From Nitrospira japonica (GTDB taxonomy: Bacteria; Nitrospirota; Nitrospiria; Nitrospirales; Nitrospiraceae): a DNA stretch of 64,000 nt. The stretch's first letter is position 1, and each line of letters opens with the position of its first letter. The position numbers were made by a program, and so were the translations under genes. The stretch lies in contig NZ_LT828648.1 of NCBI RefSeq assembly GCF_900169565.1, positions 870,876 through 934,875 of the forward strand, read 5' to 3'. The notes under the pieces were generated by a model. That model ran no database searches and was not told the origin of the DNA. It worked only from the letters and a program-made list of their open reading frames with translations. Positions 1 to 64,000 of the stretch are shown here, in pieces.

Positions 1-88
1 CTTACAGATTGAACCGTTCGACCTGGCCGAGCACGAACGACTCGTCGCCGAATACCCGTTGCCGTCCGCCTGGGAACAGCCGCTGTAA
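1..88 (+). CDS. C-terminal fragment of an unidentified protein
   Basis: Codons read from base 2 give an uninterrupted 28-residue tail ending in AWEQPL and a TAA stop. The upstream part lies outside the window, so no domain can be recognised. The composition (acidic, with a Trp-Glu-Gln-Pro end) and GC-rich codon use look like a real gene end. No function is assigned. Confidence 0.5.
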   Translation, partial: LQIEPFDLAEHERLVAEYPLPSAWEQPL

Positions 89-150
89 CGGGATTCCCCC
101 GCCCGGTCCCTTACCTGGTCTGGTTGCAGATATTCGGAGGCGAAGGGAGC

Positions 151-693
151 TTAACTGGCGGCTCGCAGCTTGGGGGCGAGCCGATCATGATGTTCAACGC
201 TTCGGGATTGGACGAAGGCCAGCAAGCGCTTGTTCTCCTGTGCGGCACGGAGAAACTTGAACGCAATACCCCGCTGACTGACGGATCGAACCATGGCCGC
301 CACTTCCAGCGGCGCCTGATCCTGGTCGGTCGTGATTTCCAGATAAAAAATATCGTCTACATGAACCAGCGTGTCGCTCTTGATGATGCATCCACCGACC
401 GAGAGATCCATCACAATGCCTTCTCCGCGAACCTTTCCTCCAGAAAATGATAAATAAAGGCGCACCGGAATCCTGAGATGCTGCCGTCGCTCGGTTTTGT
501 GCTCGGGCATCACCACGCCGATCCTGGAAGCCATGAATCGGCAACTGCAATGCTGGCAACTGAAGGGGGACATCATCAACAGCGCTGCGACCCGCTCACC
601 GGCGGACACCGGCTGCTCACGCAGGATTTTTTCTTGGCGGCACTGCGGACAATGGAGGAGGCGGGCCATAGCGTCGTCGAATGTGACCGGCAT
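151..693 (-). CDS. PilZ domain protein with N-terminal zinc ribbon
   Basis: A 180-aa soluble protein. The N-terminal third has two CxxC pairs (C15/C18 and C46/C49), which suggests a zinc ribbon. The second half is a PilZ domain, the family that binds cyclic di-GMP. The RxxxR element is RRQHLR (residues 69-74) and the D/NxSxxG element is DLSVGG (96-101), so both ligand-binding motifs are intact. PilZ proteins typically act as c-di-GMP effectors on motility, polysaccharide or pilus machinery. No partner gene is adjacent: the next gene on this strand (sdhB) ends about 115 bp upstream. Function beyond ligand binding is unknown. Two other short PilZ proteins occur in the window, without the zinc ribbon. 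Confidence 0.85.
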   Translation of the reverse strand: MPVTFDDAMARLLHCPQCRQEKILREQPVSAGERVAALLMMSPFSCQHCSCRFMASRIGVVMPEHKTERRQHLRIPVRLYLSFSGGKVRGEGIVMDLSVGGCIIKSDTLVHVDDIFYLEITTDQDQAPLEVAAMVRSVSQRGIAFKFLRAAQENKRLLAFVQSRSVEHHDRLAPKLRAAS

Positions 694-808
694 CCGGCTT
701 ATTGATCGGGGACTGTCTTGAGATCATCGATAATGCAACTCTCCGATCCTGTCAACAAAACAGCGCTTTTCCCTGACGACCACCAAGCGAGCCGACGCCG
801 CCGGTGGC

Positions 809-1600
809 TTAATGAAACTCTGCGTGGGGGTCGGCCGGCGCATCGGTGAGAGGGCCGGGTTCGGCGATGGTCGATCGGAGGAATTCCCGATTGAACGTGG
901 CGATGAAATGCACGCTGATCGATTTCGGACAGACGGCCTCGCACTCATATTGGTTGCCGCAGGAACCAAATCCCTCCCGATCCATGGCCTTCATCATCGC
1001 ATCGGCTCGTCTGGCCCGCTCCGGTCCGCCCTGGGGTATATGAGCCAGGTGGGATACTTTCGCCGCCACGAACAACATGGCCGACGCATTCCGACACGCC
1101 GCCACGCAGGCGCCGCAGCCGATGCAGGAGGCCGCATCCATCGCCGTTTCCGCCCGATCCTTGCCGATGAGAAAGGTATTGCCGTCGACGGCGCCTCCCG
1201 TGTTCGAAGAAATATAGCCGCCCGCCTGCATGATGCGATCCAATGCCCGGCGGTCCACAACGAGATCCCGGATCACGGGAAAGGCTCTGGCACGCCAGGG
1301 TTCGATGGTGATGACCGTCTCATCAATAAACCGCCGCATATAGAGTTGACAGGTGGCGACTCCTCGGTCGGGGCCATGAGGAATACCGTTGATGACCAGC
1401 GAGCAGGCCCCGCAGATGCCTTCGCGGCAGTCGGATTCGAAGGCGATCGGCTCTTCGCCCTTCAGAATGAGCCGTTGATTGACGACGTCCAGCATTTCGA
1501 GGAAGGACATCGCGGGACTGATATCGTCGGCGGGATAGCTCACGAACGCGCCTTGGCCGTCCGGACCCCGTTGCCGCCACACGCTCAACGTGAAGTGCAT
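809..1600 (-). CDS. sdhB: Succinate dehydrogenase/fumarate reductase iron-sulfur subunit
   Basis: A 263-aa electron-transfer subunit of complex II. It passes electrons between the flavoprotein and the membrane quinone site. The N-terminal ferredoxin domain carries the [2Fe-2S] cysteines C58, C63, C66 and C84. The C-terminal domain has C159-x2-C-x2-C-x3-C followed by [12 protein letters not shown], the ligands of the [4Fe-4S] and [3Fe-4S] clusters. It is the last gene of an sdhC-sdhA-sdhB operon on the minus strand, 28 bp after sdhA. In organisms using the reductive TCA cycle the complex can run as fumarate reductase. The sequence alone does not fix the direction. Confidence 0.93.
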
Positions 1601-1628
1601 ATATCCCCGCGATTTGTTTCAGGCTCGT

Positions 1629-3542
1629 CTATTGATAATTCCGCATCGCCGGTTTGACAAATTCAAAGACCAGCGGTTCCTTGTGCAGGATCGGCGTTCC
1701 ATCGGGCTGATATTCCCACGCGGCGACATAGGCGAACCGTTCGTCGTCACGAATCGGCTCGCCGTCCGGGGTTTGGTGCTCCTCACGGAAATGCGCCCCA
1801 CATGATTCTTCGCGATGCAGCGCGTCATGGCACAGCAATTCCGCAAATTCCAGGAAGTCCGCCACCCTCCCGGCATACTCCAGTTGCTGATTGAACGTCT
1901 CCCCTGAGCCGGGAATAGCCACTTGGCGCCAGAAATCGTGCCGCAGCGGCGGAATGGTCTGCAGCGCGTGATGGAGCCCGGCGCGGCGGCGCGCCATGCC
2001 GCACGCATTCCACATGATATGGCCGAGTGCGCGATGAAACGAGGCGGCCGTGCGCGTTCCGTTGCCCTGGAGCAACTTTGTCGAGCGAATGGTTACCCGC
2101 TCCACCGCCGCGCGCGCGTCGGGATGATCACGCGTGATCGGCGCGCTCTTGGTCGTGGCCAGATAATGTCCGATCGTATACGGCAGGATGAAGTACCCGT
2201 CGGCCAATCCCTGCATCAACGAGCTGGCTCCCAGTCGATTGGCTCCATGGTCGGCGAAATTGGCCTCGCCGACGACGAAAAGGCCTGGAATGGTGCTCAT
2301 GAGATTGTAGTCGACCCAGAGGCCACCCATTGTATAGTGCGGTGCCGGATAGATCCGCATCGGAGCTTTATAGGCATCTTCTCCCGTGATGCGCTGATAC
2401 ATCTCAAACAGATTGCCGTAGCGTTCCCGAACCAGCCCCAGCCCTTCCCGCTCAATCACCTCGGCAAAATCGAGATAGACGCCATGGCCGCCCGGTCCGA
2501 CTCCGCATCCCTCGTCGCATACGGTTTTCACGGCACGTGACGCCACGTCTCGCGGCACGAGGTTGCCAAACCGCGGGTATCGCCGTTCAAGAAAATAATC
2601 CCGCTCGGACTCGAGAATCTGCTCAGGCGCCCGTGAATCCCCAGCCCGTTTGGGCACCCACATTCTTCCATCATTGCGAAGCGATTCGGACATGAGGGTC
2701 AGTTTGGCCTGATGCTCCTCACTCGGCGGAATGGCGGTCGGATGGATCTGGGTGAAACAGGGATTGGCAAATGCGGCGCCTTCTTTCCAGGCCCGATAGG
2801 TCGCGGTCACATTGGAGCCGGTCGCATTCGTCGAGAGATAGAAGATATTGCTGTACCCTCCTGTCGCGAGGACCACGGCCTGCGCCACATGCACGTCGAG
2901 CCGTCCGGAAATCAGATCGCGGACCACGATCCCACGGGCATGACCGTCGACGACGATCAAATCGAGCATTTCAGTCCGCGGATGCATGACGACCTGGCCC
3001 CGTTCGATTTGCCAGCAGAGCGCCGAATAGGCGCCCAGCAGCAATTGCTGACCTGTTTGTCCCCGGCAATAGAACGTGCGCGAGACTTGCACGCCCCCAA
3101 ATGAGCGGTTCGCCAACTGTCCCCCGTACTCGCGGGCGAAGGGGACGCCCAGTGCGACGCATTGATCGATGATCTGCGTGCTGACCTGAGCCAATCGATA
3201 GACGTTCGCTTCGCGGGAGCGGAAATCCCCTCCCTTGACGGTGTCATAGAACAGGCGGGCGATGCTGTCGCCGTCGTCCTGGTAATTCTTGGCCGCATTG
3301 ATGCCGCCTTGGGCAGCGATGCTGTGAGCGCGGCGCGGACTGTCATGAAAACAGAAGCAGTCGACGTGATAACCGAGCTGTCCCAAGGTGGAAGCGGCGC
3401 TGGCTCCCGCCAGCCCTGTTCCGACGACGATGATCTTGATGGCCTGTTTGTTGTTGGGGCTGACGAGTTTCTCGGTAAACCGGTGCCGATCCCATTTGGT
3501 TTCCAAGGGACCCGACGGCACTTTTGAATCGAGGCGGACCAT
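1629..3542 (-). CDS. sdhA: Succinate dehydrogenase/fumarate reductase flavoprotein subunit
   Basis: A 637-aa catalytic subunit of complex II, interconverting succinate and fumarate. The dinucleotide-binding loop GTGLAG lies near residue 41. The covalent FAD histidine is H73 in [10 protein letters not shown], and [10 protein letters not shown] near the C-terminal third is the conserved FAD-binding segment. The ATG at 3542 is chosen because it overlaps the sdhC stop by one base (TGATG), a translational coupling. The same frame is open for about 500 bp further upstream, but that stretch lies inside sdhC and does not resemble SdhA. It acts on the cytoplasmic side, bound to SdhB and SdhC. Confidence 0.95.
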
Positions 3543-4219
3543 CAACGCAGAACTCCAAGAGCAATCGCCAAAACGATCGCCGAATTGCCCAGCGCGACCG
3601 TGCCGGCCACGAACGGACCGGCGGCTCTGAAGACCCGATTGAGGACCGGATGCTCCAATCCCAGGGTCTGCAGGCTGCTGGAGACACCGTGACTGAGGTG
3701 CACCGCCAGCACTCCTTGAGCGAGAAGATAGAGCAGCGCGAACCAGGGATTCTGAAACGTGTGGATCACCCGGCTGTAGACGTCCCGATGCCCTCTCGGA
3801 TCCAGCCTGTCCACGAAGGAAGTGTCCACGACCCCGGCGGTCAAGTGCAGCAGATGAAACACGATGAACAACAGGACCAGAGTTCCCGTCAAGGCCATCG
3901 TGCGTGAGGAGATCGATGCTTGGCGGTAGACGCGGCTTGCGTAGGCCACGGGCCGAGCCCGACGGTTTCGTATCACCAATTGGATCGTCAATCCGATGTG
4001 CAAAGCCGCGGTCAGCAGAAGTCCGATTCGAGCGGACCACAATAAGATGGGTAATTCACGAAGAAATGCCGCATAGGTGTTGAGCGCCTCCTGGCCCTCG
4101 AACACCTGCAGATTCCCCAGCATGTGGAACACGACGAAGCCGGCAAGCACCAGACCCGTCAACGCCACTACAACCTTGCTGCCAAGCGAGGTACAGAAGA
4201 CGGTGAAGAACCGCGTCAT
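3542..4219 (-). CDS. sdhC: Succinate dehydrogenase cytochrome b membrane subunit
   Basis: A 225-aa protein with about five hydrophobic helices, as in the single-anchor (B. subtilis-like) cytochrome b558 family. Candidate haem-ligand histidines lie in FHMLGN (H32), ALHIGL (H74), the HLLHLT segment and AVHLSHG. It anchors SdhAB and carries quinone and haem sites. It is the first gene of the sdhCAB operon, and its stop overlaps the sdhA start. No separate SdhD is present, consistent with a fused single anchor. Confidence 0.9.
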
Positions 4220-4229
4220 CTTCGAGTCC

Positions 4230-5720
4230 TCATGGCGACGGTGCTCCGTCCCGTGCTTGTTCGCGCCGCACCGTCAAGGCGGAAACGGGATACCAGCGGT
4301 CCGCGCGCTTTCCGGCAATCGCCAACTCGACGTCTGCCGTGCTCCCATCCTCGCTCAGGACCGCCACGTCGAGATGATATCGCCCGGCCGGAAGATCCTC
4401 GGACAGAGGGTGCGCATCCTCCACTTGGATCGACGAGCCGGGCAACCAGTCCATCGGACGGGCCTCGCTCTCCCATTGTGCCACGACGGCGCCCTCATTC
4501 GATCGCAAGCGATAGGCGAGCGGATGATCGTGATACATCGGAGCCACGCCGACGTTGTTCCATTGTGACCGGACGGTGACGATGCCTCCTGGAATGGTTT
4601 CGACGGTATGCGTCAACTCGCGAAGCACCAGCCGGTACCCGAGTCGCTTCTGAAATTCCTCGATGCGTGGCCGCCAGCTCTCCGGAACTGGTTCAGACTT
4701 GGCGTTCAATACTGAGACATGCCACTCCAAGCCTTTTTGGAGAATCAGGTCGAGATTGAAGCCCTTGTCGATCCAATCCTGCATCACGCCACAGACTTCG
4801 AATTCTATGGGACCATGCTTCCACGCTTCCGCGACGACCGGATCGCGGAGTTTTCGGGCATAGACATGGTCCATGTGGTTCCAATCGGATCTGAAATACC
4901 CGTAGTCACCGAAACAGTCTCCTCGCCAGCCGGCCCCTTGAGCCGTCGCGTACGCCAGTTGGCCTCCGACCAATGCCACGAGAGGCACCGCCGGGAAGTA
5001 TTGGAAATACCAATCGGTGATCTTCCGCTGATTGTCTTCCGTCGCGTACAGCTGCTTGCAACGCGCTTCCACTCCAAGGCAACAGGCCATGTTCCATTCA
5101 CCCCAGCAACCGATCGACCCAATGTCCACATGGTCGATCGCCGGAGAGTCGCCGTACCGGGCCCCTAATGCTTTCAGGAGTCGTTCATGGGCTTCCAGGA
5201 AACGGGGATCATTGTAATCCGGAAACGTACCGCCGGAGACCGACACGCTTGCCACGCCCTTGTCCAGCAGCCAGGCCGGTGATCCGTCCTCATATTCAGT
5301 CATGATCCGAAATGCCAGGGTTTCACCCTTGGCCCTTGCCTGAGCGATCACGTCGTCCACGAGCTGAAAGTTATACTCCCCCTCTACCGGTTCAAGGTCG
5401 GCCCATGACCAACGGAAATACGCCACGGTCGAACGAGGATACTGAGTCCTTGAAGGTGGATGATCGAACCCGAAATGGAAATCGGCAAACCCCATGCCGG
5501 GATTATAGAGAATATCGTCGATTTGTAACGGATATACGGTGACTAACGGCGGCGACGCACGTTGATCGTCCGTTGCGGCGGCAGGCTCACCGGCGGTCAC
5601 GACATCGATCGAGGTTGCCAGTGAAAGGAGGAGATACCAGATCGTGAGAAGGATCGGAAACGATCGCGACGTCTTCACCAACGCTCCGCTGGTTGGAAGT
5701 CCACTTCCTTTCTCTTTCAT
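4230..5720 (-). CDS. Secreted DUF4832-type (glycoside-hydrolase-like) protein
   Basis: About 496 aa from the ATG at 5720. A TTG 27 bases further upstream is an alternative start. The N-terminus has a basic stretch and a hydrophobic segment (SFPILLTIWYLLLSLA), so it is probably exported. The body resembles DUF4832/DUF4874 proteins, TIM-barrel-like relatives of glycoside hydrolases. Recognisable blocks are NPGMGFADFHF, YFRWSWADLEPVEGEYNF and HVDIGSIGCWGEWN, the last with a Glu where the family has a conserved acid. A beta-sandwich-like tail follows. The substrate is unknown; polysaccharide processing is an inference. It lies 10 bp upstream of sdhC on the same strand and may be cotranscribed, though a functional link is not obvious. 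Confidence 0.7.
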   Translation of the reverse strand: MKEKGSGLPTSGALVKTSRSFPILLTIWYLLLSLATSIDVVTAGEPAAATDDQRASPPLVTVYPLQIDDILYNPGMGFADFHFGFDHPPSRTQYPRSTVAYFRWSWADLEPVEGEYNFQLVDDVIAQARAKGETLAFRIMTEYEDGSPAWLLDKGVASVSVSGGTFPDYNDPRFLEAHERLLKALGARYGDSPAIDHVDIGSIGCWGEWNMACCLGVEARCKQLYATEDNQRKITDWYFQYFPAVPLVALVGGQLAYATAQGAGWRGDCFGDYGYFRSDWNHMDHVYARKLRDPVVAEAWKHGPIEFEVCGVMQDWIDKGFNLDLILQKGLEWHVSVLNAKSEPVPESWRPRIEEFQKRLGYRLVLRELTHTVETIPGGIVTVRSQWNNVGVAPMYHDHPLAYRLRSNEGAVVAQWESEARPMDWLPGSSIQVEDAHPLSEDLPAGRYHLDVAVLSEDGSTADVELAIAGKRADRWYPVSALTVRREQARDGAPSP

Positions 5721-5761
5721 TGTTGAGGCCGGAACGCAAAATGTCAATCATACCGGACGAA

Positions 5762-7021
5762 TCATGTGCCGGAGATGGCGCGGCCGGCCAGCGATCCTGT
5801 CGCCCAGGCCCATTGAAAATTGAATCCGCCGATCCGCCCGTCACAGTCGAGCATCTCACCGATAAGATAAAGACCCGAGACCAGCTTGGATTCCATCGTG
5901 CGATAGTCGACCTCCTCCAGTGGAACTCCGCCGGCCGTCACCTCGGCATAATTCCACCCGCGGTCGCGCACAATCGGCAACCGAAGTCTGCTCAGCGCAT
6001 CTACCAGACGAAGACGGTCTTGACGGGGGCACTGGGCCAACAGACGCGATGGATCGCATCCCACATGCCGACCAACCTCCTCGGCAAAACGTAGCGGAAC
6101 GCGTTGAGATAGGATTTTTGCCACGGTCCTTTGAGACGACTGCATGGTCTGTTCGACCAACCACTGATCGATGTCCTCGGACCTCGAATCAGGAAGGAAA
6201 TTGGCGAATATTTCCGCATCCTGCCCCTGATGCCGCGCCAGGGTCCAGAAGCGGCTCGCATCCATCACGACGGGACCACTCACCCCGAAATGAGTCCAGA
6301 GCAGACTTCCGATCCGCTGATCCACCCTCTTCCCGTCAATGACCGTCGTCAAACGAACGATTTGTGAAAGGCCCATGAGACGTTGATGAAACATGCCTTC
6401 GTCCAAAACAAGCGGAACCAGCGCCGGACTTGTCGGAGAAACGCGGTGTCCCAACCGTTCGGCCATGACATAGCCCATTCCATCACTGCCGGATTTCGGG
6501 AGTGAACGTCCTCCCATTGCCAGTATCACTTTTTGGGCGGCCATGCTTCCTTGAGAGTGGTGCACAAGGAATAGATACCCGTCCCGAGGATCCGGCACTC
6601 GATCAATTCGACTCACGCGATGCCGACACAGAATATCCACACCCCGAGCCTGACAACTGCTGACCAAGGAGGTCAAAACTGTCCGGGCCTTGTCGGTAAC
6701 GGGAAACAACTTTCCGGTTTCCTCGCGTTTGAGCGTGACGCCAAGCGATGCAAACCAGGCAATGGTGTCCTGAACCGGAAATCCTGCGAGAACGTTTTTG
6801 ATAACCCGTCGGTTTCCGAAAAAGTCTGCCGCGGTAACCGTATGGTGCGTGACATTGCACCGTCCACCCCCGGATACGAGAATCTTCACCCCCACCGTCG
6901 CTGCTCCGTCGAGAAGCACGACACGACTCTTCGTCGCGCGAGCTTGAGTCGCGAAGAGTGCGGCGGTCAGACCGGCCGCCCCGGCCCCGACGATGACGAC
7001 ATCCGCCGTTCGCATGCTCAT
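5762..7021 (-). CDS. BaiN/HI0933-family FAD-dependent oxidoreductase
   Basis: A 419-aa flavoprotein. The FAD-binding site VVIVGAGAAGLTAA follows directly after the start MSMRTA. The family blocks KILVSGGGRCNVTH, TGKLFPVTDKA, ILAMGGRSLPKSG and the C-terminal GLYLIGEMLDCDGRIGGFN are all present. The start at 7021 is preferred; in-frame codons run 34 residues further upstream but lack homology-like features. Members are annotated as NAD(P)/FAD-dependent or aminoacetone-oxidase-like proteins, and some reduce unsaturated rings. The substrate here is unknown. No operon partner is evident. Confidence 0.85.
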   Translation of the reverse strand: MSMRTADVVIVGAGAAGLTAALFATQARATKSRVVLLDGAATVGVKILVSGGGRCNVTHHTVTAADFFGNRRVIKNVLAGFPVQDTIAWFASLGVTLKREETGKLFPVTDKARTVLTSLVSSCQARGVDILCRHRVSRIDRVPDPRDGYLFLVHHSQGSMAAQKVILAMGGRSLPKSGSDGMGYVMAERLGHRVSPTSPALVPLVLDEGMFHQRLMGLSQIVRLTTVIDGKRVDQRIGSLLWTHFGVSGPVVMDASRFWTLARHQGQDAEIFANFLPDSRSEDIDQWLVEQTMQSSQRTVAKILSQRVPLRFAEEVGRHVGCDPSRLLAQCPRQDRLRLVDALSRLRLPIVRDRGWNYAEVTAGGVPLEEVDYRTMESKLVSGLYLIGEMLDCDGRIGGFNFQWAWATGSLAGRAISGT

Positions 7022-7307
7022 CTGAGATTGCACGGAAGTGATAAGTCTTCGAGATTGACCGGCGCGCCTCACTATATAGCATGGCTCTGATGGACCAAGA
7101 GAGCCCGAGCGAATCGATCGCATTCAAGAAATGGGAAGCGTCCCGCTTGGGTTCAATCCGCCGACGAAATCAGAAATTATCCTGAGAACTTGCAGTGATC
7201 GGGATACTTTTTCGCATTAGAGGGTTTTAACTAACCGTTAACACCCCGTTAATCTTTTGCTGCTACAGTTGCGCTCGTACGCAAACCTGTTTCCGTGGAG
7301 GTGGGCA

Positions 7308-7478
7308 ATGACCTGTCAAAAATGTCACGGGTTGATGATCGAAGAGTGGCGGCCGGAATATTCGACCGACGTCACCGTACACCGTTGCATCAATTGCGGT
7401 CTGGTACTTGATCCACTGATTGCTCAGAATCGCTCATTAAAAGCGCGCGGGAAGCAACCGATTCTCGATGCAGCATAG
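7308..7478 (+). CDS. Small zinc-ribbon protein
   Basis: A 56-aa protein with two CxxC knuckles (CQKC at residues 3-6 and CINC near 29-32) about 23 residues apart, the layout of a treble-clef or zinc-ribbon fold. A strong Shine-Dalgarno (GGAGGT) precedes the ATG at 7308, so this start is preferred to an upstream TTG-type one. Function is unknown. A strong inverted repeat follows the stop codon within 12 bases. Tiny zinc-ribbon proteins of this kind often modulate transcription or translation, but nothing specific can be claimed. Confidence 0.7.
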   Translation: MTCQKCHGLMIEEWRPEYSTDVTVHRCINCGLVLDPLIAQNRSLKARGKQPILDAA

Positions 7479-7489
7479 AGCACCATCTG

Positions 7490-7527
7490 GTTCGGCCGGC
7501 ACGGATGACTTGCCGTACCGGCCGAAC
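7490..7527. repeat. Large hairpin, possible terminator
   Basis: GTTCGGCCGG (7490-7499) pairs perfectly with CCGGCCGAAC (7518-7527). After one C/A mismatch the stem continues with ACGG/CCGT, giving about 14 pairs and an 8-base loop. No T-run follows on either strand, so if it terminates the zinc-ribbon transcript it is not a canonical intrinsic terminator. It could also serve as a 3' stabilising structure. Confidence 0.55.
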
Positions 7528-7575
7528 AGGGCAGGCGTGGACGTCGCGCACACGACCGCATCGAAGCCTGGAAAG

Positions 7576-7591
7576 GGTTCCGATCGGAACC
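7576..7591. promoter_or_regulatory. 16-bp perfect palindrome, candidate operator
   Basis: GGTTCCGATCGGAACC is a perfect palindrome with no spacer, 267 bp upstream of the sigma-54 activator gene. The dyad length fits a dimeric DNA-binding protein. It differs from the GTCAG-N6-CTGAC dyads upstream of nxrA, so a different regulator is implied if it is functional. Confidence 0.3.
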
Positions 7592-7857
7592 ACGGTTCTC
7601 GCTCGTCGCGGCTCGACGTCTACCTCTACCCTGCGAAAGTGGGTGGCGAGATGATATTCCCATAAAATTCAGCGGTTACAATCTCTGCTATCCCTTTTGA
7701 CTCTGCTCCCCCCCTCTCTTTTTTTCCACGCCCCTCTTCCCTCATTTTGATCCGATCAAACCCTTTCGTAAAGTGGCGCCCCGACATCCGCTGTTGGAGG
7801 ACGGCGGCTCTCCTGTGGTAGCCTAGCAACTGCGACACTAGGACCCAACGGAACGCT

Positions 7858-9279
7858 ATGAGCATCAAACCGGTGACCGACAAGATTTTCACCATCCTGC
7901 TGGTTGAGGACAACGGCGGAGACGTGGAAGTCTTTCTGCGCACTGTTGAGGCAGAGCTTCCCCGCGAAGCAGATGAACAGGTCGACTTGGTGATCGCCGC
8001 GCGCGCAGAAGGTGCGTTGAAGGTCCTTGAAGACAGGCGAATTGATCTGGTGATCACGGAGGTCCGGCTGCCGGGAATGAGCGGCATCGAGTTGCTGCAG
8101 CGGATCCAAGCGAGAGACCGTAGGATTCCAGTCATCGTGATCAGTCGAGTAGGAACTGTGGATACCGCCGTCGAAGCGATGCGCTGCGGAGCGTTTGACT
8201 ATGTCACCAAACCATTCGAAAGACTGGACTTGGCCGCCAGGATTCACCGAGCGATGCGAATTTCTGAAATCTTATTCCGGTACGAGCCTCCCCAGAAGGG
8301 AGAGCCGCAGACATTCAAGGAATTGATTGGTGTAAGCCCCGCCATCCGCAATGTGACGGCCTTGATCGAAGCCGCCGCGCGGGTGCAGTCCACCACGTTG
8401 ATCATTGGAGAAACGGGAACCGGAAAGGAGCTGATTGCCAGGGCCATCCACGAACGGAGCGCCGAACGTGACGGCCCCTTTCAGGTCGTCGACTGCACGA
8501 CCTTCTCGGAAGGAACGGTCGAGAGCGAACTCTTCGGCCACGTGCGCGGCGCCTTTACGGGGGCCGTTGGAGATAAGCTCGGATTGATCGAACGGGGAAT
8601 TGGTGGCACGCTGTTTCTTGACGAGATCGGCGACCTGCCTCTTCCATTACAGGCAAAGCTGCTCCGGGTTCTGGAAGAGGGAGAAATGCGGGCCGTGGGA
8701 AGCGTGCAGATGAAAAAAGTCAGCGCGCGCTTCATCGCAGCGACCAATCAGGAGCTTACCGAGAAGGTAAAACGGAATGAATTCCGCAAAGATCTGTTTT
8801 TCCGACTCAATGTCATGGCCATCAGAGTGCCGCCCCTACGCGAGCGATCACAGGATATTCCTCTGCTTGCCCGCCATTTCATGTCCCGATATACGAAGGA
8901 ATTCGGTAAATATGTAAATGAATTGCATCCTTCTGCTGTCACGGAACTCGTGGCCTATCCCTGGCCTGGGAACGTTCGGGAACTTCGCAACGTCATGGAG
9001 CGGGCGGTCATGCTGGCTAACGGGGATCGCATCAGCCAAGAGGATGTTATCGGCCTGCTGCAGTTTACCGATCAAGCAAAAAGAGCCCAAGGAGATGATT
9101 ACCTCTCTCTTCCCTATGCGAAAGCGAAGGAAAAGGTATTGGAGGACTTCAGTCGCCGCTACATCAAGTCCAAACTGGACCACCATCAGGGCAACGTCAC
9201 ACATGCGGCTCAAGAGGCAGGATTACCTCGCTCCTACTTCCACGAAATTATGCGGCGATATTTGAGAGACGAGAAGTAG
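7858..9279 (+). CDS. Sigma-54-dependent response-regulator-type activator, probable nxr regulator
   Basis: 473 aa, NtrC-like architecture. A receiver-like domain (about 10-130) has the acidic pair E17/D18 and a conserved Lys in YVTKPF. The phosphoacceptor position, in LVITEVRLPG, is Glu68 instead of Asp. The AAA+ domain has Walker A (GETGTGKE), the GAFTGA loop that contacts sigma-54, and Walker B (LFLDEIGD). The C-terminal Fis-type HTH includes GNVTHAAQEAGLPRSYF. It should open sigma-54 promoters by ATP hydrolysis from upstream enhancers. The next gene downstream on the same strand, after a 465-bp spacer, is nxrA, where paired dyads and a sigma-54-like promoter occur. Control of nxrAB is therefore a reasonable inference. 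No histidine kinase lies beside it. Confidence 0.92.
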   Translation: MSIKPVTDKIFTILLVEDNGGDVEVFLRTVEAELPREADEQVDLVIAARAEGALKVLEDRRIDLVITEVRLPGMSGIELLQRIQARDRRIPVIVISRVGTVDTAVEAMRCGAFDYVTKPFERLDLAARIHRAMRISEILFRYEPPQKGEPQTFKELIGVSPAIRNVTALIEAAARVQSTTLIIGETGTGKELIARAIHERSAERDGPFQVVDCTTFSEGTVESELFGHVRGAFTGAVGDKLGLIERGIGGTLFLDEIGDLPLPLQAKLLRVLEEGEMRAVGSVQMKKVSARFIAATNQELTEKVKRNEFRKDLFFRLNVMAIRVPPLRERSQDIPLLARHFMSRYTKEFGKYVNELHPSAVTELVAYPWPGNVRELRNVMERAVMLANGDRISQEDVIGLLQFTDQAKRAQGDDYLSLPYAKAKEKVLEDFSRRYIKSKLDHHQGNVTHAAQEAGLPRSYFHEIMRRYLRDEK

Positions 9280-9367
9280 TCCCGCTGTCATTCTTTCCTT
9301 ACACTTCACCCCGTCTTTCCTTGTATCGTATTGATTTTTAATTGATTTAGTCATTATCAACTTCACT

Positions 9368-9383
9368 GTCAGCATTCACTGAC
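9368..9383. promoter_or_regulatory. Enhancer-like dyad 1 (GTCAG-N6-CTGAC)
   Basis: GTCAG and CTGAC flank the 6-base spacer CATTCA. The arms extend by one more pair (T...A). The centre is about 212 bp upstream of the -12 element of the putative sigma-54 promoter, the usual distance range for enhancer-binding activators. It is matched by a second copy downstream. Confidence 0.55.
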
Positions 9384-9433
9384 ACACAAATCATATATAA
9401 ATCATAGGCTTACGATAGTCGCCCCATTTCTTC

Positions 9434-9449
9434 GTCAGGCGCTGCTGAC
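9434..9449. promoter_or_regulatory. Enhancer-like dyad 2 (GTCAG-N6-CTGAC)
   Basis: The same arms and the same 6-base gap (GCGCTG) as dyad 1. The centres are exactly 66 bp apart, close to six helical turns, so both could lie on the same DNA face. The spacer bases differ while the arms are identical, which argues for selection on the arms rather than a simple recent duplication. Confidence 0.55.
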
Positions 9450-9574
9450 AGGCCCTGTTTTCTGCTGGATCCTGCTCGAGAACTCCTTTCAGTCAAAAAA
9501 CCATAACATGCTGATTTACAAATTGAATATCGGCATTGCGTCGCCGACATTTCCCTAGCATTTAGCCATGCTAC

Positions 9575-9590
9575 CGGCATGGTGCTTGTA
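9575..9590 (+). promoter_or_regulatory. Candidate sigma-54 promoter of nxrA
   Basis: CGGCATGGTGCTTGTA resembles the -24/-12 consensus TGGCACG-N4-TTGCA. GG lies at -24 and TTG at -12 with the correct spacing. There are mismatches at the first T, the C of CAC and the final C (GT instead of GC). Transcription would start near 9601, giving a leader of about 145 nt before nxrA. Confidence 0.4.
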
Positions 9591-9628
9591 AAGATGTTCC
9601 GTCCATGAGCGACGAGGGAGGTATGTTC

Positions 9629-9727
9629 GTGCGACTCGATTCTAGTCGAAAGGGGGTGAGAGGGAAGGTCGGTGGGCCTTTCAGAGTTGACAGAGGTAAC
9701 GGCAACGTTACGCAAGATTGTCTTTGA
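9629..9727 (+). CDS. Possible 32-aa leader peptide upstream of nxrA
   Basis: A GTG at 9629 is preceded by GGGAGG at good spacing and opens a 33-codon frame ending in TGA at 9725-9727, four bases before the nxrA ribosome-binding site. The encoded peptide is basic (RLDSSRKGVRGKVGG...) with no recognisable domain. It could be a chance frame in the leader. The well-placed ribosome-binding site and the closeness of its stop to nxrA are the only evidence. Confidence 0.25.
   Translation: MRLDSSRKGVRGKVGGPFRVDRGNGNVTQDCL
9696..9711 (+). other. Small hairpin with GCAA tetraloop before the nxrA ribosome-binding site
   Basis: GTAACG (9696-9701) pairs with CGTTAC (9706-9711) around a GCAA loop, a GNRA-type tetraloop. 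It ends 20 bases before the AGGAGG site. A second hairpin, CGACT/AGTCG with a 7-base loop, lies at 9632-9648. Both could shape translation or decay of nxrA mRNA. Confidence 0.35.
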
Positions 9728-9744
9728 AGTAGGAGGTGTTCGCA

Positions 9745-12700
9745 ATGCAGCAATCATTAGTCTCACGTCGGCAGTTCCTAAAAATTACAGCTGGAACGGT
9801 CGCGGCTGTCGCAGTGGCGGACAAGGTCTTGGCCTTGACGGCGCTGCAGCCGGTCATCGAAGTGGGTAACCCACTGGGTGACTATCCGGATCGGTCCTGG
9901 GAGCGGGTCTACCACGACCAGTATCGTTACGATTCTTCTTTTACGTGGTGTTGTTCCCCGAACGACACTCACGGATGCCGCGTTCGCGCCTTTGTTCGCA
10001 ACGGCGTGGTCATGCGGGTCGAACAGAACTATGACCATCAAACCTACGAAGATCTCTACGGCAACCGCGGGACATTCGCACATAATCCCCGGATGTGCCT
10101 AAAAGGATTCACCTTCCACCGCCGCGTATACGGCCCGTATCGCTTGAAGGGACCGTTGATGCGGAAGGGTTGGAAAGAGTGGATGGATGCCGGCTCCCCG
10201 GAGTTAACTCCGGACGTGAAGCGGAAATATAAATTTGACGCCCGTTTTCTGGACGACATGATGCGGGTGTCCTGGGATACCGCGGCGACCTATGCGGCCA
10301 AGGGCTGCATCCTCATCGCGACCCGGTACAGCGGCGAAGCGGGCGCTCGGCGCCTGCGCGAACAGGGCTATGCACCGGAGATGATCGAGATGATGAAGGG
10401 CGCCGGAGTTCGGTGCTTTAAGCATCGGGCCGGTATGCCCGTGCTCGGCATCATCGGGAAGATGATGAACACCCGCTTCAACGGCGGTGTGTTGCCGCTT
10501 CTGGATTCCTGGATCCGCAAAGTGGACGCGGACAGGGCCCAAGGCGGAAAGTACTATTCGAACTACACCTGGCACGGCGACCAAGACCCCTCCCATCCAT
10601 GGTGGAACGGCACGCAGAACTGCGACATTGACCTCTCCGACATGCGGTTCAGCAAGCTGAACACCAGCTGGGGCAAGAACTTCGTCGAGAACAAGATGCC
10701 GGAAGCTCACTGGAAGCTCGAGTGCATCGAGCGCGGTGGCCGCGTCGTGGTGATCACGCCGGAGTACAATCCGACGGCCTATCGGGCCGACTACTGGATT
10801 CCGGTGCGCCCGGAGACGGACGGCGCCTTGTTCCTGGGTGGTTCCAAAATCATCCTCGACGAGAACCTGCAGGACATCGACTATATCAAGCAGTTCACCG
10901 ATCTTCCGATCCTGGTCAGGACGGACACGCTCCAGTATCTGGATCCGCGTGACGTCGTCCCTGATTTCAAGTTCCCGGATCACTCCAAGAGTTATTCGGG
11001 GCGGATTCAGGCCCTCAAGCCCGAACAGATCGAGCGCTTGGGCGGGTTTATGATGTACGACCTGGCGAAAAAGCAGCCGGTCTATGTCAACCGGGAACAG
11101 GTCGGTTTCCATTTCGTGCAGACCGGAATCGATCCAGCGTTGACCGGAACCTTCCGCGTCAAACTGCTGAACGGTCGCGAAGTGGACGTATCGCCGATCT
11201 ACCAGATGTACCTGGTCCACCTCCAGGACTACGATCTGGATACGGTGAATCAGATCACCCGGTCGCCCAAGGACTTGATCGTCCGCTGGGGTCGGGATTC
11301 AGGCACCGTGAAGCCGGCGGCCATGCACAACGGCGAAGGTGTCTGTCACTACTTCCATATGACGGAAATGGGTCGGGCAGCGGCATTCGTCCTGACCTTG
11401 ACCGGCAATATCGGAAAGTTCGGCACGGGATGTCATACCTGGTCCGGCAACTACAAAGCCGGTATCTGGAACGCCACCCCCTGGTCGGGCGCCGGCCTGG
11501 CGGTGCATACGGGCGAGGATCCGTTCAATCAGACCCTCGATCCTAATGCGCACGGGAAGGAAATCAAGACGAAGTCCTACTACTACGGCGAGGAGGTCGG
11601 CTACTGGAACCACGGCGACACCGCCCTGATCGTCAATACGCCGAAGTACGGACGCAAGGTGTTCACGGGTAAGACGCACATGCCGAGCCCGAGCAAGGTG
11701 CGGTGGGTAACCAACGTGAACATTCTGAACAACGCCAAGCACCACTATGACATGGTGCGCAACGTGGATCCGAACATCGAGATGATCGTCACGCAAGACA
11801 TCGAGATGACCTCGGACGTCAACCACGCCGACATCGCGTTTGCCTGCAACTCCTGGATGGAATTCACCTATCCGGAGATGACGGCGACGGTGTCGAATCC
11901 CTGGGTGCAAATCTGGAAGGGCGGCATCCGGCCGCTGTACGACACCCGCAACGATGCCGATACCTTTGCGGCCGTGGCGGCCAGACTGACGGAAATGACG
12001 GGCGATGTCCGTATCCGTCAGGTGTTCCACTTCGTGTATCAGAACCGCGTGGACGTGTACGTCCAACGCGCGCTCGACGCCAGCGCGACCTGCTACGGGT
12101 ACAACGCTGACGTGATGCTGAAGTCGGAAAAGGGCTGGATGGTCATGGGACGAACCTATCCCCGCCATCCGCTCTGGGAAGAAACGAACGAATCGAAACC
12201 GCAGTGGACGCGATGCGGCCGTATTGAAACCTACCGCATCGAGCCCGAGGCGATCGAGTACGGGGAAAACTTCATCGTTCACCGGGAAGGCCCGGAGGCG
12301 ACCCCGTATCTGCCGAACGCCATCTTCACGACCAACCCGTACGTCCGACCGGACGACTACGGCATTCCGATCACGGCGCAGCACCATGACGACAAGACGG
12401 TGCGCAACATCAAGCTGCCGTGGGCGGAAATCAAGCGGCACGCCAACCCGTTGTGGGAGAAGGGCTACCAGTTCTACTGCGTGACGCCCAAGACCCGGCA
12501 CCGGGTGCACAGCCAGTGGTCGGTGAACGACTGGGTGCAGATTTACGAGTCGAACTTCGGCGATCCGTACCGCATGGACAAACGGACGCCGGGCGTCGGC
12601 GAGCACCAGTTGCACATCAACCCGCAGGCGGCCAAAGACCGCGGCATCAACGACGGCGACTACGTCTATGTGGACGGCAACCCGGTGGACCGGCCCTATC

Positions 12701-13191
12701 GTGGCTGGAAGCCCTCGGATCCGTTCTACAAGGTGGCCCGTCTGATGATCCGGGCGAAGTACAACCCCGCCTATCCGTACCACGTGACGATGGCGAAGCA
12801 CGCCCCGTACGTGTCGACGGCGAAGTCGGTGAAGGGCCACGAGACCCGGCCGGACGGCCGAGCCATCGCGGTGGACACCGGCTATCAGTCCAACTTCCGG
12901 TACGGGGCCCAACAGTCCTTTACCCGGTCGTGGCTGATGCCGATGCACCAGACCGACTCGCTCCCGGGCAAACACGCCAACGGGTTGAAATGGAAGTGGG
13001 GGTTCGAAATCGACCACCACGCGGTCAACACGGTGCCGAAGGAATGCTTGATCCGCATCACCAAGGCGGAAGACGGCGGCATCGGAGCGCGCGGCCCGTG
13101 GGAACCGGTGCGCACCGGCTTTACCCCGGGACAGGAGAACGAGTTCATGATCAAGTGGCTCAAAGGTGAGCACATCAAGATCAAGGTGTAG
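9745..13191 (+). CDS. nxrA: Nitrite oxidoreductase alpha (molybdopterin) subunit
   Basis: 1148 aa, a type II DMSO-reductase-family catalytic subunit oxidising nitrite to nitrate in the periplasm. The N-terminus MQQSLVSRRQFLKI is a twin-arginine signal followed by an Ala/Val-rich segment, so export through Tat is expected. The N-terminal cluster ligands appear as C70-x3-D74-x3-C78 and C118, with Asp in the second position. The body has the NxrA features of Nitrospira-type enzymes, and the length is typical. The ATG at 9745 has AGGAGG eight bases upstream; an in-frame GTG three codons earlier overlaps that site and is rejected. nxrB follows after 143 bp. Upstream enhancer-like dyads suggest sigma-54 control. 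It provides electrons from nitrite to the respiratory chain via NxrB and, usually, a haem-containing gamma subunit that is not in this window. Confidence 0.96.
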   Translation: MQQSLVSRRQFLKITAGTVAAVAVADKVLALTALQPVIEVGNPLGDYPDRSWERVYHDQYRYDSSFTWCCSPNDTHGCRVRAFVRNGVVMRVEQNYDHQTYEDLYGNRGTFAHNPRMCLKGFTFHRRVYGPYRLKGPLMRKGWKEWMDAGSPELTPDVKRKYKFDARFLDDMMRVSWDTAATYAAKGCILIATRYSGEAGARRLREQGYAPEMIEMMKGAGVRCFKHRAGMPVLGIIGKMMNTRFNGGVLPLLDSWIRKVDADRAQGGKYYSNYTWHGDQDPSHPWWNGTQNCDIDLSDMRFSKLNTSWGKNFVENKMPEAHWKLECIERGGRVVVITPEYNPTAYRADYWIPVRPETDGALFLGGSKIILDENLQDIDYIKQFTDLPILVRTDTLQYLDPRDVVPDFKFPDHSKSYSGRIQALKPEQIERLGGFMMYDLAKKQPVYVNREQVGFHFVQTGIDPALTGTFRVKLLNGREVDVSPIYQMYLVHLQDYDLDTVNQITRSPKDLIVRWGRDSGTVKPAAMHNGEGVCHYFHMTEMGRAAAFVLTLTGNIGKFGTGCHTWSGNYKAGIWNATPWSGAGLAVHTGEDPFNQTLDPNAHGKEIKTKSYYYGEEVGYWNHGDTALIVNTPKYGRKVFTGKTHMPSPSKVRWVTNVNILNNAKHHYDMVRNVDPNIEMIVTQDIEMTSDVNHADIAFACNSWMEFTYPEMTATVSNPWVQIWKGGIRPLYDTRNDADTFAAVAARLTEMTGDVRIRQVFHFVYQNRVDVYVQRALDASATCYGYNADVMLKSEKGWMVMGRTYPRHPLWEETNESKPQWTRCGRIETYRIEPEAIEYGENFIVHREGPEATPYLPNAIFTTNPYVRPDDYGIPITAQHHDDKTVRNIKLPWAEIKRHANPLWEKGYQFYCVTPKTRHRVHSQWSVNDWVQIYESNFGDPYRMDKRTPGVGEHQLHINPQAAKDRGINDGDYVYVDGNPVDRPYRGWKPSDPFYKVARLMIRAKYNPAYPYHVTMAKHAPYVSTAKSVKGHETRPDGRAIAVDTGYQSNFRYGAQQSFTRSWLMPMHQTDSLPGKHANGLKWKWGFEIDHHAVNTVPKECLIRITKAEDGGIGARGPWEPVRTGFTPGQENEFMIKWLKGEHIKIKV

Positions 13192-13205
13192 GAGTTCGGT
13201 GCTGA

Positions 13206-13240
13206 GAGCCGCGTCCTGAGCTTACCTCAGGACGCGGCTC
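13206..13240 (+). terminator. 15-bp perfect hairpin between nxrA and nxrB
   Basis: GAGCCGCGTCCTGAG pairs without mismatch with CTCAGGACGCGGCTC around the loop CTTAC, 14 bases after the nxrA stop. No T-run follows, so full intrinsic termination is unlikely. A 3'-end stabiliser, partial terminator or processing site separating nxrA and nxrB messages is more plausible. The following spacer also contains short repeats of the type CAGCACTGAG. Confidence 0.6.
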
Positions 13241-13334
13241 CCGGACACTCGGCACTCAGGACTTAGAACTCAGCACTGAGACAACATGATGCATGACGCA
13301 CACAACCATTTGATCATGAGAAGGAGGATTCACA

Positions 13335-14624
13335 ATGCCAGAAGTCTATAACTGGCAACTGGGACGGAAGATGCTGTATCCGTATGAGGAGCGGCATCCG
13401 AAGTGGCAGTTTGCCTTTGTGTTCAATATCAACCGGTGTTTGGCGTGTCAGACGTGTTCGATGGCGGACAAGTCGACCTGGCTGTTTTCGAAGGGCCAGG
13501 AATACATGTGGTGGAACAACGTGGAGACGAAGCCGTACGGCGGGTATCCCCAGTTCTACGACGTGAAGATCACGCAGTTGATCGAGCAAGTGAACCCGGG
13601 GGGGCAGGTGTGGAACGTGCGGGTGGGCCGCAAGCACCATGCGCCCTACGGGGTGTTCGAAGGGATGACCATTTTCGACGCGGGGGCCAAGGTGGGCCAG
13701 GCGGCGATCGGGTACATTCCGACGGACCAGGAATGGCGCTTCGTGAACATCTACGAGGACACGGCCACGTCGATGCGCTCCTTGGTGGAGGGGATCGATC
13801 GGTCGGGGTTCTCGCGCGATGAACCGTGGCGGCTGTCCGGCAGCTCGCTGCCGGAGCATGAGACGTTCTTCTTCTACCTGCAACGGATCTGCAACCACTG
13901 CACGTATCCGGGCTGTTTGGCCGCCTGCCCGCGCAAGGCGATCTATAAACGGCCGGAAGACGGCATTGTGTTGATCGACCAGAACCGCTGCCGCGGGTAC
14001 AAGAAGTGCGTGGAGCAGTGCCCGTTCAAGAAGCCGATGTACCGGGGGACGACCCGGGTGTCGGAGAAGTGCATTGCGTGCTATCCGCGGATCGAGGGGA
14101 AGGATCCGCTGACGGGCGGCGAGCCGATGGAAACGCGCTGTATGGCGGCGTGCGTGGGGAAGATCCGCATGCAGAGCCTGGTGCGCATCGGCGAGGACGG
14201 CCTGTGGGCGGAGGACCGGTGGCACCCCCTGTACTACACCATTCGGGTGGAGCAGGTGGCGTTGCCTCTGTATCCGCAGTGGGGCACGGAGCCCAATGGC
14301 TATTACATTCCGCCGCGGCACAGCCCGCGGGGCTATGCCCGGCAGATGTTCGGTCCGGGCGTGGACAATGCCATTGAGAAGTATCTGGTGCCGAGCCGGG
14401 AGTTGTTGGCGGTGCTGCAGCTGTGGCGCGCCAGTCAGCAGATCGTCTTCCGGTATGACGTCATTCCGGGCCCGAAGGTGTTTGAGACCCAGATTCACGG
14501 GAAGCGGTTCGAGATGTACAACGATACCGTGCTGGGCTTCAACAAGTCGGGGAAGGAAGTGGCGCGCATTCAGGTCGAAGAGCCGATCTACATCAGACCC
14601 GCGGAACGGGTGAACTGGCTGTAG
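13335..14624 (+). CDS. nxrB: Nitrite oxidoreductase beta (iron-sulfur) subunit
   Basis: 429 aa, the length of Nitrospira NxrB. Four cysteine blocks bind the Fe-S relay: C35-x2-C38-x2-C41 (the position where a fourth Cys is usual is Asp45), CNHCTYPGCLAACP, CRGYKKCVEQCP (Tyr where many homologues have Trp or Cys, typical of a [3Fe-4S] site) and CIACYP...CMAACVGK. It accepts electrons from NxrA and passes them to the membrane-associated subunit. There is no signal peptide; co-export with NxrA by the Tat hitchhiker route is the accepted idea for the family. A strong ribosome-binding site (AAGGAGG) precedes the ATG. Two strong hairpins follow the stop. Confidence 0.97.
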   Translation: MPEVYNWQLGRKMLYPYEERHPKWQFAFVFNINRCLACQTCSMADKSTWLFSKGQEYMWWNNVETKPYGGYPQFYDVKITQLIEQVNPGGQVWNVRVGRKHHAPYGVFEGMTIFDAGAKVGQAAIGYIPTDQEWRFVNIYEDTATSMRSLVEGIDRSGFSRDEPWRLSGSSLPEHETFFFYLQRICNHCTYPGCLAACPRKAIYKRPEDGIVLIDQNRCRGYKKCVEQCPFKKPMYRGTTRVSEKCIACYPRIEGKDPLTGGEPMETRCMAACVGKIRMQSLVRIGEDGLWAEDRWHPLYYTIRVEQVALPLYPQWGTEPNGYYIPPRHSPRGYARQMFGPGVDNAIEKYLVPSRELLAVLQLWRASQQIVFRYDVIPGPKVFETQIHGKRFEMYNDTVLGFNKSGKEVARIQVEEPIYIRPAERVNWL

Positions 14625-14638
14625 GCCGGCCCGGCGAG

Positions 14639-14660
14639 CCCGCGGCCTCGGGGCCGCGGG
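14639..14660 (+). terminator. GC-rich hairpin after nxrB
   Basis: CCCGCGGCC pairs perfectly with GGCCGCGGG around a TCGG loop, 14 bases after the nxrB stop. It is followed within 13 bases by a second, longer hairpin. No T-run follows. Confidence 0.5.
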
Positions 14661-14672
14661 CGGTCGAGCGCG

Positions 14673-14707
14673 GAAGGGCAGAGTATTGATTCAATACTCT
14701 GCCCTTC
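14673..14707 (+). terminator. 17-bp perfect inverted repeat after nxrB
   Basis: GAAGGGCAGAGTATTGA and its exact complement are separated by a single T, so the RNA would form a long stem with a tight tip. Together with the preceding GC hairpin this is the likely 3' end structure of the nxr mRNA, although there is no poly-U tail. A TTG inside it is in frame with the downstream CHASE3 gene but is unlikely to be its start. Confidence 0.55.
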
Positions 14708-14772
14708 GTGTATCTGCTGATCGTCAAAAAGAGCCGGAACACCGGCTCAGCGTACCAACGCTAAAAGGACTC

Positions 14773-15417
14773 GTGGCACGACGATCAAAACTGTGGGCTT
14801 ACCTCGGGGCGGGAATCGTCCTGATCGTGATCTTTTCCATCGAGCAGATGATGCTCCTCCGGCAGTGGCAGGACAACATCGTCTCGCAGCAACAGCGCAG
14901 CGCGATCCGCGAAGAAGTGCTCATCTTGCGCCGCTGGACTTCGGATATCGATAATGGGTTTCGTGGGTACGTCCTCGTGCGGCAACCCTACTTCCTGGCT
15001 CCCATGGTCATGGCCGAAGAAGAAATCCCGATGGCGCTTGAGCGTTTGACACGGCTGACCGGCTCGACCCCAGCACTTCAGGGAAGCGTCCAGGTGCTCA
15101 AGCGACGGCTTGACGAATTGATCACGACCAAGCGGAAGCTTGCCACCAAGATTGCCAACGGGGAATCGGAAGAAGTTTTGGCCTATGTACGGGCCGGTGA
15201 AGGATTGGCGCTGGCGAAAACCATCTCGGCAGTCTTCGACGACTTCGAAACCAAAATCGCCAGGCAATTTCCGGAAGCGGACCTGACCCCGCTCGAGCGA
15301 CAGAAAAAAACGCTCTGGCAGCTGGTGGCCGCCCAAGCCGGCGCCGTGTTCGTCGGAGTGCTGGTGATGGAGTTACTGCTTGCCGCTTTTGCCGCGCCTC
15401 AGCGGTCGGAAACGTAA
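14773..15417 (+). CDS. Orphan CHASE3-type membrane sensor protein
   Basis: About 214 aa from the GTG at 14773, which has AAAGGA just upstream. An in-frame TTG at 14686 inside the preceding hairpin is an alternative. One hydrophobic helix lies near residues 9-27 and another near the C-terminus (GAVFVGVLVMELLLAAFA), enclosing a periplasmic domain. The domain carries the CHASE3 signature DNGFRGYVLVRQPYFLAP and a long helical part. CHASE3 domains normally sit in front of histidine kinases or cyclases, but no output domain is present here. Its place directly behind nxrB suggests it senses a periplasmic cue related to nitrite oxidation. That link is inference. Confidence 0.65.
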   Translation: MARRSKLWAYLGAGIVLIVIFSIEQMMLLRQWQDNIVSQQQRSAIREEVLILRRWTSDIDNGFRGYVLVRQPYFLAPMVMAEEEIPMALERLTRLTGSTPALQGSVQVLKRRLDELITTKRKLATKIANGESEEVLAYVRAGEGLALAKTISAVFDDFETKIARQFPEADLTPLERQKKTLWQLVAAQAGAVFVGVLVMELLLAAFAAPQRSET

Positions 15418-15461
15418 CCCCTTCCTCTCCCCTCGCCACCGCGACTCGACACGTCATTTCA

Positions 15462-16241
15462 TCATGGAATCGAGAATTCCGCCCAGAGAAAGGTATGGTC
15501 TGACGGATCCTTCGCACGCCGAGGCTCGACGTCGACGTCGGCCTTGATGCACCGTTCAGCCAGCGGCGCCGTCGCAAGAATATGGTCGATGCGCCAGCCC
15601 TTGTTGCTCTCCAACGAACTCGGTGCTCGATAATCCCAAAACGTATACTGCTGACGGTTCGGATACAACCGCACGAACACATCGTGAAATCCCCAGCCCA
15701 GTGTCCCCTGGTACGCGTTTTTGGCATCCTCGTGATAGCAGACGTGCTTGAGATGCTTCTCGGGACTATGGACGTCCATGGGTCTCGGCGCCACGTTCAT
15801 GTCTCCGCACCAAATGGCCGGGGCATCGGGGGACAGATGCTTGTCAAAATAGCATCGGAGTCGTTTATACCATTCCAATTTGTACGCGTACTTCGGTGAA
15901 TCGATTTCAAACCCCTGGGGTATATAGGTATTGATGATCGGAATTCCGTCGATCACCACGTGCAGCAGGCGAGGCTCATCCGGCTCTCCTCCGTCGTCCA
16001 GTCCGGCCCGAACCACGTCCGGTTTCTTCCGGCTCAGGATCGCGACGCCATTGTAGGATTTCATCCCGCGGAACGTGATCTCGTACCCGCAGGGAGCGAG
16101 GCCAAGCAAAGGGAATTCGCTGTCTTGCACCTTTGTTTCCTGCAGACAAAGCACATCGGGTTTGTTGTGCTCCAGCCAATCCAGCACGATCTGAAGACGC
16201 TTGCGCAGTGAATTGACGTTGAATGTGGCGATCTTCATCAT
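15462..16241 (-). CDS. xthA: Exodeoxyribonuclease III
   Basis: 259 aa, the usual length of ExoIII. This enzyme cleaves abasic sites and trims 3' ends in base-excision repair. Family blocks are KIATFNVNSLRKR, CLQETKVQDSEFP, YNGVAILSRK, WCGDMNVAP and the C-terminal DHTFLWAEF with the catalytic His. The first of two tandem ATGs is used, since GAGGC lies five bases upstream. It is convergent with the CHASE3 gene, 44 bp away. Confidence 0.95.
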   Translation of the reverse strand: MMKIATFNVNSLRKRLQIVLDWLEHNKPDVLCLQETKVQDSEFPLLGLAPCGYEITFRGMKSYNGVAILSRKKPDVVRAGLDDGGEPDEPRLLHVVIDGIPIINTYIPQGFEIDSPKYAYKLEWYKRLRCYFDKHLSPDAPAIWCGDMNVAPRPMDVHSPEKHLKHVCYHEDAKNAYQGTLGWGFHDVFVRLYPNRQQYTFWDYRAPSSLESNKGWRIDHILATAPLAERCIKADVDVEPRRAKDPSDHTFLWAEFSIP

Positions 16242-16442
16242 GTTGCCTCTGAACAGCCGCGATGCTACCAGATGCTTCCCCGGATGAACAAGCGGAGCAC
16301 TCCGGTCTCGAAAACATCATGTCCCCGGCCGAGGCCGCCCGGTTGGAATACACGGCGAGCCTTTGTTCGAGAAATCCGACCGGCGGCATTCCGGCCAGAC
16401 CACCAGGGGCCGGCCGTCACCGCATACGACCCAATCGCTGGC

Positions 16443-17288
16443 TTATGCAGGATGCTGCTGGAATGACGCGGCAGGCATGAGAAATCGGCGGAGTATCGCT
16501 TGCTCAATTCTCGAGCGGCCTCGGTCCGGAGCTGGAAATCGCAGGATCAAGTGGATCCGTCCCGAATCGACCAGCTGGATCGTGACGCGAGGTTCCGGAG
16601 AGGGAGCCTCCAGCAGGTTGGTCTGCTCCAGGAGCTTCATCTGACGGCTGGCCTCGGCCATAAAAGGCGCGCATTCGGCCTTGGCCGACTCGAGCAGCCG
16701 CTTCTCCTTCTCCTGCCAATGCTCATCCGACTGGAGCGGCACCGCCAGCGTATACAACCCGTACTCCTGCCCCGGATTTTCCTTGACCAGGGCGTTGGTG
16801 AAGAGAAGGCTGTTGGGGAACACCGTCACACGGCCGGTATAGAGATGAGAAGCCTGGCCGGGACCGATCTCCAGGAGTTTCGTCGTAAACATGTCATGGT
16901 CCAATACCACGCCTCGGTGGCCGGCAATTTGAATGCGATCTCCGACCGAATAGACCTTGCCCCCGACCCGCAACGCCGATCCGCTCCAACAGAGCAAGAG
17001 TTCCTTCGTTGCAAGGACAAGGGCGGCGGCCAACGCGACGAGCGACACGGCGAACGCCTGGAGCTCGTGCGCCCAAATCACCGCGAGACCGATCAGAAAC
17101 GCGAAGAGAATCGAGTTTCTGGTCGTCACGACCCAGCGTCGCTTCGCTTCCATCGACAACCCGGCATTGCGCGAGATTCCTCGCACGACCAGGGCGCGGA
17201 TGATCAGAAGCGACACCAGCAGAACGAGCGATGTGAGCCCGTCCCAGCTCACCGAACTGTCGAAGCGGATCCAGTCGAATTGATTCAC
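16443..17288 (-). CDS. Small-conductance mechanosensitive channel family protein (MscS-like)
   Basis: 281 aa. Hydrophobic helices lie near residues 15-35 and 58-102. The third resembles the pore helix of MscS, with small residues (SLVALAAALVLATKELL). A beta domain follows with VGDRIQIAGHRGVVLDHDMFTTKL and VFPNSLLFTNALVKE, the hallmark of the family. A C-terminal mixed domain completes it. It probably releases solutes upon hypo-osmotic shock or serves as an ion channel. The 201-bp gap to xthA holds no gene. Confidence 0.85.
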   Translation of the reverse strand: MNQFDWIRFDSSVSWDGLTSLVLLVSLLIIRALVVRGISRNAGLSMEAKRRWVVTTRNSILFAFLIGLAVIWAHELQAFAVSLVALAAALVLATKELLLCWSGSALRVGGKVYSVGDRIQIAGHRGVVLDHDMFTTKLLEIGPGQASHLYTGRVTVFPNSLLFTNALVKENPGQEYGLYTLAVPLQSDEHWQEKEKRLLESAKAECAPFMAEASRQMKLLEQTNLLEAPSPEPRVTIQLVDSGRIHLILRFPAPDRGRSRIEQAILRRFLMPAASFQQHPA

Positions 17289-17397
17289 AGCACTCCGTCG
17301 TGAACGGACGTGTCGACGGTCGTGTCGTCACCTCCGTCTCGGATCGACTCCGGACGCCACCGGCTCACAAGGACTCCTATGCAAGATGAGCAGAGAC

Positions 17398-17823
17398 CTA
17401 TTCGTTCTGCAGGAGAGCTTCGCGGGTTCCCGGCACACATTCCTCCCGCTTCCATTGCTTGAGCACCTTCTGTTCGTTGAACGTCAAGGTGTATCGATAG
17501 CAGTAGAGAATCTCTTTGGGGCCCTCACCGGCCTTTCCCAAGAGCGACGTGGCCTGTTTGGTGGCGTTGGACAATCCCGAAAAATGCAAAGAACTCAGTT
17601 CTCGTTCGGTGATCGGCACACGATACGTCCAGATACTGTCTCCGCCGAGTGCGGGAGTTTTGGCGGTATGAGGCGGACCCAATTTCTCGGTGACTTCGTC
17701 CTGAGTGAGTCGGTTCACTCCCTTGTTGAAGTACCCGTCACGCCACGGACCGCCACACGCAGCGGCAAGCAGGGCACTGACGAGGAGCGGAAGAACGCGA
17801 GGGACGCGGTAGGGAAATATCAT
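17398..17823 (-). CDS. Predicted lipoprotein with BamE/SmpA-like region
   Basis: 141 aa. The signal peptide ends in a lipobox (LLAAAC near residues 18-23), so it is likely a lipoprotein. The segment LTQDEVTEKLGPP, followed by SIWTYRV, resembles the SmpA/OmlA (BamE) repeat pattern, though overall similarity is weak. The start codon overlaps the stop of the upstream small membrane protein by four bases (ATGA), so they are cotranslated. Function is unknown; a cell-envelope role is likely. Confidence 0.6.
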   Translation of the reverse strand: MIFPYRVPRVLPLLVSALLAAACGGPWRDGYFNKGVNRLTQDEVTEKLGPPHTAKTPALGGDSIWTYRVPITERELSSLHFSGLSNATKQATSLLGKAGEGPKEILYCYRYTLTFNEQKVLKQWKREECVPGTREALLQNE

Positions 17824-18059
17824 GGTTTCGGCCGGTCGTGAAGCTCCTGCATCCGCTTGATCGAACAATATAGTGCATAGCCCTGCGCCAACATGCCCGT
17901 GACCAGGAGGCCGAGGGCCGTCTGAAGCCATCGAGAACCCTGATCCTCCAGCCCATAGATCCCCATGACGAACCCGGACGCGATGGCGACGACGCCGACG
18001 AACCGGGCCATCATGGCGTTCATTCGCCAATTCACGCGGATCGGAGGCGGGGAATCCAT
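17820..18059 (-). CDS. Small two-helix membrane protein
   Basis: 79 aa with two hydrophobic segments (FVGVVAIASGFVMGIYGL and ALGLLVTGMLAQGYALYCSI) separated by a short charged turn. The end is cytoplasmic and basic. It is not a recognised family. It is translationally coupled to the downstream lipoprotein, which suggests that the two act together in the envelope. Confidence 0.6.
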   Translation of the reverse strand: MDSPPPIRVNWRMNAMMARFVGVVAIASGFVMGIYGLEDQGSRWLQTALGLLVTGMLAQGYALYCSIKRMQELHDRPKP

Positions 18060-18092
18060 GCTCTGTACGCTACACTGGAACCAGGCACCGGT

Positions 18093-18764
18093 TCAACTCC
18101 GGGCGGCTCGTAGCTCGCGGGCCCGCACCTCCAGGGAGACGGCCTCCTCCCTGCGCCCCAATTTCTTCAAGACATTGGCCAGGTCATCCAAGGTCTTGGC
18201 CACTTCAGGGTGCGACGGGCCCAAGGTCTTTTCTCGTATGTTCAATGCCCTGCGATAGAGAGGCTCCGCCCGTTCAGGCTGGCCCTGTGCCACCCGGAGC
18301 TGAGCCAAATTCGCCACGCCGAGCGCGACATCGGGATGCTCCGGCCCCAGGAGCCGCTCTTTAATGAGCAATGCCCTGGTCAGTAAGGGATCGGCCTCGG
18401 CATACTGCCCGTACATGCGATGTAAGACTCCGAGATTGTTCAAAGTGGCCGCAACGTCAGGATGGTCCTCACCGTGTACCTCCTGATAGATCTTGAGCGC
18501 CTGCAAATAAACCGGCTCGGCCTCGACGTGTTTGCCCTGTCCGGCATAGACCTGCGCCAGCTGAGACAGACTGACGGCGACCCGACGATCGTGCAAGCCG
18601 AACTCTTCCGCCTTGCGCACCGCCACGAGAAGGAGCCGTTCCGCTTCCGCGTAATTCCCTTGCTGAACAGCGTGTTGTGCCGCAGCCATGGTCGATTCCC
18701 ACGTAGCCTGCTGGCAGGCGACGAGCCCGCACACCAGAAAGGCAGCCAGCAGGACGAATCTCAT
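18093..18764 (-). CDS. TPR lipoprotein
   Basis: 223 aa. The start MRFVLLAAFLVCGLVAC gives a signal peptide with a lipobox ending at C17. Tetratricopeptide repeats of the kinesin-light-chain type follow, with the recurring pattern HPDVAxxLxNLxxLxxxxGxxxxAEPLYxRALxIxEKxLGPEHP. Four full repeats are visible. It is a protein-interaction scaffold. The start overlaps the stop of the upstream flavoprotein gene by four bases, so the pair forms an operon. A longer N-terminal extension inside the flavoprotein gene is rejected because the coding signal belongs to the other frame. Confidence 0.75.
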   Translation of the reverse strand: MRFVLLAAFLVCGLVACQQATWESTMAAAQHAVQQGNYAEAERLLLVAVRKAEEFGLHDRRVAVSLSQLAQVYAGQGKHVEAEPVYLQALKIYQEVHGEDHPDVAATLNNLGVLHRMYGQYAEADPLLTRALLIKERLLGPEHPDVALGVANLAQLRVAQGQPERAEPLYRRALNIREKTLGPSHPEVAKTLDDLANVLKKLGRREEAVSLEVRARELRAARS

Positions 18765-20146
18765 GGCAGTCCAATCCGCTCGGCAAGCGTTTCGGCAGGG
18801 TATGTGATGATTTCTGCCAGAGTCGGATGATAGTGCGGCATGCGGAGCAGGTCGGCAACCGTGCCGTGATAGTACATAACGGCAATGAGCTCGTGAATGA
18901 GTTCTCCGGCTTCCGGTCCGACGATCTGGGCTCCGAGCAATTTCCCTCCGGCCGGAGACGCCACCAGCTTGACGAATCCGTGACGGTCGCCCCGGCACAT
19001 GGCCTTCCCATGATCGGCGAAGGGATATGAGGCGGCAAGATGCGGAATCCCACCTGCGCGGCAGGCCATTTCGCTCAATCCCACCGTCGCCACTTGCGGC
19101 TCCGTAAACGTGACGTCGGTCACCAACCGGCTGTCGAAGGATCGCAGTGCCCCCTCCGATTGGAGCGCATTGAAGCCCGCCAGCTCCCCTTGCTGCACGG
19201 CGATATGGACGATGTCATAGAGGTTGGTCACGTCGCCGGCGGCGAAAATATGCGGCTGGGACGTCCGCATGGTGTCATCCACCGCTACTCGCCCATTGAT
19301 CACGGCCACCCCCGCCTTGTCCAGCGCGAGCCCGTCGATCCGAGGCCGCCGTCCCAGCGCCTGGAGAATGAGCGCCCCGTCCGCATGGACCTCGCGCCCC
19401 TCGTGGTGAAACGTGACCCGTTTGTTCGAGCCGGACCGCTCGACTCGCTGCAGGGCCGTGCCGGTGTAGAGGACAATCCCCTCTTCCCGTAAGGCTTGCT
19501 CCAACGCGGACCCGACATCCGGATCAAGATGCGAGAGCAGATGAGGGCTTCGTTGAATGATCGTCACGGCCGTACCGATCCGCGCAAAGAACTGGCCGAA
19601 CTCCAGGGCGACCGGTCCGCCGCCCAGCACCACCATCGACGCGGGCCGATCCCGAAGATCGAGCAAGGTATCGCTGGTCAGATATCCCGTTTCGTGCAAT
19701 CCCGGCACCGATATATCGTTCGGCACGGAGCCGGTGGCGATGACGAAGGCCTTCGCCTCCACTTCCTGCGACCCGATCCGGACTCGGTTGGGAGAGAGAA
19801 AAGAGGCGGCGCCTTGATAGAGCTTGTACCGCGGGTCCCGCAGCTGTTCGATGCGATAGTCGGCGAACTCCCGGACCAGCCGATCCTTGCGGTCGACGAT
19901 CTGCTCCAAATGCGCCGTCACATCGACGGGTGAGAGGCCGAACTCTTTGACTCTCCGCATCAATGCGGCAATCTCGGCCGTGCGCAGAATGGTCTTGGTC
20001 GGCATGCAACCGCGCAGGATGCAGAGACCTCCGAGCGGGCCCTGATCGACGATCGCCACTTGTGCGCCGCGATCCGCCGCAGTCCGCGCCGCGGCATAGC
20101 CGGCGGATCCGCCTCCGATGATCACGATGTCATGCGAGTTTGCCAT
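18761..20146 (-). CDS. Dihydrolipoamide-dehydrogenase/mercuric-reductase-like pyridine nucleotide-disulfide oxidoreductase
   Basis: 461 aa. FAD motif IVIIGGGSAGYAAA at the N-terminus, redox-active disulfide GGLCILRGCMPTKT, NAD motif VVLGGGPVALEFGQ, second FAD block IFAAGDV and the C-terminal catalytic PHYHPTLAEI. All catalytic parts are intact. There is no lipoyl-domain fusion and no 2-oxoacid dehydrogenase gene nearby, so it may be a quinone- or small-disulfide reductase rather than a classical E3. It is coupled to a TPR lipoprotein gene. It is divergent from the DUF1653 gene, with a 49-bp shared promoter region. Confidence 0.85.
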   Translation of the reverse strand: MANSHDIVIIGGGSAGYAAARTAADRGAQVAIVDQGPLGGLCILRGCMPTKTILRTAEIAALMRRVKEFGLSPVDVTAHLEQIVDRKDRLVREFADYRIEQLRDPRYKLYQGAASFLSPNRVRIGSQEVEAKAFVIATGSVPNDISVPGLHETGYLTSDTLLDLRDRPASMVVLGGGPVALEFGQFFARIGTAVTIIQRSPHLLSHLDPDVGSALEQALREEGIVLYTGTALQRVERSGSNKRVTFHHEGREVHADGALILQALGRRPRIDGLALDKAGVAVINGRVAVDDTMRTSQPHIFAAGDVTNLYDIVHIAVQQGELAGFNALQSEGALRSFDSRLVTDVTFTEPQVATVGLSEMACRAGGIPHLAASYPFADHGKAMCRGDRHGFVKLVASPAGGKLLGAQIVGPEAGELIHELIAVMYYHGTVADLLRMPHYHPTLAEIITYPAETLAERIGLP

Positions 20147-20195
20147 GCGCCTCCCTATGGGATAACTCGTCCGGTTGCCGTATAGTACTACATGT

Positions 20196-20408
20196 ATGGT
20201 TGAGCCGGGCCGCTATCGCCACTACAAGGGCGACGAGTACGAAGTCGTCGGGACCGCGCGGCATTCGGAAACCGAAGAGGAATTCGTGGTGTATCGGGCC
20301 CTGTACGGCGCGCGCGGGCTGTGGATCAGGCCTCGCGCCATGTTTGAGGAGACGGTCACGGTCGATGGAAAGGACGTACCCCGTTTCCGGTTTCTAGCAG
20401 GCCGTTAA
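20196..20408 (+). CDS. DUF1653 domain protein
   Basis: 70 aa starting MVEPGRYRHYKGDEYEVVG. It matches the DUF1653 pattern GRYRHYKGxxYEV, ARHSETxEExVVYRALYG, WIRPxxMFxETVxVDGxxVPRF almost throughout. A small, single beta-domain protein of unknown function that is widespread in bacteria. The ATG at 20196 is preferred over a TTG 21 bases earlier because family members begin here. Confidence 0.85.
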   Translation: MVEPGRYRHYKGDEYEVVGTARHSETEEEFVVYRALYGARGLWIRPRAMFEETVTVDGKDVPRFRFLAGR

Positions 20409-20474
20409 AAAACTGTTTTGGACCCAGAAAACACAAAGCTGGGCATGATCGCTATATCGAGTCAGAAGCGCTCA

Positions 20475-20600
20475 CAGGATGTTCAAAAAGGCCTTCTGGC
20501 AAGGCCGCAGCGAGCGAAGAGGCGAATCGCGTACTCTCTGCCGTACGCTGAGCCTATGAGCGACGCGAGAACGCAGCCAGAGGACTTTTTCAACATCCTG
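20475..20600. repeat. 126-bp hairpin-forming dispersed repeat (full copy)
   Basis: The ends CAGGATGTTCAAAAAGGCC and GGACTTTTTCAACATCCTG are inverted repeats (17 of 19 match). The interior is also partly self-complementary (GTACTCTCTGCCGTAC region). It ends exactly at the stop codon of the MEKHLA gene. A 41-bp piece of the same element occurs near 52800, and a diverged relative near 62390. It carries no coding capacity and behaves like a REP/MITE-type element. Confidence 0.7.
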
Positions 20601-21080
20601 CTAGAGCCTGGTCCACTGTGAGAAGCTGGCCGCTTGACCCACCCTGACCGCCCGCGCATCCATGACCGTCCACACGCAGGCCCCCTCGATACGGAACCGC
20701 CGTCCCGTCAGGGATATACGCACGCCGCGATAGTCGCTGAAAAAGCCGCACGAGCGCGCCGTTTCCAGCATCCGGCGGCGTTCATCCTGATGAACCGGCT
20801 CGGCGGTCATCCGGGACGGGGTTGTGACCAACTGCTCCCAGGTCGACTCCCATAAGTCCAGCGCGCGACGATTCCCGTAGTTCAGTATCGGATCCTCTTC
20901 GATCCCGTGCGAGACCACCACGAACGGTGCGTCGAACAGCCTGTGGGCCTGAACCTCCGGCGTCCCGGCCCGCTCGATGAGTTCCTCGCCGGCCCAATGC
21001 CGATAGCTGTCCAGCAGCCATCGGCACCATTGCACCGTCGACGGCGTGGCCCAGCCCGACGATCCCGCCGTATCATCCAT
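20601..21080 (-). CDS. MEKHLA domain protein
   Basis: 159 aa. The segment DPILNYGNRRALDLWESTWEQLVTTPSRMTAEP is typical of MEKHLA domains, relatives of PAS sensor folds found at the ends of plant transcription factors and as stand-alone bacterial proteins. No output domain is attached. A role in small-ligand or redox sensing is inferred only from the PAS-like fold. It is divergent from leuC. Its TAG stop directly abuts the dispersed repeat. Confidence 0.75.
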   Translation of the reverse strand: MDDTAGSSGWATPSTVQWCRWLLDSYRHWAGEELIERAGTPEVQAHRLFDAPFVVVSHGIEEDPILNYGNRRALDLWESTWEQLVTTPSRMTAEPVHQDERRRMLETARSCGFFSDYRGVRISLTGRRFRIEGACVWTVMDARAVRVGQAASFSQWTRL

Positions 21081-21142
21081 GTTTCACCGAGCAGCACGGG
21101 ATACACATGTTTCGGCCCGACATAACCAGGAAGGACGCACCC

Positions 21143-21173
21143 TTGTCAATTCCCGGGTGGACCTCTGTATAAT
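21143..21173 (+). promoter_or_regulatory. Candidate sigma-70 promoter of leuC
   Basis: TTGTCA (21143-21148) and a perfect TATAAT (21168-21173) with a 19-base spacer containing CCCGGG. The start would lie near 21180, leaving a short leader before the GGAGG site at 21197. The spacer is long, so activity may depend on an activator or a different -35. Confidence 0.4.
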
Positions 21174-21208
21174 GGGCTCCCCCGATTCAGTGCAACGGAG
21201 GAATGTGC

Positions 21209-22612
21209 ATGTCCAGCCGGACCCTATTTGATAAGATCTGGGATTCCCATGTCGTGCGCCAAGAACCGGACGGCACGACCCTGCTCTACATCGATCGCCA
21301 ATTGGTCCACGAGGTCACTTCACCTCAAGCGTTCGAGGGACTGAAGCTTGCGGGCCGTCGACCCCGAAGACCCGGCGCCACCCTGGCGGTACCGGACCAC
21401 AACGTGCCGACGACGGACCGTCGTCTGGGGATCGCCGATCCGATCAGCGCCAAGCAGATTCGGACGCTCGAGGACAACTGCCGTGACTTCGGCATCACCC
21501 TGTTCGGCATGGATGACCCGCGGCAGGGCATCGTGCACGTCATCGGTCCCGAGCAGGGATTTACGTTGCCGGGGACGACGATCGTGTGCGGTGACTCGCA
21601 TACCTCGACGCACGGCGCGTTCGGCGCGTTGGCCTTCGGCATCGGCACGAGCGAGGTCGAGCACGTCCTCGCCACGCAATGCCTCGTACAGAAGCGGCCA
21701 AAGACCATGGAAATCCGGGTGGACGGCGAATTGTCCCCCCGCTGTTCAGCGAAAGACGTGATCTTGTCGATCATCGGCAAGATCGGAACGGCGGGCGGCA
21801 CCGGCTACGTGGTGGAATACACTGGATCGACGATCAGGGGCCTCAGCATGGAAGGCCGGATGACGCTGTGCAACATGTCGATCGAGGGCGGGGCACGGGC
21901 CGGTTTGGTGGCCCCCGACGACAAGACCTTTGCCTATCTCAAAGGACGACCGCTGGCGCCGCAAGGAGAACTCTTCGAACAGGCAGTGCGAGTCTGGCGG
22001 AAGCTCGGATCCGATCCGGGCGCCCGCTACGACGCCACGGTCACGCTGCAGGCCGACGCCATCGCACCGCAAGTCAGTTGGGGAACGAGCCCTGGCATGG
22101 TCACCGGCGTGGACGGACGCGTTCCGGATCCCCGCGGCTTGGCCGACGACAAAGCCAGGCAGGCGGTGGAGCGCGCGCTTGAGTACATGGGCTTGACGGC
22201 GAACATGCCGATTACGGAGATCAAGATCGACAAAGTATTCATCGGCTCCTGCACCAATTCACGGATCGAGGATCTTCGTCTGGCCGCAGGACTGGCCAAG
22301 GGGAAGCGGGTCGCGAGGACCGTGCACGCCATGGTCGTGCCCGGATCCGGATTGGTCAAACAGCAGGCGGAGCAGGAAGGGCTCGACAAGGTCTTCGTAG
22401 AGGCGGGATTCGAGTGGCGGGAAGCCGGCTGCAGCATGTGCCTGGCGATGAACGCCGACGTCCTTCAACCGGGTGAACGCTGCGCCTCCACGAGCAACCG
22501 CAACTTTGAGGGCCGGCAGGGCGCAGGCGGACGAACTCACCTGGTCTCCCCCGCCATGGCGGTCGCCGCCGCGGTCGAAGGGCATTTTGTGGACATCCGA
22601 CATTGGACATAG
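21209..22612 (+). CDS. leuC: 3-isopropylmalate dehydratase large subunit
   Basis: 467 aa, the usual length. It isomerises 2- to 3-isopropylmalate in leucine synthesis, as a heterodimer with LeuD. Substrate block [18 protein letters not shown] is present. The [4Fe-4S] ligands occur in [11 protein letters not shown] and CSMCLAMN. The ATG at 21209 has GGAGG seven bases upstream; an ATG two codons earlier is too close to that site. leuD follows after 10 bp. Confidence 0.97.
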
Positions 22613-22622
22613 GCAGGAACTC

Positions 22623-23246
22623 ATGCACGCATTCACCCAGATGACCGGACTCGTGGCCCCGCTCGATCGTGTGGACGTCGACACGGATCAGATCATTCCG
22701 AAGCAATTCTTGAAGACCATCAAGCGGACCGGCCTCCGCGAGGGCCTGTTCTACGATTGGCGGAAGCGCAAGGACGGGTCGCCGGACCCCGAGTTCTTTC
22801 TCAATCAGCCCCGCTATCACGATGCGACGATCCTGTTGACGCGCGACAATTTTGGCTGCGGGTCGTCGCGTGAACATGCGCCATGGGCTCTGCTCGATCA
22901 AGGTTTTCGTTGCGTGATCGCGTCCAGCTTCGCGGACATCTTCTACAACAACTGCTTCCAAAACGGCATCCTGCCGGTCGTCCTGAGGTCCGACGACATC
23001 CAATCCCTGATGAAGGACGTCCTGGCCACGGAAGGATACACACTTGCTGTAGACCTCGGCCGACAAACGGTGACCGCTCCGGCCGGAGTGTCCTACCGCT
23101 TCGAGATCGATCCGTTCAGAAAAGATTGTCTGTACCGCGGCCTTGACGCCATCGGTCTTACGCTGCAACACGAGCCGGCGATCTCCGCCTATGAAGCCAA
23201 GCGGAAACACGAGGCGCCCTGGCTTTTTCTCGATCTCCCTTCCTAG
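22623..23246 (+). CDS. leuD: 3-isopropylmalate dehydratase small subunit
   Basis: 207 aa, the partner of LeuC supplying the mobile swivelling domain. Typical blocks: [14 protein letters not shown] at the N-terminus and [14 protein letters not shown], the substrate-binding loop. An AGGAAC site lies shortly before the ATG. The frame is open further upstream inside leuC, but the homology begins at MHAFTQ. It lies in an operon with leuC and probably the small membrane protein after it. Confidence 0.96.
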
Positions 23247-23261
23247 CCGAGGAGGTTTCGC

Positions 23262-23621
23262 GTGAGATGGTTTTGGCGACCGGGACTGCTGTTTACGATA
23301 CTGTTCTTTTTCGGCGCGGCATACTTGCTGGTGGCGCTGAACTACAGCTATTCGGACGGCAACCGTGCCGGCTACATCCAAAAGCTGTCGACCAAGGGCT
23401 GGATCTGCAAGACCACGGAGGGAGAACTAGCGATGACGACCGTGCCGGGCGTGGCCCCGGTCCTCTGGGAATTCAGTGTGTGGGACGAGAACGTCGCGGC
23501 GCAATTGACGCAACTGATCGGAAAGAGGCTGGTGCTGCACTACAAAGAATACCGCTACCTTCCCACCACCTGCTTCGGAGATACGCCGTACTTCGTCGAT
23601 CGCGTCGAGGTACAGGAATAG
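23262..23621 (+). CDS. Membrane-anchored protein of unknown function
   Basis: 119 aa with a GTG start behind a strong GAGGAGG site. One N-terminal transmembrane helix (LLFTILFFFGAAYLLVAL) is followed by a small extracytoplasmic domain. Its features include YIQKLSTKGWICKTTEGELAM, WEFSVWD and YKEYRYLPTTCFGDTPYFV, with two cysteines. Similar stand-alone proteins are widespread and uncharacterised. It lies 15 bp after leuD, so it is probably cotranscribed, but a link to leucine synthesis is not implied. It converges with corA, leaving four bases between the stop codons. Confidence 0.7.
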   Translation: MRWFWRPGLLFTILFFFGAAYLLVALNYSYSDGNRAGYIQKLSTKGWICKTTEGELAMTTVPGVAPVLWEFSVWDENVAAQLTQLIGKRLVLHYKEYRYLPTTCFGDTPYFVDRVEVQE

Positions 23622-23625
23622 CGCC

Positions 23626-24681
23626 CTACAGCCAGCCCTTTTTCCGGAACAGCACGAGCATCGCAATTCCGACCGCGGCCATGACTCCCAGGACCACCGG
23701 ATAGCCCCATTCGGCCCGGAGCTCGGGCATGTGCTCGAAATTCATGCCGTAGATGCTGGCGATGAAGCTCAGCGGCATGAAGATCGTCGTGATCACCGTC
23801 AACATCCGCATGACGCTGTTCAGGCGGTAGCTGACGCTCGACAGGTAGATGTCGAGACTGGCCGAGACCATTTCGCGCAAAGTCTCGATTGTATCCACGA
23901 TCTGCACCACGTGATCGTAGACGTCGCGAAAGAAGACCTTCGTCGGTTGCTGAAGAAACGGACAGTCCGATCGGGAAAGATTGTTCATCACATCCCGCAA
24001 CGGCCAGACGGCTCGGCGCAGGAAAAGCAATTGACGCTTGAGCGCGTGAATGTCACGGAGCGTCTCCGGCTGCGGATCTGCCACCACGAGTTGCTGCAAC
24101 GACTCGATCTTTTCCCCGACCACCTCCAGCACGGCAAAGTACTGGTCCACGATTGCGTCGATCAGCGCATGACACAGATAGTCCGCGCCGGACTGCCGTA
24201 AACGGCCTTTGCCGCCGCGCAGCCTCTCCCGCACGGGTTGGAACACATCGGTTCCGTTTTCCTGGAACGACAGCACGTAGTTCCGCCCCAACACCACGCT
24301 GACCTGTTCGACCATTACGCTCTGATTGTCCGTCAAGGTCAACATCTTCGTCACGAGAAAGAGATAGGTGTCGTAGTCGTCCAGCTTGGGACGCTGATCG
24401 GTATTGGCAATGTCTTCCAGAAGGAGCGGGTGGAGGCCGAACTGCTTGCCGAACGCTTCCAACACATCCATACGATGCACGCCGCTGACGTTGATCCACA
24501 CGACCGATTCATCGGTCGGCGGCGCGAGCGTGGCCGGATCTTCCACCTGCCTTTCCTCACAATATCCCCCTGCATAGTGGAAGGTCGTGATGGTGACGAC
24601 CTCGGATTTCTTCTCGCCGATGTGAACGATGGTTCCCGGAGCGAGCCCGCTTTTCTTGGAACGTTTCTGCACCAGTTTCAT
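23626..24681 (-). CDS. corA: CorA-family magnesium/cobalt transporter
   Basis: 351 aa. An acidic/helical cytoplasmic domain is followed by two C-terminal helices. The signature is YGMNFEHMPEL between TM1 (MLTVITTIFMPLSFIASI) and TM2 (YPVVLGVMAAVGIAMLVLF). It forms a pentameric Mg2+ channel. The ATG at 24681, with AGGT upstream, is preferred; an ATG 20 codons earlier (24741) is possible. It is transcribed divergently from the inositol-phosphatase-like gene. Confidence 0.93.
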   Translation of the reverse strand: MKLVQKRSKKSGLAPGTIVHIGEKKSEVVTITTFHYAGGYCEERQVEDPATLAPPTDESVVWINVSGVHRMDVLEAFGKQFGLHPLLLEDIANTDQRPKLDDYDTYLFLVTKMLTLTDNQSVMVEQVSVVLGRNYVLSFQENGTDVFQPVRERLRGGKGRLRQSGADYLCHALIDAIVDQYFAVLEVVGEKIESLQQLVVADPQPETLRDIHALKRQLLFLRRAVWPLRDVMNNLSRSDCPFLQQPTKVFFRDVYDHVVQIVDTIETLREMVSASLDIYLSSVSYRLNSVMRMLTVITTIFMPLSFIASIYGMNFEHMPELRAEWGYPVVLGVMAAVGIAMLVLFRKKGWL

Positions 24682-24897
24682 GGGTAACCTGACAGACCGT
24701 GGAAGCAGGTTTTCCGGCCCCTCCGGAAGAACCGCAGGCATGGGACGAGCTCTCGAGGGCCGGCAGCTCATCAGGCTCTGCTTGTACGCAGGTTTTCCCG
24801 GCTGGTCAAGGGCCACACGGTGTGGAGTCTGCGACTTTGCCCTTTGACGGCAGTCCGAGACCTGATAGGCTGAGATGGACGATACCGCACGATACAC

Positions 24898-25710
24898 ATG
24901 GTCTCCTGTATGGATCGAGAACTCAATCTCCTGGTCGAATCCGTCCGCGAAGCCGGTGCCCGGGTTCTCGAGCTGGCGCGCCTTGGGTTTGACGTGCAGA
25001 CGAAGAGCGACCGCTCTCCGGTGACAACCGCCGACCTGGAAGTCAATCGAATCCTTCACGCGATGCAGCAGAAGTACTTTCCCGAGGACGGATGGCTATC
25101 CGAGGAATCTCCGGACGACCCGGCCAGGCTGGAGCGTGCCCGTGTCTGGATCGTAGATCCCATCGACGGAACGAGGGCCTTCATCAGGAAACTGCCGGAG
25201 TTCTGTATTTCCGTCGCACTGATCGAGAAGGGTCATCCCCTTGCCTCGGTCATTTTCAACCCCTCGACCGATGAGCTCTTTTCCGCCGCCCGAGGCCGCG
25301 GCCTCCGGGTCAACGGCAAGCCGGTGGTCCCCCGGTCAATCGGGACAGATTCTCCTCTTGTGATGGTCAGTCCGGGGGAGTTCCGCAGCGGTCGTTGGAC
25401 TGAATTGAATCAACGCGCGCGCACCAGCACCTTCCATTCCATCGCCCATGCGCTGACCCTCGTCGCGACCGGGCGAGCCCAGGCGGCGATCACAGCCGAG
25501 ACGGAGAACGAATGGGACCTCGCGGCCGGCGTGCTGTTGATCGAAGAGGCCGGGGGCTTGGTCGAAGACGCCGACCATCGTTCTCTGACCTTCAACCAGC
25601 CTGTCCCTCAATTCACGGGCTTGCTCGCCCTGGCAGGAACGACAGATCCCCACCTGCAACCACTTCTGCGAAGCCACGTGGCTCGAGCCGGTAAACGGGC
25701 GACGCGATGA
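24898..25710 (+). CDS. Inositol-monophosphatase/CysQ-family phosphatase
   Basis: 270 aa. Metal-binding blocks: WLSEES (Glu), WIVDPIDGTRAF (DPIDGT signature) and NEWDLAAGVLLIEEAG. Such enzymes hydrolyse inositol phosphate, 3'-phosphoadenosine 5'-phosphate or fructose bisphosphate. Motifs do not settle the substrate. Start at 24898 or 24910, both ATG, neither with a clear ribosome-binding site. The stop overlaps the start of the next gene by four bases. Confidence 0.88.
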   Translation: MVSCMDRELNLLVESVREAGARVLELARLGFDVQTKSDRSPVTTADLEVNRILHAMQQKYFPEDGWLSEESPDDPARLERARVWIVDPIDGTRAFIRKLPEFCISVALIEKGHPLASVIFNPSTDELFSAARGRGLRVNGKPVVPRSIGTDSPLVMVSPGEFRSGRWTELNQRARTSTFHSIAHALTLVATGRAQAAITAETENEWDLAAGVLLIEEAGGLVEDADHRSLTFNQPVPQFTGLLALAGTTDPHLQPLLRSHVARAGKRATR

Positions 25711-26597
25711 CACCGCCCGGAACGGTCGCCCTCCTCGGCACCGGCCTGCTGGGAGGGGCCATCGCCGAACGATTGCACCATAGCGGCCTGTCAGTCATCG
25801 CCTATAACAGAACGGCCTCCAAGACTCGAGCCCTCCGGTCGCAAGGTCTCGTGATCGCGGAACATCCTGAAGACGCCGTTGCGCAGGCCGAAGGAATCCT
25901 TCTGGTCCTGACCGATGCAGCGGCGATCGGATCGATTTTGCTGAATCCGCCCTGCGCGCAACGCCTCTCCGGCAAGACGGTGATTCAGATGGGCACGATC
26001 GGCCCCGACGAAAGTCTGACGCTGCAGCGCGATCTCCGTGTTTGCGGCGCGGACTATTGCGAAGCTCCCGTGCTCGGAAGTCTGGCCGAGGCGAAGGCCG
26101 GAACGCTACTCGTCATGGTCGGGGCCACGGTCGGGCAGTTTGAGGCGTGGCGGCCCGTCTGGAATGCCTTGAGCCGGCACCCGCGCTTGATCGGTCCGGT
26201 CGGCCGCGCCGCAGCGCTGAAACTTGCCCTCAACCAGCTCATCGCAGCACAGATCGCGGCGTTCTCCTTGAGCCTCGGCGCCGTCCAGCGATCCGGCATC
26301 GCCCCCGACACGTTCATGGCTATCCTTCGCGAAAGTGCATTATTTGCTCCCGCCTTCGACAAGAAGCTGCCCCGCCTGCTTGCCCGGCAATACGACAACC
26401 CCAATTTTTCCGTGGCGCATCTCTTAAAGGACTTGCGTCTCTTCGGCCGCCTTGCAGCCGGCCTGCATCTCCAGTCCGAATCCGCGGACGGAGTTGGGCG
26501 GCTGCTTGAAGCCACCATCGCGAAAGGCTTGCAAGACGTGGATTACTCCGCGTTGTTCGACGTCATTAATCCGCCCGACACGACTGGGCCGCAATAG
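25707..26597 (+). CDS. NAD(P)-dependent 3-hydroxyisobutyrate-dehydrogenase-family protein
   Basis: 296 aa. Rossmann motif VALLGTGLLGGAIAERL at the N-terminus, then the family blocks VIQMGTIGPDES, YCEAPVLGSLAEAKAGTLLVMVG and AAALKLALNQLIA, where Lys in the last block is the catalytic position. These enzymes reduce or oxidise beta-hydroxy acids such as tartronate or succinic semialdehyde. The substrate is unknown. It is translationally coupled (ATGA) to the phosphatase gene, which suggests a shared pathway. Confidence 0.85.
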   Translation: MTPPGTVALLGTGLLGGAIAERLHHSGLSVIAYNRTASKTRALRSQGLVIAEHPEDAVAQAEGILLVLTDAAAIGSILLNPPCAQRLSGKTVIQMGTIGPDESLTLQRDLRVCGADYCEAPVLGSLAEAKAGTLLVMVGATVGQFEAWRPVWNALSRHPRLIGPVGRAAALKLALNQLIAAQIAAFSLSLGAVQRSGIAPDTFMAILRESALFAPAFDKKLPRLLARQYDNPNFSVAHLLKDLRLFGRLAAGLHLQSESADGVGRLLEATIAKGLQDVDYSALFDVINPPDTTGPQ

Positions 26598-26626
26598 ATT
26601 CGTCCCGTCGACACTTCGCAAATTCC

Positions 26627-26654
26627 TTGTAGATCATCGGGAATCTTTTATACT
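26627..26654 (+). promoter_or_regulatory. Candidate sigma-70 promoter of the PilB/GspE gene
   Basis: TTGTAG, a 16-base spacer and TATACT (four and five matches to consensus). The start would lie about 35 bases before the GTG of the ATPase gene, in keeping with that start codon. Confidence 0.4.
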
Positions 26655-26696
26655 GGGAATCGTTCAACTCAATAACGAAATCATAGCGATCGACAC

Positions 26697-28460
26697 GTGC
26701 GTACCGCTGTACAAAAGCCGACCAAAGCACCGATCAATCCCGAGGCCTTCGACTCCCTGGTGAGTGACGGGCTCATTCGCCAAGCCGACCTGGTCAAGGC
26801 GTTTCAAACCGCCTTGGGCGGCACCGCGGAGTTGGAGTCGCTCCTGCTGGATAAGTATCGCGTTCCGAGGGCCGAGCTTGGCAAGGCGCTCAGCACCTTC
26901 TTCGGCTGTCCGTACGTACCGTTCGATGAGCGATCGGTCTCGGATCCCAGCCTGCTCAAGGACCTGAGCTACGACTATCTGAAGAAGTACCATTGGATTC
27001 CCTTCCGGCGTTACGAGCAAGTGATCGATGTGCTGATCGACAACCCTCATGACCTGGAGAAGGGCCACGACATCCGCCGTGCGTTCCCCGGCCTCACCAT
27101 CCGCTTCTCGGTCAGCCTCCAGCGCGACATCGAACGCTACCTCCAGCTCGCCAGCGGAGACGGAGACATGGGGTCGATCAGCGATACGCTGGGAGAATTG
27201 CGGTCGGAAGCCCGTTCGGAGCGGGATGCCAATGAAGAGAGTGATTCCATCGACGAGAACAATTCCGCGATCGTCCGGCTCGCCAATCAGATCATCGTCG
27301 AGGCCTACCGCAAAGAAGCGTCAGACATCCACATCGAACCCTATTCGGACCGCAAGGAAACCGCCGTCCGTTTTCGCGTCGACGGCACGTGTTCGACCTA
27401 TATGCGGGTGCCGGCCACCTACCGGCGGGCGCTCGTTTCACGGATGAAAATCATGGCGAGCCTCGACATCGCGGAGCGCCGGAAACCGCAGGACGGAAAA
27501 ATCCGCTTCAAGCTCGGCGACGAACGCTTGATCGAGTTGCGGGTGGCGACGTTACCCACGGCGGGCGGAAATGAAGACGTGGCGCTCCGCATTCTCAGCG
27601 CCAAGGAGCCGCTGCCTCTGGAGGCGATGGAATTTTCCTCCCGCGACCTGGCCATCCTGCTGGAGCTGGCCGAGAAACCTCACGGCCTCATCCTGTGCGT
27701 CGGGCCGACCGGATCCGGCAAGACGACGACCTTGCACGCAATCCTCCGGCATCTCAATACGGATGAACGCAAGATCTGGACGGCCGAAGATCCCATCGAG
27801 ATCACTCAGGAAGGGCTGCGCCAGGTTCAAGTCCACCCGCGCATCGGTTTCACGTTTGCGTCCGCCATGCGATCGTTCCTCCGGGCGGATCCCGACGTCA
27901 TCATGATCGGCGAGATGCGAGACAAGGAAACCGCCGAGGTCGCGATCGAGGCATCCTTGACCGGCCACTTGGTGCTCAGCACGTTGCATACGAACAGCGC
28001 CGTCGAAACCGTGTCGCGGCTGCTGGACATGGGATGCGACTCCTTTAATTTTGCCGACTCCATGCTGTGCGTGATCGCCAAGCGTCTGTGCAAGCGGCTC
28101 TGCACGGCCTGCAAACAGTCGTATCATCCCTCCAGGCAGGAGTACGACGAACTCGCCGCTAGCTACGGGGCGGAAGCCTGGGAACGACTGGGCATTCCCT
28201 ACGACGAGGCATTCCTGCTGAACAGGAACCAGGGATGCGAATCCTGCCATCAAACGGGATTCAAGGGGAGGGTGCCGTTGCACGAACTGTTCTGCAATTC
28301 CGACGACCTGAAGAACATGATTCAAAGCCGAGCCAGGACCTCGGACATGCTCAGGGCCGCCAGGGAGACCGGCATGACCACGTTGATGCAGGATGGGATC
28401 CGGAAAGTACTCGGCGGCGTCACGACGTTCAAGCAGGTGCGGGCCGTTTCGATGAAATGA
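26697..28460 (+). CDS. GspE/PilB-family secretion ATPase
   Basis: 587 aa. The N-terminal MshEN-like domain (about 20-160) is followed by the ATPase core with Walker A GPTGSGKTTTLHA, Asp-box region WTAEDPIEIT, Walker B MIGEMRDKETAEVAI and a His-box (LVLSTLHTNSAVETV). A zinc knuckle with two cysteine pairs (CTACKQ, CESC) is near the C-terminus. It powers pilus or type II secretion assembly from the cytoplasmic face of the membrane. No pilC/gspF or pilin genes flank it, so it is an orphan here. The GTG start is supported by a promoter-like sequence just upstream. The adjacent convergent PilZ gene recalls PilZ control of PilB-type ATPases. Confidence 0.9.
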   Translation: MRTAVQKPTKAPINPEAFDSLVSDGLIRQADLVKAFQTALGGTAELESLLLDKYRVPRAELGKALSTFFGCPYVPFDERSVSDPSLLKDLSYDYLKKYHWIPFRRYEQVIDVLIDNPHDLEKGHDIRRAFPGLTIRFSVSLQRDIERYLQLASGDGDMGSISDTLGELRSEARSERDANEESDSIDENNSAIVRLANQIIVEAYRKEASDIHIEPYSDRKETAVRFRVDGTCSTYMRVPATYRRALVSRMKIMASLDIAERRKPQDGKIRFKLGDERLIELRVATLPTAGGNEDVALRILSAKEPLPLEAMEFSSRDLAILLELAEKPHGLILCVGPTGSGKTTTLHAILRHLNTDERKIWTAEDPIEITQEGLRQVQVHPRIGFTFASAMRSFLRADPDVIMIGEMRDKETAEVAIEASLTGHLVLSTLHTNSAVETVSRLLDMGCDSFNFADSMLCVIAKRLCKRLCTACKQSYHPSRQEYDELAASYGAEAWERLGIPYDEAFLLNRNQGCESCHQTGFKGRVPLHELFCNSDDLKNMIQSRARTSDMLRAARETGMTTLMQDGIRKVLGGVTTFKQVRAVSMK

Positions 28461-28488
28461 GTCCGTCCGGAGCTGCGCCCGGGAGCGG

Positions 28489-28809
28489 TCAGAACCCCGG
28501 CGACCGTTCCAGCATGGTCATGAAACTTTTCAGCCGTTCCCGCTCTTCAGCCCCGACTTTGATATATTCCAGCCCGAACTGACTCTTCGACGCCCAGCGA
28601 ACCGCCGCCAAACTGACCTTGACCGGCGGCTCCCCTTCACGCAAGTGCAAGTCGAGACGAAGATACGTCGCCGTGTCCGGCGTTCGGCTGGCCGTGATCA
28701 TGCAGCCGTCATGGGAGATGTTGAGGATGGTTCCGCCGGCCTCGGCGGTATCGTCCTGGAAGCGGATGGGAAGCTGAACGGCGAACCGCGGTGACTTCCT
28801 CTGTATCAC
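28489..28809 (-). CDS. Short PilZ domain protein
   Basis: 106 aa, almost only a PilZ domain. RKSPRFAVQLPIRF carries the RxxxR element and NISHDGCM the N-x-S-x-x-G element; here the second Gly position is D-G. The C-terminus ends in the usual AAVRWASKSQFGLEY strand. It is probably a c-di-GMP effector. It converges with the PilB/GspE gene, 28 bp apart. Confidence 0.8.
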   Translation of the reverse strand: MIQRKSPRFAVQLPIRFQDDTAEAGGTILNISHDGCMITASRTPDTATYLRLDLHLREGEPPVKVSLAAVRWASKSQFGLEYIKVGAEERERLKSFMTMLERSPGF

Positions 28810-28836
28810 TGGTTGTTGCCTTTCATCGCCAGCCGC

Positions 28837-29295
28837 TCATTGAGGAGTCTCGCCTCGAGACATCCCCTCGCTTTTTCTGCTCACATGGAAAGTTCCCCCT
28901 TTCTGTGAGGGCGTGTGATCCTGGCCGATCCGTGTGTACCACCAGCGGCCCTCCCCTTCCGAAAAATCGGGCGAAAACTCCACGCGAAAGCCGCCTTCCC
29001 GATCATTCTCGCGCTGCGACCACAGACCTTCCCAGATCCGTCCCGTCAGCGCCGTGGTGGTAAACCGGCCGTCTTTCCAGGCATAGGTGCCGTTTCCCTG
29101 CTCGTCGAGACGCAGGATGACGACCGCTCCTTCTTCGTACTCCCATTCACCGGCCAAAACGCGGCGGTCCTCGCCGGCATCGGCGGGGAGGCTGGCCGGC
29201 GCAGGCATCGAATCCTTGAGCACCGGTTTTGCGCATCCCACGCCGACACACAGAAGGAGACAGAGGAGGATGGTTCGACCGATTGATCGTCGCAT
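28837..29295 (-). CDS. Predicted lipoprotein of unknown function
   Basis: 152 aa from the ATG at 29295 (MRRSIGRTILLCLLLCVGVGC), a signal peptide with a lipobox Cys. An alternative ATG lies six codons upstream. The mature part has a GEWEYEEGAVVILRLDEQGNGTYAW block reminiscent of lipocalin-like or META-type beta barrels, rich in Trp. Function is unknown. It lies 50 bp after the aminotransferase gene on the same strand. Confidence 0.6.
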   Translation of the reverse strand: MRRSIGRTILLCLLLCVGVGCAKPVLKDSMPAPASLPADAGEDRRVLAGEWEYEEGAVVILRLDEQGNGTYAWKDGRFTTTALTGRIWEGLWSQRENDREGGFRVEFSPDFSEGEGRWWYTRIGQDHTPSQKGGTFHVSRKSEGMSRGETPQ

Positions 29296-29345
29296 ATATA
29301 CTTGTTGTATCATCGCCTTGTGATCACGGCAAGCGTGCGCGCCGA

Positions 29346-30506
29346 TCATGCCAGCTTCGACAATCGCCTGCAGGCGTCGTCGATGTCGGCGTCCGTTTTG
29401 GCATAACTGAACCGGATGAAGCGACTGCCCATCGAGCCGGAGAAAAATGCCTCGCCGGGAACTCCCGCCACGCCAACCTTCTCGAGCACGTGCAGGGCGC
29501 GATCCTTGCCGTTTCTCCCGTGGATCCTTGACGCGTCAGCCAGCACGTAGTACGACCCCTTCGGGATCGAAGGGGTCAGGCCGGCCTGATTCAGCGCCGT
29601 GCAAAAACGATCCCGCTTACCCTGATACTCCTTCGCGAGTGCCGTGTAGAACGAAGCGGGCAGAGTGCGGATTCCCGCCGCCACGCCGACCTGAAGCGGC
29701 GTGGGTGCGCACACATAGAGCAGATCGTTCATCGCCCCGATCGCCTTGGACCACTCTGGCGCCGCCACGGCATAGCCGATGCGCCAACCGGTGACGCTGA
29801 ACGTCTTCGAATAGCCGCCGATGGTAATCGTCCGGTCGGCCATGCCCGGGAAGGCCGCCATGCTGACGTGCGAGGCTCCGTCGTACAGAAAGTATTCATA
29901 GATCTCATCGGTCAACACGAGGAGATCGTGCTGGCGGGCCAGGGCGGCGACGGCTTCCAATTCCCGCCGGTCGAAGACCTTGCCCGACGGATTTCCCGGT
30001 GAGTTCACGAGGATCGCCCTGGTCCTCGGCGTGACGGCCCGCTCGACTTCTTCAATTGAAAAGGTCCATTGCGGCGGATGCATCGAGACGATGACGGGCA
30101 CCGCCTCCACGGCGAGCAGGGCGCTCACGTGATACTGGTAGTAGGGTTCGAAGACGATGACTTCGTCCCCCGGGTTGAACAGGGCCAGGCAGGCGGAATG
30201 AAACGCGCCGGTCGCCCCCGCGCTGACGGTGATCCCGCTCTCGGGGTCGGCCTGGACACGGTTGTCGCGCACCAGCTTCTCGGCGATGGCTTCTCGCAGA
30301 TCGGCAAGCCCGTCGAATCGGGAATAGACGTTGTTCCCGCTCCGCATCGCCTGCTCCGCCGCCTCGACGACGACGGAAGGAACCGGGGTGTCACAGACGC
30401 CTTGTGCCAGGTTCAGTCCACCGGCCTTGGCGCACGCCTGGGTCATGGCCCGAATTTCCGAATGTCCGAGCCGGGCTAATCGTTCATTGATAAAGGTCCG
30501 TCCCAC
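29346..30506 (-). CDS. Class I/II pyridoxal-phosphate aminotransferase
   Basis: 386 aa. The PLP lysine lies in TIGGYSKTFSVTGWRIGY. Other blocks: NSPGNPSGKVF (Asn binding PLP), TDEIYEYFLYDG (Asp) and FIRFSYAKT (Arg for the carboxylate). The family includes aspartate, kynurenine and methionine-related transaminases. Substrate cannot be fixed from motifs. The start MGRTFINERLARLG has a CAGGAGGATT-type ribosome-binding site. Confidence 0.9.
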   Translation of the reverse strand: MGRTFINERLARLGHSEIRAMTQACAKAGGLNLAQGVCDTPVPSVVVEAAEQAMRSGNNVYSRFDGLADLREAIAEKLVRDNRVQADPESGITVSAGATGAFHSACLALFNPGDEVIVFEPYYQYHVSALLAVEAVPVIVSMHPPQWTFSIEEVERAVTPRTRAILVNSPGNPSGKVFDRRELEAVAALARQHDLLVLTDEIYEYFLYDGASHVSMAAFPGMADRTITIGGYSKTFSVTGWRIGYAVAAPEWSKAIGAMNDLLYVCAPTPLQVGVAAGIRTLPASFYTALAKEYQGKRDRFCTALNQAGLTPSIPKGSYYVLADASRIHGRNGKDRALHVLEKVGVAGVPGEAFFSGSMGSRFIRFSYAKTDADIDDACRRLSKLA

Positions 30507-30762
30507 CGCAATCCTCCTGATGATGGTTTCGTCCCTTCTGGCAGAAGGTCACCGAAAAGGTCAAGGTCGCCTGTCGGCGATGGCAGGTATGCGTTTTCGC
30601 TAGGCAGCCTGCACGCCTGTGATAGAGTGCCCTCAAAGGGGCCGTTCATCCCTCCTCGGAAGTACCACGCCCGGGGAAGGCCTGACGCGAATTCATCGGC
30701 GAGCGTTATAGCAGCGCATCGATGAATGAACCCCATCCGGGTGCGAAAGGCGGCCGGTACAC

Positions 30763-31089
30763 ATGAACGGACAAGACGGACAGGATCGCCGCGGACGACG
30801 CCTGAAGGTCAGCCATCGCTTGTTCTTCTTCGGGGAGGACGAGTTCGAGGGGGAGGCGACGATCCTCGACATCTCCACCGGAGGCTGCCAGGCCACTTCT
30901 CAGACCGAAGTGAAGTGCGGTATGGTCCTCAAACTGTCGCTGTTCCTGCAGGATCAGCCGTGGCCGCTGCGCATCGACGACAGCATCGTGCGCTGGGTCA
31001 AGGAGCAGACGTTCGGGTTGGAGTTTTTGGGAATCCGTCCCGCTCAACGCGAACGGTTGCGGGCCATCCTGATGAAAGCCAAAGCCTAG
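30763..31089 (+). CDS. Short PilZ domain protein
   Basis: 108 aa. The N-terminal RRGRRLKVSHRLFF contains the arginine cluster and LDISTGGCQA the D-x-S-x-x-G element. The final strand reads VRWVKEQTFGLEFLG. A lone PilZ domain and likely c-di-GMP effector, similar in layout to the one at 28489-28809. The 256-bp gap to the divergent aminotransferase gene shows no other gene. Confidence 0.8.
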   Translation: MNGQDGQDRRGRRLKVSHRLFFFGEDEFEGEATILDISTGGCQATSQTEVKCGMVLKLSLFLQDQPWPLRIDDSIVRWVKEQTFGLEFLGIRPAQRERLRAILMKAKA

Positions 31090-31154
31090 ACGGGTCTGTA
31101 CCGACTCCTTGCCCTACGCAAGTTTCGCCGACGTTTCTCCCGCTCCACCCTGAC

Positions 31155-31784
31155 TTACGACGCCGGACCCCACAAGGCCTCCAAGCGCTGTGTTCGCCCG
31201 CACGTGGAATTGTAGAACCGATAGCGTACCGGATTCTTCTTATAGAAGTCCTGGTGATACTCCTCCGCGGCGAAGAATTCCGACACGTGCAGAACCTGCG
31301 TCACAATCGGACTGGTAAACCGATTTGATTGTTCAAGCGCGCGTTTCGAATCTTCCGCCAATCGCTTCTCTTCCTCACTCTGATAGAAAACCGCCGTGCG
31401 ATATTGCGGCCCGTGATCGCAGAATTGGGCATCGGTCGTGAGCGGATCAATATTTTTCCAGAAGACGTCCAGAAGTTGCGCGTATGTCACCTTCGAAGAA
31501 TCGTACCGGACCTCGACCGACTCCATGTGTCCCGTTTGACCGGTGGACACCTCCTCGTAACTCGGATCCTTCACTGTCCCGCCCATAAAACCGGAGACTG
31601 CACCGGACACGCCGTCTATTTTCTCGAACGCACGCTCCATAGACCAGAAACATCCCCCCGCGAAGTATGCTTTCGCCGCAGCAACCGGTGGGGTGTTCGG
31701 AGCTGCGGACAACGGAGACATCAGGGCTCCGAAGGACGTCTGGATGACCGCCAACAGGATGAATATCCGTGATATGCGACGCAT
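31155..31784 (-). CDS. msrA: Exported peptide-methionine (S)-S-oxide reductase
   Basis: 209 aa. The catalytic site GGCFWSMERAF and substrate blocks GHMESVEVRYD and YRTAVFYQSEEE mark MsrA. Additional cysteines (QFCDHGPQYR, STCGRT) may recycle the active site. Unlike most MsrA enzymes it starts with a signal peptide (IFILLAVIQTSFGALMSPLSAA), so it should act in the periplasm and repair oxidised methionine there. That suits a cell whose nitrite-oxidising enzyme faces the periplasm. Confidence 0.93.
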   Translation of the reverse strand: MRRISRIFILLAVIQTSFGALMSPLSAAPNTPPVAAAKAYFAGGCFWSMERAFEKIDGVSGAVSGFMGGTVKDPSYEEVSTGQTGHMESVEVRYDSSKVTYAQLLDVFWKNIDPLTTDAQFCDHGPQYRTAVFYQSEEEKRLAEDSKRALEQSNRFTSPIVTQVLHVSEFFAAEEYHQDFYKKNPVRYRFYNSTCGRTQRLEALWGPAS

Positions 31785-31897
31785 TGTGGGGACTCCGGGA
31801 CAGACGCGAAAAGGTCAGAAGCTCTTATACCTATCTACGAATTTCGTGAGGAAACGGATGTGCCGAGACAGATAACAGGGGTTCCTTGGGTGCGGGG

Positions 31898-32431
31898 CTA
31901 GAATCCCGCCCACGGATTGGGTCCCTGCATCCCCTGGCTGTCGTCTCGTTCGAGTCGCTTCAGGATGACGTTGATGGCATCCTCTGGCGTTTGTACGCTG
32001 GATACCAGCTTGCCTCCGAGGTTCTTGAAAAATTTGTCTTCGACCGGAGTGGCGCCCAGGAGAATCACGCTCTTTCCGGCCTTGAGGGCGAGCGCAACCT
32101 CCGACACCGTTCCGGACCCACCCAGCCCGCAGGCCACGATCACTTGGCTGGACAGTACGCAGACGTTGTTTCTCGCATTACCCATCTCGGTGATCACCGC
32201 CACGTCGACGTATTTCGATACTCGATCCCTTGTCGACGGCAGCACACCCACGGTCAGGCTTCTGGCCACTTTTTTCGCCCCCTGACTCGCCGCGTGCATC
32301 ACCCCGACGTCACGTCCTCCGGTCAGGAGCACCCATTCGCGTCGTGCAATCAGCTCTCCGAGCGCTCGAGCATTCTCAATGTCCTTTTTCCTCGCTTTGG
32401 CCGGCCCCATCACTCCCACAATGTACCGCAC
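31898..32431 (-). CDS. TIGR00725/LOG-like nucleotide-binding protein
   Basis: 177 aa from a GTG with AAGGGAG six bases upstream. Motifs of the family: YIVGVMGPAKA, LLTGGRDVGVMHAASQGAKK, NVCVLSSQVIVACGLGGSGTVSEVALALKAGK and a C-terminal TPEDAI. The fold is that of lysine-decarboxylase-like (LOG) proteins, which include cytokinin riboside phosphoribohydrolases. Function in this subfamily is not established. The frame is open 23 codons upstream without family similarity. Confidence 0.75.
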   Translation of the reverse strand: MRYIVGVMGPAKARKKDIENARALGELIARREWVLLTGGRDVGVMHAASQGAKKVARSLTVGVLPSTRDRVSKYVDVAVITEMGNARNNVCVLSSQVIVACGLGGSGTVSEVALALKAGKSVILLGATPVEDKFFKNLGGKLVSSVQTPEDAINVILKRLERDDSQGMQGPNPWAGF

Positions 32432-32513
32432 GCCAAGCTCCCTTCGCTCGAGTCTATTCGACAGATTGTAGCCGGTTGCCGGGTTCGTTGCCAAAGACAC
32501 GGCGCGGTACGGC

Positions 32514-34163
32514 TCAAAATCTGGAAGCCGCCAGTGTCACGTCGGCGTAGTTCCAGGCGGCCTGAAACCGGCGATCGACATCCGCCGCCGCGTCATCCTT
32601 CTGTTGGGCACGCAGGCTTTGCCCCAGCCCGAACAGGGCCCACCCGTTCTCCGGAAACCGTTTCAAATCCGTCCGGTAGACTTGCTCGGCTTCTACGGGA
32701 CGATGCGCCATCAGCAGGACGGCTCCCAGATACAGCCGCGCCGACAGAGGCCAGAGCGGCGGTTCGGAGTACTGCATGGCGTCCTCGATCTTGACCGCCT
32801 CCTGAAGGGCGCGAACCCCCTCCTCATAGCGCCCGTGACGCGCCGCAAGATCGCCCGCCAGCAGCCGCTCGGCGATCTTGAGTTGATCCCGTTCGATTTT
32901 TTCATGGGGCAGACGCGTCCGGCGGACCTGCTTCGTGAGTCCGGCCAGCGCATAGTGTTCGCCCGCCGCGCCCGGCAGCCGTCCGGTCGCAGCCAGCGCC
33001 AATCCCCGACCGAGACGCCACACACCTTCCATGAGGCGGAACCCGCGCGGCGGAGGCGGCTCCTTGAGGAGGTCTTCCCAACGGCCGAACCGAATCCAGG
33101 CAAAAAGTTTGGATGGTAAGTATTGCTCTTTTGATCGGTCCTTGCGGACTTCTTCCTCCGTAATCGTGGCCAGCAGCGAGCCGGAGATCTTGATCGATTC
33201 CGCGCTCCGTCCTTCCATCATCAACGACGACCACAAGAAGTGGAGATTGTGGCTGTAGTATCCGTCGGCATAGTCACTGTCCGGGTGTTGCTCGGCCAGA
33301 TACGTCTCATCGACATGCGCGGCCTGGGCGTTGTGCTCGGCCGACTCGTGATATTTTCCGACTCGCGCGAAAATATGCGCGGGCATATGGACGAGGTGGC
33401 CGGCTCCCGGCATGAGGCCGGCCAGCCGGTCGGCGCAGGCTAGCGCCCGCTCGGGCTGCGGCGACGCTTCGACGGCGTGAATATAATAGTGGCAGGCCCC
33501 CGGATGGTCAGGATGCCGGGTCAACACCGTCTCGAGTGTCACGACGATCTCTTCCGTTCCGGGCTTGGGTTTTCCGTCGGTCGTCCACAAATCCCATGGC
33601 CGGAGGTTCATCAAGGCTTCGGCGAAAAGGACGCCGGCATCGGGGTCGTCCGGATAACGATGCCAGACGAGTCTCATCGCATCGGCATATGCCTTGGCGA
33701 ACGAACTCCGCGCGCTTCCTTTCGTGCCGACATACCGTTTGGTCAAGGCTTCGACATAGGCACGTTCCCGTTCGCCGGCCTGATCCATGCGACTCCGCGC
33801 CTGTCTGACGGCTTCGATTGCGCGCCGCTCCTGGTCCTTCCCCATGCCGGAGTTGATGTTCGGACCGAGCGCCAGCGCCACTCCCCAGTACGGCATGGCC
33901 GCCTGCGGATCCTGTTTGGACGCCTCTTCGAACGACCGGATCGCTTCCGCATGGTTGAATGCATAGACCAGCCGCAGTCCTTGATCGAAATACTGTTGAG
34001 CCGATTCCGACGCGGTCGAGATCGGATGATGCAGCGTCCCGAGGTTCTCGAAGATCGGGGGAGCAGCCTGTGCCTGAACGCAGGTCAGCGACAGGAGGAG
34101 ACCCACGGTCGGCCACAGCAGACGGCCGCCCCGATGCCGTGAATGTGTGCTATCGGAGGACAT
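32514..34163 (-). CDS. Exported TPR-repeat protein
   Basis: 549 aa. An N-terminal signal segment (LLWPTVGLLLSLTCVQAQAA) is followed by tetratricopeptide-like helices. Notable blocks: QYFDQGLRLVYAFNHAEAIRSFEEASKQDP, PYWGVALALGPN, HPGACHYYIHAVEAS and MPAHIFARVGKY. Such large TPR proteins of unknown role are frequent in environmental bacteria. The internal His-rich blocks may bind metal. It is probably periplasmic. It lies 33 bp downstream of the tldE-like gene. Confidence 0.7.
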   Translation of the reverse strand: MSSDSTHSRHRGGRLLWPTVGLLLSLTCVQAQAAPPIFENLGTLHHPISTASESAQQYFDQGLRLVYAFNHAEAIRSFEEASKQDPQAAMPYWGVALALGPNINSGMGKDQERRAIEAVRQARSRMDQAGERERAYVEALTKRYVGTKGSARSSFAKAYADAMRLVWHRYPDDPDAGVLFAEALMNLRPWDLWTTDGKPKPGTEEIVVTLETVLTRHPDHPGACHYYIHAVEASPQPERALACADRLAGLMPGAGHLVHMPAHIFARVGKYHESAEHNAQAAHVDETYLAEQHPDSDYADGYYSHNLHFLWSSLMMEGRSAESIKISGSLLATITEEEVRKDRSKEQYLPSKLFAWIRFGRWEDLLKEPPPPRGFRLMEGVWRLGRGLALAATGRLPGAAGEHYALAGLTKQVRRTRLPHEKIERDQLKIAERLLAGDLAARHGRYEEGVRALQEAVKIEDAMQYSEPPLWPLSARLYLGAVLLMAHRPVEAEQVYRTDLKRFPENGWALFGLGQSLRAQQKDDAAADVDRRFQAAWNYADVTLAASRF

Positions 34164-34196
34164 GCAACGAGTTGGCCGGCGGAACACGCATCCTGC

Positions 34197-35537
34197 TCAA
34201 AATCGCGTCACGCTTGAGAAGTTGAACTCCCTGATCATCATCGCGGGAACGAGTGCCTTATTCGTCTCCGACGTCACGGCCTCGGCGGGCTCGGTGCAGG
34301 ATTCCAGCTGTGCAAAGGCCCGGAGCGGACTCTCGTGAAACCGGAAGTTCTTGACCGGCGCCACGATCTGGCCGTCCTCCACCAGAAACGTCCCATCTCT
34401 GGTCATCCCCGTCAGCGTCAGGTCCGAAGGATTCGCGACCCGAATATACCAGAAGTTGGTCACGAGAATGGCCCGGTCGGCCTGTTTGATGAGATCCTGA
34501 ACTTTGGCCGCGGCCGGTTTCGAATCGGACAGGTACGGGGCCTCCATCGTCGGAATGACCGCAATGCCATGACGGAGAGCCGTGAAGCGGTCGTAGGACA
34601 GCTGCTGCAACGTCCCGTTGTCGACCCAGGTCGACGTCTCGCTCGGCAGCCCTTCGGAGGTGAATCCGACTCCAAGGAGGTCCCCGTGATCGGGAAGATT
34701 GCGGAGCGTGAGCCGCTCGCTGAAGACGCGCCGGCCCAGCTTCCCGGTGAACGGGCTGGTCCCCTTATCGTAGTCCCTGGCATCCAACATCCAGAGCACC
34801 CAGGACAACAGCCCTGCCACGGCGGCCGGTTCCAGAATGACCGGATACCGGCCCGGCGGCAGCTCTCTGAACTCGCGGCCCCGCTTGGCCTTTCCGATCG
34901 CGGTGAGCGTGCGCTCCTGAATTCGGAGATGATCCAGCGAACGGTGCGCCGCGGCGCTCCATCCCGTCGCCTCACCGGCCTGCACCGTGACGCCGAACCG
35001 CGACTCGGTCCGCTCCTCGAACGCAAACAGTCCGTTGCTGGCCGCAATGCCGGCGGAGGCGTGGGCGGAGGAGACGATACCGGCCGCCAGGAGATTCTCG
35101 ATGCGGCATTGTCCGATCGCTTCATTGGCATATTCGAGCCGCCGCGCCGGTCCCGCCGCGGCGGTTTCGGGCCGGGCCGTGTCCCGATGCGGGAAGGTCG
35201 TCTGCTCCGGAGGCGGCAGGTACTCGGGATCCTTGGGGGACAGCCTTGCCGTCTGTTCCGCCTTCGCGACGACGTTGTTGATCGCTCCCGCCGTGAAGTC
35301 GGTCGTGCTGGCCGTACCGCTCCGGCCGTCCAGCGAGACCGTGACCGTCAGGGTTCCCCGTCGCGTGTCCACGTTCTGAATGACCTGGCTGTTGGCGAAC
35401 CGAGTCGTCCCGCCGTGGTGATCGTGGAGCACGACGATCGTTGCGTCCCCCGCCGAGCGCCTGAACACCAGATCGGCAAGAAAGCGAAACTCCTCGCGTC
35501 CGGTCATCCGGGGCCATGATTTGTCTGTCAGGCTCAT
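34197..35537 (-). CDS. TldE/PmbA-family metalloprotease subunit
   Basis: 446 aa from MSLTDK. Homologous to TldD but without the HExxxH zinc motif, as is usual for TldE/PmbA. Blocks include FANSQVIQNVDTRRG, GTSPFTGKLGRRVFSERL, STWVDNGTLQQLSYDRFTA and a C-terminal GTFLVEDGQIVAPVKNFRF. TldD/TldE form a heterodimeric protease that trims unfolded peptides and matures some ribosomal peptides. It follows tldD after eight bases. Upstream in-frame codons belong to tldD and are excluded. Confidence 0.85.
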   Translation of the reverse strand: MSLTDKSWPRMTGREEFRFLADLVFRRSAGDATIVVLHDHHGGTTRFANSQVIQNVDTRRGTLTVTVSLDGRSGTASTTDFTAGAINNVVAKAEQTARLSPKDPEYLPPPEQTTFPHRDTARPETAAAGPARRLEYANEAIGQCRIENLLAAGIVSSAHASAGIAASNGLFAFEERTESRFGVTVQAGEATGWSAAAHRSLDHLRIQERTLTAIGKAKRGREFRELPPGRYPVILEPAAVAGLLSWVLWMLDARDYDKGTSPFTGKLGRRVFSERLTLRNLPDHGDLLGVGFTSEGLPSETSTWVDNGTLQQLSYDRFTALRHGIAVIPTMEAPYLSDSKPAAAKVQDLIKQADRAILVTNFWYIRVANPSDLTLTGMTRDGTFLVEDGQIVAPVKNFRFHESPLRAFAQLESCTEPAEAVTSETNKALVPAMMIREFNFSSVTRF

Positions 35538-35545
35538 GCGCGGCT

Positions 35546-36994
35546 CTATCCCTTGATCACATCGACTTGCCGGAACCGCGCCGGCGAGGCGGCATGCGTC
35601 ATCCAGCCGGACTGGCCCGGTTGACCCTTTCCACATGTAATGAAGCCGAACCGCCGCCGGTGCGTCCGATCGGCGACGCCGTCGCACCGCCCCCAGAATT
35701 CCGGCGTGATCCCGTGATAGATCACGTCGCGCAGCATGTGGGTGCGTTTGCCGTGCTCGATCAACCAAAACGCATCGCCGCCGAATTGGAAGTTATACCG
35801 CCGTTGGTCGATGCTGTACGAGCCGTGCCCTTCGATGTAGATGCCCTTCTTGATGTCGCCGATCAGGTCGTCCAAGCTGGCCGAGCCGGGTTCCAACCCG
35901 ATGTTCGCGATCCGGACGATGGGCACGCTTCCCCAACCCTCGGCGCGATTGGAGCCACGGGAGCGCGTTTCGCCGATCTTCGAGGCCGTTTCCCGGTTCG
36001 TACAATAGCCGACGAACAGGCCGTCCCGCACGATGTCCCATTTCTGGCAGGCGACGCCATCGTCGTCATAGCCGGTGGCGGCCAAGGTTTCCGGCTCGGT
36101 GTTGTCTGCGACCAGGGTCACGCTCGGCGAACCGAACCGGAAGGTCCCGCGCTTGTCGGGAGTGAGAAAGCTTGTGCCGGCGTAATTCGCCTCGTAGCCC
36201 AACGCACGGTCAAGTTCGCTCGGATGGCCACATGACTCATGCATGGTCAAGGAGAGATGCTCCGCGTCCAGCACGAGGTCGTAGCGGCCGGGCTCCACGG
36301 CCGGAGCCCGCACCTTCTCGGCCGCCTGAGCGGCGACGCGCGGGGCCTCGGCCAGCAAGGCGGCGTCTTCGATCAACTCGTATCCGGTCCTCAAGGACGG
36401 CGTGTTGAAACTGCGTGACGCAAACCGGCCGTCGTGCCGCGCGACAGCCGTGAATTCTCCCTGCACCGCCAGGAGATCGAATTCGAGCCGGGAGCCTTCC
36501 GTCGACATAAACAGCTTGCGGTCCCGGCGGGCCCACAGAGCGGCGCGGCTCCGGACGACTTCGGCCTGGCGGTGGACGTATTCCATGAGTTCGCAGAGCA
36601 GGTCGGTCTTCCGTTCGAGCGGGACGCCGAACGGGTCGATACGAAAGGGAGTCGCGATACTGGCGCGATGGACCGGTTCGTCGACCAGCACCACTTTCTC
36701 GCGGGCCAGGGACGACGAGCCGCGGGCAATCTCCACCGCGAGATCGGCCACGCGCGGCACTTCTTCCAGCGAGAAGACGGAGCTGGCTGCAAACCCCCAC
36801 CCGCCGTGATACAGAACGCGGATGCCGAATCCGGTGTCTTCAACGTCCTGTATGGAGGCAATCCGGCGGTCTTCCCCTTCGAGACTCTGGGTCAGGCTGT
36901 GCTGGACACGCACGTCACCGTACTCGGCTCCGGCGGCCCGGATGCGGGCCAAAGCCAATTCGGCGAGCTCCATCCAATTCGTCGTCATCTCCAT
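35546..36994 (-). CDS. tldD: TldD-family metalloprotease subunit
   Basis: 482 aa from MEMTTNWMELAE. The active-site helix LTMHESCGHPSELDRALGYE contains HExxxH. The GSPSVTLVADNTEP, YCTNRETASKIGE and RRYNFQFGGDAF blocks follow the TldD pattern. The start is uncertain within three nearby ATGs (36994, 36988, 36973). It forms an operon with the tldE-like gene and probably with the radical-SAM gene upstream, 73 bp away. A peptide-processing role is expected; the substrate is unknown. Confidence 0.87.
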   Translation of the reverse strand: MEMTTNWMELAELALARIRAAGAEYGDVRVQHSLTQSLEGEDRRIASIQDVEDTGFGIRVLYHGGWGFAASSVFSLEEVPRVADLAVEIARGSSSLAREKVVLVDEPVHRASIATPFRIDPFGVPLERKTDLLCELMEYVHRQAEVVRSRAALWARRDRKLFMSTEGSRLEFDLLAVQGEFTAVARHDGRFASRSFNTPSLRTGYELIEDAALLAEAPRVAAQAAEKVRAPAVEPGRYDLVLDAEHLSLTMHESCGHPSELDRALGYEANYAGTSFLTPDKRGTFRFGSPSVTLVADNTEPETLAATGYDDDGVACQKWDIVRDGLFVGYCTNRETASKIGETRSRGSNRAEGWGSVPIVRIANIGLEPGSASLDDLIGDIKKGIYIEGHGSYSIDQRRYNFQFGGDAFWLIEHGKRTHMLRDVIYHGITPEFWGRCDGVADRTHRRRFGFITCGKGQPGQSGWMTHAASPARFRQVDVIKG

Positions 36995-37067
36995 AGAGTA
37001 CACCAGGCAGTTTCGACGCCAAGTATACCAGGAGACGGGCCCGTTCGGAGGCGAAGAATGTGAGAGA

Positions 37068-38606
37068 TTAGATGCCGGTGCCGGTGCGCGAGGCTTCGAC
37101 GAATTGCTCGCTGGATTCGTCGAGGGCGCGACCCTTCCGACCCTTCTGCGGCAAGATATAGAGGAGCTTCGAGTTCTCCGGCGCCGACCCCGGCAGGGAC
37201 ATTTCGTACGGCACGGAGCGCTGATGGTCGGCCATCTGCAGCCTGGGATCATACACGCTGTTAAACTTCCACAACATCTTGACGAAATTCGTCTGACCAC
37301 GCAGCAGGTGTCCCGCCGCGAGCTTCGCAGTGGATTTGAGCGCGGTCCACCCCAGATGCTTTTTGTTCAGCACCTGTTGGGTCTTGACCAGCTCCTCGTA
37401 AAACTCGGGAAGGGGCATCCTCGTCGGCAGCACCGCGTGTTGGATGTCGAAGAGGCGGTAATCGCGCGTCTTGAACTTCCGCGATTCGGTGTGCCAGCTC
37501 TCCGTGCCGGGATAGGGAGTATTGACGCTGATGTTGACGATCTCCGGGATTTCCAGGCACCACTGCCTGATCACCTCGAATCGCTTCCGGTCCCAGTCGG
37601 GATCGGCGATCAGGTTGATGGCCACGGTAATGCCGAGGGAGCGGGCGAATTCCAATGCCTCGAAATTGCGCCCCAAGGAGATGCGTTTCCGGTGCATGCG
37701 GAGGCCTTCCTCGTCGATCGCCTCCACGCCCAGAAACATATATTGCAAACCCAGCGTCTTCCAAAACTTGAAAACCTCCTTGTTGCGCAGCAGCACGTCG
37801 CCGCGCGTCTCGAGGTAATACTGTTTCTTGATTCCCCGCCGCGCGATCGCCTCGCCGATTTCGAATCCCTGCTTGGCTTGAATGAACGCGACGTCGTCGA
37901 CCAGAAAAATACCCGGCTCGGCCACCATCGAAAGATCCTCGACGGCCTTTTCGGGACTCACCGTGCGGTAGCTGCGGCCGTAAAACGTCCAGGCGCTGCA
38001 GAAGGAACAATCCCAGGGGCACCCGCGCGCAAATTCGATCGAGGCGCAGGGATCCAGCACACCGATGAAATACTTCCGGCGGTGGCGGACCAAGTCGCGC
38101 GCCGGCCGCAGGTCGTCCAGGCTGTCAACGAACCGCGGGGGCGGCCCCTCCCCGTCGGGCGTCACCGCTCCCGGCACGGTCGACACGGCGCCCCGGTCAT
38201 GCTCCACCGCCTGCAACAACAGAGGAACCGAGACTTCTCCCTCTCCCTTGAGCACACAATCGATGGCGCCCTCGGCATGCCGGAGCAGATCACGAGCCAC
38301 GAACGAGGCGCTGTGGCCTCCGACGAATACAAACGCGTTCGGCGCCTGCTGCTTGGTTGCTTTGGCGAGATCCACGATTTCCGGCACGTTCGCCAAATAA
38401 TTGCATGAGAACGCGACCGCATCGGGTTTCCAGGTTCGCACGAGCGCAAAATAATCCTTCCACGTTTCCACTTGCAGATCGATCAGTCGGACCTCATGCC
38501 CCGCCTGACGAACGGCTTGGGCCACCAGCTCAAGGCCCAACGGCTCAAGCCGCAGGTAAATTTTCGTGTACATGAGGGGGCCAGGATGCACGGCGAGAAA
38601 TTTCAT
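37068..38606 (-). CDS. hpnR: B12-binding radical SAM protein, probable hopanoid C-3 methylase
   Basis: 512 aa. The N-terminal third (MKFLAVHPGPLMYTKIYLRL...) is a cobalamin-binding-like domain. The radical-SAM cluster site is RGCPWDCSFCSAW, followed by blocks FLVDDVAF and MFLGVEAIDEEGLRMHRKRIS. The opening and the overall length recall HpnR, which methylates hopanoids at C-3. This is from memory of the family, not a search. If right, the organism makes 3-methylhopanoids. The downstream neighbours are tldD and tldE, an unusual partner set. Confidence 0.75.
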   Translation of the reverse strand: MKFLAVHPGPLMYTKIYLRLEPLGLELVAQAVRQAGHEVRLIDLQVETWKDYFALVRTWKPDAVAFSCNYLANVPEIVDLAKATKQQAPNAFVFVGGHSASFVARDLLRHAEGAIDCVLKGEGEVSVPLLLQAVEHDRGAVSTVPGAVTPDGEGPPPRFVDSLDDLRPARDLVRHRRKYFIGVLDPCASIEFARGCPWDCSFCSAWTFYGRSYRTVSPEKAVEDLSMVAEPGIFLVDDVAFIQAKQGFEIGEAIARRGIKKQYYLETRGDVLLRNKEVFKFWKTLGLQYMFLGVEAIDEEGLRMHRKRISLGRNFEALEFARSLGITVAINLIADPDWDRKRFEVIRQWCLEIPEIVNISVNTPYPGTESWHTESRKFKTRDYRLFDIQHAVLPTRMPLPEFYEELVKTQQVLNKKHLGWTALKSTAKLAAGHLLRGQTNFVKMLWKFNSVYDPRLQMADHQRSVPYEMSLPGSAPENSKLLYILPQKGRKGRALDESSEQFVEASRTGTGI

Positions 38607-38729
38607 ACCGGCAGACCGCGAAGCGGAAAAGACTTGTCGTCTCAGAATGTAGGTCCCGGCGAATTCTGGCAGAAGTCAGATCGTTCGTTCAACTAAGAAA
38701 CCGCGCCGCATTGGCGGCAAGGGTTTCTC

Positions 38730-39776
38730 CTAGTAGCCTATTCGGTTCCAAAGTGTCTGCGGTTCATCCCGCCCGGGTTTCCCCACGACCGCCAGTGCCA
38801 CGTCCGCGCGATCGGTAAAGAATCCATCCGCTCCGCTCAGGGTCACCATCCACATTTCCCACCGCTCGTTGATCGTCCAGGGATGGACGAACAACCCGGC
38901 CTCGTGAGCCTGACCCGTATGCCAGGGCCAGGTCGTAAGATACCGTTTGGGTGCGGCCGTAAGAGACCAGTACGGGCTGAAGGCCCACCTAACGCCCCAC
39001 GTCCCGACGCCGGAACCGACATCCGACGCGATCTTCATCAACGAGTCCAGCCCTTCCCGGGCCACCATGAGCTCATCGAGCAGGAGCAGTCGAGGAACTC
39101 GCGGTGCAAGCGACTTCAGCCGAACCAGGCTGTTCGGCTCGAACGACTGAAAAATCACACGCCCGGACGGCGGCCCTTCGCTGTCCTCGATCCATCCTCG
39201 TTGCCTCAAGGCACCGACCAGCTGTTCTTCGATCCCCGGGAACCGGCTGGCGGCCTTCGTCTCGATGTAGAGACCGGGACGCCTGGTTCCCGACTCGGCC
39301 AGGGCGATGACCTCATCCATCCTGAGGATCCGCAGTCCCTTGAACGAACCGCGCGCCCGGTCCGGAAAAGTCCGATTGAACCAGGACCCGGCGTCGAGCT
39401 GCGCCAGCTCCGCAAAGGTAAAGGTGTCTATGGTGTCTTTTTCACGCCCGGGAAAAACCTCCGCCACATTGGTCGTACGGGACAAATCGTCGTCGTGCAC
39501 GACCACCAATGTGCCGTCTTTGGTTCGTTGCAGGTCGATTTCCAGATAATCCGCGCCGAGCTCCCGAGCCATCAGATACGCGGGCACGGTGCTTTCCGGA
39601 GCCAGGTGCGAGGCGCCGCGATGGGCGATGACGGCGGGGCGGGGAATGTTCAAGGCCTTGGCCACTCGCTTTCCTCTGGCGGTTCCCCCCAGAACCCCGC
39701 AGGCAAGCCACAGTCCCGCGGTCAACATGACCGTGGCGGACATCACCGCGAGTATCAGCTTCAGACCCGAGCTCAT
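38730..39776 (-). CDS. Glycerophosphodiester phosphodiesterase family protein
   Basis: 348 aa with an N-terminal membrane anchor or signal (LILAVMSATVMLTAGLWLACGV). The GDPD core follows: AHRGASHLAPESTVPAY, YLEIDLQRTKDGTLVVVHDDDLSRTT, RPGLYIETKA and a C-terminal GADGFFTDR. It releases glycerol-3-phosphate from glycerophosphodiesters, here probably outside the cytoplasm. It is separated by 123 bp from hpnR on the same strand and is divergent from the HTH/zinc-ribbon gene. Confidence 0.88.
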   Translation of the reverse strand: MSSGLKLILAVMSATVMLTAGLWLACGVLGGTARGKRVAKALNIPRPAVIAHRGASHLAPESTVPAYLMARELGADYLEIDLQRTKDGTLVVVHDDDLSRTTNVAEVFPGREKDTIDTFTFAELAQLDAGSWFNRTFPDRARGSFKGLRILRMDEVIALAESGTRRPGLYIETKAASRFPGIEEQLVGALRQRGWIEDSEGPPSGRVIFQSFEPNSLVRLKSLAPRVPRLLLLDELMVAREGLDSLMKIASDVGSGVGTWGVRWAFSPYWSLTAAPKRYLTTWPWHTGQAHEAGLFVHPWTINERWEMWMVTLSGADGFFTDRADVALAVVGKPGRDEPQTLWNRIGY

Positions 39777-39889
39777 GGCCGACTTAGGTAGTCCTCTCGC
39801 CTGCAGCCTGTCAAGGATCCATCCAACCCTGTTGGGACGGACGGCCGCGCTTGGTTTTCACGGAGCGAACCACTACCATACGCCCCACG

Positions 39890-40195
39890 ATGTACAGTCG
39901 AAGTCAGACCCTCCGGCAGCAGCTCTCTCTGTTGCTGACCGGAACATCCCGGACCGCTCGGCAGCTCGCCGCACTGGTGAGCATCAGCGAGCGACAGGTG
40001 GAGGAACACCTCGAGCACGTGGTCAGGTCTCTGGCGCGAGACTACTCCCGTCGCTTCATATTGCGGCCGTCCGCATGTCATGAGTGCGGGTTTGCCTTCC
40101 GCGACCGAACTCGCCTGACTCGCCCAAGCCGCTGTCCCCGCTGCCGGAGCGAGGCAATCTCCGCACCGGAGTATATGATCGAGACGCGCACCTGA
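39890..40195 (+). CDS. HTH/zinc-ribbon predicted transcriptional regulator
   Basis: 101 aa. An N-terminal winged-helix-like part (TLRQQLSLLLTGTSRTARQLAALVSISERQVEEHL) is followed by a zinc ribbon CHECGFAFRDRTRLTRPSRCPRC. This is the layout of a small family of archaeal and bacterial predicted regulators (HTH fused to zinc ribbon). It lies 52 bp upstream of the SulP gene on the same strand and may regulate it. The ligand is unknown. Confidence 0.75.
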   Translation: MYSRSQTLRQQLSLLLTGTSRTARQLAALVSISERQVEEHLEHVVRSLARDYSRRFILRPSACHECGFAFRDRTRLTRPSRCPRCRSEAISAPEYMIETRT

Positions 40196-40247
40196 TCGGC
40201 GTGTACGGTAGGAGCGCCATGTATCCCCGTCCCTGTGGTCGCAGATC

Positions 40248-41819
40248 ATGACCTCTCAGGCGTTTCGACTTCAATTCCGATGGGAAACGTTTAACCACGA
40301 CCTGTTGGCCTCGGTCGTGGTCTTTCTCGTCGCCCTGCCGCTGTGCATGGGCATTGCCGTCGCGTCGGGCGCCCCGCCGGCAACCGGCATCATCACCGGT
40401 ATCGTCGGAGGTTTGGTCGCGGGGGCGCTGGCCGGCTGTCCGCTCCAGGTGAGCGGGCCGGCGGCCGGCCTGACCGTCATTGTCTACGAGATCATTCATG
40501 AGCAAGGCATGGAACGGTTGGCCTTGATCATCGTGCTCGCCGGCATCATTCAAATGAATTGGGCTTGGCTCCAACTGGGACAATGGTTCCGCGCGGTGTC
40601 CCCGGCCGTCGTGCACGGCATGCTGGCCGGCATCGGTGTGCTGATTTGCGCGAGCCAGTTCCACATCATGATCGACGACCTCCCCAAGGGCTCGGGGTTG
40701 GAGAATCTGGCCACCCTGCCCTCCGCCATCTGGAAAGGACTGGTGCAGGACGACAGCGCACCGATGAATCACCATCTCGCGGCGCGGATCGGCGTCCTGA
40801 CGATTGTGGGGATCGTCATGTGGAATCTGTATGCGCCGAGGACGCTCAAAGCCTTACCATCCGTCCTGATCGGCGTATCGCTCGCCACGGTGACGACGGC
40901 TCTGCTGGGTCTCGACATCGCCCACATCAAAGTCCGGGACAATCTCCTCACGATCATCAATCCTCCCACGCTCGATTCCATGCGCCACCTGCTGGACCCC
41001 GCGATTCTCGGCGAGGCCCTGGCCCTGGCGCTGATCGCAAGCGTCGAGACGCTCCTCTCAGCGACTGCCGTCGATCAGCTTCATCATGGTCCGCGCACCC
41101 GTTACAACAGAGAGCTCTTCGCGCAAGGCACCGGCAACCTCTTGTGCGGGTTCCTGGGCGTCCTGCCGATGACCGGCGTCATCGTCCGCAGCGCGGCGAA
41201 TGTCGAAGCCGGCGCACGTTCACGCGCGTCCGCCATGATGCACGGAGGGTGGCTGCTGCTGTTCGTCTCGTTTCTTCCGTTCATCTTGCGCCTGATTCCG
41301 ACCGCCAGCCTCGGCGCCGTGCTCGTATTCACGGGCTACAAGCTCATGAACGTCGAGGTCGTCCGGGAACTCCGACGGCACGGTTCGAGCGAGGTGCTGA
41401 TCTACGCCGCCACGCTCGGGACGATCGTCGTCACCAATTTGCTGACCGGCGTGCTCGTCGGAGTGGGACTGGCTCTCGCCAAGCTGCTGTATACCACGCA
41501 GAATCTCGATGCCTCCCTCGAGCGCGATCCATCGACCGGGAGGCTGATGCTCAATCTGCAGGGCATCGCGACTTTCGTCAGCCTGCCCCGATTAGCGACG
41601 GCCTTGGAGGCGGTGCCGCCGTCCACCGATCTCGAGGTCCGGTTTTCCTCTCTCCGGCACATCGATCACGCCTGCTTGCAACTTCTCGAGTCCTGGGCGA
41701 AACTGCACACCGCATCCGGCGGCAGGGTTGATCTGGATTGGGACAAGCTCAACGGGTTGTCGTACCACGCGAGAAAAGACGTACGAGCGGCCACCGGGTG
41801 GCGGAAATGGATTTATTAA
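40248..41819 (+). CDS. SulP-family inorganic anion transporter
   Basis: 523 aa. About a dozen hydrophobic segments; the core includes PLCMGIAVASGAPPATGIITGIVGG and SGPAAGLTVIVYEI. A short cytoplasmic STAS-like domain follows at about 430-523. SulP members carry sulfate, bicarbonate, molybdate or other anions. With a DabA/DabB cluster further along, bicarbonate is possible, but sulfate or molybdate is equally plausible. A lipoprotein gene begins two bases after its stop. Confidence 0.88.
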   Translation: MTSQAFRLQFRWETFNHDLLASVVVFLVALPLCMGIAVASGAPPATGIITGIVGGLVAGALAGCPLQVSGPAAGLTVIVYEIIHEQGMERLALIIVLAGIIQMNWAWLQLGQWFRAVSPAVVHGMLAGIGVLICASQFHIMIDDLPKGSGLENLATLPSAIWKGLVQDDSAPMNHHLAARIGVLTIVGIVMWNLYAPRTLKALPSVLIGVSLATVTTALLGLDIAHIKVRDNLLTIINPPTLDSMRHLLDPAILGEALALALIASVETLLSATAVDQLHHGPRTRYNRELFAQGTGNLLCGFLGVLPMTGVIVRSAANVEAGARSRASAMMHGGWLLLFVSFLPFILRLIPTASLGAVLVFTGYKLMNVEVVRELRRHGSSEVLIYAATLGTIVVTNLLTGVLVGVGLALAKLLYTTQNLDASLERDPSTGRLMLNLQGIATFVSLPRLATALEAVPPSTDLEVRFSSLRHIDHACLQLLESWAKLHTASGGRVDLDWDKLNGLSYHARKDVRAATGWRKWIY

Positions 41820-41820
41820 G

Positions 41821-42063
41821 GTGAGACGCACCATCGATTCGACTGGCGGGCTGGCGGCGGCCATGCTGCTGTTCGTGACGCTCTCGGCGGCCGGTTGTAC
41901 CGGCGACAAGCCGAAGGAACTGCTGGAGACCGCCGAGTTCGAGGAACGGCAGATGAACCTACCCCACGCCAAGCAGCTCTATGAAGAGCTCGTCCGGCAA
42001 TATCCGACCAGCCCCGAAGCGAACACCGCCCGCGCGCGTCTGGCGAAGCTCAACCGCGACTAG
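41821..42063 (+). CDS. Small lipoprotein with a single TPR-like repeat
   Basis: 80 aa from a GTG directly after the SulP stop (one base between). The signal peptide ends in LSAAGC, a lipobox. The mature part ETAEFEERQMNLPHAKQLYEELVRQYPTSPEANTARARLAKL is one TPR of the BamD/YbgF type. It is probably cotranslated with the transporter. Its 3' end overlaps the convergent DUF1295 gene by 14 bases. Confidence 0.6.
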   Translation: MRRTIDSTGGLAAAMLLFVTLSAAGCTGDKPKELLETAEFEERQMNLPHAKQLYEELVRQYPTSPEANTARARLAKLNRD

Positions 42064-42856
42064 TCGGCCACGGCCGCGGAAACCACGGCACGAGCGCACT
42101 CGTCGTCTTCTGATAGATCCGATATTCGTCCCCCCGCCTCTCGAGGGCCTGTTGCTCGGCAGGCGGAATGCCCGTGAACTTCACCAGTGCCCAGCCCATT
42201 CCCAATGGCGCAAGCCAGGTCAGCAGCCACCCCGGCGATCCGATCGTCATGACGACGTAGGCCCACCAGTGCAGCCATTCGAAGAAATAATTCGGGTGCC
42301 GCGAATAGTACCAGAGCCCTTCGCGGCACACACGGCTTCTGTTTGCGGGTTTGGCGCGGAACGCCGCGAGTTGGCGATCGGCCACCGCCTCTCCTCCCAC
42401 CGCCACGATCCAGACGATCGCCCCGACTACCTCGATCAACCCGAACGGCGGGCGCGGATTCTGAGTCAGGACCAGGAACGGCAGAGAGAACAGCGCGACC
42501 GCCGCGGCCTGGAGGTGGAAATAGCCGAACATCTTGAGGCGTTCTGCGCGCCCCCACTCGGCTCGAAGGCGGCGGTACCGGGCATCCTCGGCCTTGCCGA
42601 TGAGACGGTCGAAGAGGAGATGGATTCCGAGACGTCCCGCATAGACCGAGACCATCACGACCGCAAGCATCTTCCGTTCGGCATCGCCCGATGCCTGCGC
42701 GGCATACCAGCAAACGGTCGCGATAAGCCCGGCGCACCAACCCACGTCGGCGAGCGAGGCGTTGCGATGCAGAAGTTGGAGCATCCAGAGGCCGGCCATC
42801 ACTCCGGCCATGGTGAGATAGGCGGTGAACACCAACGTGTGCGGATCGGAAGCCAT
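42050..42856 (-). CDS. DUF1295 membrane protein (steroid 5-alpha-reductase-like)
   Basis: 268 aa with six or seven hydrophobic helices. The signature CREGLWYYSRHPNYFFEWLHWW near the C-terminal part matches DUF1295 and isoprenylcysteine-methyltransferase relatives. Such proteins may reduce or methylate lipids. Substrate is unknown; a hopanoid or isoprenoid link is only suggested by the hpnR gene within 5 kb. Confidence 0.82.
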   Translation of the reverse strand: MASDPHTLVFTAYLTMAGVMAGLWMLQLLHRNASLADVGWCAGLIATVCWYAAQASGDAERKMLAVVMVSVYAGRLGIHLLFDRLIGKAEDARYRRLRAEWGRAERLKMFGYFHLQAAAVALFSLPFLVLTQNPRPPFGLIEVVGAIVWIVAVGGEAVADRQLAAFRAKPANRSRVCREGLWYYSRHPNYFFEWLHWWAYVVMTIGSPGWLLTWLAPLGMGWALVKFTGIPPAEQQALERRGDEYRIYQKTTSALVPWFPRPWPTSRG

Positions 42857-42894
42857 TTACGTCCCCGCCGAACTGATGAACCGGAATGGCTCGG

Positions 42895-43767
42895 TCATGA
42901 CGCGGGATAGTCCCACGGATCTCCGTCCGATCCCCGCCGCTCCAGCCACTGTGCGAACCCGGGAAGCCGAAAGGACAGGAGCGTTTGAATCTTGTCGCAG
43001 CAAAGGGACAGATCCGCCGGCCGTGGCGCCCCGACATGATCGCGCCCTGAGCCTCGGATCAGCCGTCCCGATAGGACCGGATAGTAGGGAAGTAGCTTCT
43101 CGCCGATCTCCCATCGTGACAGACGATCCGAGCCGCCGAGGTGATAGAGACCGGGCCGCCCGGCTCCGAGCAGATCCCACACGGCCCGCGCAATGGCCCC
43201 CGCCGGCAGCGGACAGCGGAATTCGTCCGCATAGAGTCTCACATCCTTGCCCGCGCGGGCGGCTCGGCACATGTCTTCGACGAAGCTCCGATCCCCTGCC
43301 GCCGAGGTGCCGGCGGTCAGCACGATCCGGACGACCGAGTGTTTCGGATTGCCGAGCACGATCCGCTCCGCCTCGAGCTTCGTCCGGCCGTAGACATTGA
43401 TCGGGACGGCCTCATCCGCCTCTTCGTACCACCCCCGTCGGCCGTCGAAGACCTCTCCGCTGGAAAGAAAGATGAAGGGAACGTCGCGCGATAGGGTCGA
43501 GAGGTGTGTCGTGACCAGCACGTTCGCCAGGCGAGCAGCTCCCGGGTCTTGCTCGCAGTCCTTGGTCCGGCTCAACGCGGCACAATGGATGACGGCATGA
43601 GGATTGAGCGTCTCCCACATCGTCTCCACTGCCGGAACCTGCGTGAGCTCGAGGTCGCGCCGCGTCAGGCCTCGGACCTCCCAGTCGGGCGCCCAGCGGG
43701 GAGCGGTGCGGACCAGATACTGGCCGATCAATCCACCGGCGCCGGTCACCACGACGACCGGTTTCAC
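42895..43767 (-). CDS. RmlD-like NAD-dependent sugar-nucleotide reductase/epimerase
   Basis: 290 aa from a GTG that overlaps the preceding gene by four bases (GTGA). The Rossmann motif VVVTGAGGLIGQYL, the catalytic VYGRTKLEAE (Tyr-x3-Lys) and FIFLSSGEVFDG match dTDP-4-dehydrorhamnose reductase-like proteins. A role in deoxysugar or surface polysaccharide synthesis is likely. It lies in a two-gene operon with the atypical SDR. Confidence 0.83.
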   Translation of the reverse strand: MKPVVVVTGAGGLIGQYLVRTAPRWAPDWEVRGLTRRDLELTQVPAVETMWETLNPHAVIHCAALSRTKDCEQDPGAARLANVLVTTHLSTLSRDVPFIFLSSGEVFDGRRGWYEEADEAVPINVYGRTKLEAERIVLGNPKHSVVRIVLTAGTSAAGDRSFVEDMCRAARAGKDVRLYADEFRCPLPAGAIARAVWDLLGAGRPGLYHLGGSDRLSRWEIGEKLLPYYPVLSGRLIRGSGRDHVGAPRPADLSLCCDKIQTLLSFRLPGFAQWLERRGSDGDPWDYPAS

Positions 43768-44438
43768 CGGCCCCCGCCGGTCAGCCGCCGGATGTCGGGC
43801 ACGTTCATCTCTCGAATTGTTTCCGCCGGATGCTCCACGGACCAGACCAGCGCATTCAGCATGTCTTGAATGGTCAGCAAGCCCAGACGGCCGGCCGCCT
43901 CGCTGGTGGAAGGCCACTGTTCCGCGATCCGGTAGGCCGGCGCAAGGAGGATCGGCCACCAGTGGCCGGGGCCCAGCACGTACCAAGGACGCAGGATCGT
44001 CGCCGGCATCCCGCTGCCCACCAGCGCGGTTTCACACTCGGCCCGTACGGCGATGTAGTCCTTCATGATCGGGGCCGGATGAGCCACACTGATGTAAATG
44101 AAATGCGGTCGCCCGCTCTGCGTCGCGGCAGCGATCGACGCCAATCCCGAGACGCGGTCGACGTTCCGAAACTGCGCCCCTTTCCAGGGCGCCGGTTTGG
44201 GGGTTCCGACGAGTTGGAGGAAGGTGTCGCAGCCCCTGATTCCGTCCTGAAACGTGGCGCCGTCCAACGGATCGCCCCACAGGCACGTGCAACCCGCCGG
44301 CGGCCGGTGTCGCGAGGACGCCCTCAGAAGGGCGTGGACGCTGTGCCCCGCGTCCAGAAGAAGGGGAATCAGGCGACTCCCGAGATAGCCCGAGGCGCCC
44401 GTCATGAACACCCGCCGCTTTGAGAGCGCAGCGGTCAC
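43764..44438 (-). CDS. Atypical short-chain dehydrogenase (NAD(P)-binding)
   Basis: 224 aa. VFMTGASGYLGSRLIPLLLDAGHSVHAL is a GxxGxxG Rossmann start. FIYISVAHPAPIMKDYIAVRAECE replaces the usual Tyr-x3-Lys, as in NmrA/NDUFA9-like atypical SDRs, and LRPWYVLGPGHWWP is a family block. It may sense NAD(P) or act on isoprenoid or quinone substrates. Its stop overlaps the start of the sugar reductase gene. It lies ten bases after ettA. Confidence 0.78.
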   Translation of the reverse strand: MTAALSKRRVFMTGASGYLGSRLIPLLLDAGHSVHALLRASSRHRPPAGCTCLWGDPLDGATFQDGIRGCDTFLQLVGTPKPAPWKGAQFRNVDRVSGLASIAAATQSGRPHFIYISVAHPAPIMKDYIAVRAECETALVGSGMPATILRPWYVLGPGHWWPILLAPAYRIAEQWPSTSEAAGRLGLLTIQDMLNALVWSVEHPAETIREMNVPDIRRLTGGGR

Positions 44439-44447
44439 AGCCGTCCC

Positions 44448-46130
44448 TTATTGACGGGTCAATTTGCGATATCGAATCCGATGCGGCTGGTCCGCTTCCT
44501 TGCCGAGACGTTTCTTGCGGTCCGCTTCGTATTCGCTGTAGTTGCCTTCGAACCACACGACCTTGCTGTCGCCTTCGAACGCGAGAATATGCGTGGCGAT
44601 GCGGTCGAGGAACCACCGGTCGTGGCTGCTGATGACGGCGCAGCCGGCAAAATTTTCCAACCCTTCCTCCAGGGCGCGCAACGTGTTCACATCGAGATCG
44701 TTGGTGGGCTCGTCGAGAATGATTAGATTCGCCCCTTCTTTCAGCATCCGGGCCAAATGGACGCGATTGCGTTCTCCACCGGACAAGTCTTTGACCTTCT
44801 TCTGCTGGTCCGTCCCGGCGAAATTGAAGCGCGCACAGTAGCCCCGCGCGTTGACTTCGATCTTGCCCAGCTTGATCGTGTCGTGGCCGTCGGAGATCAC
44901 CTCGTAGACGGTCTTGCTGTTGTCGAGGCTGCGATCCTGATCCACGTACCCCAGCTTGACCGTCTCCCCGATCTTGATCGTACCGGCGTCCGGCTTCTCC
45001 TTGCCGATGATCATCTTGAACAGCGTCGTCTTGCCGGCGCCGTTCGGTCCGACCACCCCCACGATGCCGCCCTTCGGCAGGTTGAAGCTGATGTTCTCAT
45101 AGAGGAGGCGGTCGCCGAAGGCCTTCGTCACGCTTTTCGCCTCTACCACGACGTCACCCAGTCTGGGGCCGGGCGGAATGAAGATTTCCAAATCTTCGGT
45201 GCGTTGCTCCTGCGCCTGATTGACCAGTTCTTCATACCGGTTGAGCCGCGCCTTGCCTTTCGACTGGCGGGCCTTCGGAGACATGCGGATCCACTCCAGC
45301 TCGTGCTCCAGCGTCTTCTTGCGTTTGGATTCCGCCTTCTCCTCCTGAGCCAGCCGTTCCTGCTTCTGTTCGAGCCACGAGGAATAGTTGCCTTGAAACG
45401 GAATGCCATGGCCGCGGTCGAGCTCCAGAATCCAACCGGCGGCATTGTCGAGAAAATAGCGGTCGTGCGTCACGGCGATCACGGTGCCCTTGTACTGCTG
45501 CAAGTGCTGCTCCAGCCATTGCACGGATTCCGCGTCGAGATGGTTCGTCGGCTCGTCCAACAACAGGATGTCCGGCTCCTGGATCATCAGCCGGCAGAGG
45601 GCGACCCGACGCTTCTCTCCGCCCGACAGCGTGGAAATCTTTTGATCCGACGGAGGACATCGGAGTGCATCCATCGCAATCTCGAGCTCGTTCTCCAATT
45701 CCCATCCGTTTGCCGCCTCGATCTGCTCCTGAAGCTGCGCCTGCTTGTCGAGGAGCTTCTCCATCTCGTCCGGCGACGCCTCGCCGATTTTGTTGCTGAC
45801 GTCCTCATAGGCTTTCAAGAGCGCCACCAGCTCGTGCTTGCCTTCCTCGACCACCTCTTTGACCGTCTTGTCCTGATCCAGCCCGGGCTCCTGTTCGAGA
45901 AGTCCCACGCTGTAGCCTTTCGACCTGGTGATCTCGCCCGTGTAATTCTCATCCACGCCCGCAATGATCTTCAGCAGCGAACTCTTGCCCGACCCGTTGA
46001 GCCCGAGCACGCCGATCTTCGCCCCGTAGTAAAAGCCGAGATAAATCTCCCGCAGGACCTGCTTCTTGGGCGGGTACACCTTGCCCACGTTGACGAGAGA
46101 AAAGATGACCTGTTTATCGTTGGTCGCCAT
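44448..46130 (-). CDS. ettA: Energy-dependent translational throttle protein EttA
   Basis: 560 aa (E. coli EttA is about 555). A tandem ABC-F ATPase with two Walker A sites ([18 protein letters not shown]), two LSGGE signatures and [16 protein letters not shown] Walker B motifs. A charged linker ([18 protein letters not shown]) and the arm region fit EttA. It binds the ribosomal E site and gates elongation according to ADP/ATP. Start [17 protein letters not shown] as in the family. Confidence 0.96.
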
Positions 46131-46214
46131 AGGCTCCTTTGCCGGTTGATCAAAAGGGTTCTACCTTAGCAGACCGACCGACGGAAGCTCAATTCACGCC
46201 GATCGTGCGAGCGT

Positions 46215-46385
46215 TTAGATGCCCAGCTCTTCGGACAGCCGCACTTCGGATTCGTCGAGGATGTCTTCCAGGCAGGTGAAACAGGGGAAGGGAAACCGAT
46301 CGACAGGGAGCGCGCACACTTCCCCGACGGCCGTATTGGTTTCGAGCGCCGGGCCTCCGCATTCTCTATGGATGAGCGTCAACAT
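46215..46385 (-). CDS. Small cysteine-rich, probable zinc-binding protein
   Basis: 56 aa starting MLTLIHRECGGPALET. Cysteines C9 and C24 and a CFTC pair (C35/C38) with a preceding His suggest a zinc knuckle. An acidic tail (DESEVRLSEELGI) follows. A GAGGTG ribosome-binding site precedes the ATG. It is 15 bp after the alpha/beta hydrolase gene and would be the last member of the operon that begins with the 1074-aa membrane protein. It is easily missed because of its size. Confidence 0.55.
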   Translation of the reverse strand: MLTLIHRECGGPALETNTAVGEVCALPVDRFPFPCFTCLEDILDESEVRLSEELGI

Positions 46386-46400
46386 GGCGGCACCTCACGG

Positions 46401-47150
46401 TTATTCGACGAGCAGCCGGCGCAAGAGCTCGATATGCTCCGGACCGCTCAATCGGTGGTCTCCGGAAACAAATTGAAGCTCGACAGGAAACGACGGCACC
46501 CGCATGCGAAGTTGTTCAACGAACCGCCGGCTGCCCTCCGGCGCGATCGCCGTATCCTCCAATCCGTGCATGATGCTCGTCCTCACCGGTCTGAGCCGGT
46601 CGAAATTCGTGTTCCACAAGGCCTCGCTCTCCTCCACCCACTTCCAGGAGAGTGGCCAGTCTTTGTGCAGAGGGTCGTCATCCCACGGCATCGAGCCCAG
46701 CCTGATCCAATCGCGTCGACGTTGATCGGGGATGTCCCTTGCGCGGATGCCCATCATGTTGAAGGCCGGCGCGATAAGAATCAGCCGATCGATACGGTCG
46801 AACTCCCGGGCCATCAACCAGGCGATCCAGCCGCCCAACGAATTGCCGACGATCGTGACGGGCGGCCCCTGCTTGAGCATGGACAGCACGACGCGGGCAT
46901 CGTCCAACCAATCCGAGAGACTGTAGTCCGTAAACGTCCCTTCCGACTCTCCGAATCCTCGCACGTCATAGCAACAGAATCCCCAGCCCCGTTCCATGCA
47001 CCACTGGGCCAAGGCTTTGCTCTTGCCGCCCCAACGTCTGGAAAGAAATCCCGTAATGAAGAGGACTTGGCGTTCGGCGCCTTCCGCGACATCCCCGCGG
47101 ATCGATCTGCCGTCGGCGCCCTTCACGTCGAATTCTCGCATGGTCTTCAT
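46401..47150 (-). CDS. Alpha/beta hydrolase
   Basis: 249 aa from MKTMREFDVKGADG. Nucleophile elbow IVGNSLGGWIAWL, oxyanion region LFITGFLSRRWGGKS, acid region SIMHGLEDTAIAPEG and catalytic His in SGDHRLSG give a full Ser-Asp/Glu-His triad. Substrate is unknown. The ATG overlaps the stop of the upstream esterase gene by four bases, so the two are translated together. The same frame is open far upstream but belongs to other genes. Confidence 0.82.
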   Translation of the reverse strand: MKTMREFDVKGADGRSIRGDVAEGAERQVLFITGFLSRRWGGKSKALAQWCMERGWGFCCYDVRGFGESEGTFTDYSLSDWLDDARVVLSMLKQGPPVTIVGNSLGGWIAWLMAREFDRIDRLILIAPAFNMMGIRARDIPDQRRRDWIRLGSMPWDDDPLHKDWPLSWKWVEESEALWNTNFDRLRPVRTSIMHGLEDTAIAPEGSRRFVEQLRMRVPSFPVELQFVSGDHRLSGPEHIELLRRLLVE

Positions 47151-47866
47151 GGCCGATTCAGCAGGTTCGTCAGGAAGGCGCTCAATTGACGCATGACCGG
47201 CTCGGGAATTTCGTGTCCCCCTCGGAAACTGTGCCAGGCGACCGCAAGCCCCGCCTGCGTCAGCGCGTCCCGCAGCCGTTCGGCCATCCCGTAGGGAAGG
47301 ATCGGATCCTGCGTGCCGTGGCTCTGAAATACGGGAAATCCGGACCGCTTCGCAACGGAGGGCCGCCATTCCTGGCGCGCGAGCAAGGTTCCGGATAATT
47401 GCACGAGTCCGGCAAACGGATGCGCCGTCCGCATGGCCAGGTCGCACGTCAACATGGCGCCCTGGGAAAATCCGCCGATCACGGTCTTCTTGTAATCGAC
47501 CGGCAGCACGCGGGGCAATTCGACCAGCAGTTGTTCCAGCGCCGCTCGCGCCTGTGGCAGCCCCCTGGGCACCTCCGTCGAGAGGTCCCGGACACGGCCC
47601 GCCGCGCGGTCCGCCTCCAGCCGCGCCATGTCGATCAACCACCAGGCCCGGGAGTCTCCGTACCCGAAGCTCAACGAGAGCGGGCCTTCGGGAAAGATGA
47701 ATCGCGTCCCCGGCGGCACCGCCAAGGCGTCGCCGATCGGGACCAGGTCGTTTCCCGGCGCGCCGAAACCGTGCAAGAGGATCACGGCAGGTCCCGAGCC
47801 TCCACCCCGTCCGTCCGTTCCACCCGTCAGTCTGATCCTGAGTCCGCCCGCGCGTTCTTCGCGCAT
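47147..47866 (-). CDS. Phospholipase/carboxylesterase-family alpha/beta hydrolase
   Basis: 239 aa. Blocks: VILLHGFGAPGNDLVPI, nucleophile VIGGFSQGAMLTCDLA, acid FQSHGTQDPILPY and catalytic His in RGGHEIPEPVM. These follow the phospholipase/carboxylesterase (YpfH/Est) family. It is presumably cytoplasmic. It lies nine bases after the 1074-aa membrane protein gene and overlaps the next hydrolase gene. Confidence 0.85.
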   Translation of the reverse strand: MREERAGGLRIRLTGGTDGRGGGSGPAVILLHGFGAPGNDLVPIGDALAVPPGTRFIFPEGPLSLSFGYGDSRAWWLIDMARLEADRAAGRVRDLSTEVPRGLPQARAALEQLLVELPRVLPVDYKKTVIGGFSQGAMLTCDLAMRTAHPFAGLVQLSGTLLARQEWRPSVAKRSGFPVFQSHGTQDPILPYGMAERLRDALTQAGLAVAWHSFRGGHEIPEPVMRQLSAFLTNLLNRP

Positions 47867-47875
47867 AAATTCCCG

Positions 47876-50800
47876 CTATCTCATATACAGATATTGAAGC
47901 AGCGCGATGATTCCGTAGAGCGACGACTCGATGACCGGCTGCTGATACAACGGCACGAAGGCCCCCTGCTCGTTGGCTTCCACCTCGCCGATGATGTGCT
48001 GGATCTGCCTCGTCCGGACATCGTGGTCCTTTCCGACTCCGAGCGTCTGTACCATCTGCCGGCTCAACCCGGCCAACATGGCCGCTTTCGCGCTGTTGGC
48101 CGCCTGATAGAGCAAATAGGCGCCCATCAGCGCGAGCAGGATGTTCACTGACCACATGAGCAGCAACAATTTGGGATAGTTCCAGACGTCGAAGTAGTCG
48201 TTGCGGGCGGCGATCATGATGAGCAGCGCAATGAAGGGATACCGGATGATGCGGTTCACGGCCTCCGTCCTCAGGCCGATCAGGTCGATCACCGCCAGAT
48301 ACTTCAGCTTCTGAAACTCGGTCTTGTGCGTCTCGCCGAGACCGTAGTCTCGGAGGTACTCGTCCTGCACCTGATCGGACCACCCGCCGGTCGAGGTCGT
48401 GACCCAGCCGATCCAGCGTCGGCACAGCATCACTGCGTCGAAGACGGCCAGATTCAGGAGGACGACGATGGCGGCCGTTGCCAGCGTCATGAACGAATCC
48501 ACGGCGCAACTCAGCGTTCCCCGGCAGGGATGGATCATTTCTTCGTCGAGCACCCATCGTTTCAACGACCACATGACGCCCAGATACAGCAGGAACAGGA
48601 GAACCGTCCGCGCGACGCGCTGGGCCGGCCTGCCGGCTTCGCGATACCAGGACCAGGTTTGATCCATCGTGGTCGGAATCCTGGTTGCAGACGGATGATA
48701 GACACGCTGGAGGTTCGCCCAAAACGAGGCGGCCCCGAACGCTTGCGGCCGTGAGTCGGCCTTGAATCGAAATCGCCGGTCGAGCCGGTCGCTGTTGTGC
48801 GTGAGGTCCCGCGCACCCTTGGCCAGGAACACGACGCTCATGACGACTACGACGAGCCGCAGCAGCTCGCTCGGCCAGATGCTCACCCCGTCCGTCCAGG
48901 AAAACGGCTCTCCTTCGTCGTGCCCGGCCAGGAGAGCGGGCGCGCCCCCCAATGCCAGGAACGCCGAGAAGGACGCCAGGACCAGCAGGGCCAGTGCGCC
49001 GACCTGTTTGGGTTTTTCGGACGCCCAGTTCCAGAGTCGCTGGTTGCTCCAGACCACGATGGTCATGATCAGAAGGCCCACGATCCCCGATACCGCCACC
49101 GCCGTGTCGTTAAACCCCGTCCCCTGCTTGAGCTGACCGTGGTCGTCCCGGTACGCGAGATCACCCCGCAGCGGATGGATGGTCCGAACGCCTTCTTTTT
49201 CCACGACGCTCAAATCGACGGCACCGTTTCGCCCCACCTCGAAAAGCCTGGGATGCACGCCCGGATCGTACACACGATCGTCCGGCGTCAACGAGACATG
49301 GTAGGAGGAGGTACAGTGGCCGGGCTGCGGCTGTCCCCCGGGCAGGCACACGATGTGTCCCACCGCCTGCAGGGCGGCAAAATACGTGGCGGCCTGGTAG
49401 CTGCTGCGAAACGGGGGCACATCGCGCTGCAGCCCTCCTTCCAATTGCAGCCCGAACCGCGAGGCTACGACCAGATTGCGGGTCGACCGGTATTCGCTGG
49501 GATGCAGGTGACGCCCGTCCAGATCGACGGTGAAGAAAATGGCATGAGGGAACGACGGTCGGAGCGCTTTGATGATCAGCAGGGCGTCGTAGGGATCCGT
49601 GCCAAGGATGCCGATGGCCCTCGCCCCTTCTCCTTCTTCATAGATCCTCGCGGTCAACGCCCGCACGTAGTCGAGCTGACTCGTTCCTTCCGGCCGATCG
49701 GCGGCCGGATCCTTCGATTGATCGGCGCTCGCCCTCGCGGCCCGGGCGCGGGCCCCGTCGTCGCCCGGCACTTCCCCGTCCAAGCCGCTGAGATAGCTGT
49801 AACGAAAGACGTTGAGCCGGAGGTCTTCATAGTCGGCCGGACGCTGGACCTGGAGGTCGACCGCGCGCGGGACCGTGGGACAACGCTCTTTGATTTCGGT
49901 AGGGACGAGGATCCGTTTGAGCTCCTGCTCGGGGAGCGCGGCAACCCTGACGCAGGCGGCGGCGCGGAATTCGATGGGCAAAGCCCGGCCGTAGAAAGAA
50001 TCCCACTCTCCGATGAGGATGACGGCATCCCAGCCCAACCTCACCTGCCGCCGCTCTAATTCCGCGACCAGCGCTTCGAAGAGCACATCGTCGGATCCGA
50101 TTTCATAGACCAACCGGATACGGGCGTCCTTCAGCCGACGATGGAATTCATGCTCGCAATCTTCGTACGTCCTGCAGGCCGCTCCCCGCCCGGATTCCGC
50201 CTTGAGTCCGTACGCCAGAAGTCCCTTCATCGCGCTGGCCCATGGCGAATAGAGTTCGACGGTGCCGTCGGCGTTCGGCCAGAATCCGATCCCGTCTCGG
50301 GACTGCCCGGCCAATTGGCCGGCCTCGTCCAAAATGGACCGGAAACCGGACGAGCTGCGCGGGCCCATGATCTTGACGGTCACGGCTCGTTGCAGCGCGG
50401 AGCGAATCCGCACCAGTTTGGGAGATTGTTGGGTGAGCAGGCACTCGCCTTGCGCGGAGTCTTCGCAGACCAGCGCCTGCGAGAAGGACGTCAAGGTCGC
50501 GAGAAATCCCCGCCTCAACGCCTCGTCGGCAAACCAGACCACGAGTACGCTGTCCGCGCGCGCATCCTCCGCCCCGCACAGCCGCGTCCTCCTGAGCCGG
50601 TACCATTCATAGGGAAGCCCCGGTATCGCGCCGCGAGGCTCCCATTCGACGAAGGAGAGGTACCCTTCCCCCTCCGGAGCGTAGCAACCCACACCGAGCG
50701 CCGTGCCGATGGCATACCGGTCGCGGATGCGGGATTCGACGTTGTCGACGTAGGGTCCGCCGCTGGTCGTAACCAGCAGCACTGTCACGCGCTGGCCGCT

Positions 50801-51100
50801 CTCCACCCGTTCCGTGATGGTCTTTCGCAGCGGCATGAGCCGGTGCGCCAGAGACGCGTCCGCGCCGGACGACGGTTTGGACCCGGACTGGCGGATCGCC
50901 CGCTCCACCGCGGCGATGGGATCCTCCCATAGGCGCGCCCGGACGACCTGCTCGGTTGAGCCGGGCCGCAGCTCGAGCGTGGATCCGACCGGTCGCGAGC
51001 TGCGTAACGGTTCCTTGACCAGGAGGACGCCGCCGATGGCGAGCGCGAGCGTCAATGCACCCGCTACTGCAAGCTTCGAATCACTGCGCGTCTTGGCCAC
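47876..51100 (-). CDS. Large membrane protein of unknown function with periplasmic receptor-like domain
   Basis: 1074 aa from a GTG with GGGAGG upstream. One N-terminal helix is followed by about 620 residues of predicted periplasmic sequence, then roughly seven hydrophobic helices from about residue 665 to the end (e.g. VSGIVGLLIMTIVVW, LLRLVVVVMSVVFLA, LLLLMWSVNILLALMGAYLL). In the periplasmic part, ILGTDPYDALLIIKALRP followed by FFTVDLDGRHLHP and STRNLVVASRFGL resembles type 1 periplasmic-binding/receptor folds. No catalytic domain is recognised. It heads a minus-strand operon with two hydrolases and a small cysteine-rich protein. Its function is open; signal reception and membrane signalling are guesses. 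Confidence 0.6.
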   Translation of the reverse strand: MAKTRSDSKLAVAGALTLALAIGGVLLVKEPLRSSRPVGSTLELRPGSTEQVVRARLWEDPIAAVERAIRQSGSKPSSGADASLAHRLMPLRKTITERVESGQRVTVLLVTTSGGPYVDNVESRIRDRYAIGTALGVGCYAPEGEGYLSFVEWEPRGAIPGLPYEWYRLRRTRLCGAEDARADSVLVVWFADEALRRGFLATLTSFSQALVCEDSAQGECLLTQQSPKLVRIRSALQRAVTVKIMGPRSSSGFRSILDEAGQLAGQSRDGIGFWPNADGTVELYSPWASAMKGLLAYGLKAESGRGAACRTYEDCEHEFHRRLKDARIRLVYEIGSDDVLFEALVAELERRQVRLGWDAVILIGEWDSFYGRALPIEFRAAACVRVAALPEQELKRILVPTEIKERCPTVPRAVDLQVQRPADYEDLRLNVFRYSYLSGLDGEVPGDDGARARAARASADQSKDPAADRPEGTSQLDYVRALTARIYEEGEGARAIGILGTDPYDALLIIKALRPSFPHAIFFTVDLDGRHLHPSEYRSTRNLVVASRFGLQLEGGLQRDVPPFRSSYQAATYFAALQAVGHIVCLPGGQPQPGHCTSSYHVSLTPDDRVYDPGVHPRLFEVGRNGAVDLSVVEKEGVRTIHPLRGDLAYRDDHGQLKQGTGFNDTAVAVSGIVGLLIMTIVVWSNQRLWNWASEKPKQVGALALLVLASFSAFLALGGAPALLAGHDEGEPFSWTDGVSIWPSELLRLVVVVMSVVFLAKGARDLTHNSDRLDRRFRFKADSRPQAFGAASFWANLQRVYHPSATRIPTTMDQTWSWYREAGRPAQRVARTVLLFLLYLGVMWSLKRWVLDEEMIHPCRGTLSCAVDSFMTLATAAIVVLLNLAVFDAVMLCRRWIGWVTTSTGGWSDQVQDEYLRDYGLGETHKTEFQKLKYLAVIDLIGLRTEAVNRIIRYPFIALLIMIAARNDYFDVWNYPKLLLLMWSVNILLALMGAYLLYQAANSAKAAMLAGLSRQMVQTLGVGKDHDVRTRQIQHIIGEVEANEQGAFVPLYQQPVIESSLYGIIALLQYLYMR

Positions 51101-51205
51101 CGGTCCTCCCCCCTGGCGTGAGAAGGCCACTCTACAACATTCTACGAGGGGACCTGCAAGGCGGGAACGTATCTCGGACTGCGCGCTCGAGCCTTCACGG
51201 GCCGG

Positions 51206-52681
51206 TCACGACGAACAACTCACCGCCAGATGTTTGCCCCAGTTGGGAGGCGCAGCGGCATAGGGTTCCATCCCGGGTCGCTCGCGGTAGGGATCGCGCA
51301 ACAGATCGAACAGCCGCTCGATCTCGGAAAAATCCTTCCGCTGCGCCTTCTCGATGGCCGTCTGGGCGAGATAGTTTCGCAGCACGTAGCAGGGATTGAC
51401 CCGGTCCATCCGCTCGCGCCGGTCGTCATCGGCGTCGCCTTCGTCCCGCAGCCGCTCCCGGTACCGCACCGCCCAGGCCGCGAAGCGATCGCGGTCCAGA
51501 AAATACTCGCGCAGAGACTCGTTCGTCGCGCCCGGTGCGCTGTCGAACCGGCCGAGCTCTCGGAACAGACGCGTATAGTCCGCGTGGCTCTCCTGCAGCA
51601 TGGCGAGGAGTCCGCCGATCAATTCGTCGTCGCCGCTCCGTTCTTCCCGCAGTCCCAACTTCAGGCGCATGCGTCTCCGGAACTCCGACTCCACGATCGG
51701 GGTATAGCGGTCCAGCGCCTCTTTCAAGGCTTCCTTGGGCGCCAGAGGCAGCAGCGTCTGAGCCAGACAACTCAGGTTCCAAAGTCCGATGTACGGCTGC
51801 TGGTTGAAGGCATAGCGTCCGTTGTGATCGGAGTGATTGCAGACGAACGCCGCGTCGTAATCATCCATGAACCCGAACGGTCCGTAGTCGAGGGTGAGTC
51901 CGAGGATCGACATGTTGTCCGTGTTCATGACGCCATGGGCCCAGCCGACGGTCTGCCATTGCGCGATGAGCGCGGCCGTCCGCTCGACCACCTCCAAGAA
52001 CAGGCGCGCCACGGCATCCGCCGTTCCTCGCAGATGCGGGTAATGGCGGTCGACGACGTAGTCGGCCAGGACCCGCAGCCGATCGTACTGCTTCCGATAG
52101 TAGAAGACTTCGAACGTGCCGAAACGGACATGGGACGGGGCCATCCTCAGCAGCATGGCGCCGGTTTCGACATCCTCCCGGTACACCTTGTCGTCACTGC
52201 CGACCAGGCACAGGGCCCGCGTCGTCGGGATGCCCAAGCCGTGCATGGCCTCGCTGCACAAATATTCGCGTATCGTCGACCGCAAGACCGCCCGTCCGTC
52301 ACCGTCCCGTGAAAACGGTGTCATCCCCGCTCCCTTGAGATGCAGTTCCCATGTCCCGCCTCGCTCGTTGACTGCCTCTCCCAACAGGATGGCCCTCCCA
52401 TCACCCAGTTGCGGCACATAGACGCCGAACTGGTGGCCGGCATAGAGCATGGCCAACGGATCCATGCCCGGTGCCAACAGACTCCCGCCAAACGTTCCGG
52501 CAAATTCCGGACGGGCAAACTGCTCGGGGTCCAGGTCGATGAGCGCCGCGGCGGCGGGATTCCCGTGGATCAGTCGGGGCGGAGCATTGAACGGCGTCGG
52601 GTTCAGCTTCGCGAAGAAGGCGTCGGGAAGGCGTGCGTAGCTGTTGTCGAAACGGAGTGTCTCAAGAGTACGATCGGCCAT
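51206..52681 (-). CDS. selO: SelO/YdiU protein AMPylase
   Basis: 491 aa pseudokinase-fold enzyme that transfers AMP to Ser/Thr/Tyr of target proteins, notably under oxidative stress. Blocks: GHQFGVYVPQLGDGRAILLGE, GAGMTPFSRDGDGRAVLRSTIREYL, GWAHGVMNTDNMSILGLTLDYGPFGFMDDYD (catalytic loop). The C-terminus ends in SCSS with Cys (TGT codon) at the position that is selenocysteine in eukaryotes, as usual in bacteria. No partner genes are nearby. Confidence 0.96.
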   Translation of the reverse strand: MADRTLETLRFDNSYARLPDAFFAKLNPTPFNAPPRLIHGNPAAAALIDLDPEQFARPEFAGTFGGSLLAPGMDPLAMLYAGHQFGVYVPQLGDGRAILLGEAVNERGGTWELHLKGAGMTPFSRDGDGRAVLRSTIREYLCSEAMHGLGIPTTRALCLVGSDDKVYREDVETGAMLLRMAPSHVRFGTFEVFYYRKQYDRLRVLADYVVDRHYPHLRGTADAVARLFLEVVERTAALIAQWQTVGWAHGVMNTDNMSILGLTLDYGPFGFMDDYDAAFVCNHSDHNGRYAFNQQPYIGLWNLSCLAQTLLPLAPKEALKEALDRYTPIVESEFRRRMRLKLGLREERSGDDELIGGLLAMLQESHADYTRLFRELGRFDSAPGATNESLREYFLDRDRFAAWAVRYRERLRDEGDADDDRRERMDRVNPCYVLRNYLAQTAIEKAQRKDFSEIERLFDLLRDPYRERPGMEPYAAAPPNWGKHLAVSCSS

Positions 52682-52782
52682 GGTGCAGCATGCCAGGACG
52701 AACGATCGTCTTTCAACCGGGATTCGGCGTCGCGAGCCTATTCGGGCTCTTCCGACGGGATGTCTGTTTGTTCAAGCCCCGG

Positions 52783-52823
52783 CAGAGATGTTGAAAAAGT
52801 CCTCCGGCTGCGTTCTCGCGTCG
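52783..52823. repeat. Partial copy of the dispersed repeat
   Basis: About 38 of 40 bases match the reverse complement of the terminal part of the full copy at 20561-20600 (GATGTTGAAAAAGTCCTC and on to GTTCTCGCGTCG). The other half is missing. As at the full copy, a minus-strand gene ends close by; here its TAG stop begins eight bases further on. Confidence 0.65.
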
Positions 52824-52830
52824 ACGGCTG

Positions 52831-53175
52831 CTAGCGCGGGCCGATCTGAATGTCCCGGTCGGCGGTGAAGACGAAGACGCGTTCCCCCAGCGGTACGTCG
52901 ATGTCCGTAAAGAGGCCGATGATTTTCGCCCCCGTGATGTCGCTGACCTGTTCGCAGAGTTTGTCGCGGCCTTGGGCGATCAATGTCTGACGGATCCGCT
53001 TCACCATGTCCACTCCTTCGGGCGTCTTGGCCAGTTGGCGCTCGGCGGGTGTCAGCACGCCTTTCAACCGCACCACCACCAGATCGCGAACGATGAATGC
53101 CCGCACGTCGTCGGGACCGCGCCCCATGAATTCCTGTTCGAACTTGATGATGGCGTTTCGTAGAGCGTTTTCCAT
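52831..53175 (-). CDS. DUF2294 domain protein
   Basis: 114 aa. The pattern EQEFMGRGPDDVRAFIVRDLVVVRLKGVLTPAERQLAKTPEG, followed by IGLFTDIDVPLGERVFVFT, is that of DUF2294 (a small family sometimes called Na-translocating-decarboxylase-like, of unknown role). There is no membrane segment. It ends next to a partial dispersed repeat. It is divergent from the carbon-uptake cluster, with 373 bp between. Confidence 0.78.
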   Translation of the reverse strand: MENALRNAIIKFEQEFMGRGPDDVRAFIVRDLVVVRLKGVLTPAERQLAKTPEGVDMVKRIRQTLIAQGRDKLCEQVSDITGAKIIGLFTDIDVPLGERVFVFTADRDIQIGPR

Positions 53176-53321
53176 GATGTGATGTTCGACAACGGCGCGC
53201 CGCGTGCCTCCGGATTATAGAATCGCCCGGCGGCTCGAACAAGCAGCCGGGCGTGCATGGGATTCATAGGTCTTTCGGACCATCGGATGGCTGTTGAGTG
53301 GACTCATGCCGCGATTCCTGC

Positions 53322-53348
53322 TTGACGCTGGTCCGAACACCGTATTAA
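53322..53348 (+). promoter_or_regulatory. Promoter-like element upstream of first DabB-like gene
   Basis: TTGACG, 15 bases, TATTAA. The same boxes with the same spacing, and with GGTCCGA in the spacer, recur upstream of the second DabB-like gene. The 15-base spacing is short for sigma-70. A start near 53355 would give a leader of about 190 nt. Confidence 0.45.
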
Positions 53349-53548
53349 TGATGGGCGACGATCGGTCGACCGACAGTGTTGCTCGTCCCGGATGTGGCGT
53401 CGCAGGCGAGCAGGATGTCACGGTCGGCCGTCAGGGCCGTAGGGTGGCCGGCAGTTCGTCGAACGGCCGGTCGCAGTGCAAGCCAACGCGGGGCTCGATC
53501 AACGCGTCGAGAGACCCGGTTGGCTTTTTGTCTTTTTGCGGGTGTGAA
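53349..53548 (+). promoter_or_regulatory. Long structured leader of the carbon-uptake cluster
   Basis: 200 bases between the promoter-like element and the first DabB-like start. It is open in the gene's frame but the sequence does not resemble the paralogue's N-terminus, so it is taken as untranslated. It includes the self-complementary GTTCG/CGAAC and CCGG arms around 53440-53470 and a terminator-like hairpin at its end. No known riboswitch class is recognised. Confidence 0.4.
53481..53536 (+). terminator. Terminator-like hairpin just before the first DabB-like start codon
   Basis: AGCCAAC (53481-53487) pairs with GTTGGCT (53519-53525). Inside, GGG/CCC and CTCGA/TCGAG extend the stem around an 8-base loop. 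It is followed by TTTTTGTCTTTTT. This is the shape of an intrinsic terminator on the plus strand, ending 12 bases before the ATG. No plus-strand gene ends nearby, so an attenuator role is possible. Confidence 0.55.
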
Positions 53549-55249
53549 ATGTGGACGTTTGCCGTGCTGCTCGTGCCGTTGCTTCCGCTGCTCACCACGC
53601 TCATCGTGCTGGCCGGCGACGAGGCTGCGGTGCGGACCAGACTGACCGTGGCCGCATGGCCGATCGGCGTCGCCTGCGCGGGCGCCCTGGCGACCCTCTA
53701 CCTCGTCGCCACGCAAGGGCCGATCACGATCCGCCTGTATGATCCCGCCGGCGCCTTCCCCCTGCCGCTCGGTTTCTACGTGGACCGTCTCAGCGCGGTC
53801 ATGATGGTGCTGATTTCCGCCATCGGGACGATCATCTATACCTACTCCATCCAGTATATGAGTCAGGAGCCGCACGAACGCCGGTATTTCGCGCTGCTCG
53901 GCGTCGCCGTGTGTGTGTTGCTCTGCATGGTGTCCAGCAGCAACCTCCTCATGCTGTTCGTCTTCTGGCAGCTGCTTTCATATCTGCTCTATCTTCTCAT
54001 TCACAACCATACGCACACCGCGACACTGGAAAGCGCCTTCCGGACCTTCGCCTTGCTGCGGACCGGAGACGTCGCCTTTCTCGCGGGCACGGCCCTGGCC
54101 TATGGGCTCTACGGTACGCTGGAGTTCCCCGAATTGTTTGCCGCCGCCGTGCAGTCGGAAGCCGTCATCGAGCTGTTCTCCGGTGTGGAGTGCAGCGGCG
54201 CCACGGCGGTCACGCTGCTCCTGCTGATCGGAGCCATGAGCAAGTCGGCGCAGTTTCCCTTTCACATCTGGCTTCCTCGGTATCTGTACGCGCCGACCCC
54301 CGTGACCGCGCTGTTGCACGCCGGCATCATCAACGCCGGCGGCTTCCTGATCAATCGGCTCGCGCCGCTGTTCGGGCTCAGCTCCACGACCCTGCACATC
54401 GCCTTTCTCATCGGTACCCTGACCGCCGTCCTCGGCGCCTCCATGATGCTGGCCCAGAACGACATCAAGAACATGCTGGGGTTTTCGACGATCGGGCAGA
54501 TGGGCTACATGATCATGGAATGCGGCCTCGGCGCCTTCTCGCTGGCGGTGTTCCATCTGATCGCCCACGGCCTCTTCAAGGCCACCGTGTTCCTGAATTG
54601 CGGCAACGTCATCGGCAAGGCCCGGCTGGAGCCGCATGTCCCCCACGTCGAACAGCGGACGGATGAGGAAAGCTACTCGCGCCTGACTTGGGCGACCGGA
54701 TTCGTCACGACGTTGCTGATTCCGTTGCTGATTCTGCTGCTGACGCACGGCGTGCTGCGCATCCCCCTGCTCGAAGCGCAAGGCACCGTAATCTTCCTGT
54801 TTTTCATTTGGATCACGTCCTCGCAGGCCATCTTGACCCTCACACGCCTGCGGGCCGTCGCGTCATGGAAAGTGTCCGCCGCGATGCTGCTGACCCTCTT
54901 GTTCGTCGTGTTCGTCTACCTGTTCGCCGTCGAGTCGTTCACGGCGTTCCTGTATCCCAATCCGGACGAAGTCGCCTCCTACTTCAAGGCGGCGGAGTTG
55001 CCGAGCCGTCTCTTCGACATCATGATCGGCGTGGCGACACTCATGACCGGTCTCGGTTGGTGCTATCTCTATCTCAGGGCTCACGGCCGATCCCTTCCGA
55101 TGCCCTCCTGGGTCTACGGCATCCGTCTCCGGCTCTATGTCCTCTTCCTGAATCGGCTCCACATCGACGAAGGCGTCCAGCGTCTCAGCCAAGCACAGGT
55201 CGCCGCGGTCCGGCGATTCGAAGAGCTCGCGCAGGGCCGGACGTCCTGA
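53549..55249 (+). CDS. DabB/NuoL-like proton-antiporter-family membrane protein, copy 1
   Basis: 566 aa, about 14 hydrophobic helices. Antiporter-like core of complex I subunit L type: FYVDRLSAVMMVLISAIGTIIYTYSI, SKSAQFPFHIWLPRYLYAPTPVTALLHAG (with the conserved Lys and Pro) and AQNDIKNMLGFSTIGQMGYM. In DAB systems DabB supports CO2 uptake by DabA, coupling it to ion flow. It is the first gene of a cluster dabB-like, dabB-like, nuoM-like, dabA. The ATG at 53549 follows a weak GGGTG; the upstream open frame lacks membrane-protein character. Confidence 0.88.
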   Translation: MWTFAVLLVPLLPLLTTLIVLAGDEAAVRTRLTVAAWPIGVACAGALATLYLVATQGPITIRLYDPAGAFPLPLGFYVDRLSAVMMVLISAIGTIIYTYSIQYMSQEPHERRYFALLGVAVCVLLCMVSSSNLLMLFVFWQLLSYLLYLLIHNHTHTATLESAFRTFALLRTGDVAFLAGTALAYGLYGTLEFPELFAAAVQSEAVIELFSGVECSGATAVTLLLLIGAMSKSAQFPFHIWLPRYLYAPTPVTALLHAGIINAGGFLINRLAPLFGLSSTTLHIAFLIGTLTAVLGASMMLAQNDIKNMLGFSTIGQMGYMIMECGLGAFSLAVFHLIAHGLFKATVFLNCGNVIGKARLEPHVPHVEQRTDEESYSRLTWATGFVTTLLIPLLILLLTHGVLRIPLLEAQGTVIFLFFIWITSSQAILTLTRLRAVASWKVSAAMLLTLLFVVFVYLFAVESFTAFLYPNPDEVASYFKAAELPSRLFDIMIGVATLMTGLGWCYLYLRAHGRSLPMPSWVYGIRLRLYVLFLNRLHIDEGVQRLSQAQVAAVRRFEELAQGRTS

Positions 55250-55255
55250 TCGCGC

Positions 55256-55282
55256 TTGACGACGGTCCGACGGTCGTATTAA
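55256..55282 (+). promoter_or_regulatory. Promoter-like element upstream of second DabB-like gene
   Basis: TTGACG, 15 bases, TATTAA: the same arrangement as at 53322-53348, including GGTCCGA in the spacer. It lies only 24 bases before the GTG start, so a start near 55289 would leave a very short leader. It may be a functional second promoter or a relic of the gene duplication. Confidence 0.4.
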
Positions 55283-55306
55283 TGGTTAGCCCCTGATGAG
55301 GGAGTC

Positions 55307-57007
55307 GTGACGCTCATCCTGTTGGTACCGCTTCTCCTGCTCGCAGCCGCCTGCCTGGTGGTCTGCGGACCGGCCGGCTCCGAGCATGCTCGGGCCAAGG
55401 CAGCCGCCTATCCCATCGGAGCCGCATTCCTCGGCTCCGTTGCGACGTTGTATCTCGTGACGACCGCCGGGCCGGTCTCGATCCGGTTCTATGACTTGTC
55501 CTCGATCGCGTCGTTCGCGATTCCCATCGGATTCTACGTCGACCGCCTGAGCGCGGTGATGATGACGCTGATTACCGGCGTCAGCGTCATCATTTACACC
55601 TATTCGACGGTGTACATGTCGCAGGATCGGCACGCGCGCCGGTATCTGGCCATGATCTGCCTTACCGATTTCGTGCTGATCTGCATGGTGTCCAGCGCCA
55701 ATCTCATGATGTTGTTTCTCTTTTGGCAGGTGCTCAGCTACCTGCTCTACGTCCTCGCCCACAATCACGCTCATGCGGGAACCCTGGCGGGGGCCTTCAA
55801 GACCTTTACCCTCCTGCGTGTGGCCGATACGGCGTTTCTCGCCGGTATTGCGCTCGCCCATCAGTTGTACGGCACACTCGAATTTCAGGAACTGTTCGCG
55901 CGAGCCGCCGATACGCCGGTCATGTTGTCCTTGTGGCCCGGTCTCGAGATGCGCGGGGCCACGGCCGTCACGCTGCTGCTCTTCGTCGGGGCGATGGGCA
56001 AATCGGCCCAGTTTCCGATCCATCTGTGGCTGCCCGGCTCGCTCTTCGCGCCGACGCCCGTGCACGCGCTGCTGCACGCCGGCATCATCAACGCCGGCGG
56101 CTTCCTGATCAACCGGCTCGCGCCGCTGTTCGGGCTCAGTTCCACGACCCTGCACGTCGCCTTTCTCATCGGTACCCTGACCGCCGTCCTCGGCGCCTCC
56201 ATGATGCTGGCCCAGAACGACATCAAAAAGACGCTCGGATTCTCCACGATCGGGCAGATGGGCTACATGATCATGGAATGCGGCCTCGGCGCCTTCTCGC
56301 TGGCGGTGTTCCATCTGATCGCCCACGGCCTCTTCAAGGCCACCGTGTTCCTGAATTGCGGCAACGTCATTCACAAGGCCCGGCTGGAGCCCCATTTCCC
56401 GCATGTCGATCATCAGGACGAGGAACCAGGCCTGTCCCGTCTCACGTGGTTCACCGGCTTCGTGACCACCCTGTTCATCCCGCTTCTCATTCTCCTGGTT
56501 ACGCACGGCATCCTGCGCATCCCGTTGCTGGCATCCCAGGGAGCGGTAATTTTTCTGTTCTTCATCTGGATCACCTCGTCGCAGGCGATTCTGACGTTGA
56601 CGCGGCTGCGCCAGGTGGCATCCTGGAAGGTCTCGGCCGCGATGCTGCTGACCCTCTTGTTCATCGTGTTCGTCTATCTGTTCGCCGTCGAGTCGTTCAC
56701 GGAATTTCTGTACCCGAATCCGGAGGAAGTCGCCGCGTACTTCCGGGCCGCCGATCTTCCGGACTGGCTGTTCGACCTCATCATCGTCACCGCCACGATT
56801 CTGACCGTCGCCAGCTGGGCCTATCTCTATATGAGCGCCCATGGGATGACGCTGCGGATGCCGGCCTGGGTCGAGAACACGCGGGTACGCCTGTATCTGC
56901 CGTTCATGAACCGGCTCTATGCCGACGAATGCTATGCACTGGTCGGACAGACCATCATGCGTCTGGTCCATCAGGTCGATAAACGGGAACGAGGGTGGTC
57001 GCGGTGA
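55307..57007 (+). CDS. DabB/NuoL-like proton-antiporter-family membrane protein, copy 2
   Basis: 566 aa, the same length as copy 1 and clearly paralogous along the whole length. The core blocks are again present (GFYVDRLSAVMMTLI, GKSAQFPIHLWLPG, AQNDIKKTLGFSTIGQMGYM). GTG start with GAGGGAG upstream. Differences concentrate at the N-terminus and some loops, while a 125-base stretch is identical in DNA. The next gene overlaps its stop by four bases. The presence of two such subunits suggests a hetero-dimeric or alternative membrane module for DabA. Confidence 0.88.
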   Translation: MTLILLVPLLLLAAACLVVCGPAGSEHARAKAAAYPIGAAFLGSVATLYLVTTAGPVSIRFYDLSSIASFAIPIGFYVDRLSAVMMTLITGVSVIIYTYSTVYMSQDRHARRYLAMICLTDFVLICMVSSANLMMLFLFWQVLSYLLYVLAHNHAHAGTLAGAFKTFTLLRVADTAFLAGIALAHQLYGTLEFQELFARAADTPVMLSLWPGLEMRGATAVTLLLFVGAMGKSAQFPIHLWLPGSLFAPTPVHALLHAGIINAGGFLINRLAPLFGLSSTTLHVAFLIGTLTAVLGASMMLAQNDIKKTLGFSTIGQMGYMIMECGLGAFSLAVFHLIAHGLFKATVFLNCGNVIHKARLEPHFPHVDHQDEEPGLSRLTWFTGFVTTLFIPLLILLVTHGILRIPLLASQGAVIFLFFIWITSSQAILTLTRLRQVASWKVSAAMLLTLLFIVFVYLFAVESFTEFLYPNPEEVAAYFRAADLPDWLFDLIIVTATILTVASWAYLYMSAHGMTLRMPAWVENTRVRLYLPFMNRLYADECYALVGQTIMRLVHQVDKRERGWSR

Positions 57008-58314
57008 CGGGCGGCATGATGATACCGTCGCTCCTGGCCGGGATACCGTTGCTGGGCGCGCTTGCCAGCCTGCCCTTCCGCTCGGACCCCGAACAGCTGA
57101 AACGGTCCTGCGTCACCTGGGCCGTGCTCAGCCTCGCGTCCATCGCGGGATGCGCCAACAGAATCGAGGTGCCGACCGAAGGCCTGCTCCCGCTCTATCT
57201 TCTGCCGTTGGCCGCCACGATCTCGATTTTGGGGCAGCCGGTTCACGAGCAGCATCGGCTCTCGTGGTTGTCCACGTTGGTATTTCTTGGGATCGGCTTG
57301 TCGGTCCTGAGCGGGCCGCCCCTGATTGCCCCGTTGACCGTGGCGCTCCTCTCGGCGTTGATCGCGGGCTTGCTCTATCAACACCACAGCGCCCTCTGGC
57401 CCAGATCCTGGTGGGGCATCGGCGCCTACGGTTTCGGCGCCTTGTGCGCCGCCCTGTCGGCCGCCGTCGGTGATCCTCTGTCCTCGCTTGCGTCCTTGCT
57501 GGCCTGCGGGGTTTTGCTTCCGCTCCTGCCGTTTCACGACGGCTACCTGACGGCGCTGACGCGGCTGCCCGGCAGCCTGCCCTCGTTCATCGTCGTCCTC
57601 CTTCCCCTTGTCGGTCTTCATTTGTTGGCGGCTGCCATGCCCACGGTTTCGGACAGCGTGGCCTGGACGGTCGGCTTCTTCGCCCTGGCGGGAGCCTCTT
57701 ACGGCGCATTCAAAGCCCTGGCTCAATCGCGGGTCCGTCTCCTGTTGGCGTACGGCAGCCTTTCCTTCTTTTCCATCTTCTGGTGGTTCGCCGCCGCCTC
57801 GCGAACGGCCACGCCACGGGCCGCCCTCCTGGTCGGGACGGTAGGCCTCGCCACAAGCGGCCTCATGGTCGCCTGGCAAGTGGTCCGAACCAGATACGGC
57901 GACGACGTGGATCCTCAGGCGATCAGCGGCCTGGCGACGGGCATGCCGCAGTATGCCGTACTCCTCTCCCTGCTGGCGCTGGCGGCAATGGGCCTGCCAC
58001 CCTTCGGCGTCTTTGCCGGATTCATGGGACTGTTGCTGGGCTCGCCCTTTCCGTCTTTGGCCGGCCTGTTCGTCACGCTCCTGGCATGGCTCGCCGCATC
58101 TTGGTACATCATGCAGATGGTGCAGCGGTTGCTCTTCGGGATCCGACGGCCGGAACTCCGATACACCGATCTGCTCCAAGCCGAGCTGGCTTCACTATTG
58201 ATCGTCGTACTGGTTCTGCTCGCATTGGGACTGGTGCCGTCGACCCTGTTTGCCTCCGAACCAGCCGCACTCGGGATCCCCATTCTCGGAGAATCATTCA
58301 CGTGGAACCGGTAG
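57004..58314 (+). CDS. NuoM/NuoN-like antiporter-family membrane protein
   Basis: 436 aa from the GTG at 57004 that overlaps the upstream stop (GTGA); a GTG nine bases earlier is possible. Many hydrophobic helices. The C-terminal block MGLPPFGVFAGFMGLLLGSPFPSLAGLFVTLLAWLAASWYIMQMVQRLLFG resembles the proton-antiporter region of complex I subunit 4 (NuoM). The N-terminal half is diverged and lacks some charged residues of true NuoM. It may be a third ion-translocating subunit of the DabA module. Overlaps the dabA start by 13 bases. Confidence 0.78.
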   Translation: MTGGMMIPSLLAGIPLLGALASLPFRSDPEQLKRSCVTWAVLSLASIAGCANRIEVPTEGLLPLYLLPLAATISILGQPVHEQHRLSWLSTLVFLGIGLSVLSGPPLIAPLTVALLSALIAGLLYQHHSALWPRSWWGIGAYGFGALCAALSAAVGDPLSSLASLLACGVLLPLLPFHDGYLTALTRLPGSLPSFIVVLLPLVGLHLLAAAMPTVSDSVAWTVGFFALAGASYGAFKALAQSRVRLLLAYGSLSFFSIFWWFAAASRTATPRAALLVGTVGLATSGLMVAWQVVRTRYGDDVDPQAISGLATGMPQYAVLLSLLALAAMGLPPFGVFAGFMGLLLGSPFPSLAGLFVTLLAWLAASWYIMQMVQRLLFGIRRPELRYTDLLQAELASLLIVVLVLLALGLVPSTLFASEPAALGIPILGESFTWNR

Positions 58315-61300
58315 ACCAGGCCCCCGACATCGAAGCGAGACGGATGGAGTTGCGCGGGGTCGTTCGTCTCGCCGGGGAGGTCATCGCGCAATATTGGCCG
58401 ATGCGGACGTTCGTCCATCACAATCCGCTCCATAGCCTCGAATATCTTCCTTTCGAGGAGACAGTCCGCCGCGGCAAGCAATTCATGGGCGGGAGCGGCT
58501 ATCTTTCCGGCGAGTTGTATCGCCAATACGTCCGGTCCGGTCGGATCAGGGTCGAACACCTGGATGACGTCATCCGCCCGCTGACGCAGAACGCCCGCGT
58601 CGCGGTCGGCCCTCGCACCGTCTCGCACGGCGAGGTACTGCGCGCCTGTCTGACCGGCGGACTGGGATCGCCCTCCGTCGAACCGCTCGACAGCCAGTTG
58701 CCCGATCCCTCGCATGCGTTGATCGATCGGCTCGCGGCCCGACTCGAGTCGGTGCTGACGTATCCGGACCTGCTGACACGCATACGTACGATCGCGGAAG
58801 CGGATGAAGCCTCCCTGGGACGATGGCTCACCCTGTCGCACTGGTGCGACGACACGCTGGGCACGCAGATCGTCCGCCAGATCAACGAGCAACTCATCAA
58901 ATGGTGCGAGGCGTTCCTCGACGAAGGACACGCCACCTGGGCCATGCCCGAACGCGAGAAGGGCCTCTACCAGGCCTGGAAGACGATCGCGGCGCACGAA
59001 TGGTCGCCCTGCGGGATTGCCGACAGCGGGCGAAAAATCGCCGCTCTTCCCGACTATCCCGAGGACGCGCTCTTGGAGAGCCTCGATCGGCTCGGCATTC
59101 CATCCGAGCTCCGCCAGGATTATCTCTCGCTCCAGTTGACCGCCCTCCCCGGTTGGGCCGGTTTCATCAAGTGGCGGGGCGAAGAACGTGACTATCCCTG
59201 GCAACAGGCCTATCCGGCCGGGCTCGTGAAGTTTCTGGCCATCCGCCTCTGGTACGCGCGCGAGCTCGTTCAGAAAGCCTGCCGGACCGAGCTAGGTATC
59301 GACGGCCGCTATGCGGCCGTGACCGACTACATGCGCAGCCATCCGAATGAGTATTACCTGCGCAAGCAGCGGGTCGCGGGACGTCTGCCCGCCTTGTACG
59401 CGGAAGAAGTCGATCGTCTGGCCCATCAGAGAGGCCGCGGGTGGCAGGCGGTGCTCGATCGCTATCAGATCGAGGTGGTTCCCCGACAGGCGGCGGCCGC
59501 TCGTCGAGGTGCGGCCAGAACGCTGCTGGCGCTGGCACGGTCACTGGAGCTCGACCCGGAGCACCTTGCCGCAACCGACTCAGACGCGCTGAAGCAACTG
59601 GTCGACTGGATCGAGGCGTTCCCCGAGCCCACCCACGGCCCGGTCTGGCTCAAGGCGCTCGAAGCGAGCTATCAGCACTCCCTCCTGGGGCAGCTCCGGT
59701 CCCGAACGACGGGAACCGACTCCGCGGCTCAAATCCGTCCCTACTCGCAGTCGGTCTACTGCATCGACGTGCGATCGGAACCGTTCCGCCGGCATTTGGA
59801 ATCGACCGGCGCCCATGACACCTACGGTTTCGCCGGATTTTTTGCCGCGTTCATCCGGTTTCGGGCTTGGGATAAGGAACACGACACGGAACAATTCCCG
59901 GTCATCATGCGCGCCAAAAACGAGGTTCGGGAGATTCCCCGCAGCTACCTCGACCACAAGGTTTCCACCCATGAGGCCCGTACGAAATGGGTTCATGCCG
60001 GCCATACGCTGCTTCACGATCTGAAAGAAAACGTCGTCACGCCCTACGTCATGGTTGAATCGTTGGGATGGGTCTATGCGATTCCCATTTTCGGCAAGAC
60101 CCTCTGGCCGTCGCTGTACCGGCGATGGACGTCCTGGTTGCGCCGGTTGTTCGTCCCCTCTATCGCCACGACGCTCACCGTCGGCAAGATGGCTCCCGAC
60201 GAAACCGCCGAGATGGTGGCGGCGCAGCAGCAGGCCAGGATCAGAGCCGCGCTCGAAGAACACACGGGGCTGCGCAAGTCCCGCATCACGCCAGTGCTCG
60301 TCGAGGGGTTGCGGCAACGGTCGTTGAGCGGCACCGGGGAAACCGATCAGATGCTCTTGGACGCGGCCGCGCAGGCGGGCCTTACGGCTGAGACGGTCGA
60401 CCGGCTCGTCGGACTCCTCCAGCGGCAGTACGGCATCAGCGCGCGCGCCGCGTCCCATCAACGGGAGCGGATCACGCGCACGGGCTTCACGCTGGACGAG
60501 CAAGTCCTGACGGTCGATACGGCATTACGCATGATGGGCTTGACGAAAAACTTCGCAAGACTGGTGCTGTTCTGCGCGCACGGCAGCACGTCCGAGAACA
60601 ATCCCTATGAATCCGCGCTCGACTGCGGGGCCTGCGGCGGCAACGAGGGCAAGCCCAATGCGCGGGTCCTGGCCATGATGGCGAACAATCGCACCGTCCG
60701 GGAACGCCTCGCCAAGAACGGCCTCGACATTCCGGCCGATACCCATTTCCTGGCTGGACAGATGGATACGACGACGGACCAGGTGACGCTGTTCGACCTC
60801 GAAGACGTGCCGCCAACCCACCGCGCCGATCTGGCCCGGCTCCAGGAAGATCTTCAGGAAGCGGCCGAATTGACGAGTCAGGAACGCTGCGCGCGCTTTC
60901 CGGATCTGGAGCCGCCGCTCGTCGGCCAGCAAGCGGTCGCGCACGTGCAACAGCGCAGTGCGGATTGGAGTCAGGTGCGGCCCGAATGGGGACTCTCAGG
61001 CAACACGGCCATCATTTTCGGACGCCGGGAGCTGACCAAGGGTCTCGACCTCGACGGCCGGGTCTTCCTGCACTCCTACGACTACCGGGAAGACCCGTCC
61101 AATCGGTTGTTGGAGGTGCTGCTGACTGCGCCTCAAGTGGTGGCCCAGTGGATCAATATGGAACACTATTTTTCCATCACCGACAACGAGGTCTACGGGA
61201 GCGGGAGCAAGATTTACCACAACGTCGTCGGCCGGCTCGGGATTATGTCGGGCCCCTGGAGCGATCTTCGCCTGGGGCTCGCGCGGCAGACCGTCATGAA

Positions 61301-61502
61301 CGGTGAGCGACCGTATCACGAACCGATGCGGCTCCTGACGATCATCGAGGCTCCGCGCGAGCGCATCGACAAACTGATCGGGCGACACGAGGTGTTGCAG
61401 CACTTTTATCACAATGAGTGGGTCCATCTCGTCGCGCTCGATCCCCAGGACGCGGTATGGTATCGGTATCGCCCCACCGGGGGATGGCAACGAATCGAGT
61501 AG
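58302..61502 (+). CDS. dabA: DabA-family (DUF2309) inorganic-carbon transport protein
   Basis: 1066 aa from a GTG at 58302; an ATG at 58344 is possible. DabA is a large soluble protein with a beta-carbonic-anhydrase-like zinc site; with DabB it accumulates bicarbonate. The predicted ligands are all visible: C487 and D489 in YCIDVRSEPF, H760 in FCAHGSTSENN and C775 in LDCGACGGNEG. The C-x-D and H-x14-C spacings equal those known for Halothiobacillus DabA. The first residues overlap the NuoM-like gene. The frame is open far upstream inside that gene, without similarity. It is the last large gene of the carbon-uptake cluster. Confidence 0.93.
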   Translation: MEPVDQAPDIEARRMELRGVVRLAGEVIAQYWPMRTFVHHNPLHSLEYLPFEETVRRGKQFMGGSGYLSGELYRQYVRSGRIRVEHLDDVIRPLTQNARVAVGPRTVSHGEVLRACLTGGLGSPSVEPLDSQLPDPSHALIDRLAARLESVLTYPDLLTRIRTIAEADEASLGRWLTLSHWCDDTLGTQIVRQINEQLIKWCEAFLDEGHATWAMPEREKGLYQAWKTIAAHEWSPCGIADSGRKIAALPDYPEDALLESLDRLGIPSELRQDYLSLQLTALPGWAGFIKWRGEERDYPWQQAYPAGLVKFLAIRLWYARELVQKACRTELGIDGRYAAVTDYMRSHPNEYYLRKQRVAGRLPALYAEEVDRLAHQRGRGWQAVLDRYQIEVVPRQAAAARRGAARTLLALARSLELDPEHLAATDSDALKQLVDWIEAFPEPTHGPVWLKALEASYQHSLLGQLRSRTTGTDSAAQIRPYSQSVYCIDVRSEPFRRHLESTGAHDTYGFAGFFAAFIRFRAWDKEHDTEQFPVIMRAKNEVREIPRSYLDHKVSTHEARTKWVHAGHTLLHDLKENVVTPYVMVESLGWVYAIPIFGKTLWPSLYRRWTSWLRRLFVPSIATTLTVGKMAPDETAEMVAAQQQARIRAALEEHTGLRKSRITPVLVEGLRQRSLSGTGETDQMLLDAAAQAGLTAETVDRLVGLLQRQYGISARAASHQRERITRTGFTLDEQVLTVDTALRMMGLTKNFARLVLFCAHGSTSENNPYESALDCGACGGNEGKPNARVLAMMANNRTVRERLAKNGLDIPADTHFLAGQMDTTTDQVTLFDLEDVPPTHRADLARLQEDLQEAAELTSQERCARFPDLEPPLVGQQAVAHVQQRSADWSQVRPEWGLSGNTAIIFGRRELTKGLDLDGRVFLHSYDYREDPSNRLLEVLLTAPQVVAQWINMEHYFSITDNEVYGSGSKIYHNVVGRLGIMSGPWSDLRLGLARQTVMNGERPYHEPMRLLTIIEAPRERIDKLIGRHEVLQHFYHNEWVHLVALDPQDAVWYRYRPTGGWQRIE

Positions 61503-61507
61503 GAGTA

Positions 61508-61521
61508 CGGCACGTGTGCCG
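61508..61521. repeat. Small inverted repeat after dabA
   Basis: CGGCAC-GT-GTGCCG, five bases after the dabA stop. The tight loop and lack of T-run make termination doubtful. The remaining gap to the PII-like gene holds nothing else. Confidence 0.3.
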
Positions 61522-61632
61522 GAGAGATTCGCGCAGAGCACGCTGTCCGAGAAATGACCGGCATCGGCGGCACCGTCCGAGCGCGAACATTGGGAACATC
61601 GAGCAATCAACAGCCGGGAAAGGAGACCTTAG

Positions 61633-61974
61633 ATGGGCGAGCTAGTCCTGCATCCGATGAAGGAAATTCGTGTGATCGTCGCCGGGGAGCACCGGGCGTT
61701 CGTGACGGAGCTGCTCGATCGCGTCAATGCGAGCGGCTATACCATCATCGGTAACGTGTCGGGTAAGGGCCACCACGGGGTGCGCGAAGCGCATTTCATG
61801 TTCAGCGAGCAGGAAAGTCTGGAGATGATCATGACCGTGGTGCCCGAGGACAAGGTCGAGCCGATTCTGGCCGGCCTCAGGCCGTTGTTCGAACGGCATT
61901 CCGGCGTCATGTTCGTGGCCGACGTGGCGGTGAGCCGTCAGGAGTATTTCGGCAAGAAAAGCAAAGGGGTCTGA
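61633..61974 (+). CDS. PII-like signalling protein
   Basis: 113 aa. AGGAG precedes the ATG by seven bases. The sequence KEIRVIVAGEHRAFVTELLDRVNASGYTIIGNVSGKGHHG, followed by MIMTVVPEDKVEPILAGLRPLF and GVMFVADVAVSRQEYF, follows the ferredoxin-like PII fold with a T-loop region but without the usual uridylylated Tyr. Such PII-like proteins accompany carbon-concentrating transporters and bind adenine nucleotides. It lies 130 bp after dabA on the same strand, so it likely modulates the transport module. Confidence 0.8.
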   Translation: MGELVLHPMKEIRVIVAGEHRAFVTELLDRVNASGYTIIGNVSGKGHHGVREAHFMFSEQESLEMIMTVVPEDKVEPILAGLRPLFERHSGVMFVADVAVSRQEYFGKKSKGV

Positions 61975-62058
61975 CCGGTCATCGTCTCCGCGTTCGGCCT
62001 TGTCTTTCTCGTGACGGATTGTCTAGAATGGCAATCCGTCCACGGTCAGGAGCCTAGC

Positions 62059-62328
62059 GTGAAGGGTTTGCGGTTCGAACGAATCGGGCAGGGGCGCTAC
62101 TACAATGTGGTCTTCCACTTGGGAAGCACGTATGTCCCGGTCAGCGATGAGACCGTCGACGAGCTCAAAGCCCAGAGCCTGCTCCCGGCGGAGCGGTTTC
62201 TCGACCTGCTGCTCGACCGTGTCGGGTATTCCTCCTACCTGAAAGATCAGATTCGATCAGAACTGCGAAGCTCCGGAGATCCGGTGACGCAGATCACGGT
62301 GCTGCAGGGCGCCATCCGCGAACTGTAA
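62059..62328 (+). CDS. Hypothetical protein
   Basis: 89 aa from a GTG with AGGAG six bases upstream; a GTG-type start at 62011 is an alternative. The sequence VKGLRFERIGQGRYYNVVFHLGSTYVPVSDETVDELKAQSLLPAERFLDLLLD has no recognised domain; a beta-rich first half and helical second half are suggested. It lies 84 bp after the PII-like gene and may be part of the same transcript. A dispersed repeat begins at its stop. Confidence 0.55.
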   Translation: MKGLRFERIGQGRYYNVVFHLGSTYVPVSDETVDELKAQSLLPAERFLDLLLDRVGYSSYLKDQIRSELRSSGDPVTQITVLQGAIREL

Positions 62329-62451
62329 AGCCCGCTGAAACTGTCCTCTAGCTGCGTTCTCAGTCGTTTGTCCACCTCGACGTACCGCGAATAGTACGCC
62401 TCGGCGCTCAAACTCATTGCGGCCTTGCTAGAAAAACAGTTTGAGCGGGCT
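62329..62451. repeat. 123-bp diverged repeat with terminal inverted repeats
   Basis: The ends AGCCCGCTGAAACTGT and ACAGTTTGAGCGGGCT are inverted repeats (15 of 16). The interior shares the CTGCGTTCTC and GCGGCCTTGCTAG-like segments of the copy at 20475-20600, with different tips. It starts directly after the TAA of the hypothetical gene. Confidence 0.6.
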
Positions 62452-62643
62452 CAGAGTCGACCACCGCCAATCCTCTGCGTCGCTGCGGCCTCGCCGGCGA
62501 CGCTTTTGAACCCCCCGCAAAATCTCAAGTCTCTGCCCTTAGGAGTTAAGCGGACTGAACATTGCTTCTTTTGACATTTCGATTGGTCTCGTGTGCCGCG
62601 TTCCGAAAGTGGGGAGAACGATCAGATCACTTCTTCTTCATCC
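62452..62643. other. Gene-free spacer
   Basis: About 190 bases with no convincing reading frame. A weak hairpin, GCGTCGC/GCGACGC, lies near 62486-62513. The last 30 bases are CT-rich and lie next to the toxin gene's end. Confidence 0.4.
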
Positions 62644-63045
62644 CTAAGACGCGAAGGATGATGGTGAGATCGCAACAGCCGGAAATGCTTTTAGGACGTG
62701 CCGGTCGGCTGTGACTAGGGGCACTCGCAAGTCTTGAGCGAGAGCGACGAACTCACAATCATACGCCGAGCATCCGGACTGCTCCGCCAGTGTCAGCACA
62801 TTGCGAGAGATCACGCTGTACTCGTGTCCGTCCAACCACCGTTCGACTTCGTCGACCATAGAAATCGCCTCGTTGAGTGCTAGCACGTCGTTTCTCACGA
62901 GACCGATTAACACATTGCGGAATTCGGACCGCCACAGCAATGGGGCTGCCCATATGGCATCACGACGCAGTACGGCTTCGCTTTCCTCTGTTCGCTGACC
63001 CTGGACATAGAGGTAGATCAACAGATTCGTATCGGCCACGATCAT
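62644..63045 (-). CDS. PIN-domain toxin (VapC/FitB type)
   Basis: 133 aa. Acidic PIN residues: D5 in MIVADTNLLIYLY, the E of SEFRNVL, the D of SAYDCEFVALAQ and the D of TADRH. PIN toxins cleave RNA, often tRNA. The start overlaps the antitoxin stop by four bases. The operon thus has the usual antitoxin-first order. Confidence 0.88.
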   Translation of the reverse strand: MIVADTNLLIYLYVQGQRTEESEAVLRRDAIWAAPLLWRSEFRNVLIGLVRNDVLALNEAISMVDEVERWLDGHEYSVISRNVLTLAEQSGCSAYDCEFVALAQDLRVPLVTADRHVLKAFPAVAISPSSFAS

Positions 63046-63284
63046 GACCGGCCGGCCACCTTGAGTTCGTCAAGGATGCGATCGGTCAGTTTCATCCCTT
63101 TCGGAGTTCGGCGAAGGGCCCGGGCTCGCGCCAATAATGCATCGGCATCGATAGGGATACTGTGGGTCATCTGTTCGAGATAGGAGATGACCTGAAAATT
63201 CAGACTCCGGCGATGAGCAGCAGCCTGTTGCTTGAGGCGTTTCACCAATGGCTCCGGAATATTCTTGATGGTCAAGGTTGCCAC
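63042..63284 (-). CDS. FitA-like ribbon-helix-helix antitoxin
   Basis: 80 aa from a GTG with GGAGG six bases upstream. The N-terminal TLTIKNIPEPLVKRLKQQAAAHRRSLNFQVISYLEQ is a typical FitA/Arc-like DNA-binding segment; the C-terminal tail should wrap the PIN toxin. It represses its own promoter as a complex with the toxin. A palindrome lies 18 bases upstream. Confidence 0.88.
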   Translation of the reverse strand: MATLTIKNIPEPLVKRLKQQAAAHRRSLNFQVISYLEQMTHSIPIDADALLARARALRRTPKGMKLTDRILDELKVAGRS

Positions 63285-63302
63285 GCGTTCCTCCGAATGG
63301 TT

Positions 63303-63322
63303 CCATAATGATTCCGTTATGG
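63303..63322. promoter_or_regulatory. Candidate operator of the toxin-antitoxin operon
   Basis: CCATAA and TTATGG flank an 8-base spacer just upstream of the antitoxin start on the minus strand. The position and dyad fit autoregulation by a ribbon-helix-helix antitoxin. Confidence 0.45.
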
Positions 63323-63462
63323 ATACTACCGTGGTTGACGGACCTCGTCAAGCAATGCGAGCGCTTCACTCTCGTGGTCGCTTTAGGTGCGTGCTTGAGA
63401 GGAGGAGAATTCGTTAGAAGATCCGGGAGTGCAATCCCTCGCCACAGTCAATGAGAGCCGCG

Positions 63463-64000
63463 CTAGTCCCCGACCCGCCCTTCCTGAAACAGTTGGTTCA
63501 TGATGGTGTTTTTCATGTCGGGATCCTTATAGTATTTGAGGGCCTTGGCGTAATTGTCCATCGCGCTTTCCGGTTTGCGCCGCTGAGCATAATACTCGGC
63601 AATCCCGTGGTAGGCGCGGGCGTCCTGCTCGTTGGTTTTGAGACCCCGATTGAAGGCTTCATAGGCGTCCTGCAAGTGGCCCTTTCGCAGGGCGATCCAG
63701 CCGAGCGCCGTATGCGCCGGTCCGAAATCGGGATTGGACCGGAGCGCCTCGCTGTATTCCTTCTTCGCCAGATCCATCCGGCTGCGCGTTTCATACAGGC
63801 TGCCCAGCGCGAAGCGCACTTCGGCATCGTGCGGATTCAACCTGAGGGCCTCTTTATACGCCTGCACGGCCGCTTCCTGTTTACCCTGTTCCGCCAAGGC
63901 ACAGGCCAGGTTCGCATGGGCCACGCTGTCGTCAGGGTTGAGTTTGATCACTTCCCTGTACTGGGGAATCGCCATTTCCAGCCGGCCTTGTTCTTGATAG
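63463..64000 (-). CDS. TPR-repeat protein (5' part beyond the window)
   Basis: At least 178 codons; the frame continues upstream across the window edge (…YQEQGRLEMAIPQYREVIKLNPDD), so an ATG at 63975 is internal and not the start. Consecutive 34-residue repeats with the pattern A-x-x-N-L-A-x-A-L-x-x-x-G and ...Y-x-x-A-L-x-x-N-P are visible, five or more in this part. It is a protein-interaction scaffold; location and partners are unknown. Confidence 0.8.
   Translation of the reverse strand, partial: YQEQGRLEMAIPQYREVIKLNPDDSVAHANLACALAEQGKQEAAVQAYKEALRLNPHDAEVRFALGSLYETRSRMDLAKKEYSEALRSNPDFGPAHTALGWIALRKGHLQDAYEAFNRGLKTNEQDARAYHGIAEYYAQRRKPESAMDNYAKALKYYKDPDMKNTIMNQLFQEGRVGD

Follow-up and report, generated by a model that had tools for sequence, protein, structure and literature searches.

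The 465-bp non-coding gap that separates a sigma-54 activator gene from nxrA in Nitrospira japonica, positions 9280-9744 of the analysed window (a stretch of 64,000 nucleotides from a closed genome of 4,084,817 bp), has the sequence organisation of an enhancer-dependent sigma-54 control region and very probably serves this nxrAB copy as one. The original prediction, that nxrAB is an enhancer-activated sigma-54 target, is supported by comparison with related sequences—dyads and promoter are conserved in all 39 upstream regions that belong to the same clade of activators (clade 1), and the dyad set is missing from nxrA copies linked to a second clade (clade 2). Nitrite oxidoreductase makes most of the world's nitrate, and Nitrospira, which rank with the most widespread nitrite oxidisers, are difficult to manipulate genetically. 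The conserved sites described here, namely three dyads, two IHF-like sites and one promoter, are exact testable cis elements and can be studied either in vitro or after transfer to a heterologous host. If such control is order-wide, a core energy gene would stand under an activator-dependent sigma factor, which suggests that multiple nxr copies could answer different signals.

Organisation of the nxrAB locus

Three nxrA copies were found in the genome of the window, and three are reported for N. japonica NJ1 (PMC7522533). The window's nxrA shares 91% identity with an N. defluvii chromosomal copy and its nxrB 97% with both N. moscoviensis NxrB copies searched, nxrB presumably being carried on the same transcript as nxrA. 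The layout of the region includes two IHF-like sites that were missing from the original prediction.

7858-9279, + strand: NtrC-type sigma-54 activator (bEBP) gene, with receiver-like domain, AAA+ domain with GAFTGA loop, and Fis-type HTH (HTH at about 9139-9261)
9286-9303: dyad site 0, TGTCATTCTTTCCTTACA, in degenerate form here
9368-9383: dyad site 1, GTCAGCATTCACTGAC, read as GTCAG-CATTCA-CTGAC; 6-bp arms when the flanks (9367-9384) are included
9400-9412, + strand: IHF-like site 1, AATCATAGGCTTA, one mismatch to the consensus WATCAANNNNTTR; between dyad sites 1 and 2
9434-9449: dyad site 2, GTCAGGCGCTGCTGAC, read as GTCAG-GCGCTG-CTGAC
9504-9516, - strand: IHF-like site 2, TAACATGCTGATT, one mismatch to the reverse consensus YAANNNNTTGATW; between enhancers and promoter
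9575-9590, + strand: predicted -24/-12 sigma-54 promoter, CGGCATGGTGCTTGTA, read as CGGCAT-GGTGC-TTGTA; predicted start at about 9600
9600-9744, + strand: predicted nxrA 5' leader, of putative extent
9648-9658: extended Shine-Dalgarno-like element in the leader; normal Shine-Dalgarno sequence at 9731-9737
9745-13191, + strand: nxrA (nitrite oxidoreductase alpha), target gene, with Molybdopterin oxidoreductase domains and TAT signal
13335-14624, + strand: nxrB (nitrite oxidoreductase beta), target gene, with 4Fe-4S domains

The dyads and their conservation

Two GTCAG-N6-CTGAC dyads had been described 66 bp apart, with centres about 212 and 147 bp from the -12 element, and these details are correct: both dyads are exact, and they are the sole exact matches in the 64-kb window, the whole genome (4.08 Mb) holding five, of which the other three are scattered and each lie inside an open reading frame. 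The description as a pair needs amending, as the ancestral sites number three and the third (9286-9303) is degenerate here. That such a pair is improbable by chance is likewise true in part. This exact dyad arose twice in none of 20,000 Markov shuffles of the 465-bp region, but any pair of the same arm and the same gap was present in 29 of 3000 (about 1%), so that in a single genome the pair is only suggestive. The modest significance in one genome lends some credit to the view that such short palindromes occur anyway and that their conservation reflects close kinship only, as does the genome-wide frequency of the 18-bp pattern, which at up to two mismatches is found 95 times against 100 in the reversed control and is thus not enriched. 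The same counts, together with the location of the three other exact dyads in open reading frames, led to the rejection of a broad regulon of the dyad. Comparison of the sequences confirms that the reality of the dyads is decided by conservation and not by the window alone.

A search for the activator in 175 genomes of the family gave 40 matches at 64-100% identity (clade 1) and 37 at 50-56% (clade 2), each clade grouping alone in a midpoint-rooted tree with support of 0.75 and 1.0, respectively. Wherever the contig was long enough and the alignment located nxrA, this gene lay directly 3' of the activator, and 39 clade-1 and 36 clade-2 upstream regions were scored. The inspection of orthologous nxrA upstream regions proposed with the original prediction bore it out, at least two dyads (up to two mismatches) in register and a -24/-12 element of the form GGCA-N6-TTG being present in 39/39 clade-1 regions. 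The upstream DNA of this clade aligns with three dyads whose arms are conserved and whose spacers are free. Site 0 is, in most orthologues, an intact TGTCA-N8-TGACA placed 2-14 bp past the activator stop codon; site 1 follows at 81 bp in 30/35 regions, and site 2 at a further 67 bp in 30/36 (66 in the window). Neither the 81-bp nor the 66-67-bp spacing corresponds to whole helical turns, and their sum of about 148 bp is near 14 turns.

Column identities across 25 non-redundant clade-1 sequences, with a background of 0.42, reach 0.84, 0.75 and 0.95 in the arms of sites 0, 1 and 2, and the internal N6 spacers stay at background level (0.43). Conserved arms around unconserved spacers are the signature of a dimeric protein that contacts two half-sites. 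The inner arm bases of site 1 often co-vary, GTCTG being paired with CAGAC and GTCCG with CGGAC, and 13 of 36 regions carry a perfect palindrome there. Kinship alone would hardly leave the arms 75-95% conserved and the N6 between them not, against a background identity of only 42%, and the attribution of the dyads to chance, already refuted by the dyad alignment and the column conservation, retains practically no probability.

Promoter and IHF-like sites

The sigma-54-like promoter proposed at 9575-9590 has GG and TTG at the right spacing and is kept in every clade-1 copy (39/39). Its presence and conservation thus hold, although the -12 element of clade 1 reads TTGT and not TTGC: the base after GGCA-N6-TTG is T in 38 of the 39 copies and A in the remaining one, so that this element has GT (one GA) where the canonical -24/-12 promoter has GG and GC 10 bases apart. 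Clade-2 regions carry GGCA-N6-TTGY in 36/36, and each of the 35 that fit the stricter form has C. The TTGT variant might be taken to mean that the promoter-like element is unused, nxrA being transcribed from a nearby sigma-70 or ECF promoter and the dyads being relics or RNA hairpins at the end of the activator gene. This is very unlikely in view of the invariance of GGCA-N6-TTG in 39 copies, where the promoter columns, with 0.98 identity in the 25 non-redundant sequences, are better conserved than anything else upstream of nxrA. Neither a sigma-70-like promoter nor a terminator was found in 9200-9760, and both readings of the region were rejected for this reason; RNA hairpins, moreover, are not expected to show sequence-specific arms at fixed spacings over about 148 bp. 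The sigma factor expected for a functional -24/-12 promoter is encoded once in the genome, by a single RpoN match to PF04552 (1.7e-56) with the RpoN-box motif ARRTVAKYR.

Between site 2 and the -24 element there are 90 to 144 bp, depending on the copy, and fixed dyad spacing combined with a variable promoter distance is what would be expected of co-operating dyads that reach the promoter through a DNA loop. The two IHF-like sites, matched with at most one mismatch in 32/39 and 33/39 regions against 5.9 and 4.8 in shuffles, have core columns of 0.74 and 0.81 identity, and their positions are conserved in clade 1. They are probable DNA-bending sites for an IHF/HU-type protein; four HU/IHF-family genes are present in the genome.

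The activator and its relation to the dyads

The gene directly upstream, at 7858-9279, had been called a sigma-54 activator and is one of NtrC type. The protein has the features of an NtrC-type bEBP, with Pfam matches to Response_reg, Sigma54_activat (6e-61) and HTH_8, and its PDB matches are NtrC-family activators. The receiver and AAA+ domains score far above the Pfam cut-off; the HTH_8 match is weak (21.9 bits, just under the cut-off of 22; E 1.4e-4). GAFTGA is invariant in 77 activator orthologues and paralogues. The NCBIfam models for NtrC, NtrX, AtoC and ZraR do not class the protein as an equivalog of any of these, the best scores being 376 bits for AtoC (cut-off 714) and 370 for NtrC (cut-off 558.6).

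Residue 68 of the receiver is the phospho-acceptor Asp in 34/40 orthologues, Glu in the window (8059-8061) and four relatives, and Gly in one, the N. moscoviensis paralogue L140, in which other receiver residues are lost too. The window activator thus lacks the phospho-acceptor Asp of a response regulator, and the change at residue 68 possibly means a loss of control by phosphorylation. Replacing the Asp of NtrC with Glu confers partial constitutive activity, and by analogy the window's copy may be active without a kinase.

The dyads follow the activator clade. At least two (up to two mismatches) are present in 39/39 clade-1 regions and in 0/36 clade-2 regions, and the eight genomes which contain both activator clades show the same division, every clade-1 region having 2-4 dyad matches and the clade-2 regions having none or, at two loci, one. 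The recognition helices of the two clades differ, and the clade-2 layout upstream of nxrA is composed of two GTTTC-N6-GTNAC-like dyads near the activator stop codon, two GMATA-N6-TATKC-like dyads, IHF-like sites and TGGCA-N6-TTGC. The two other dyad families at clade-2 loci (for example L169, L162 and L163) suggest two regulators there. When tandem dyads were searched for in the 175 genomes, 41 of the 53 matches listed proved by their coordinates to be clade-1 nxrA loci, the remainder being scattered, and together with the clade-specific distribution this makes the activator appear dedicated to its own nxrA locus. Autoregulation was rejected, no dyad with at most one mismatch being found within 400 bp upstream of clade-1 activator genes.

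The putative link between the activator and the dyads is drawn from their co-occurrence. With activator-dyad binding at the stage of a prediction and the HTH_8 match falling just short of its cut-off (21.9 vs 22 bits), the dyads could be the sites of another factor acting on the same promoter, for instance a nitrogen-oxide sensor or a repressor, and the activator next to them could have its sites elsewhere or not bind DNA at all. The distribution of the sites makes this improbable: the dyad set follows the activator clade rather than the genome or the nxrA gene, the recognition helices differ between the two clades, and the dyads adjoin the activator stop codon and, over 175 genomes, hardly occur outside clade-1 nxrA loci, as expected for a dedicated local regulator. 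Binding by the neighbouring activator is the preferred reading.

Promoters of nxrA across the order

Sigma-54-type elements are also found outside the two activator clades. NifA-linked nxrA copies carry TGGCAY-N7-TGCA in 7/7, and among copies without such an activator directly upstream TGGY-N8-TGC is present within 400 bp in 42/58, against 1.8 in shuffles and a rate of 0.098 per 400 bp in native loci. These elements mostly lie 180-235 bp from the start codon, and several of the other regulator-less copies have looser GG-N10-GC forms in the same place. Since -24/-12 elements precede 42 of 58 copies with no adjoining activator, sigma-54 control of nxrA may be order-wide. An apparent contrast, by which nxrA without an activator would also be without a sigma-54 promoter (0/58 with GGCA-N6-TTGY), was wrong, that pattern being too strict. 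A score matrix built on the clade-2 promoters gave poor separation for clade 1 and for the NifA class, owing to their differing -12 elements, and was applied only to the regulator-less class. At four loci (L011, L012, L013 and L017) no convincing -24/-12 element was found in the 400 bp upstream of nxrA; these genes may have another promoter or a different start codon.

The three nxrA copies of the window's genome represent one promoter type each, with TTGT in the window, TTGC at L169, and TGGC-N8-TGC at -262 in the third. Where an activator is linked, three modules can be distinguished:

Module 1: clade-1 activator, GTCAG triple dyads, TTGT
Module 2: clade-2 activator, two other dyad families, TTGC
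Module 3: NifA-linked, TGGCAY-N7-TGCA

On the evidence of these sequences, nxrA of Nitrospirales is likely to be sigma-54 dependent in general, with at least three interchangeable enhancer/activator modules that would give separate control of the copies. A GCTACC-N4-TGGAAAC dyad is conserved upstream of nxrA in a marine-like group (L062-L081) with no adjoining activator gene, and resembles the reverse of the clade-2 GTTTC-N6-GTNAC site.

Expression in Nitrospira moscoviensis

When published expression data are re-read, the N. moscoviensis nxrA with the highest expression proves to have a clade-1 activator immediately upstream on its own strand. This nxrA, NITMOv2_4538 (nxrA_5, 13,027 RPKM), is among the most expressed genes of the organism (PMC6606698); identified by strand and coordinates, it lies 429 bp behind the activator and has all three dyads and TGGCAC-N5-TTGT. 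We infer that the activator in question is NITMOv2_4539, which is called downstream in PMC6606698. Transcription of the clade-1 regulator gene itself is weak (PMC6606698). The copy assigned to nxrA_2, also of clade 1 with one dyad lost and two kept, is weakly expressed (179 RPKM), so that this architecture is not by itself sufficient for high expression, and the copy assigned to nxrA_3 (clade 2) reaches 19 RPKM. The pattern is compatible with activation and is no proof of it.

Proposed mechanism

Dimers of the activator would bind the GTCAG half-sites of the three dyads, the rigid spacing of which could help the assembly of the AAA+ oligomer. Bending of the DNA in between by an IHF/HU-type protein would bring the GAFTGA loops to RpoN-polymerase, which would be waiting in a closed complex at 9575-9590. 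Hydrolysis of ATP would then open the promoter near 9600, and the resulting leader would be some 145 nt long. In general, nxrA is probably transcribed with RpoN, and enhancer module and activator would differ between copies.

Comparison with known systems

The nxrA region resembles classical NtrC/NifA-type sigma-54 promoters in its upstream dyads, the IHF-like site in between, the -24/-12 element with a 10-base gap from GG to GC/GT, and the adjoining AAA+ activator with GAFTGA. It differs from them in having three dyads at fixed 81 and 67 bp, two IHF-like sites and a nearly invariant TTGT -12 element, and in its target, the enzyme at the core of a nitrite oxidiser's energy metabolism. The architecture is of a textbook kind; what is new is where it occurs, that the site is triple and that the promoter is order-wide. 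The NifA upstream activator sequence, TGT-N10-ACA, is likewise a dyad that precedes a sigma-54 promoter, and IHF lies between the two. Site 1 of nxrA differs in reading TGT-N12-ACA, and the nxrA activator carries a receiver-like domain in place of a GAF domain. Among published sites, those of FlrA (GTCA-N6-TGGC) and DVU2894 (GTCA-N6-TGAC), ascribed to sigma-54 activators (PMC4641369), come nearest in type and share the outer half-site GTCA. The nxrA dyads have GTCAG arms set 2 bp further apart (GTCA-N8-TGAC) and so do not fit the FlrA-type GTCA-N6-TGRC.

Sigma-54-dependent regulators adjoining nxrAB have been reported in N. moscoviensis and Nitrospira sp. KM1 (PMC6606698, PMC7522533), both papers citing Lucker 2010 and Koch 2015. 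The regulator genes are the same as those considered here, and sigma-54 control of nxr had already been suggested from gene neighbourhood. The portions of PMC6606698 and PMC7522533 covered by the search describe no promoter, enhancer or IHF site. No description of cis sites of nxr was found in the literature searched, which did not extend to Lucker 2010 and Koch 2015, and priority is accordingly unproven. No regulator was reported near N. moscoviensis nxrAB_1 or N. inopinata nxrAB (PMC6606698); the present analysis adds a -24/-12 element upstream of the regulator-less N. moscoviensis nxrA (L016), one of the 42 copies counted above.

Minor observations

The extended Shine-Dalgarno-like sequence of the leader (GAAAGGAGGTG, up to two mismatches) is found in 77/125 nxrA leaders against 1-3% in shuffles, at about 80-115 nt 5' of the nxrA start codon and in addition to the normal Shine-Dalgarno sequence; the leaders concerned are that of the window (9648-9658) and those in the ranges L087-L174 and L006-L083. 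STAB-SD elements of Bacillus stabilise transcripts or load ribosomes, and by analogy the sequence might do either in nxrA. Directly 3' of nxrB, a protein of 243 aa with a CHASE3 sensory domain only is encoded at 14686-15417 and is a possible signal-input partner.

Follow-up and report, generated by a model that had tools for sequence, protein, structure and literature searches.

A putative riboswitch-type attenuator upstream of inorganic-carbon acquisition genes in Nitrospirales

The dabB1 leader in Nitrospira japonica

The window, i.e. the whole stretch of 64,000 nucleotides that was analysed, contains a plus-strand cluster in which dabB1 is followed by its paralogue dabB2, a third Proton_antipo_M gene and dabA, see Table 1. 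On the minus strand 5' of the dabB1 leader, Pfam identifies genes for an ABC-ATPase, a hydrolase, SelO and MpsC. A preliminary description of this DNA noted that the 10 kb before the leader contain no end of a plus-strand gene. This agrees with our search, where none of the five plus-strand ORFs tested in that region, a non-exhaustive set, has a Pfam match.

Table 1. Features of the dabB1 leader and the surrounding genes in the window.
Feature	Position	Strand	Basis and remarks
mpsC (PF10057)	52831-53175	-	divergent from the leader
Promoter-like element	53322-53348	+	TTGACG 53322-53327, 15-nt spacer, TATTAA 53343-53348; sequence
Domain 1 hairpin	53372-53419	+	lower stem GACA/TGTC, internal loop, upper stem; covariation
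Conserved core (domain 2)	53430-53487	+	R2 match, 68.2 bits
P2a closing helix, 5' arm (GGC)	53435-53437	+	GGY count in relatives
P2	53439-53479	+	GUA-GG-GUGGCCGGC ... GCCGGUCGC-AG-UGC; near-invariant GG/AG internal loop; covariation
Intrinsic terminator	53480-53537	+	stem 53480-53526, T-tract TTTTTGTCTTTTT 53525-53537; sequence and folding
GCC common to P2a and terminator 5' arm	53482-53484	+	folding, relatives
dabB1 (Proton_antipo_M/N)	53549-55249	+	first gene of the cluster downstream of the leader; Pfam
dabB2 paralogue, without own leader	55307-57007	+	Pfam; element search of the genome
Third Proton_antipo_M gene	56995-58314	+	Pfam
dabA (PF10070, 887 bits)	58350-61502	+	start approximate, inside ORF 57783-61502

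According to the folding, the terminator stem in the window has 18 pairs, arranged as 8+4+6, and 11 nt (GCGGGTGTGAA) separate the T-tract from the dabB1 ATG at 53549, close to the roughly 15 pairs and 12 bases described earlier. The -10-like TATTAA lies about 130 nt 5' of the stem, the distance also given before, and the RNA would start at about 53355. Many orthologous leaders have TATTAT or TATTAA at the equivalent place. Our promoter scan did not list the TTGACG/TATTAA pair because its 15-nt spacer is shorter than the accepted 16-18, and the terminator is absent from the output of a simple terminator scan of the window, probably because that scan permits no interior loops. The 200-nt leader folds at -99.3 kcal/mol, compared with a mean of -84.0 for shuffled sequences (z -3.46, 0 of 200 shuffles as good), and the terminator segment has a z of -2.82 (1 of 200 shuffles as good).

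The gap between dabB1 and dabB2 is only 57 nt, and a covariance-model search finds the RNA element described below as a single copy in the 4.08-Mb host genome, so the second paralogue indeed lacks a leader. No similar DNA was present in the plasmid collection searched.

Conserved architecture and covariation

A pattern scan of dabB loci gave 41 places. Two of them (L065 and L096) matched by chance, and a third, L001, is a repeat of the window; the other 38 were aligned with the window, resulting in 39 leaders, one of which (L018:2543) precedes a gene other than dabB. The invariant columns in this alignment are GUAGGG, AGU and GCCA. The core has the consensus GGY-N-GUA-GG-GYGRCCGGC ... GCCGGYCRC-AG-UAC-AA-GCC, with GUAGGG present in 136 of 142 anchored rows, and the terminal loop of P2 is variable.

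Covariation in orthologous leaders, which the preliminary description named as a check on its reading, was found both for the whole structure and for the core. The first alignment, A2, holds 36 leaders without the terminator; L032, L035 and L036 were left out for their divergent core. Here, 17 out of 30 pairs show double changes, with 90 such cells where shuffles give 32.2 (none of 500 as high), and the cells that are paired fall from 86.9% to at most 46.7% when the partners are slid. In domain 1, 12 of the 15 pairs in the two helices are changed on both sides. For the core alone, 53 sequences from three families were aligned, leaving out L158 and some near-duplicates. This gave 57 double-change cells against 14.8 in shuffles, again with 0 of 500 as high, and 92.1% of the cells are paired compared with at most 45.5% when slid. 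A double change is seen in 9 out of 15 core pairs, a number reached by 7 of 500 shuffles.

The structure was set by hand from pair counts, so these values lean to the same data, and unconstrained folding serves as the independent check. It recovers P2 (12 pairs) and not the 3-pair P2a. P2a rests on the fold of the window and on the GGY count: a GGY at most 7 nt before GUAGGG occurs in 135 of 142 anchored elements, against 37.9 expected from shuffled letters.

Two covariance models were used, R1 for both domains and R2 for the core. R1 matches the window at 53370-53487 with 88.5 bits, including domain 1. This domain is kept in the family, and a hairpin of similar plan is found in one Mrp-type subgroup; elsewhere it is reduced or different, for instance in several dabA- and Mrp-type leaders, which makes the core the essential part. 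A kink-turn reading of the internal loop of domain 1 was dropped, as the loop differs among subgroups.

The frame in the window is open from a TTG at 53294 to the ATG, and the leader could in principle be coding, with the TTG as the true start of dabB1. However, in 11 of 12 relatives there are in-frame stops within the 195 nt upstream, leader lengths vary out of frame, and the covariation is that of an RNA. We find a coding leader scarcely credible, and the upstream translation start that was named earlier as evidence against an attenuator is thus not what these 11 relatives have.

Distribution across genomes

With R1, the element is found in 107 of 175 genomes of the family (E <= 0.01) and in 100 of 395 genomes in a phylum draw (E <= 0.1). 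With R2, it is found in 173 of 235 genomes of Nitrospirales, representing 30 of 37 genera, and 62 of the 235 have no R2 match at E <= 0.01. In the phylum draw, R2 finds 110 out of 395 genomes (E <= 0.001), all within Nitrospirales. Among 25 genomes with other dabB loci, only five have clear matches, and these are titled Nitrospirales or Nitrospira moscoviensis; two matches at E of about 0.08 were judged not credible, and 18 genomes, including one titled Nitrospira sp. (L046), gave no match. Named anchors are FP929003.1:4302379-4302443 and CP092081.1:2816453-2816516, and in N. moscoviensis (NZ_CP011801.1, reached via L070) the element is located at C1:4576534-4576588.

Some matches were rejected: an R1 match inside an ORF and without an R2 match (L165:5915-5974), R2 matches in L276 and L277 with neither a terminator nor a carbon gene, and a minus-strand match of 19.3 bits in L150.

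Genes downstream of the element

The downstream genes were tallied for 143 elements, leaving out same-place repeats (L138, L147, L149), L002-L066, most of which come from genomes already represented, L003:5736 and L018:2543. L231 and L232 are maybe one element split over two contig ends. The first gene is dabB in 98 cases, which largely reflect vertical descent and are not independent, MnhE of an Mrp-type operon in 21, dabA in 11 and SulP in 10. The remaining three elements are followed by an LCIB-type limiting-CO2-inducible carbonic anhydrase (E 6.3e-53), a CsoSCA-like carbonic anhydrase (23.8 bits, cut-off 21.5) and a contig edge, i.e. 142 out of 143 precede a dabB, Mrp operon, dabA, SulP or carbonic-anhydrase gene. 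Pfam confirmed Sulfate_transp, MNHE, MrpF, MnhG and DabA on examples. There are 24 further, mostly weak, matches; two are false and 22 stand before like kinds of genes (DabB 10, SulP 8 with one a repeat of L166, MnhE 2, DabA 2).

The nearest NCBIfam models of the SulP protein are the general SulP models and BicA is weaker, far below its cut-off, so bicarbonate is only the presumed substrate. The leader set aside from the tally at L018:2543-2598, with element and terminator, stands before a 797-aa protein (L018:2735-5128, +) without a Pfam match, possibly an unrecognised carbon-related exported protein.

Comparison with known RNAs

No Rfam 15 family matches at gathering in the window or, in nine relatives' loci, at E <= 1, and two short leaders compared at E <= 10 gave only matches far below the gathering scores. 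The RNA is a class absent from Rfam 15, and assignment to a known Rfam class was rejected for want of a covariance-model match. The Na+ and Li+ riboswitch models in Rfam match neither the two short leaders nor these nine loci.

The closest likeness in general plan considered here is the Na+-I riboswitch (DUF1646 motif), also a leader RNA with a terminator, placed before ion-transport genes and having two base-paired substructures. Its description (White et al. 2022, PMC9337991) reports that the ligand gives read-through and that the conserved nucleotides belong to the P1 base and to the loop of P2. In the new RNA, by contrast, the internal loop of P2 and P2a are conserved, the loops are variable, and the genes are different (DabA/B, SulP, carbonic anhydrases). 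Membership in Na+-I was rejected, given the variable P2 loop and the lack of a cmscan match.

The c-di-GMP-I (GEMM) and T-box elements contain motifs with GUAGGU or AGGGUGG strings, and GUAGGGUGRCC shows a short, superficial resemblance to these. However, there is no covariance-model match to either, and in the new RNA the bases that follow GUAGGG pair and covary. T-box membership was rejected on the same grounds, as the T-box antiterminator has an unpaired UGGN and the corresponding positions here are paired and covary.

The open-access literature searched yielded no bicarbonate or CO2 riboswitch and no report of an orphan riboswitch with a carbonic anhydrase. Where that literature treats riboswitch candidates together with Nitrospir, it concerns guanidine.

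Proposed switch mechanism

The terminator forms part of a larger conserved RNA, as its expression platform. In a strict test, requiring at least six uninterrupted pairs from the GCC that also closes the core, 135 out of 143 elements have a terminator stem starting at this GCC, and most of the eight failures were judged by eye to be limits of the script. The element is a conserved, structured RNA 5' of functionally related genes, in which the GCC is shared with the terminator and a matching GGY arm is nearly always present. In the window, the terminator state is about 7 kcal/mol better than the P2a state (-52.3 vs -45.2 kcal/mol), and P2a forms in the best fold before the 3' arm of the terminator exists. 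The earlier description of an attenuator or riboswitch platform, made from position and shape, is supported by the covarying leaders and by the overlap of the terminator arm with an aptamer-like core, the riboswitch nature being putative.

In some ON riboswitches that end transcription, such as the pbuE adenine riboswitch, the closing helix of the aptamer overlaps a terminator arm. The new RNA shares with these the strand common to closing helix and terminator 5' arm and differs in the sequence and fold of its aptamer. During transcription of the leader, P2 with its GG/AG internal loop would fold and be closed by P2a (GGY:GCC), and the 3' arm of the terminator, once made, would compete for the GCC. 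If no signal is present, the terminator would win and transcription would stop before dabB1. If a ligand or partner stabilises the P2/P2a core, with domain 1 probably involved, the base of the terminator would be left incomplete and the operon would be read. Since the closing GCC of the core is also part of the terminator 5' arm, a stabilised core should give read-through. We infer from these features a co-transcriptional competition of ON sign, with inorganic-carbon status as the signal.

A strong terminator is predicted by default, as expected also if the terminator were constitutive and made a small RNA or insulated the operon without regulation. Such a terminator would silence its own operon, and a plain terminator needs neither the covariation of the core nor its invariance at several unrelated kinds of genes, which makes this explanation very improbable. 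The core could also be stabilised by an RNA-binding regulator instead of a small ligand, a protein preventing the termination. The restriction to one order and the few copies per genome would suit co-evolution with a dedicated protein; however, near-invariant internal-loop nucleotides within variable helices and no conserved terminal loop are more aptamer-like, and an unsystematic look at the neighbours showed no candidate regulator gene beside the element. We regard a protein-dependent attenuator as unlikely.

On the sequence comparisons, the dabB1 leader is fairly likely to be a cis-acting, riboswitch-type attenuator of an orphan class for inorganic-carbon acquisition genes in Nitrospirales. 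The RNA would work like a terminator-coupled riboswitch and is a candidate for that class.

Insertions of about 100 nt are found between the terminator and the start codon before dabB in L017, L019 and L033, and the switch apparently tolerates them.

The signal

Judged from the gene association, the signal is probably carbon, as there is little biochemistry apart from inorganic carbon that the targets have in common. They comprise vectorial CO2 hydration (DabA/DabB), its likely membrane partner of Mrp type (in L160, dabA is directly followed by MnhE), an anion carrier and two carbonic anhydrases. Of the two signals guessed in the preliminary description, inorganic carbon fits these contexts, and a nucleotide has no specific support and no match among the Rfam nucleotide riboswitches. 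Bicarbonate/CO2, a low-carbon metabolite, Na+, pH or a protein partner are the candidates considered; a Zn2+ signal would account for DabA and the carbonic anhydrases, but the carriers would be left unexplained.

Na+ or alkaline pH might be what the RNA senses, the carbon genes following because bicarbonate uptake and Mrp are tied to both. SulP bicarbonate carriers can be Na+-dependent, which together with the 21 elements before Mrp-type operons would agree with this. With these signals, the carriers and Mrp make sense as targets and the soluble carbonic anhydrases do not, and dabA and dabB are targets as well; the lack of a match to the Na+ and Li+ models also argues against them. In the literature, Mrp-type operons are linked to saline and alkaline habitats (PMC12342949), and DAB2 is described as independent of Na+ with proton-driven behaviour, whereas Na+ is reported for its homologue MpsAB (PMC13144422). 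A Na+ or pH sensor appears quite unlikely.

A riboswitch binding inorganic carbon itself (bicarbonate, carbonate or CO2) and setting the whole DabA/DabB-Mrp-SulP-carbonic-anhydrase set in Nitrospirales is a tentative possibility. It would be odd if bicarbonate itself turned on a gene for its uptake, which points to a low-carbon ligand or to the opposite sign.

Nitrospirales are major nitrite oxidisers and complete nitrifiers that fix CO2, and the open-access literature searched gave no account of carbon-supply sensing in them. Being a structured RNA with an almost exclusive link to inorganic-carbon genes, the element offers a small in vitro target for finding the signal. If the ligand were inorganic carbon, this would be, to our knowledge, the first such riboswitch and a second anion case beside fluoride; if it were a low-carbon metabolite, it would name the signal used in these autotrophs. 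With either ligand, a ready CO2/bicarbonate reporter could be tested.

Neighbourhoods of individual copies

Three copies of the RNA are found in one neighbourhood in L152:2985-11022 and in L153:1999-18988, one each before SulP, dabA and an Mrp-type operon. The copy at L177:201-2208 (+) stands before a second, divergent SulP, which is followed by a gene with a universal-stress-protein domain. Short frames between the RNA and dabB in L245:346-588 (+), L246 and L230 (-) resemble a broken N-terminus of DabA (DAQRHSLRS...), which suggests dabA as the original gene behind the RNA, with a later loss or move of dabA. Homologues of MpsC are located near the RNA in many sister-family loci (L152, L153, L154, L156, L160, L164, L166, L168, L170), and MpsC seems to accompany the DabA system regularly in these genomes.
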